From: a virus
Length of the DNA: 23,980 nt
Virus record (IMG/VR): IMGVR_UViG_3300028840_001133
Coordinates: 1-23,980 of that record
Strand: one strand, 5' to 3'
Shown: piece after piece, positions 1 to 23,980 of the stretch
Position numbering within the stretch: position 1 is the first letter of the stretch
How the letters are laid out: the number at the start of each line of letters is the position of its first letter
The notes under the pieces: model-generated
Told to the model about the DNA's origin: nothing
The model's input: the letters and a program-made list of their open reading frames with translations, nothing else
The model's database searches: none
Position numbers and translations under genes: made by a program

Positions 1-35
1 TTGTATACATTTCTTTCAAGTAAATATTCTATCAT
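1..35 (-). CDS. Start of the next tail-operon gene (partial)
   Basis: An ATG at 35-33 follows the stop of the J-like gene (TAA at 39-37) by one base, and its frame stays open to the window edge, giving MIEYLLERNVY. A GGGAAG-like ribosome site lies about 5 bases upstream inside the end of the J-like gene. The tight spacing matches the rest of this leftward operon. Only 11 codons are visible, so no product can be named; genes placed after J in related phages are often tail-fibre accessory or lysis genes, but that is not shown here. Confidence 0.5.
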   Translation of the reverse strand, partial: MIEYLLERNVY

Positions 36-36
36 A

Positions 37-3000
37 TTATCTTCCCAGAGCGATCCACGTAACTTTTCCTTCTGTTAAAACAGTTGCTGTTGTTTGATCG
101 CTCGTATATTTGTTGACAAAAATAGTTTGTTTTGTACCTTCTCCACGGTTTCCACTATATCTAACTTCAGATCCAGTTCCCACATGAATAAGTCTTACAT
201 AAATTTTTTCAATATCTTCAACCTGAGTACCAGTTGAAAGTGTCAAAGTTATTCCACCACTTACATTAGTTCTTTCTTTATAAGCCCATCCAGATACAGC
301 AAGTTTATAATAAAATCTAACATTAAAAATCTCTGGTGCTGTATAATTATAATAAGCAACTGTTCCCGGTTCATCTTTACCACCACCAATTATATATGAA
401 AAACTTCTCCAAGTTTCTCCACTAACTCTAAATTCAAGATTAACATTTCTTGTATTAGCAACTAATGTATATTCTGCACTGTTAAATGCACTGACCCAAT
501 CATTTCTTGATCCAGAACTTTGTGTTACGGTTTCTTCAATGATTACTGAATTAGCTCCATCTGAAAGTTCTAACTGACTCTGAGCTGTAAATCTCCATTG
601 GTCTGTTGCATATTCTTCAAGATCAATCGCTTCAAGTCTAAAACTTTGAGATTGAGTTACATAATCTTTGTTATAAACAGGCATAATGTTAGGAAATAGA
701 ATTATACTTGGTTGTTCTTTAAAAATACCCGGTATATTTACAACAGTATCATTATTAGCAATACCAGTTTCAATTCTTGATATTGGATTATAAACTATGT
801 GTTGTAAACCGTCCCAATATCTGAATACAAGCTCTCCGTCTGTAAGTTCGCAAAAATTCTGTCCATCAGGTCCACCATCTGGAGCTATAATAATACTTCC
901 TTTATCTCCAGCAGTGTCTATCACAACATTTTGATCACCGAAAGTTGCACGACCACCTTCTCCAAGAACAATTTGTGATTCAGAATAAAGTACACTACCA
1001 TCTAACTGAGTACCATCATCTGGATGTGACCAACTACCACCAGTAACAAAAACGCTTCCAGTAACTGATAGTTCTGAACTTGTACCATCCCAAGAGAAGT
1101 TAGGATCACTAAGACCACCCATTTTTATAATTTCATCATTGAGATCTATATAAACGCCTTCTGTTCCAGAAAGATTCTGACTCTGAAGTATACCAGCTTG
1201 TATAGTACCAAGATCGGCAGAAATAGCGGCAAGATTTCGTGTTGTGATCTGTTCAGCAATCACTTGGTCAACGAAGATAAGCTCATTGACTTCAACACTG
1301 TTAGAAACAAAGTAAATTCTTGCAAATATACCAGTGATTCTGTTTGGATACAACGCAGTGTTGATGTTTCCTACACCTGCATCTGCTGTCCAGTAATTAG
1401 TTTGAGCATCTGCTTGATTAGTTGCTTCTAACAATCTTCCGTCTGAATCCAATGTATGATCTGCTTCCGCTTTCAAATATGTCCAATTAGTGAGATCACT
1501 TGATATTGCTATATAACAATTAACAGATGCATTATTGAACCAGACATGAACTCTGTCTTGAAGTTGTTCTATCGGGAATTTGTACTGAATCCAACCACCA
1601 CTGTTGTAAATGACACCATTTCCGGTATCAGTAACAGTGTTATATACTTCAGCCAATATCGTTGATGTAGTATCAAGACTATCACTCATGATTAATCTAT
1701 CAGTTAATTCACCTTCAATAGATTCTTGTGGAAGATAAAGTGGTTCTCCAGAATCAGTGCTTGATATTGTACCAACTCCAAACTCATCGTATGGACGAAT
1801 TCTTGCTCTGTAAGTTGTATCTGGATCTAATCCAGTTTCAATCCAATATGTTGTATTTACACTAACAGTGGCGACAACAGTTGTTGGTGGATTGCTTGTA
1901 TCGAGAAGAACATCATATTTCAGAAGATCGTTGTCAGCAGGTACTATTGAAGACCAATCTATCTTAAGACCATTGAATAGTGGTGTTATCGTTGGTATTG
2001 AACCAGCCATAGTTGGAGCTGGATTACTAACTACCAGTGTCGCTGCGTTTGCCGATAACTGGTCGTAGATATCTCTTGCCCATACCTTAAACTTTAAAAA
2101 TCTAGAAGGTATACTTAAATCATCAGTATTCATTCCAATTGTGTATATCCAGAAATTATCAGTTGTCCAAGCATATCTTAAATGAACATCGTCTATTGTT
2201 AATACTTCAATCTGATAATCTTTAATCTTAGTCAGAATAGAATCAAATGGTGCAGCACTCACTGGTATGACAGAAGTTCCATCATAAACTATTGGAGATG
2301 TTGTGTCAGTTGTTAATACAAGAGCATCCCATGTGATATTACAATCTTTTCCACTGAAAGTTGTTGAATCTGTACCAAGAGTGACTTGTAATCCAGTAAT
2401 ATCAGGTGGTACATCTGGATCAGCTAACACTTCAAAGTTTGATAGAGTCAACCAAGTAGAATTTAATCCCAAACCAACCGCATGAACTCTAAAGTTGTAT
2501 ATACCAGCAACCACAGGTTTGATATCAACCGATGGTGAAGATGAGATAAGTGTTTCATTGTCTGAGTATGATCCAGTTGATAATTTCCATTGTATCTCAT
2601 ATTCTTGAAATCTGGTATCTCTTGTATGAGTCCATGATAATATAACACCGAACTTCCTATCAGAAGCTGAAGATGATTCAGTATCTTCGTAAGTGTACTC
2701 TTCAGCATTAAGATTAGTTGGTGCAGTAATAGGTTTAGTAGCATCTGGCACTTTGCTTATTGGAGCTGGATCAAACTTCTGACCGTCTTCAACATAAGCA
2801 TATTTATCTGGATCATGAAAAACAGCAGTGATCTCAAAGATGTTAGGCTCAACTTCCTGATTATTAACGACTCTAAATTGTCTTGGAGATAAATTTGATG
2901 CTGTAATAATCCAAACTGATCCATTTTGTGGTGTATCACTAAAAGGAGAACCAACTGTGATGCCAGTATGTTCATTTCCATCAGATGGTGTTGTTATTGC

Positions 3001-4680
3001 CTTCTCTTCTATTGAACCATCTGGAAGTGTAACAGCAATGGAATAAGTCTGTCCAACTTCAAGAATTATTCCATCATCAATAACCATTGCAACTCCAAAT
3101 GGTACAGAACTTACAAGTCTTCCACCAGTTCTCTTGTTGGCGTAGTGTGGATCAAGAACTTCAATTATATCTCCCGGAAGTACATCAGCATGATCCCAAG
3201 AAGCACGATATGTCAGTGTTTCAGTTTGATACAGTGAAGTATATAATGCCCATTTTCCAAATCTATAAGCTTGACCCCTTGAAGTACATCCAAATGCAAC
3301 TGTATCCAATGGACGATAACCATATCTTCTGATTCCTTCGTTATCATTGACAGTCTCAACAGTTAGTTTGTAATAATTGTCTGGATCATTCCAAGATACG
3401 TTGGCAACAGTATATCTGTCTTTGATTGATGAACCACGGTACATGAAATCACCATCAATGACATTGGCTGCTGTGACAAGCTTAACAGGATCGGCAGGTT
3501 TGTCTTGAGATAATGATGCTTTACCACCACCCCAATATGGCATAGCTCTGAAAGCAGATGCAAGTTGGTTTAGAACATTAATAGCATCTTGACGGTTCTG
3601 AATAACTCCATTGAATGTGAATCTAGGTTCTAAACCTCCCTCATTATTAGTAATCTGCTCATCGCAATACACACCTATGCTATATAATGAGATCTTGTCC
3701 ACATAATCTGGATCTAAACCTAATCCATATCTGTTATCAGTTAGCAAATCAAAATATATCCAAGCTGGATTTGCAGAAAATGAATATTTAGTTAACTCTC
3801 CATCCCAAACTCCATCGTATGTACCACCCTGTCCATATTTACCGGCTGATTGAGTTGGAGTATAATTGGAAGGAAGCCAAATCTTTTTACCATACACTTC
3901 ATAGAATCTTGATGGTACTCTTGAACCATATTCTTGAGCATTCAACTCAACATAACAAAGTGCTGAATCAGGATATATCAATCTTCTGTTGATTATCTGT
4001 GTATATGATGCCCAATATAATTCATTTTGAAGATTCGCTGTATCTGAATCTGCTGTCAATCTTGTAACACGAATAATCCAAGGGCCAGGACCATAGTTAT
4101 CATCAAGCCTTGTTATTCTATAATCAAGTTGATATGCAGATGTACACTTCTCTTTATTCAAAGAAATAGTTTTTACTGGTAGAAATGATGCTGAATTTGA
4201 AGGTTTGATTGTTATTGACCAAGATAGATCAGTTTTAACAACATCACCAGTTGATGGTTTAACTTCTAACAATGCTGGAACGGTGAATGTAACAAGAACA
4301 TCATCAGTATCAGTGTCAGTAATAACTCTCTCTATTGGTCCAGCAGTCTGTGTAACTTGAATATCAACAGATATAACACTTTCAGTTGCAGGATATTCTT
4401 TCTGTTGTATATGATCTGGTAATCCCGGTTGAAAATCTGTAATAGCACCTTGAAAGTTTTTATCATCAAGAGCGTCCTCAAGAACAGCTTCTTGAATAGG
4501 AATACCATCTAAATAAATGGAATGTTCACCATTAACTAAACCTTCAATTTCACCTTCACCAATAAGATCAATAAATCTGGCTATTGCTCTTGATTGAAGA
4601 GTATTTGGATCTTCTCTCGGCGCTCTGGGTTTGTCAGGTTTACTTTTTGCTCCACTTATTGATTTATAGTTTTTAGTCAT
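37..4680 (-). CDS. J: Tail tip attachment / central fibre protein, lambda gpJ-like
   Basis: This 1547-residue protein is the likely host-recognition component at the distal end of the tail. The N-terminus (about residues 27-60) has the gpJ-type signature ARFIDLIGEGEIEGLVNG followed by YLDGIPIQ, which is highly characteristic of the family. The first 600 residues or so match the hub and tail-tip portion. Around 650-760 and 890-990 there are fibronectin III-like stretches (for example TYRARIRPYDEFG), and the C-terminal third is beta-rich and repetitive in character, as expected of a receptor-binding fibre end. The length is in the normal range for large gpJ homologues. It is the last complete gene of the visible tail operon and starts 3 bases after the gpI-like stop, with a GAGG about 12 bases upstream. 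The receptor specificity cannot be inferred. Function is assigned from family knowledge; the FNIII boundaries are estimates. Confidence 0.93.
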   Translation of the reverse strand: MTKNYKSISGAKSKPDKPRAPREDPNTLQSRAIARFIDLIGEGEIEGLVNGEHSIYLDGIPIQEAVLEDALDDKNFQGAITDFQPGLPDHIQQKEYPATESVISVDIQVTQTAGPIERVITDTDTDDVLVTFTVPALLEVKPSTGDVVKTDLSWSITIKPSNSASFLPVKTISLNKEKCTSAYQLDYRITRLDDNYGPGPWIIRVTRLTADSDTANLQNELYWASYTQIINRRLIYPDSALCYVELNAQEYGSRVPSRFYEVYGKKIWLPSNYTPTQSAGKYGQGGTYDGVWDGELTKYSFSANPAWIYFDLLTDNRYGLGLDPDYVDKISLYSIGVYCDEQITNNEGGLEPRFTFNGVIQNRQDAINVLNQLASAFRAMPYWGGGKASLSQDKPADPVKLVTAANVIDGDFMYRGSSIKDRYTVANVSWNDPDNYYKLTVETVNDNEGIRRYGYRPLDTVAFGCTSRGQAYRFGKWALYTSLYQTETLTYRASWDHADVLPGDIIEVLDPHYANKRTGGRLVSSVPFGVAMVIDDGIILEVGQTYSIAVTLPDGSIEEKAITTPSDGNEHTGITVGSPFSDTPQNGSVWIITASNLSPRQFRVVNNQEVEPNIFEITAVFHDPDKYAYVEDGQKFDPAPISKVPDATKPITAPTNLNAEEYTYEDTESSSASDRKFGVILSWTHTRDTRFQEYEIQWKLSTGSYSDNETLISSSPSVDIKPVVAGIYNFRVHAVGLGLNSTWLTLSNFEVLADPDVPPDITGLQVTLGTDSTTFSGKDCNITWDALVLTTDTTSPIVYDGTSVIPVSAAPFDSILTKIKDYQIEVLTIDDVHLRYAWTTDNFWIYTIGMNTDDLSIPSRFLKFKVWARDIYDQLSANAATLVVSNPAPTMAGSIPTITPLFNGLKIDWSSIVPADNDLLKYDVLLDTSNPPTTVVATVSVNTTYWIETGLDPDTTYRARIRPYDEFGVGTISSTDSGEPLYLPQESIEGELTDRLIMSDSLDTTSTILAEVYNTVTDTGNGVIYNSGGWIQYKFPIEQLQDRVHVWFNNASVNCYIAISSDLTNWTYLKAEADHTLDSDGRLLEATNQADAQTNYWTADAGVGNINTALYPNRITGIFARIYFVSNSVEVNELIFVDQVIAEQITTRNLAAISADLGTIQAGILQSQNLSGTEGVYIDLNDEIIKMGGLSDPNFSWDGTSSELSVTGSVFVTGGSWSHPDDGTQLDGSVLYSESQIVLGEGGRATFGDQNVVIDTAGDKGSIIIAPDGGPDGQNFCELTDGELVFRYWDGLQHIVYNPISRIETGIANNDTVVNIPGIFKEQPSIILFPNIMPVYNKDYVTQSQSFRLEAIDLEEYATDQWRFTAQSQLELSDGANSVIIEETVTQSSGSRNDWVSAFNSAEYTLVANTRNVNLEFRVSGETWRSFSYIIGGGKDEPGTVAYYNYTAPEIFNVRFYYKLAVSGWAYKERTNVSGGITLTLSTGTQVEDIEKIYVRLIHVGTGSEVRYSGNRGEGTKQTIFVNKYTSDQTTATVLTEGKVTWIALGR

Positions 4681-4683
4681 TGA

Positions 4684-5286
4684 TTAAGTATCCTCAACAT
4701 CAAGGGCTGATGAAATTAGAGTTGAACCAACCATCATTTTCCCATATATGATTGGAATAGCTCCACCTTGTTCAACTGTATTTATCGGTCCGTCATATAA
4801 AAAACTAGGTCTGTCGTCTGGATTCTCTCTATCACCATATCCAACACCTTGCTGAGTTGGTGTCAACATTCCTAAAATACCAGTAGCAAAAAGAGCAAGA
4901 CCAACATTAAACACCAAAGAAGATGATAGAAGTTTAAGACCAAAAGCACCAGCAGGTGGCACCCAATAAGATGCAACCATCAATGCAACTCCAAGAACTG
5001 CTGTTGCAATAGAACCAAACATTGATTTGGCACCAGCGATCTTTGGACATATGTGAAAATCTCCATTCTGAAATTCAAGAAATACCGTTTCATTATCTAA
5101 ACCTTCACCTTTCTTGACATCTCCAACAACAACGATATATTCTTCTTCAGCTTTGATGTCCTTTCGGAATCCGGGAAAGTTTGCATCAAGTAGTCTAAGA
5201 GCTTCACCAATAGACTTCACAGCAAACTTAAACTTTTTTCCATACTTTTCTGCTAGATCTCCATAAAGAAAAATATTACGCTTCAT
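4684..5286 (-). CDS. I: Tail tip assembly protein, lambda gpI-like
   Basis: This 200-residue protein corresponds to the lambda gpI family, which acts in tail-tip assembly just before gpJ. The start chosen is ATG 5286 (MKRNIFLYGDLAEKYGKKF), because it overlaps the TGA of the K-like gene as ATGA, a typical translational coupling. A longer frame to 5334 exists, but its extra 16 codons lie inside the upstream gene. The N-terminal half (about 1-95) is the ubiquitin-like fold region of the family, with GDLAEKYG and SIGEALRLLDANFPGF. The centre (about 100-150) has two hydrophobic glycine/alanine-rich segments that look membrane-active. The tail end (GGAIPIIYGKMMVGS) is the usual conserved closing motif. 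The family is recognised with good confidence; the exact role of gpI is poorly known even in lambda. Confidence 0.88.
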   Translation of the reverse strand: MKRNIFLYGDLAEKYGKKFKFAVKSIGEALRLLDANFPGFRKDIKAEEEYIVVVGDVKKGEGLDNETVFLEFQNGDFHICPKIAGAKSMFGSIATAVLGVALMVASYWVPPAGAFGLKLLSSSLVFNVGLALFATGILGMLTPTQQGVGYGDRENPDDRPSFLYDGPINTVEQGGAIPIIYGKMMVGSTLISSALDVEDT

Positions 5287-5993
5287 TTGTTGTCTCCCAC
5301 ATAACGATAATATCCACGGATAAATTTTTTCCAACTTGTATGATTATCTCTTCTTGATAATCTTGTATATAAATGATGTAGAATTAATCCATTATCAAGA
5401 ACGATTCCTGTATGATTAACTACATCAGCTAAAATCTGTGCTACAAAAACATCACCTTCTTGAATATCTTTTTCCTCAATCTCTTCAAATCCAGCTTCCT
5501 TATAGTTATCCATAATCATTGATGGTTCTCTTTCCCACCAAAGATTGTCTCTTGGAAAGATTGGAAGAGTGATTCCTTTTAATCTGTAGTAGTCACGAAC
5601 TAGTCCATAACAATCATGAACTCCATGCACAAAAGACCTTCCAATAAGATCATAAGGTTCAAGTTGATCTCCAAAGAATATCATATTTTCATGAGAAGTG
5701 TCTCTTAAAAAGATAATTCCCCAAGGTACTTTACTTGCTATCTGTTGAAGCATATCCTTTTTGCTGACATGGTCATAGTTGTAATGGCTGTGCAGAATAC
5801 ATTCCAATCCATCAGCATATTTCAAATATTCTCTTGGATCTATCTCAAAAGTCATTATTTTTTCTTCTGAAATATTATCAACTGGTACAAATTTTCCTTT
5901 ATGAATGAATCCACAACCCTCTTCTGGAACAAGCATCTTAAAATGGTTTAACGCTTTCCGTACCTCAATTGGATCAAATGGATGTTCTATCAT
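5283..5993 (-). CDS. K: Tail tip peptidase, lambda gpK-like (JAMM + NlpC/P60)
   Basis: This 236-residue protein has two hydrolase domains in the order typical of lambda gpK. Residues about 1-100 form a JAB1/MPN (JAMM) metalloprotease domain with an upstream glutamate (EEGCGF, 24-29), the metal pair H68-S-H70, and S77 and D80. Residues about 115-230 form an NlpC/P60 cysteine peptidase with catalytic C128 (HDCYG), H194 (NHTGIVLD) and a following histidine at 206-207. Both sets of residues look intact, so both domains may be active. In the family the NlpC/P60 part is thought to cut peptidoglycan peptides during DNA entry, and the JAMM part to act in tail-tip maturation. It overlaps the gpI-like gene by 4 bases (ATGA) and follows the gpL-like gene with a 12-base gap that holds a GGAG-type ribosome site. 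Confidence 0.92.
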   Translation of the reverse strand: MIEHPFDPIEVRKALNHFKMLVPEEGCGFIHKGKFVPVDNISEEKIMTFEIDPREYLKYADGLECILHSHYNYDHVSKKDMLQQIASKVPWGIIFLRDTSHENMIFFGDQLEPYDLIGRSFVHGVHDCYGLVRDYYRLKGITLPIFPRDNLWWEREPSMIMDNYKEAGFEEIEEKDIQEGDVFVAQILADVVNHTGIVLDNGLILHHLYTRLSRRDNHTSWKKFIRGYYRYVGDNK

Positions 5994-6005
5994 AATTCTC
6001 CTTTC

Positions 6006-6902
6006 TTAAATTCTCAGTCGGCCAACTCCAGGAAATGCTCTTGTTGGCAGAAACTCAGGTGGAAATTCTGAAAATGTACCGGATTTCTTTCTGTACCACA
6101 CATTTGGAGTTTCACCAGTATTCAACCAGAAGTCACCATCATCAGCAACAGGTTCAGCAGCAGCTATGTGAATAGTGTTTCCATTCTTAACTGCTATCGC
6201 ATGAGCACGTCTTCCAGCAAATCTCATTTCACAATCTCGCAGTCGTTTACCACAAGAGTCATCTGCTGGATCTGTACTTCTATCACCCAATGTATCAAAA
6301 TAATAAACATCATTTGCTGCATCGTTTCCATAAGGACATGTTTTAAGAGTGTTGACAAATTGAGCAAGATCAGAGTCATAATAACGATAAATATGACCAC
6401 AGAAATCTCTGATAACTTGTCTCTTTGGAATCATAACACCTTCAAAGTCCATGTATGCTCCAAGTTCAAATTCAACTTCTCTTTTATTATGAGCTGTCTT
6501 CTGTCTTACTACATAAATATCCTGTGGAAACTCTGCTGCTGGATTTGCTTCTGACTCACCATCAAGATATTTTTTGAATGTTCTTCTTCTTGTTACTTTT
6601 GCTCCAATAAGATCATCATAACTAATGATATAAGGGGCCAGTGTCAGTAGTACATTTGAAATCTTAATTCTTGGTCTTGGTAGTGTACCTTCACCAGTAA
6701 CTTCCCAACCCTCTGACTCCATCTGTATAGGCTGATAAGCTTGAGAGTTAAAAGATATAGTAGTAAAGTCATCATCAACAGCTTCTGTAAAGTATAGAGT
6801 CAAATCTAAACCTACTTCAGTCAAATCAAGCTCATATAGAAATATAATATCTCCAACTGCTGATTTCTGTACATCTGATGCGATGTCCGCTTGAAAGGTC
6901 AT
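6006..6902 (-). CDS. L: Minor tail protein, lambda gpL-like, four-cysteine cluster
   Basis: This 298-residue tail-tip protein belongs to the gpL family, which lies between gpM and gpK in lambda-type tails. The start is ATG 6902 (MTFQADIASDVQKSAVGDII): a GGAG sits 7 bases upstream, inside the end of the HNH gene. The longer frame to 6923 has no better site. Four cysteines, C168, C189, C217 and C224, lie in the C-terminal half (FCGHIYR, CPYG, SCGKRLRDCEMRF). In lambda gpL the corresponding four cysteines bind an iron-sulfur cluster, so metal binding here is a good inference. The C-terminus ends FPGVGRLRI, close to other members. The N-terminal domain shows the usual beta-rich pattern (LYELDLTEVGLDLTLYFTEA). 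Confidence 0.9.
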   Translation of the reverse strand: MTFQADIASDVQKSAVGDIIFLYELDLTEVGLDLTLYFTEAVDDDFTTISFNSQAYQPIQMESEGWEVTGEGTLPRPRIKISNVLLTLAPYIISYDDLIGAKVTRRRTFKKYLDGESEANPAAEFPQDIYVVRQKTAHNKREVEFELGAYMDFEGVMIPKRQVIRDFCGHIYRYYDSDLAQFVNTLKTCPYGNDAANDVYYFDTLGDRSTDPADDSCGKRLRDCEMRFAGRRAHAIAVKNGNTIHIAAAEPVADDGDFWLNTGETPNVWYRKKSGTFSEFPPEFLPTRAFPGVGRLRI

Positions 6903-6903
6903 A

Positions 6904-7266
6904 TTATTTCTCCGAATGAACATGCCAAAAAAGATGACATGCTTTACATATTACAACCATATTTTCTTTTGAATGATTGTTTGTATTTCCATCTTTGTGA
7001 TGAACTAATAAAAAATTTTCAGATTTACATAAATAACAACAATCATGATATTTAACCATTGACCATCGTCCGTGTCTGAAGTTTGGGTTTTTCGTGAATA
7101 AAATTGATTTTCTCTGCTTTTCAATAGATTTTTTTGATCTTTTCCTTCCTTTCTTTGCTTCACTTATCTTTCTCTTTGTTTCTTCGCTTACATGATGCCC
7201 CATTAAACCTTTGCTTATTTCTGGTCTCTTTTTTCCCTTGAATGGTGATGGTGTTCCTTTTTTCAT
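6904..7266 (-). CDS. Free-standing HNH homing endonuclease with NUMOD3 repeats
   Basis: This 120-residue protein is inserted between the gpM-like and gpL-like tail genes without breaking either, as free-standing homing endonucleases usually are. Residues 1-50 are basic NUMOD3-type DNA-binding repeats (SPFKGKKRPEISKG, HVSEETKRKISEAKKG). Residues 75-118 are an HNH nuclease with C77-x2-C80, the HHKDGNTNNH core at 89-98 and C107-x2-C110 for structural zinc. All core residues appear present. An AGGAGG site lies 5 bases before ATG 7266, but part of it falls in a predicted leader hairpin. The gene reads with the tail operon, and its last codons carry the ribosome site of the gpL-like gene. Its natural target is probably the same intergenic spot in related phages that lack it; that is inference. 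Confidence 0.93.
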   Translation of the reverse strand: MKKGTPSPFKGKKRPEISKGLMGHHVSEETKRKISEAKKGRKRSKKSIEKQRKSILFTKNPNFRHGRWSMVKYHDCCYLCKSENFLLVHHKDGNTNNHSKENMVVICKACHLFWHVHSEK

Positions 7267-7273
7267 GAGATCC

Positions 7274-7305
7274 TCCTAACTTTTATCTTTTGTTCTCTGT
7301 TAGGA
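7274..7305 (-). promoter_or_regulatory. Leader hairpin overlapping the HNH ribosome-binding site
   Basis: In the leftward RNA, bases 7305-7299 (UCCUAAC) can pair with 7280-7274 (GUUAGGA), a 7-bp stem with an 18-base loop. The Shine-Dalgarno AGGAGG occupies 7277-7272, so four of its six bases are in the stem. Such hairpins keep some T4 homing-endonuclease genes silent on read-through transcripts. The loop begins AGAGAACAAAA, which is also the loop of the hairpin before the 98-residue protein. The pairing is seen in the sequence; the regulatory role is inferred. Confidence 0.5.
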
Positions 7306-7320
7306 AGGTCGAAAACCTAT

Positions 7321-7668
7321 TTAACTTAAATCAAAAACTTGATTGAAGGTTGCTGATATATTTTTTAATGAATTTCCCGGATGAGTCTCACTCCACTGTT
7401 TACAAATAAATTTCTTCTGTGTTGAACTTCCCGGAGGTGTCCAAGTAAATGACTCGTAACCACCTCTTGCTTCAAGAAATGAAATAATTTCAGCAGAGCT
7501 TGTTGAATCAAGAGCAGCCCATTCAACATTCCAAGTTTCAACTATCGTATTGATTCCATCTCCAGCACGAGTTGTATAACCGTCTCCGAATTGAGCCTCA
7601 AGCACACGAGTATTAACTGTATTTCTCGTTGCTCTTATTGGAGTTTTTGTAGTTGGTAAACTAGCCAT
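7321..7668 (-). CDS. M: Minor tail protein, lambda gpM-like
   Basis: This 115-residue protein fits the phage minor tail protein family typified by lambda gpM, a tail-tip component that joins the complex after the tape measure. The length matches the family. Recognisable parts are the N-terminal region with FGDGYTTRAGDGINT, the WNVEWAAL stretch and the closing aromatic FTWTPPG segment. The gene begins with an ATG that overlaps the stop of the tape-measure gene by one base (TAATG), so it is probably translated by reinitiation. Downstream, a 54-base gap and the HNH gene separate it from gpL; in lambda-type tails without the endonuclease, M and L are usually adjacent. No cysteine cluster or membrane segment is present. 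Confidence 0.88.
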   Translation of the reverse strand: MASLPTTKTPIRATRNTVNTRVLEAQFGDGYTTRAGDGINTIVETWNVEWAALDSTSSAEIISFLEARGGYESFTWTPPGSSTQKKFICKQWSETHPGNSLKNISATFNQVFDLS

Positions 7669-10457
7669 TATCTCATCCCCATTGCCGGTCTATTAAGCAT
7701 ACCACCGGGCCTTGTTTCTTTTAAAATTGTCACTCTTGTCTGCTCTGTTATCATGCGTGTTATTGTTTCACCAAGATTTCTTTGATCTGCTTGAGTTGCA
7801 CCACCAGCACCTTGTCCCGAAACTGTTACATTATTTACAACTGTTAAACCACCACCACCATTTGCCATTACTCTTCCAGCAGTGTTTGGTACGAATAATT
7901 CTGGACCTCTTTCACCGACCATGTATGGTTGTCCAGCATTTACTGAACCTCCACCGGCCCTTCCAAGAATTACTCCACCAAGTTTCTGAGCCATATCTCC
8001 AAAGAAACCACCCGGTGCTCCACCACCACCACCGAAATATGCAAGAACTTCTCTAAAAACAGCACTTGCAGCAAGTTTTGCAAGATCTGTCATCATAGAT
8101 TTAATCATATCTGTAAATGCATCAGTAACCGATTTAGTACCTGAAACTATTTCTGAAAACATGTTTCCAAAAGCATCACCAAAATAAGATTTAACTGCTT
8201 CCCATCTTTCAAGCATTTCTTCTTCTCTTTTCTTAACTAATTCGTCAACTTTCTTCATAGCTTCTAACATCTGTCTTCCCTGAAATTCAGTATCAGTCAT
8301 TCTTGTACGACCAGCTCTTCTGGCCATTTCTGCTCTTTCTATTTGCTCCATTCTTAGATTATGCTCTTGATTTGCAAGTTCAATTAATTCATAGAACCTT
8401 TCATATTCACCGAATTCTCTTGTTAGGTTTTCTCTTAGATTTCTGAATCTTTTTTCTTCTTCTAGTCTTCTGGCTTCTGTTAAATCACCTTCAAGTTCTA
8501 ATACATTAATATGAAGTTCTTGCAATGCATCAATAAATTTTCTGTACTGTTCTTGATTTGATCTAACGGTTTTAATCATTTCTTTAAATTCTTGCTTCAG
8601 TTTCTTAAGAGCTTCTGCTTCTTTATCTAATGCAAGTGAATGATCATCTGTTATATCAACATTGTTACTAATTTCTTCATTCATTGCTATAAAATCTTCT
8701 GTTAAATCTTGAATTTCTTTTTTATTTTCTTGCATTCTTTCTGTAACAGTTTCAATATTACTTTGCCAAAGTTCAATCTTTTCATTTTGAATATCAATTA
8801 ATTTATTCAATTCATCAAGCACATCTGTATCACCAGCTTTTATAAAATTTTGTCTAGCTGATATGTATTTATCTCTTAATTTTATAGCTTCTTGAAGGTG
8901 TTCGTTATATCTTGCAAGCCTTTCAGCATCATCTTTTGGTGGTTTATATTGTAGCATACCACCAACTCCTTCTGCTGCTTTTATACCTGCCCAAACAGCT
9001 AAGAATGGGCCAAGAATCCTCATTGCCCTTCCAACCCATTGAGTCAAAAATGGAAGCAATCCTATTAACAGTTTTCTTATATTGTCTACAAAGATTTGAA
9101 AAGCATTATGCATTTTTGAGATAGCTCTTATAATTGCTTGTGCTTTTGGAGGTAGTTTAGCAAATTCTTTCGTCATAAATTTAACTGCATCAGCATAATT
9201 TCCAATCTTTGTAGCATCTCCCATTATCTTCGTGTATTGTTGCCAAGTTTTAACAAAGAAACCTATAGCTTTAATAACTCCCCAAATAACCGCACCAAGA
9301 TAAATTATTGTTTGAATAACTTTATTAAAAATTGTTGAAGCAAATGATAAAGCTGTTATAATTGCTCCTATTTTTATACCCCATTCTGTAAAGAACTTAA
9401 TTATTGGTCTTAAAGCATTATACCATCCACCAGCATCATCAATTTTCTTAATTAACCAATCTAGACCAACAATTAATTCATCAATTATTATCATTGCTAA
9501 GTCAGAAAATATTTTTGAAAGCTTTGTAAATGTCTCAATGACCTTCGGATCATTCAATCTTTCAGTTATCATTTCAACAACATCTCTGAAAGATTCAAGA
9601 AGACCACCCTCTGCAACAGCGGCTTTAAATTTGAACCAAGCACTAAGCATTCTACCAATTGCAGCAGATGTAAGTTTTGCAGCTTCTTGTGCTCCCCTTC
9701 CAAACTCTTCACTTAACATTCTGGCAAAGTTTATCATTGAATCTGCATAAACTTGACCTTGTTCCATTGCTTTATCTAATTCTTCTTGTGACATACCAAG
9801 AGATTTAGCAAAGATAACATAAGCACCAGGAAGTTTTTCACCAATCTGTTCACGAAGCTCTTCAGCTTGAACTTTTCCTTTATTGAATACTTGTATAATA
9901 CCTCTCATAACAAGGTGTGCTTGTTCACCAGATAATTGAAGTGCAGCAACTGCGTCAGTAACACCACGAAATACAGTTTGTAAATCATCTGCTGTATAAC
10001 CAGATAATCTCATAACATTGGCCAACTGACCAAAATCTCGTATCTGTGTTTGAAATACAAGACCAAGCTCTTCGGCTCTGTCACTAACATATCCAATAGT
10101 TTTATTATAATCCAACCAACCTTGAATAGATGATTTGACAAAAGCACTCAACCTTTCCATCTCAATACCAGTTTCAATGATAGACTGAGTTACATTTTTG
10201 ATAGCAACTGCTGAAATAATACCTGCAAGTGTCTTCCAATATCCACCCATTAATGTTGTTGATCTTTTCGTAGAACTCTCTGCTTTTCTAACACCATCCG
10301 TCAAAGCATTGGTGCTTTTTGATATCGCAGTATTGGCTTTTTTACTTTCTGCTTCAATTGCTTTTAATGCAGATAATATTCTTTTTGAAGCAGATTGTAT
10401 CTTAGCAGAACCCTTATCATCTACCTCGAAAGTTACTTTGAGAACTCGTTGTGCCAT
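7668..10457 (-). CDS. H: Tail tape measure protein, lambda gpH-like
   Basis: This 929-residue protein sets tail length and is passed into the host envelope during infection. Residues about 90-310 match the N-terminal tape-measure domain (LREQIGEKLPGAYVIFAKSL and the following helix). Hydrophobic segments lie at about 360-403 and 462-492, the membrane-active part. About 510-760 is a long charged coiled-coil rich in E, K and R. The C-terminus has a GGGGGAPGGFFGDM linker and the common motif AGQPYMVGERGPELFVPNT, typical of gpH-type proteins. At about 0.15 nm per residue this length would give a tail near 140 nm, an estimate only. The start at ATG 10457 has a GAGGT site 9 bases upstream and overlaps the end of the G-T frameshift frame by 41 bases, as in lambda. 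C-terminal processing, known in lambda, cannot be judged. Confidence 0.95.
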   Translation of the reverse strand: MAQRVLKVTFEVDDKGSAKIQSASKRILSALKAIEAESKKANTAISKSTNALTDGVRKAESSTKRSTTLMGGYWKTLAGIISAVAIKNVTQSIIETGIEMERLSAFVKSSIQGWLDYNKTIGYVSDRAEELGLVFQTQIRDFGQLANVMRLSGYTADDLQTVFRGVTDAVAALQLSGEQAHLVMRGIIQVFNKGKVQAEELREQIGEKLPGAYVIFAKSLGMSQEELDKAMEQGQVYADSMINFARMLSEEFGRGAQEAAKLTSAAIGRMLSAWFKFKAAVAEGGLLESFRDVVEMITERLNDPKVIETFTKLSKIFSDLAMIIIDELIVGLDWLIKKIDDAGGWYNALRPIIKFFTEWGIKIGAIITALSFASTIFNKVIQTIIYLGAVIWGVIKAIGFFVKTWQQYTKIMGDATKIGNYADAVKFMTKEFAKLPPKAQAIIRAISKMHNAFQIFVDNIRKLLIGLLPFLTQWVGRAMRILGPFLAVWAGIKAAEGVGGMLQYKPPKDDAERLARYNEHLQEAIKLRDKYISARQNFIKAGDTDVLDELNKLIDIQNEKIELWQSNIETVTERMQENKKEIQDLTEDFIAMNEEISNNVDITDDHSLALDKEAEALKKLKQEFKEMIKTVRSNQEQYRKFIDALQELHINVLELEGDLTEARRLEEEKRFRNLRENLTREFGEYERFYELIELANQEHNLRMEQIERAEMARRAGRTRMTDTEFQGRQMLEAMKKVDELVKKREEEMLERWEAVKSYFGDAFGNMFSEIVSGTKSVTDAFTDMIKSMMTDLAKLAASAVFREVLAYFGGGGGAPGGFFGDMAQKLGGVILGRAGGGSVNAGQPYMVGERGPELFVPNTAGRVMANGGGGLTVVNNVTVSGQGAGGATQADQRNLGETITRMITEQTRVTILKETRPGGMLNRPAMGMR

Positions 10458-11126
10458 GAGATTTTACCTCTTGATCAAACTTTTCATGTTTCTTTTGCAG
10501 AAAATGAACTAAGTAGTATTGGATTTTATATGCATATATTATTTTTTCTTGGACTCCTTCCCAATCAAATATGTTATTCAAAAATGATGAGTTGATTGAA
10601 CCCATCCCATCAATTAATAAACCAGCGTATCTATCTATGATATCTACGACTTCAAAATTCTCTGGTAAAATTAAGACATAACCACATTTTACACAGTCTG
10701 GTTTTTTTCCTGAGAAAATAGATCTTGTATATAAACAATCCTCGCAACTTATTTCTCTTGCTGAGTCACCTCTCCACGCTGCGAGGTCTTGGAGTTTTTT
10801 AATTCTTTTTTCCCACCAACGACTTGATCTCTTAGTTTATTGCTTTCTTCCATAATAAAAGCAACAAGCTCTTGATCAAATTCATAAACCATTTTCTTTG
10901 TTTCTTCTGTGCATTTAATGGGATTTCCATCTTCGTCAACTATACCTTTCCAATCTGCAACCATTGTATTGAATATATCCCAAGCTTGTTGGAAAGATAT
11001 GTTATCATCGGAGGGTAGTTTATTGAGGGCAAAAACAGACATTGGTTTGACAAGAACTTCAGTCTCATCATCCTCTGGAAATTTAATCCAAACGCCTTTA
11101 GTTGGTTTTACTGTATATTTTCTCAT
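10417..11126 (-). CDS. GT: Tail assembly chaperone G-T fusion, made by -1 frameshift
   Basis: The frame that follows G in -1 phase is open without a stop from the slippery site to the TGA at 10419-10417. Decoding to the AAC codon at 10796-10794 (G residue 111) and slipping back one base adds 125 residues, for a fusion of 236. The T part begins LQDLAAWRGD, then a zinc ribbon with C128, C131, C145 and C148 (C-x2-C-x13-C-x2-C), then a helical C-terminal region. It overlaps the tape-measure start by 41 bases. In lambda, gpG and gpGT keep the tape measure soluble and recruit tail-tube subunits, so the arrangement predicts the same here. The zinc ribbon in T closely resembles that of the preceding 83-residue protein. 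The frame shift itself is predicted, not measured. Confidence 0.85.
10749..11126 (-). CDS. G: Tail assembly chaperone, gpG-like
   Basis: This 125-residue protein lies between the tail tube region and the tape measure, the position of lambda gene G. It is mostly helical and acidic, with FQQAWDIFNTMVADWKGIVDEDGNPI in the middle, a pattern common to phage tail chaperones; assignment rests on position, size, composition and the frameshift. The start ATG 11126 overlaps the stop of the 83-residue gene by one base (TAATG), and an AAGGAGA site lies about 9 bases before it. Without frameshifting, translation ends at 10751-10749 after a polar tail (TSQRGEVTQQEK). In known systems the short form is made in large excess over the fusion. 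Confidence 0.85.
   Translation of the reverse strand: MRKYTVKPTKGVWIKFPEDDETEVLVKPMSVFALNKLPSDDNISFQQAWDIFNTMVADWKGIVDEDGNPIKCTEETKKMVYEFDQELVAFIMEESNKLRDQVVGGKKELKNSKTSQRGEVTQQEK
10768..10800 (-). promoter_or_regulatory. Programmed -1 ribosomal frameshift site
   Basis: The slippery heptamer A_AAA_AAC occupies 10800-10794 in the correct phase of the G frame. After a 6-base spacer (TCCAAG) comes a 5-bp stem, ACCTC at 10787-10783 with GAGGT at 10772-10768, around a 10-base loop. This is a textbook layout of heptamer, short spacer and stimulator, and the -1 frame is open beyond it for 125 codons. Lambda uses GGGAAAG instead, so the heptamer differs. A nearby GGG-AAA-AAA run (10811-10803) is a less suitable alternative because it would need mismatched P-site pairing. 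Confidence 0.82.
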
Positions 11127-11377
11127 TATGGTGTCTCCTTTCCAAAATATTTATTTAATATTCTAGCTGTCGGGAGACCACATTTATCACAATTGGGGGG
11201 TATCCCACTTAACATAGATCTCGTTTCAACGCACTCTATACAAATCAATCCATCTCTTTTGACATACCAAACAAGAAACGCGAGTAAATCATATAGATTT
11301 GCATCTAAAAGACCTTTGATTAAGTCATTGGGTGACATTATTCTGTCATCCCGACGCTTTTTACGTTTAAGAGTCAT
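11126..11377 (-). CDS. Small zinc-ribbon protein upstream of tail chaperone G
   Basis: This 83-residue protein has a basic start (TLKRKKRRDD), an amphipathic stretch at 17-39 (LIKGLLDANLYDLLAFLVWY) and a zinc ribbon with C46, C49, C63 and C66 (spacing C-x2-C-x13-C-x2-C). The ribbon shares the TRS, SG, P and KCG positions with the ribbon in the T part of the G-T fusion, suggesting a duplication or a common partner. ATG 11377 has AAGGAG 9 bases upstream, and its stop overlaps the G start, so its synthesis is tied to the chaperone gene. It may be an extra tail-assembly factor. I do not recognise it as a named family. Confidence 0.8.
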   Translation of the reverse strand: MTLKRKKRRDDRIMSPNDLIKGLLDANLYDLLAFLVWYVKRDGLICIECVETRSMLSGIPPNCDKCGLPTARILNKYFGKETP

Positions 11378-11400
11378 TATACTGATCTCCTTTCGTTAAC

Positions 11401-11820
11401 TTACGTTGTTGTTCTTGTTAAAGGACCGCTACCAGTTAATGACATTGAAAAACTCACGACTGAGTTATTATCGGCTGTAAAGTTGTAACTATCAATGTAC
11501 ATACCAGCTTCTGAATCTTCAACAAGATCACTTGAAAAGTAAGTTGTTGAATCAACCCAGAATGAAAGTGTTGATACAAGTGTACCAGCTTCTGCGGCTG
11601 TAACAAGCGTAGACTGTTGTGCATTATCAAGGTCTAAATAACCATTAACAGTTCCAGTCCATGATTGCATACCACGACAGAATTTCATCCACTCATCACC
11701 AAAAGATGTGATATCAATTGTATCATTGTTGATTGTGATATCCATAGATGTCATTCTTGCAACTACGGTCCCATCTAATTTAATTCGGGCATTTCTACCC
11801 AGTTTTACTGGACAAGCCAT
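11401..11820 (-). CDS. Major tail tube protein
   Basis: This 139-residue protein is the likely subunit of the tail tube, which stacks in rings around the tape measure. It is beta-rich with the usual features: an early strand RIKLDGTVVARMTSMDIT, then DTIDITSFGDEWMKFCRGMQSWTGTVNGYLD, a pattern found in many tail-tube proteins, and an ending FSMSLTGSGPLTRTT. The size is at the short end, without the C-terminal Ig domain seen in lambda gpV. The start at 11820 has an AGGAGG 8 bases upstream. It follows the tail terminator gene and precedes the chaperone genes, exactly the expected position. Confidence 0.88.
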   Translation of the reverse strand: MACPVKLGRNARIKLDGTVVARMTSMDITINNDTIDITSFGDEWMKFCRGMQSWTGTVNGYLDLDNAQQSTLVTAAEAGTLVSTLSFWVDSTTYFSSDLVEDSEAGMYIDSYNFTADNNSVVSFSMSLTGSGPLTRTTT

Positions 11821-11841
11821 GCTTTTGTCCTCCTAATATAT

Positions 11842-12273
11842 TTAATTCCAATCTTGGATGTATGAGACTTGAATCGTCAAATCAAACATGCATCTTTGAT
11901 TGTCACTCCCACCGACAGTGATGACAATTTCTCCAAGCATTGTTTGACATGTATATGTCCAATCACTGCTCATTAGAAATTTCTCAACATCATCGGCAAA
12001 GTTGTATATGGATTCATATCCACTTAATCCATCAGTATCGGTATATCCATAAATTACAATGTTTAATATTCTGTAACGATTGTCATCCATGAATTCTTGA
12101 TCTTTTTCATCTGAAAAAGCCCAATAACCGAGAGCTGGTCTTGCAGAGAAGTCATCAAAATTTACAATACCAAGAATAACTTCCATAATTGAAGTATTAT
12201 AACCACGACCCGGTGTTAATTTTTCTTCAATGTCTGATTTAAATGCATCAATTATATCACTTCTTGCTGACAT
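11842..12273 (-). CDS. Tail terminator-like protein
   Basis: This 143-residue protein lies between the gp10-like gene and the tail tube gene, where the tail terminator (lambda gpU role) usually sits. The sequence has an N-terminal helix (SARSDIIDAFKSDIEEKL), a central strand pair RILNIVIYGYTDTDG and a long helix ESIYNFADDVEKFLMSSD followed by strands ending FDLTIQVSYIQDW, in keeping with the alpha/beta terminator fold. ATG 12273 overlaps the upstream stop by one base and has GAGG about 9 bases upstream. Assignment rests on position, size and this general pattern rather than on a decisive motif. Confidence 0.68.
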   Translation of the reverse strand: MSARSDIIDAFKSDIEEKLTPGRGYNTSIMEVILGIVNFDDFSARPALGYWAFSDEKDQEFMDDNRYRILNIVIYGYTDTDGLSGYESIYNFADDVEKFLMSSDWTYTCQTMLGEIVITVGGSDNQRCMFDLTIQVSYIQDWN

Positions 12274-12677
12274 TATAAATTCCTCACTTCTCTATTTATT
12301 GAATTGTAAATGATATCAAACATTTTATCTAAATTTTTTACTATTGATGGTGTTATATAAGGTCTCGCTCTAAGATATACAAGTCTACTCGGTCCAGCAT
12401 TACCACCAAGTTCATGAATTCTTGAATATATGATATCAGAACCAATCGCGCCTATTACTTTATTTCCTTGTCTTCTTACACTTGTATTAATTGAACTCCG
12501 AAGAGTACCTGTCAATGTTTTTAATTGATCAGGTTTTCCAAATGTCTGCTTTGCTGTCTTTTCAGCTAATAACATTGATCGTCTAACGCCAGTGAGTAAT
12601 CCTCTTCTAGCAGCACTTGGATATCTTTCAAGTAATAGGCGCGATCTAAGTTGTAATTTAAAGTCAACTGAAAACAT
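12273..12677 (-). CDS. HK97 gp10-like head-tail joining protein
   Basis: This 134-residue protein resembles the HK97 gp10-like family. Key matches are the segment TLTGTLRSSINTSVR (about 70-84), the Y-S-R-I-H-E-L-G-G stretch (about 100-110) and ARPYITPSI, which together form the family signature. The N-terminal third is basic (RLLLERYPSAARRGLLTGVRRS). Family members lie at the head-tail junction or act in tail completion. The gene starts 1 base after the connector stop; its ribosome site is weak (TTGGGT), so translation coupling is likely. It ends in a TAATG overlap with the tail terminator-like gene. Confidence 0.82.
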   Translation of the reverse strand: MFSVDFKLQLRSRLLLERYPSAARRGLLTGVRRSMLLAEKTAKQTFGKPDQLKTLTGTLRSSINTSVRRQGNKVIGAIGSDIIYSRIHELGGNAGPSRLVYLRARPYITPSIVKNLDKMFDIIYNSINREVRNL

Positions 12678-12678
12678 A

Positions 12679-13254
12679 TTAATATACCCAATTATTTCTG
12701 TATTTACTTAAAACGATGCGAGTTGAATGTAGAAGATTCTTGCTCTCATATTGAACAGTTCCATCATCAAGCGTCTTTGATCTTACATCTACATCCCTTC
12801 TGTGTCTATATCTTCGGACAACTTCTTCAATACACGCATTTTCAAGATCATACGGTATTGCTGAATATCCAGCGTTATAAACGATTTTAATATTTTGATC
12901 TCCCAAAGAAAATAGATAGTCTTTATTAACTATGTATTTCTTATCAACGATTCTATAGCTTGATGAATCAACAAGATCATCTGTTGTAAAGTCCCATTCA
13001 TCATCATCGTGTATACTTGTAATAGAATTTATTGGTACATTGTTGACAAATAGATATTTACTTCCCATTCCATCAAGGTATTCAGTATAATTCTTTGCTT
13101 TGAAAGCATTAACATTGCAATACGACTGAAATAACTCAGTAACACGATCAATTAAGTTCTCTATGAGATCATCGTCACTCTGTTTTGATCCAGTCATCCC
13201 ATAATACTCTTTGACCGCATCAAGTGTTGTTAAAGCATTTGTTGAAACACTCAT
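12679..13254 (-). CDS. Head-tail connector, gp6-like adaptor
   Basis: This 191-residue protein matches the phage gp6-like/DNA-packaging connector type, which forms the ring under the portal. The N-terminus TTLDAVKEYYGMTGSKQSDD with the next helix ENLIDRVTELFQSYCN is typical of the family, as is the later YNAGYSAIPYDLENACIEEVVRRYRHR helix. A beta-rich insert lies between them. The start ATG 13254 has AGGAG 7 bases upstream, inside the end of the 44-residue gene. It is a little longer than minimal adaptors (about 110 residues), mainly because of the central beta insert and a C-terminal arm. Confidence 0.85.
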   Translation of the reverse strand: MSVSTNALTTLDAVKEYYGMTGSKQSDDDLIENLIDRVTELFQSYCNVNAFKAKNYTEYLDGMGSKYLFVNNVPINSITSIHDDDEWDFTTDDLVDSSSYRIVDKKYIVNKDYLFSLGDQNIKIVYNAGYSAIPYDLENACIEEVVRRYRHRRDVDVRSKTLDDGTVQYESKNLLHSTRIVLSKYRNNWVY

Positions 13255-13255
13255 A

Positions 13256-13390
13256 TTATTTCTCCTTAGTTACTACAGTGCCTTTGATTTCAAAGCAAGA
13301 TCCACCGCAATGTGGACAAGGAGATTTCTTCTCCAGAACCCTCACTTGTCCACATTTGAGACATTTAAGTCTCATTTTCGGTTTCATCAT
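13256..13390 (-). CDS. 44-residue zinc-ribbon protein
   Basis: This short frame is easily missed. It starts MMKPKMRLKCLKCGQ and ends VVTKEK, with C10-x2-C13, C25-x2-C28 and a fifth cysteine at 32 (CPHCGGSC), a typical zinc ribbon. An AAGGTG site lies 7 bases upstream, overlapping the capsid stop (TAA 13396-13394), and its own last codons carry the AGGAG site of the connector gene. The head and tail gene order leaves no other gene in this 139-base space. A second ATG at 13387 is an equally possible start. The product is unknown; it may bind a nucleic acid or a virion protein. Confidence 0.78.
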   Translation of the reverse strand: MMKPKMRLKCLKCGQVRVLEKKSPCPHCGGSCFEIKGTVVTKEK

Positions 13391-13393
13391 ATA

Positions 13394-14590
13394 TTACACC
13401 TTAATTTGGCTGAACGCAGATGCAAATTTAGGCATACCATGATATCTCACAGTGCAACGGAACCTTGTTTGGTCATTCAGGAAACGACCATAAGGATCAA
13501 CATCAAGAGAGATTAATCTCTTTCTTTCTGCGATGGCGTAATTTTGTAGATTACCAAAAATTACAACCGGAGATGTAGCAGTACTGTCTGTTGCGAATTC
13601 TTCAGGCAGCATTACTGGATATCCCCACAGAGATCCTAGAGGACCAGGACCCATTTGTGGATCATAAAGACCATTTCCACCTTCATCTTTCATTACACGT
13701 AGATAATGGAAGAATGTACGATGTGTATACCATTTGGCTCCAGCCAATTTATTTGCACTCAACTGAGCCATACAGTTTGATGTTACACGCCAATCTGAAA
13801 GACCAGCAACTGTATTTGTCAGTGTTTCTACAGAATTGATACCAGCAGCATTTGGAAGTGGAGTAAATACAGCAGCATCCACATCAAATACCTGATAATC
13901 AATGGCCAAACCAATTGCTTCTGCAAACTGGCTTGTCAGCATAGACACGATATCAAATTCTGAGTCCATTAACAGCTCATTAGAAGCTGTGCTGTATGCA
14001 GCATATTTCTTCGGTGTTAAGTTCAGCTCTGTGAATGTAGGATCAGATGCTCCAATAGCAGCAGCTTCATCCACCCATGCACCAGATACTTTTGCATCTT
14101 CTGCTGGCCAATGTACACTATCACTTCCAACTGAAATAACATGAGCATCTTGAAGAGCTACAGATTGTAGTCTTGCAAGCGCCAATAGGTCGGAAATATA
14201 CTCATCAAATACAGTATAACCACCCTGAGCGGCTGTAGTCTCGTTCATGGCAGCTTTTCCATATTTTGCAGCGTCTTTTAGAAAATCAACGAACATTTTT
14301 GCAACCTGTTCTTTCTTTTCATTGTCTGCGATTGTTAGAACACGACCTTGTTTACGAAGATCATATCCTTTATACTCAAATGTTGCAGAAGTTTCTCTAC
14401 CAGGAACTGGTACATTAACTTTCTGTGCAGGAGCTTTTTCAAGAGTTTCAATTTTATTCTTCAGCTCGGAATTTTCCTCTTTAATTTTGGCCAATTCCTC
14501 TCTGGAAGTTTCAACCTCTTTATCATACTCCTCTTTATTAATAAAACCCATTTCAACGAGTTTTTCCTTTAGTTCTGTTTGCTTATCCAT
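13394..14590 (-). CDS. Major capsid protein, HK97 fold
   Basis: This 398-residue protein is the shell subunit. ATG 14590 is chosen because AAGGTGA stands just before it; an earlier ATG at 14605 has no site. Residues about 18-52 form a charged coiled-coil (EELAKIKEENSELKNKIETL) that fits a delta domain, the internal scaffold removed by the protease. The remaining part shows HK97-type features: AAQGGYTVFDEYISDLLALARLQSVA, the helix TASNELLMDSEFDIVSMLTSQFAEAI, then the loop and strand GPLGSLWGYPVMLPEEF and the closing VDPYGRFLNDQTRFRCTVRYHG. The gene overlaps the protease stop by 8 bases. The cut site cannot be placed exactly; it probably lies between about 55 and 110. Confidence 0.94.
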   Translation of the reverse strand: MDKQTELKEKLVEMGFINKEEYDKEVETSREELAKIKEENSELKNKIETLEKAPAQKVNVPVPGRETSATFEYKGYDLRKQGRVLTIADNEKKEQVAKMFVDFLKDAAKYGKAAMNETTAAQGGYTVFDEYISDLLALARLQSVALQDAHVISVGSDSVHWPAEDAKVSGAWVDEAAAIGASDPTFTELNLTPKKYAAYSTASNELLMDSEFDIVSMLTSQFAEAIGLAIDYQVFDVDAAVFTPLPNAAGINSVETLTNTVAGLSDWRVTSNCMAQLSANKLAGAKWYTHRTFFHYLRVMKDEGGNGLYDPQMGPGPLGSLWGYPVMLPEEFATDSTATSPVVIFGNLQNYAIAERKRLISLDVDPYGRFLNDQTRFRCTVRYHGMPKFASAFSQIKV

Positions 14591-15578
14591 TTTTATCACC
14601 TTCATTTAACTGATTTAACAACTCATCAACTAGGTCATCGGTAGTATCATCTTTAGGCTCATCGGCCTGATGTTCCTTGAATAACCAATCAAAAGGATCG
14701 TTGTCATCATCCTCTTGCATATATTTTCTGCCACAATGGGGGCAGCTTTCTTCTTTATTACTAATTTGTTCTCTATCCGACACCTTATCTCGGGACTCTT
14801 CTTGAACTTCCTCTCCATCAGAAACCGATTTATCTGTTTTTTCTTCAATTTCTTCAGGAATTTCCTCTGTTTTAAGCTCAGAAAGGTATAATTCTATCTC
14901 TTTTAGCTCAGCATCATCAATAATTTCATCTTGAAGCGCTTTTTGAATAGATTTAGATTGAACCAATGACATCGGATTGCTTGGTACTGGAACAACACTG
15001 ACTTCAAGAAGTGTTGTATTATTGAACTTGAATCCACCAGTCTTCTCGTTTGGTTCAGCCTTTTCCCAATCCGGTGAAAAACCAATACTCAGAGCATTTA
15101 AATAATTGCCCTTCATTAGTTTATAGACTGAATCTCCAAGTGAACTTATTTCTGGTTCGGGAAATTTGAGTTTGAACATTAATTTCTTATCTTCTTTCCA
15201 AACCCTTTCTGCTCTAGCAATGGGAAGAGAATTGTAATCATGTGCAAACAACACAACTGGATTCTTTTTGAATTCGTTGATATTAATTCCTTCTGTAGGT
15301 GTTTTACCAACTACAACGATATCTCCATCACGATCAACCATCTCTTTAGATCCAATTGCAACGATCTCTCTTTTTTCCTCATCTGAAGCTTTAAATTCAA
15401 AAGATGATTTGTATATTTTATTTTTCTTCATACTATTAGTCTCCTTATTTTGCTCCCAAACGCTATTGCAAAACGCAAATCGCTGATCTGTCTCTGGAAA
15501 ATCATTTACAGCCTCATCATCCGACATACATCTGTCAATAAAGTCATCTCTTGATTCTCCTGAATTTGGGCTTGGCAT
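14583..15578 (-). CDS. Prohead protease (HK97 type) with N-terminal module and acidic tail
   Basis: This 331-residue protein matures the capsid by cutting scaffold regions. ATG 15578 is chosen because an AGGAGG lies 9 bases upstream inside the portal gene. Residues 1-43 form a small module (MPSPNSGESRDDFIDRCM ... CNSVWEQ) seen at the start of various phage head proteins. The protease domain spans about 50-205, with NPVVLFAHD (catalytic His) and LNALSIGFSPDW (catalytic Ser) as in peptidase family S78. After VVPVPSNP comes an acidic tail of about 120 residues with one CPHC pair, which could act as an internal scaffold; that is inference. A second in-frame start at 15431 (MKKNKIYK) has AAGGAG 9 bases upstream and would give a form without the N-terminal module. 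Confidence 0.9.
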   Translation of the reverse strand: MPSPNSGESRDDFIDRCMSDDEAVNDFPETDQRFAFCNSVWEQNKETNSMKKNKIYKSSFEFKASDEEKREIVAIGSKEMVDRDGDIVVVGKTPTEGININEFKKNPVVLFAHDYNSLPIARAERVWKEDKKLMFKLKFPEPEISSLGDSVYKLMKGNYLNALSIGFSPDWEKAEPNEKTGGFKFNNTTLLEVSVVPVPSNPMSLVQSKSIQKALQDEIIDDAELKEIELYLSELKTEEIPEEIEEKTDKSVSDGEEVQEESRDKVSDREQISNKEESCPHCGRKYMQEDDDNDPFDWLFKEHQADEPKDDTTDDLVDELLNQLNEGDKNG

Positions 15579-15579
15579 T

Positions 15580-17637
15580 TTATAAGTCCTCCTCTTGTTC
15601 TGCATAAATTAATGTACAACGACAATTAACTGAAGCTTGACCGGGATATTTTTCACCATTTCCAAAACTTGCTGTTATTGGAATTGGACCCTGTCTTGAA
15701 TTAGAACGATGTGAATCACGAACTCTTTCATCTTTTGCAGTCAACCATTTCTTGTATCTTACACCTTCTTCCTCATATATAGTCATTTGAGATAGATTGA
15801 GTGCAGATGTAACTTCAGTTCTTGCAATAATCGTTGCTCTTGAATTTACCTTATTATATGTACTCTTAATTCTTTTAATTATATCTTGAATGGATTCTCC
15901 ATTATTGATACCATCAAATATCTCTTTGCGAAGTTGTTTGAACACCGTATCATTAACTGTTTTAAACACACCCATTCTAGTTGCTATAACAGATCTGTTA
16001 AGAATTACTTCTCTATCAACTCCTAAAGCGTTATAAGCCATATTCTGTCCTTCTTCTACTATATTGGCAACATAAGGAGTCATTGCTTTGATGAATCTCT
16101 CATCTTCTTCTGATTGAATATTAATTAACTCTTGAAGTTCTACTGGATTATCTTCTACTGCTTTCTCTTCATTAATAAGCTTCAATACTTTACTTCTCTG
16201 GTTGAAGAAGAAACCTTTTACTTTCTTAGCTAATTGCTTCTCTAACTGACCATGCTTTCTATTAAATAACTCAAGTGTTCTTCCTTCAACAGGCTCTGAT
16301 TGCTTTACTTCTTTTTTAACTGGTTTGAAACTTCTCTCTGCTTGTCCCGGTTCTAATGTCTGAACATCATTATCTGATCTTGCACCATCTTCATAAATAT
16401 CAACAGAAGCTGGAACTAAGTTCAGAGGTACATATTTATCATTACCAAGTTCAAGATCTTCTTCAAATCCAAGGTCAAATCTCTCATTCAACTCATTTCT
16501 TGAGAAACCCATTTGAAATAGATCTTTAGCCGCTTTAACATCATCAGCAAACTCTTTTTGAAGTTCATCAACTTTTCTAAAGTCAAATCTACAGTATCTT
16601 CCCGGATAGAACCTTGGAAAGAAATCAGCATTCAGTTTAGCCTGTACTCTTAACAACTGAGGTTTCATAGTCTCTTGCCAGAATATTCTAATTTGTGTTT
16701 CAGCAGTTGCTCTATTGATACCTTCAGTAAAACCAGCCATAACTTTAGGGACACCAAAAACTGATAAAATAACATCTCTTGTGAACTGTCTTGAATCAAT
16801 GAAATCCATTTCTTGTTGTGACAGACCTATGGTATCAAAACTCATACCACCTCTTAGAACTGCTGTTTTATGAGCTTTCACTGCACCTGCATGTTTCTGA
16901 TCCCACATACGAGCAATCTTACGAAGCTCTTCTATTGAAGTATCATCTTCTTCTGGAGTCTTTAGAATAACAGAAGGTACAGCTCCATTACGGAAGAACA
17001 CTTCTTGATATTGAGATGCTTTATAATCAGTATTTGCATCAATACTAATGGCATCCAGAGAAGAGAGACCACGATAAGGATTGTATGGATTATTATTCTT
17101 GAATTGAATTATATCATCTTTTTTCAATTCAAGTGGCTCTTTACCTTTATATATCCATGCTCTAATAGTATTATCAGCATTGAGATCTATTTCCATTATT
17201 CTTGGATCTAAAACAATTATTTCAGCAGGTGCTCGTCTCGTACCCATCCTTTGACCAACACTTTCAACGAAATACCAGAATGCTTCTCCATATAATGTAA
17301 AAAACAGACTTGTTGCAGACCAAAGATCATAAGATGACATATTTTCATTAGGTCTTCTAAAAATATCATATTCTGGTGAAGTTGGAGGAAGTGGATCATT
17401 TGTATTGGCACTGTATATAACCAAAGGAGCAGCAGGAAAGTTCTGTGAGATAATATTCACACATTTATTGACAATATAAGAGTTTTTAGCAGGTTCTTGT
17501 AAAGGACCACCCTTATTAGTGATTAAATACTGCTCTTGGTTCTTCAACCACTGAGAATTGTAATCTTTTGGAATTTGCGAATTGCGAAAGCTTCTTATAA
17601 TTTTGAATGTTTTAATTAAATCATTGATTATAGTCAT
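15580..17637 (-). CDS. Portal protein fused to a MuF-type head domain
   Basis: This 685-residue protein joins two roles. The N-terminal 410 residues or so are an HK97-type portal: YIVNKCVNIISQNFPAAPLVIY, the LYGEAFWYF segment, VFFRNGAVPSVILKTP, and VFGVPKVMAGFTEGINRATAET are characteristic. The portal forms the dodecameric ring through which DNA passes. A charged linker (about 420-470) leads into a C-terminal head-morphogenesis domain of the SPP1 gp7/Mu gpF type, with ARTEVTSALNLSQMTIYEEEG, the KWLTAKDERVRDSHR stretch and a closing NCRC motif. Portal-MuF fusions are known in some phages. It lies 12 bases after TerL. The ribosome site (AGGGA about 11 bases upstream of ATG 17637) is modest. The protein ends EQEEDL, and its final codons contain the protease ribosome site. 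Confidence 0.93.
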   Translation of the reverse strand: MTIINDLIKTFKIIRSFRNSQIPKDYNSQWLKNQEQYLITNKGGPLQEPAKNSYIVNKCVNIISQNFPAAPLVIYSANTNDPLPPTSPEYDIFRRPNENMSSYDLWSATSLFFTLYGEAFWYFVESVGQRMGTRRAPAEIIVLDPRIMEIDLNADNTIRAWIYKGKEPLELKKDDIIQFKNNNPYNPYRGLSSLDAISIDANTDYKASQYQEVFFRNGAVPSVILKTPEEDDTSIEELRKIARMWDQKHAGAVKAHKTAVLRGGMSFDTIGLSQQEMDFIDSRQFTRDVILSVFGVPKVMAGFTEGINRATAETQIRIFWQETMKPQLLRVQAKLNADFFPRFYPGRYCRFDFRKVDELQKEFADDVKAAKDLFQMGFSRNELNERFDLGFEEDLELGNDKYVPLNLVPASVDIYEDGARSDNDVQTLEPGQAERSFKPVKKEVKQSEPVEGRTLELFNRKHGQLEKQLAKKVKGFFFNQRSKVLKLINEEKAVEDNPVELQELINIQSEEDERFIKAMTPYVANIVEEGQNMAYNALGVDREVILNRSVIATRMGVFKTVNDTVFKQLRKEIFDGINNGESIQDIIKRIKSTYNKVNSRATIIARTEVTSALNLSQMTIYEEEGVRYKKWLTAKDERVRDSHRSNSRQGPIPITASFGNGEKYPGQASVNCRCTLIYAEQEEDL

Positions 17638-17649
17638 AGTAGTTTATCC

Positions 17650-19074
17650 CTATAGAAATAAAATTTCTGGTTTAACTTTTTTTCTCTGGCAAAATGTCAT
17701 AACAAAAGCATCTGCTTTGTCTGGTGAACCTATTCCTGGATTTCTTTTCTTGTATTCAGGTTTAGGTTCAACGAAGAATTTACCAGAAGAATGTGGTTTT
17801 GATCTAACTGTAGTGAGTTGCTCAATCAGTTCAAGATCTTTAGGAATCTCTGGTTCCTCATCTCTAAACCAATCTCTAGCGTTCGCCCACCACTCAGCTT
17901 TTTGATTAGCGTGAAACTTTGGATTTGAAGCTTTCTCATGTGCAATAGCTGGATGCACTGGCAATTTCAACTCTCTTAATCTGTCATATGCTCCTTTACC
18001 AAGTGATACAGAGTCCACGAAAATTTTTTTCGGACGGTATTCTTTATGGCAAGTCTGATATTCCTTAACTATACGACCTACCAGCTTCATTGAATCGGCT
18101 TCTTTCCACACTTTTATATCCTTGAATACATGTGGCCCCTGTCTTTTTATTAATATTGAACTGTCACCGCCACTTGTAGCAACATCAACACCCCAATATA
18201 TCTCTCCATCAGGACTCTTAGTTCTCTCACTGGCCTCATTAACAAGATCCCACGGAATAATAGAATCATCTTCACGAGTGGGAAACTCACCAAGTACCTC
18301 AATTCTATAGGTATTTGACTCTTTACCATACATTCTTTCCCAAGCACGAATAGACTCTCTTGTAACAAACTTTGAATTTAAGGCACTCATGGTTATCTGT
18401 TTATAGATTTCACCATTAGATGGTCTAAAACTCTCAAAGAAGAATCCTGATAATCTTCTTGGATTAGACAACATTATCAAATAGTTCTCTTCTTCAGTCA
18501 AAGAACCGAATATCGCTCTAAATATAGCGTCATCAACACCAGAGGCTTCATCTATAAGATACATCATGTTCTCAGAGTGTGATCCAGCCATAGCCTCTGG
18601 ATTCTCTTTCTTGGATGTCCTCTGAATACAAAACCATGTAGAAGGAAACGATTTATGTTTAATCTGTGTAGCCTGAACCTCAAAATCATCCTTGAACAAC
18701 GGATGCATGTCCTGATGTAATACAGCAATCGTTGGCCATATAGCTCCAGCTATAGTACCACCCGATGCTGCTGTAACAAAGAGCTGTGCATTGTATCTCG
18801 TACACAGAAACCACCATATAGCTATACCAGCACACCAAGTTTTACCAGCACCACGACCAGACTTAATAGTGAGCTTCTTATTTGTAACCAATGAGTTCAG
18901 GACTTCAGTCTGTTGTTTATCAGGATATACATTCAATATCTGTTGAGCAAACAACACAGGATTTCTATAATACAACAACATCAACTCAACCAACTCATCC
19001 TGTACATTATCAGATGGCTGTAACTGTGTCTCTATTGCTCTAATAGGCTGATTAGTCAATGTCGGTGATAACAT
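17650..19074 (-). CDS. terL: Terminase large subunit
   Basis: This 474-residue protein is the packaging motor. ATG 19074 is chosen because GGAGG lies 5 bases before it; an in-frame ATG at 19086 adds four residues but has a poor site. The ATPase domain has the Walker A motif SGRGAGKT at 72-79 and the Walker B segment MMYLIDEAS with D175-E176. The nuclease domain has the RNase H-like acidic residues D297 (WGVDVATSGGD), D354 (KIFVDSVSLG) and the D452/D455 pair (SPDKADA). All key residues are present, and the length is normal. The start overlaps the small subunit gene by 23 bases. The gene is followed after 12 bases by the portal. The type of packaging (cos, pac or other) cannot be told from this sequence. 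Confidence 0.95.
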   Translation of the reverse strand: MLSPTLTNQPIRAIETQLQPSDNVQDELVELMLLYYRNPVLFAQQILNVYPDKQQTEVLNSLVTNKKLTIKSGRGAGKTWCAGIAIWWFLCTRYNAQLFVTAASGGTIAGAIWPTIAVLHQDMHPLFKDDFEVQATQIKHKSFPSTWFCIQRTSKKENPEAMAGSHSENMMYLIDEASGVDDAIFRAIFGSLTEEENYLIMLSNPRRLSGFFFESFRPSNGEIYKQITMSALNSKFVTRESIRAWERMYGKESNTYRIEVLGEFPTREDDSIIPWDLVNEASERTKSPDGEIYWGVDVATSGGDSSILIKRQGPHVFKDIKVWKEADSMKLVGRIVKEYQTCHKEYRPKKIFVDSVSLGKGAYDRLRELKLPVHPAIAHEKASNPKFHANQKAEWWANARDWFRDEEPEIPKDLELIEQLTTVRSKPHSSGKFFVEPKPEYKKRNPGIGSPDKADAFVMTFCQRKKVKPEILFL

Positions 19075-19579
19075 CCGCTCCTCCATTTATGACTTTCAAC
19101 CTACTCTTATTCTCATTGATAAGTTTAGCTATTCTATGCATCTTAGTATCTATGGTCATATCCACCTGTTGATCAACATGCAATGTATCAGATGGTTTTC
19201 CAAACATATAATGCAAAGCCAACTCCAATGCTTTAAATCGTATATGAGCGGGATATTTCTCTTTTCTATAAGTTGTATTAGGATGCTCCTTCAACCACTC
19301 TTCATAATCATAGTTGATAATCTCGTGTAATTTCTTAACAAGAGCAAAACCATCAGCACCAAACCTCTTTCTAAGCTGATTCTTGAGATCTTTCTGTAAT
19401 TTAGCTTTACCATCACGATTTAAATTAGATCCTTTAACCAACCTACCAGTTTCAGTTTCTCTGGCCACACCATTGGGATACAGAGTATATTTAGATGGAT
19501 CTTTCAACACTATCTCTTTAGTTGTCTCGCTCAACTCTGCTAAATACTGTTCAGAAAGCTTATCTTCTGAAGTAGTCAT
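19052..19579 (-). CDS. terS: Probable terminase small subunit
   Basis: This 175-residue protein lies directly before TerL and overlaps it, the normal place of the small subunit that recognises the packaging site. ATG 19579 (MTTSEDKLSEQYLAEL) is favoured because an AGGAGG ends 6 bases before it; two adjacent ATG codons just upstream leave shorter spacing. The sequence is mostly helical and charged, with a central basic region (LNRDGKAKLQKDLKNQLRKRFG) that could bind DNA, a middle helix HIRFKALELALHYMFGKPSD and a C-terminal KMHRIAKLINENKSRLKVING. I do not see a textbook helix-turn-helix motif. The MFGKP segment occurs in many small subunits. The call rests on position, size and that motif. Confidence 0.78.
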   Translation of the reverse strand: MTTSEDKLSEQYLAELSETTKEIVLKDPSKYTLYPNGVARETETGRLVKGSNLNRDGKAKLQKDLKNQLRKRFGADGFALVKKLHEIINYDYEEWLKEHPNTTYRKEKYPAHIRFKALELALHYMFGKPSDTLHVDQQVDMTIDTKMHRIAKLINENKSRLKVINGGADVITDID

Positions 19580-19856
19580 CATCATCCTCCTCATTACTAA
19601 CACCTAAATCCAATGGTACACCACATCTTGGACAGAACAACTGTGTTTTAGATATATGAAACTCTTTCTTACATTCAACACACCATCTCGGATAAGAACC
19701 CTTGATTCTTTTCTCTTTTTCTTGCTTTTCATATTTCTCTAATAGGTCTTCCACTGAAAACCCCACATCCTCTATAACTGGATTGTTATCCTCTGCTGTT
19801 TCCCATAATAGTATACCATTAGTCTCTATTGAGTTATGTTTATCTATATTGTTCAT
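19560..19856 (-). CDS. 98-residue zinc-ribbon protein, first gene of the late operon
   Basis: This protein starts the leftward virion operon, before TerS. Residues about 1-55 are acidic and helical, with KYEKQEKEKR. A zinc ribbon follows with C59-x2-C62 (CVECKKEF) and C75-x2-C78 (CPRCGVPLDLG), and the tail is very acidic (SNEEDDDD). ATG 19856 has AAGGAG 8 bases upstream, directly beside a small hairpin. The gene overlaps the TerS start by 20 bases, and the TerS ribosome site lies inside it, so the two are likely coupled. It may help terminase function or DNA recognition, but no family is recognised. Confidence 0.82.
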   Translation of the reverse strand: MNNIDKHNSIETNGILLWETAEDNNPVIEDVGFSVEDLLEKYEKQEKEKRIKGSYPRWCVECKKEFHISKTQLFCPRCGVPLDLGVSNEEDDDDYFRR

Positions 19857-19864
19857 GATACGCT

Positions 19865-19891
19865 CTCCTTCATTCTTTTGTTCTCTGAATG
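19865..19891 (-). promoter_or_regulatory. Leader hairpin next to the ribosome site of the 98-residue gene
   Basis: In the leftward RNA, CAUUC at 19891-19887 pairs with GAAUG at 19875-19871, a 5-bp stem whose 11-base loop is AGAGAACAAAA. The AAGGAG ribosome site (19870-19865) follows at once. The same loop start occurs in the hairpin before the HNH gene (7305-7274). The two leaders share 14 bases, CAGAGAACAAAAGA. A protein-binding translational control site is possible but not shown. Confidence 0.35.
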
Positions 19892-19916
19892 TTAAACTGT
19901 TGGGACTTTCCTTAGT

Positions 19917-19946
19917 ATTTTATTAGGAAGAAATATATAAACTCAA
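19917..19946 (-). promoter_or_regulatory. Candidate promoter of the leftward virion operon
   Basis: On the minus strand a TTGAGT (19946-19941) and a TAAAAT (19922-19917) are 18 bases apart. They match the sigma-70 consensus in 4 of 6 and 5 of 6 positions, and they lie about 60 bases before the first gene of the operon. In an AT-rich sequence such matches arise easily, so this is a position-supported candidate only. Confidence 0.38.
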
Positions 19947-19969
19947 ACTTTAGAGAGGTATAATATAAA

Positions 19970-20125
19970 ATGAAAAAAATTTTAATTCAGATTTATATAG
20001 ACGATGAACTAAGAGATTTTATAAAAGAGGCTGCCCGCGTTAATGATCGTAGTCTGAGTTCTTATATTAGGACTGTTATGAAAACGAGAGCCGAGAGGGA
20101 TCTTGGGAAAGAGTTTAAGAAATAA
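19970..20125 (+). CDS. Small ribbon-helix-helix DNA-binding protein
   Basis: This 51-residue protein has the whole pattern of an Arc/MetJ-type ribbon-helix-helix repressor. A short strand (ILIQIYID, about 4-11) is followed by helix A (DELRDFIKEAARVN), a turn with NDRSLSSY, and helix B (YIRTVMKTRAERD). These proteins bind DNA as dimers through the strand pair and often control their own genes. The gene reads rightward, divergent from the virion operon, about 110 bases from it. Three 25-bp tandem repeats begin 27 bases after its stop and could be its binding sites. A GAGAGG lies about 11 bases before the ATG. A TATAAT at 19959-19964 is very close to the ATG and may be chance. Confidence 0.82.
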   Translation: MKKILIQIYIDDELRDFIKEAARVNDRSLSSYIRTVMKTRAERDLGKEFKK

Positions 20126-20151
20126 TATTGAGTATTCTATTCTAAATGAGG

Positions 20152-20226
20152 TCTAATAAGATAGTTATCTTGGAACTCTAATAAGATTTTGATCATGGAA
20201 CTCTAATAAGATAGTTATCATGGAAC
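20152..20226 (+). repeat. Three 25-bp tandem repeats (iteron- or operator-like)
   Basis: Copies occupy 20152-20176, 20177-20201 and 20202-20226 without gaps. All begin TCTAATAAGAT and end TGGAAC, with differences only in the middle. The first copy has a near-palindrome AAGATA-GT-TATCTT, and the third keeps GATA-GT-TATC. They lie just after the RHH gene and end exactly where the left long inverted repeat begins. Confidence 0.9.
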
Positions 20227-20255
20227 TGGTCCGTCAGTTAACATGGAGCAGGGCC
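20226..20255 (+). repeat. Left arm of long-range inverted repeat
   Basis: The arm is CTGGTCCGT, then 9 variable bases, then TGGAGCAGGGCC. Its inverted partner is at 21077-21106, with the same 9 + 9 + 12 layout and both outer blocks perfect. Confidence 0.88.
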
Positions 20256-20320
20256 TCAAACCTATTTCAATCATGGATTCATAATGACAGTTGTTAGAAT
20301 GATAATGTGGGGGAAGGGCC

Positions 20321-20351
20321 TTTTATAAAAATACACAAAAAAATTTTTTGT
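20321..20351 (+). repeat. AT-rich palindrome pair
   Basis: TTTTATAAAA (20321-20330) is a perfect palindrome. ACA6-A-T6GT (20335-20351) is a 17-base palindrome around a central A. Such tracts bend or melt easily and occur at origins; a role is not shown. Confidence 0.6.
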
Positions 20352-20526
20352 AATTGATGTTTTATGAAAATCGAAAATTCTATTCACACGATTGATATAT
20401 AGACAGGCCCACTTCCCGAGATTGCCCGATGGCCCCTATCCCCCCTTGAATGGCCCACAATATGAGTTACATTCCTGATTACATGCTTGGATTTCTACTC
20501 CAGTATGTTTTCTTTGTTATGTTTCC

Positions 20527-20566
20527 ATGTCTCCTTATGTTTAATGGACACAGAACTAGGAGACAT
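20527..20566 (+). repeat. 9-bp inverted repeat with 22-base loop
   Basis: ATGTCTCCT (20527-20535) is perfectly complementary to AGGAGACAT (20558-20566). It could form a hairpin or bind a dimeric protein. Confidence 0.6.
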
Positions 20567-20605
20567 TCCAGTTTACAATATGCATCATTGACCATCAAAG
20601 GTTAA

Positions 20606-20694
20606 AGGTGTATGGCATATCGCATAGGGCATGGGGTGTGGGACATGTTTAATTGAAGATGTAATGCGGAAGGTATATGGCATAGTGCATAGGG
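20606..20694 (+). repeat. Imperfect 24-bp direct repeat pair
   Basis: Copies at 20606-20629 and 20671-20694, 65 bases apart, both read AGGTxTATGGCATA then two variable bases and GCATAGGG. Further GCAT/ATAGGGG fragments follow each copy, giving a degenerate satellite-like patch. Confidence 0.65.
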
Positions 20695-20785
20695 GATAGT
20701 AATAGGGGAGTGGAGTGGGGGAATGAAGAGACGAGTCTGGAAACTGTTTCTGGTTTTGTTTCCCGGGAATGTGGGCATGCAATAA

Positions 20786-20833
20786 TAGAAGAATAGAAGA
20801 GTAGAAGAATTCTTCTGTTCTTCTGTTCTTCTA
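20786..20833 (+). repeat. 48-nt hairpin of six 8-nt units
   Basis: The left half is TAGAAGAA, TAGAAGAG, TAGAAGAA and the right half is TTCTTCTG, TTCTTCTG, TTCTTCTA. In rightward RNA all 24 positions can pair, 21 by Watson-Crick and 3 as G-U pairs, with no loop beyond the central turn. The leftward RNA would have A-C mismatches at the same three places. It sits where the G-rich left flank changes to the C-rich right flank. Confidence 0.9.
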
Positions 20834-21076
20834 CAATCTCTTGTGATTCTGATAACATACATAATAATCTGGCCCATCCCCCATTCTGTCCCGGCACAAC
20901 TTTACCTCACAATCTTAGACTATGATTAAGAAAATACACCCAACATACAATCCGAGTTAATCCCCTATCATTACCACAGTTTATCCCGATTTCCAATCCA
21001 CTCCCCAATCTTCCTAGGCCACTGGGATTAAGTCCCATTTCTAATACCATATGTAAAACCTATACCCCTATGGCTT

Positions 21077-21106
21077 GGCCCTGCTCCACAGAATCTAACG
21101 GACCAG
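21077..21106 (-). repeat. Right arm of long-range inverted repeat
   Basis: This is the inverted partner of 20226-20255. On the minus strand it reads CTGGTCCGT, nine variable bases, then TGGAGCAGGGCC. The outer ends of the two arms are 881 bp apart. Confidence 0.88.
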
Positions 21107-21148
21107 ATCTTAGTTAATTTCCCAGTTTAAATTCGGGACTTTTTTATT

Positions 21149-21176
21149 TTTACCTCTAACAAACATATACTATAAA
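21149..21176 (+). promoter_or_regulatory. Candidate promoter of the rightward Cys-rich gene cluster
   Basis: TTTACC (21149-21154) and TATAAA (21171-21176) are 16 bases apart, about 30 bases before the first gene. The -35 match is weak. An alternative -10, TATACT, lies at 21166-21171. It is supported mainly by position. Confidence 0.35.
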
Positions 21177-21178
21177 AA

Positions 21179-21199
21179 ATCTAGACTTAATCTAGGGAG
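21179..21199 (+). promoter_or_regulatory. Dyad beside the ribosome site of the first Cys-rich gene
   Basis: CTAGA (21181-21185) and TCTAG (21191-21195) form a 5-bp dyad, and the AGGGAGG ribosome site begins within its right edge. ATCTAG also occurs twice 11 bases apart (21179 and 21190), about one helical turn. It could be an operator or an RNA hairpin. Confidence 0.35.
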
Positions 21200-21207
21200 G
21201 AATTAAA

Positions 21208-21582
21208 ATGGCAAACTTAACAACTAAAGAAGTAAGACACATTAAATCTATGGAGAACTATGATGGAATCTATACCTGTCATAACTGTAACGGTAAAGTT
21301 GTACAACAATTTCGTATTGAAGCACTGGCTAAGAGTATGGTTGAAGATGAACACAGATATGAGTTTATGTGTGAAGCATGTGAGAACTGTGCATACTATG
21401 GAGTAGAGTGTGAAGGTGAAGACTATACCTGTGATGATGTTTTGGATAAAATATCTGAAGCTTCTGAGGAAATGATGGAACTATACATGGATGCTGCCAA
21501 AGAAGAAATAGGTGTATGTTCTGTATGTAATGGTACTGGTGTTGTAGATTTCGTTACTCATTGTATGAAGAAAGCTGCTTAA
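21208..21582 (+). CDS. Cys-rich protein 1 with DnaJ-like CxxCxG motifs
   Basis: This 124-residue protein has ten cysteines. The first motif is CHNCNG at 24-29; a middle group is at C55, C58, C61, C68 and C75; the last motif, CSVCNGTGVVDFVTHCM, begins at C104. Paired CxxCxGxG motifs bind zinc in DnaJ and related proteins, so a zinc-binding fold is likely, though there is no J domain. The ending pattern CxGTGxVDF is shared with the next two proteins, which points to tandem duplication. An AGGGAGG site lies 7-8 bases before the ATG. It is the first gene of the rightward cluster. I do not recognise a named family; possible roles are nucleic-acid binding or binding of a host protein. Confidence 0.85.
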   Translation: MANLTTKEVRHIKSMENYDGIYTCHNCNGKVVQQFRIEALAKSMVEDEHRYEFMCEACENCAYYGVECEGEDYTCDDVLDKISEASEEMMELYMDAAKEEIGVCSVCNGTGVVDFVTHCMKKAA

Positions 21583-21598
21583 AGAGGAGGAATTAAAA

Positions 21599-21889
21599 AT
21601 GGAATACAAAGTTTATACTGTTTATACTTCTAATGAAAGACCGGACTGTAATGGTAACTTTACTTGTAGGTCTTGTATGGGTTCTGGTGTGGATGATAGT
21701 AAGGTGATACCTGTTGCTTTGGTACTTGCTGGTGAATCTTGCCCGGAAGGTGAGTATGTAACACAATGGTCTGCTGAAAGATATAAAGAATTTATAGAGG
21801 AAGCGGAAAAGAAAAAAGAATGTGCTTGTCCGAAATGTGATGGTACTGGAAGTGTGGATTTCTTTAGACATGCTATGAGGGGAGATTAA
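21599..21889 (+). CDS. Cys-rich protein 2 with DnaJ-like CxxCxG motifs
   Basis: This 96-residue protein has the motif CRSCMGSG at 23-30 and CPKCDGTGSVDFFRHAM at 77-93, flanking a middle region with a helix rich in E and K (ERYKEFIEEAEKKKE). Additional cysteines are C17, C48 and C75. Both CxxCxGxG motifs are complete, so the pair could form one zinc site. The closing block matches that of its two neighbours. The ribosome site GAGGAGGAATTAAAA is almost the same as that of protein 1, in keeping with duplication of a gene together with its leader. No known family is recognised. Confidence 0.85.
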   Translation: MEYKVYTVYTSNERPDCNGNFTCRSCMGSGVDDSKVIPVALVLAGESCPEGEYVTQWSAERYKEFIEEAEKKKECACPKCDGTGSVDFFRHAMRGD

Positions 21890-21893
21890 TCTT

Positions 21894-22403
21894 ATGTATA
21901 CTTGTTGGAAATGTAATGGTACTGGTCTTGAGACTACTGAGGCTACTGGTCATATGGTTAATGGTAGGTTCGTTGTGGATGAAATTAATGAACAGGAAAT
22001 ATTTATCCCGAAGGAATTGATGTTGAAATATAAACTGTTCTATGAGTGTGAGCATTGTTGTGGTACAGGTGAGGTTGATTTTGTATCTTATGCTAATGGT
22101 CAACCGGTTAAGAACTCATCTTATGTTGAAGATTTTAGAGATGAGGAGGATCTTGATGATGTTATTATGTTTTTGGCTATTCATGGTGAGGATGCTGTTC
22201 CGGAGCATATTAGAACTATGAACAATAGAGAGCATAGATGGACTGCTATTAATAAATTTGTTAAGTCTGTATTGAAGTCCACGATGTTAGGTCGGCATGG
22301 ATATAACTTTGAAGTTATTAATGATGTAGATGATCTGTCTGTTTATCTTAATATCAGTGGTGCTATGGCTCATTATGTAAAAGAGAAGGAGCTTTATAAA
22401 TGA
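21894..22403 (+). CDS. Cys-rich protein 3, CxxCxG motifs plus a C-terminal domain
   Basis: The N-terminal 70 residues of this 169-residue protein repeat the plan of the two preceding ones: CWKCNGTG at 4-11 and CEHCCGTGEVDFVSYA at 52-67. The remaining 100 residues are a new, mainly helical, acidic domain (FRDEEDLDDVIMFLAIHGEDAVPEHIRTM, then TAINKFVKSVLKSTMLGRHG) without a motif I recognise. A GGGGAG site lies about 10 bases upstream, inside the end of the previous gene. Its TGA overlaps the next ATG (ATGA), so it is translationally linked to the HNH gene. Confidence 0.84.
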   Translation: MYTCWKCNGTGLETTEATGHMVNGRFVVDEINEQEIFIPKELMLKYKLFYECEHCCGTGEVDFVSYANGQPVKNSSYVEDFRDEEDLDDVIMFLAIHGEDAVPEHIRTMNNREHRWTAINKFVKSVLKSTMLGRHGYNFEVINDVDDLSVYLNISGAMAHYVKEKELYK

Positions 22404-23215
22404 CCCAATGGTTTGAGGATACTGACATACAATACAGGAGGATGTTATCTTACTATTCTAAAAGAAATAAAACCTCGTGTGCGTTGAATCAGTGTGCTTG
22501 TGGATGTGGTATGTACACTGTTAGAAACAATAAATATGTCAATGGTCATAACGCTAGAAAGAAGAAATGGTTTCCTAAAAAAGAGCTTCGATGTCAATGT
22601 GGTTGTGATCAAGTGATACCTTGGAAGAGACAACATCATTCTGGATATCCAAAGTATTTAGATGGTCATCATGTCCGTCTTAATAATCCAATGCACAGGA
22701 AAGATGTTAAAGCTAAAGTGAGTATTAAATTAAAGCGTAAATGGAGAAATCCCGAGTATAGACAACACCAGTCCGATATACACACTGGATATGTAATGCC
22801 CTTCGAACAGAGAAAGAAAATATCGTTGTCTAATACTGGGAAAGTGTTTAGTGAAGAGCATAGATTAAAGATTTCAGCTAACATGAGTGGTATGCGTAAT
22901 CATCAGTGGAAAGCTGATAAGGATAGATCTATTCAAGAGTATTGTACATCATGGAAGTTTATAGGGGCCGAAGTGATTAAAGAATACGGGTCTGTGTGTA
23001 ATAACCCGTACTGTGTTGGTAAATCTGATATAATAGTTCCTCATCATATAGACGGTGATAAAACTAACTGTCATTGGTCTAACTTGATACCGGTCTGTAA
23101 TTCTTGTAATCAGAAGGCCCATAATGGTATTATACCTCTTAATTATAAATATCTGAAAAGATTGTTTAAGAGAATAAAGAAGTATGGTTGGAATCCGGTA
23201 TTGATGTTTGAGTAA
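22400..23215 (+). CDS. Large HNH endonuclease with paired CxCGC modules and NUMOD3
   Basis: This 271-residue protein is probably a homing endonuclease. Two similar N-terminal modules, CACGCG ... YVNGHNAR (32-53) and CQCGCD ... YLDGHHVR (65-93), are likely small zinc-binding DNA-contact units. Then come NUMOD3-like repeats (MPFEQRKKISLSNTGKVFSEEHRLKIS), a CNNPYC pair, the HNH core VPHHIDGDKTNCHWSNL and the closing CNSCNQKAHNG. All core residues are present. The start overlaps the stop of the preceding gene (ATGA). It differs from the smaller HNH protein at 6904-7266 in length and N-terminal modules, so they appear to be independent insertions. The protein has no obvious ribosome site of its own and likely depends on coupling. 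Confidence 0.92.
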   Translation: MTQWFEDTDIQYRRMLSYYSKRNKTSCALNQCACGCGMYTVRNNKYVNGHNARKKKWFPKKELRCQCGCDQVIPWKRQHHSGYPKYLDGHHVRLNNPMHRKDVKAKVSIKLKRKWRNPEYRQHQSDIHTGYVMPFEQRKKISLSNTGKVFSEEHRLKISANMSGMRNHQWKADKDRSIQEYCTSWKFIGAEVIKEYGSVCNNPYCVGKSDIIVPHHIDGDKTNCHWSNLIPVCNSCNQKAHNGIIPLNYKYLKRLFKRIKKYGWNPVLMFE

Positions 23216-23287
23216 AGTCCCTCCGGTGTCAATACCTCTCCGATCTCAAGGTCCCTTCGATCTCAATACCTCTCCGATCTTTAGATT
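23214..23287 (+). repeat. Tandem repeats of about 17 bp before the second RHH gene
   Basis: CGATCT occurs at 23241, 23258 and 23275, each exactly 17 bases apart, and the 18-mer TCAATACCTCTCCGATCT occurs at 23229-23246 and 23263-23280. A degenerate half unit (CCCTCCGGTGTCAATA) precedes them. They end about 38 bases before the RHH start and may be its operators. Confidence 0.85.
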
Positions 23288-23324
23288 GGATAAAATAAAT
23301 AAAAAAGCAAAGGAGAAAGCAAAA

Positions 23325-23609
23325 ATGTCTGGAAAAAAAGAAGTTATGTTTACAGTAATGATGAGTGTGGAGTTTTATAATAGAATGAAGGATATTGCCT
23401 CGTTATTTGGTATAAGTATGTCTCAGATGGCAAGAGACGCTATTGAGGCTGATATGGATGTTAGAGAGGCTGATTTGTCTTCTAAGATTAATCAAGCTAA
23501 AAAAGATTATCAGAAAGTGGATAAATCGTTTATGGATGCTTTTATTGATATTGTTTCAGATAGAGTTTCCCAAAGAATGAATAATTCCAATGAGGAACCT
23601 AAATTATAA
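23325..23609 (+). CDS. Ribbon-helix-helix protein 2
   Basis: ATG 23325 is chosen because AAGGAG lies about 9 bases upstream. A longer frame from a TTG at 23208 would translate the tandem repeats, which makes it unlikely. The 94-residue product starts with a RHH-type unit: strand KKEVMFTVMMS (4-14), helix A (VEFYNRMKDIASLFG), turn ISMSQM, helix B (ARDAIEADM). A second, helical half (NQAKKDYQKVDKSFMDAFIDIVSDRVSQRM) may be an oligomerisation or partner domain. It differs from the 51-residue RHH protein, which lacks this half. Tandem 17-bp repeats lie before the gene, so self-regulation is plausible. Confidence 0.75.
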   Translation: MSGKKEVMFTVMMSVEFYNRMKDIASLFGISMSQMARDAIEADMDVREADLSSKINQAKKDYQKVDKSFMDAFIDIVSDRVSQRMNNSNEEPKL

Positions 23610-23641
23610 TAAAGTGGCTCAGAACCGCGAACAAAATAAAG

Positions 23642-23661
23642 AGTCGGATTGATCACCGACT
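23642..23661 (+). terminator. Candidate terminator hairpin after the second RHH gene
   Basis: AGTCGG (23642-23647) pairs with CCGACT (23656-23661), with an 8-base loop, and TTGTCATTTA follows. The T-run is short, so it is a weak or partial terminator candidate. Confidence 0.4.
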
Positions 23662-23673
23662 TGTCATTTAATA

Positions 23674-23762
23674 CTCCTTTTATGAACGGTGGGGATGATT
23701 AATTTCGTCCCCTAACCGCTCATAAGGGAAATATCATAAAATATCATAAATCATAAAAGGAG
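23674..23762 (+). promoter_or_regulatory. Leader with alternative pairing that can hide the ribosome site
   Basis: Two structures compete. A local hairpin pairs 23681-23685 (TATGA), 23687-23690 (CGGT) and 23691-23695 (GGGGA) with TCATA 23720-23724, ACCG 23715-23718 and TCCCC 23708-23712, around a 12-base loop. A long-range stem pairs CTCCTTTTATGA (23674-23685) perfectly with TCATAAAAGGAG (23751-23762). The second stem includes the AAGGAG of the gene starting at 23772. TATGA takes part in both. Between them lie short ATATCATAAA repeats (23731-23750). It may be a translational switch; the RNA effect is inferred. Confidence 0.5.
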
Positions 23763-23771
23763 ACCTACCAA

Positions 23772-23966
23772 ATGTATTTAAAATCCAAAGAACCATGTAA
23801 AAAATGTATAGTGGGGCCTATTTGTCGCACTGAATGTCATGAGTATTTCAAATATGAGGAGAATATTGCTATTAGACAACAATTCTACTCAATTTTGAAT
23901 CCATTAAAAGAGGCTACAGAACATATAATTGATATATCACAGGAGGTAAAAGGCAATGGAAGATAA
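23772..23966 (+). CDS. 64-residue Cys4 protein
   Basis: This protein has four cysteines at 9, 12, 18 and 22 (CKKCIVGPICRTEC) at its start, a likely small metal site, followed by an aromatic/charged helix (HEYFKYEENIAIRQQFYSIL) and a helical tail. Small phage proteins with a similar C-x2-C-x5-C-x3-C start occur in various phages, without a settled function. AAGGAG lies 9 bases before ATG 23772 and is part of the leader structure. The next gene probably begins inside it, at 23956. Confidence 0.78.
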   Translation: MYLKSKEPCKKCIVGPICRTECHEYFKYEENIAIRQQFYSILNPLKEATEHIIDISQEVKGNGR

Positions 23967-23980
23967 AATTATCAAATCTT
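23956..23980 (+). CDS. Start of the next rightward gene (partial)
   Basis: An ATG at 23956 follows AGGAGG by 9 bases, and its frame (MEDKIIKS) is open to the window edge. It overlaps the end of the 64-residue gene by 11 bases. The product cannot be named. Confidence 0.6.

Follow-up and report, generated by a model that had tools for sequence, protein, structure and literature searches.

Three tandem genes for J-less proteins with paired CxxCxG motifs in a partial siphovirus genome

Phage proteins carrying CxxCxG knuckles

E. coli DnaJ has about 53 residues between its motifs 1 and 4, and these two motifs share one zinc, which forms zinc centre I. Stand-alone DnaJ-like proteins without a J domain have been published for two phages, gp49 of Bacillus phage Riggi (PMC3853051) and gp45 of Acinetobacter phage Loki (PMC5313236), and the latter was linked to lambda Q by HHsearch in the same work. 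The HMO-2011-type DNA polymerases carry a partial DnaJ domain (PMC9038755).

Here we analysed three adjacent genes, P1, P2 and P3, in a stretch of viral DNA of 23,980 bases, the whole of which is called the window below. Like Riggi gp49 (phrog_8897) and Loki gp45 (phrog_9844), which belong to a size range of 117-187 aa, their products are stand-alone, J-less and equipped with two CxxCxG motifs. Unlike P1-P3, the Riggi and Loki proteins are encoded by single genes, have their motifs about 21-23 residues apart near the C terminus and lack the GTGxVDF block, and they were not recovered by homology search with P1-P3.

A tandem J-less pair was detected in another virus (L008; IMG/VR contig 3300032163_000004, 102 kb). 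Its two genes are adjacent and overlap. As in P1-P3, each product has a knuckle early in the sequence (here CNGxG) and ends with the CxxCxGTGxVDF block. However, each protein of this pair has three to four knuckles, and the pair adjoins a clamp-loader-like gene. The two proteins are 47% identical to each other, and their homology to P1-P3 is unproven. The same 102-kb contig also encodes a 219-aa phage DnaJ-like protein (L047, 1105-1764), whose J-domain-like start contains HPD and which has several CxxCxG motifs. In two HMO-2011-type polymerases (L007 and L011), CxxCxGTGxVDF is followed by a second knuckle, but the module is an insert in a polymerase frame of 516-522 residues and does not stand alone.

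The block was also found in a J protein (L030) and in unrelated small proteins with one or two knuckles (L021/L027, L031/L034/L043, L036, L037/L039 and L038/L044). Since J-less two-motif phage proteins are known and a second tandem pair exists, phages reuse the two-knuckle module. The sequence-only reading knew of no described family with this arrangement. As far as searched, this holds for three such genes in a row with VDF blocks, and it is this array, with its shared closing block, that is unusual. It does not hold for J-less two-knuckle proteins as a kind, which are already known from the published Riggi and Loki proteins with their own PHROGs, the L008 pair and the other scattered motif carriers. 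At present, P1-P3 are a further orphan lineage among phage zinc-knuckle proteins, a scattered kind of which most members are uncharacterised.

The tandem genes and their surroundings

The window covers the whole of one IMG/VR record, whose contig ends at 23980, and it is a partial siphovirus genome. An HK97-type capsid with its protease, a lambda-like tail module and the terminase are encoded on the minus strand, and P1, P2 and P3 lie on the plus strand (Table 1).

Table 1. Features of the plus-strand region around P1, P2 and P3
Feature	Position	Strand	Remarks
51-aa ribbon-helix-helix (RHH) ORF, upstream of P1	19970..20125	+	Pfam TacA1, 21.7 bits versus cut-off 21
Region without convincing genes, 1.08 kb	20126..21207	.	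repeats, palindrome
P1, 124 aa	21208..21582	+	complete ORF; CxxCxG at residues 24, 104
P2, 96 aa	21599..21889	+	complete ORF; CxxCxG at residues 23, 77
P3, 169 aa	21894..22403	+	complete ORF; CxxCxG at residues 4, 52
HNH/NUMOD3-type (homing-like) endonuclease, CxCGCG fingers	22400..23215	+	ATG overlaps P3 stop (ATGA)
94-aa protein from internal ATG, possible Arc/RHH-like regulator	23325..23609	+	weak profile match

The intergenic gaps are 16 bases between P1 and P2 and 4 bases between P2 and P3, and each gene has a plausible ribosome-binding site (P1, GGGAGGAATTAAA-ATG; P2, GAGGAGGAATTAAAA-ATG; P3, GGGGAGATTAATCTT-ATG). The close packing, the good ribosome-binding sites and the ATGA overlap into the next ORF count for an operon. 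P3 is followed by the overlapping endonuclease gene, then by the possible RHH-like protein of Table 1 and by an ORF of 64 aa that contains Cys. Because of the ATGA overlap, the endonuclease gene is probably part of the same operon as an invader, that is, a mobile homing gene inside it. For the possible RHH-like protein, only the longer reading of the ORF was weakly Arc-like (E = 0.03), and the 94-aa reading had no match.

P1-P3 had been described as the first rightward genes, which is not quite accurate. The true first rightward gene is likely the 51-aa RHH ORF, if it is expressed, and a 1.1-kb gap separates it from P1. This gap contains three iteron-like 25-b direct repeats (20152-20227), a 33-nt inverted pair (20223-20255 / 21077-21109; 821 nt apart, 79%) and a near-palindrome (20786-20833), and is possibly a control or origin-like region. 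No RNA families or tRNAs were found in the window, and a defence-system scan returned nothing for P1, P2 or P3. A 120-aa ORF (KGKKRPEISKGLMGHHVSEETKRKISEAKKG...; 6904-7266, minus strand) in the tail gene cluster has repeats like those of NUMOD3 and a pattern resembling HNH. By its sequence it looks like another homing-type endonuclease.

P1 has CHNCNG as its first motif and closes with CSVCNGTGVVDF, a span of 80 residues. Its first motif reads CxxCxGK (CHNCNGK), in which the second Gly of DnaJ is absent. Five further Cys lie between the motifs (55, 58, 61, 68 and 75), and this inner cluster may fit a second metal site. P2 carries CRSCMGSG and closes with CPKCDGTGSVDF, at a spacing of 54 residues; the corresponding motifs of P3 are CWKCNGTG and CEHCCGTGEVDF, 48 residues apart. 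P3 further has a C-terminal extension of about 100 residues, for which no family match was found in the profile libraries. The extension itself agrees with the earlier description, but its helical nature is only putative, as the model concerned has a pLDDT of 42 and shows strands as well.

The early CxxCxG and the closing CxxCxGTGxVDF had been reported for all three proteins, and the statistics confirmed this pattern. A degenerate 36-base DNA pattern for CxxCxGTGxVDF, searched with up to 1 mismatch, gave 3 matches in the window versus 0.00 expected from 100 shuffles, and all three are exact, in frame and form the closing motif. The core CxxCxG pattern matched 7 times (1.46 expected), six of the matches being the P1-P3 motifs. 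ORFs of 40-300 aa with two CxxCxG numbered 3 in the window and 0 in 40 base shuffles. Other phage DNA, 273 kb from eight phages chosen for their terminase similarity rather than for the motif and from four short relatives of this virus, had no such ORF.

Relatives and mutual similarity of P1, P2 and P3

No homologues of P1, P2 or P3 were found in viral contigs, with a search that reaches only close relatives, or in 50,697 phage records. They are thus an orphan set at the search sensitivity used, and the earlier reading of three genes in tandem was borne out. Searches with TerL, a TerL alignment and the capsid for relatives with an early region recovered only four short contigs, in which no ORF of the P1-P3 kind was present. 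Matches to CxxCxGTGxVDF in genome contigs were mostly chance or unrelated (phosphatase-like, ABC-type and a J protein). L021 and L027, which are small and related to each other, were also considered, and their similarity to P1-P3 was not above background.

Plain shuffles suggested homology of all three proteins, but this signal was driven by the motifs. With the motifs fixed, only the P1-P2 similarity exceeded the shuffles (p = 0.0016 or 0.014, depending on the shuffled partner), and neither P1-P3 nor P2-P3 did (p = 0.17-0.39). The DNA of P1 and P2 is also similar over about 108 bases at the 3' ends (score 32 versus a shuffle maximum of 23), and both genes have near-identical ribosome-binding sites and encode the ending VDFxxHxM(K/R). 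Taken together, the fixed-motif test, the 3' DNA alignment, the common ending and the similar ribosome-binding sites indicate that P1 and P2 are probably tandem duplicates. P3 is plausible as a third copy, although it may share the motif alone, since its similarity to P1 and P2 was not above the motif-fixed shuffles. When the motifs were masked entirely, no residual similarity was left for P1-P2 or P2-P3, and P1-P3 gave p = 0.006, probably because the inner Cys cluster of P1 aligns there. This result conflicts with the fixed-motif test, and we gave it little weight.

These data also bear on whether the three proteins merely converged on a commonly reinvented knuckle pair, with neither common ancestry nor a joint function. 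The failure of P3 to exceed the motif-fixed shuffles against P1 or P2 is consistent with this, as is the presence of CxxCxGTGxVD in many unrelated proteins. However, P1-P2 exceed the motif-fixed control, and the full VDF ending would hardly arise independently in three neighbouring genes, as the full block occurs in the window and in only 5 other viral contigs among 2.9 million. We consider convergence alone improbable.

Profile matches and the putative role

No family match above a curated cut-off was found for P1-P3 in the profile libraries, in agreement with the expectation that no characterised family matches strongly. These libraries gave no J-domain match either, and HPD is absent from all three sequences. 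The sub-threshold matches were to DnaJ_CXXCXGXG (E = 0.003), BSD2_CRD (0.002), anti-TRAP (0.0014-0.02) and phrog_6060 (1e-4). They are short and lie around a knuckle, and the values of 0.0014 for anti-TRAP and 1e-4 for the Q-like family come from motif-rich short stretches. The earlier reading from the sequence, which saw a DnaJ-like CxxCxG module but no J domain, is supported.

The resemblance to named families is confined to the knuckles. P1-P3 share CxxCxGxG-type knuckles with the PF00684 and PF25436 domains, but score 16-19 bits against cut-offs of 27-32.7, have one knuckle pair instead of two and no J domain. Against DnaJ/Hsp40, each has two CxxCxG versus four CxxCxGxG, and the best PF00684 score was 18.1 versus 32.7 bits; for the BSD2 type, PF25436 reached 18.6 versus 27 bits over 19 residues of P2. 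The anti-TRAP (RtpA) profile NF058604 scored 18.7 (P3) and 14.9 (P2) versus 65 bits, over 13-14 residues, and phrog_6060 covers only 24 residues of P2, at the knuckle. With anti-TRAP and the Q-like antiterminators (phrog_6060 and phrog_127), nothing outside this short, weakly matching stretch is shared. All three proteins fit the descriptive kind of phage stand-alone two-knuckle zinc proteins (small, J-less, two CxxCxG).

A chaperone role for J-less DnaJ-type zinc proteins, or interference with host DnaK/DnaJ, could be read from the weak Pfam matches (DnaJ central domain, BSD2_CRD); examples would be a BSD2-like holdase or a competitor of the DnaJ cysteine-rich domain. A PDB search with a profile of P1-P3 and the L008 pair gave weak matches to Hsp40 chains and to the Hsp70 escort protein Tim15 (E = 0.03-0.6), which we regard as a lead only. 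On the other hand, the Pfam matches are short and below cut-off, and there is a single knuckle pair in P2 and in P3, against two in DnaJ. An Hsp70/DnaK co-chaperone role is unlikely because P1-P3 have no J domain, and the module is by itself no sign of a chaperone, since Q-like regulators and DNA polymerases have similar knuckles as well. A chaperone-related function thus seems unlikely to us. Host takeover and chaperone interference had both been proposed from the sequence, and nothing in the evidence favours either over other roles.

Regulators of transcription antitermination or attenuation, in which the knuckle would be part of a protein loading on RNA polymerase or of an RNA-binding regulator, have a slightly better though still low chance. 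The relevant matches are phrog_6060 (antitermination Q-like; 1e-4) and phrog_127 (0.03) for P2 and anti-TRAP (0.0014) for P3, and the published HHsearch link to lambda Q concerns the similar Loki gp45 (PMC5313236). However, these matches are confined to the knuckle, phrog_6060 also matches an L008 protein beside the clamp-loader-like gene, and no helix-turn-helix or Q core domain was found in P1-P3.

The reading that we prefer, tentatively and at a little less than an even chance, is that P1-P3 are zinc-knuckle proteins, encoded in tandem and diverging from each other, which act as adaptors or regulators, belong to an accessory operon that is probably early and bind one zinc per knuckle pair. 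Against this reading count the low confidence of both AlphaFold models (pLDDT 42), the shuffle-level similarity of P3 to P1 and P2, and the restriction of the Q-like and anti-TRAP matches to one knuckle. The genes would lie near the start of this rightward siphovirus operon. In each protein the two CxxCxG knuckles would gather four Cys around one structural zinc, comparable to DnaJ zinc centre I. In P2 and P3 the distance between the first and the last motif is close to that of DnaJ motifs 1 and 4, and each of these two proteins should hold one structural zinc; P1 could hold two zincs through its five extra Cys. The knuckle fold would act as a small scaffold to which a partner, protein or nucleic acid, binds. 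Our best guess for the role is regulation, as an adaptor on the host or phage transcription or translation machinery, in a manner comparable to anti-TRAP or to the zinc part found in Q-like proteins. P1 and P2 would have arisen by tandem duplication and subsequent divergence of their middles, with P3 as a possible third copy that has an added domain.

A bolder reading is a phage-specific, tandemly amplified family of zinc-knuckle adaptors, in which the constant CxxCxGTGxVDF is combined with fast-changing middles and each copy has a different host or phage partner. We consider this doubtful. If P1-P3 had a zinc scaffold in common but different targets, they would illustrate how phages use tandem duplication to diversify a small module for binding, and the search for host partners would have a manageable set of proteins to start from. 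Each of the three is acidic (net charge -14 for P1, -5 for P2 and -12 for P3), which mildly favours protein partners over direct nucleic-acid binding.
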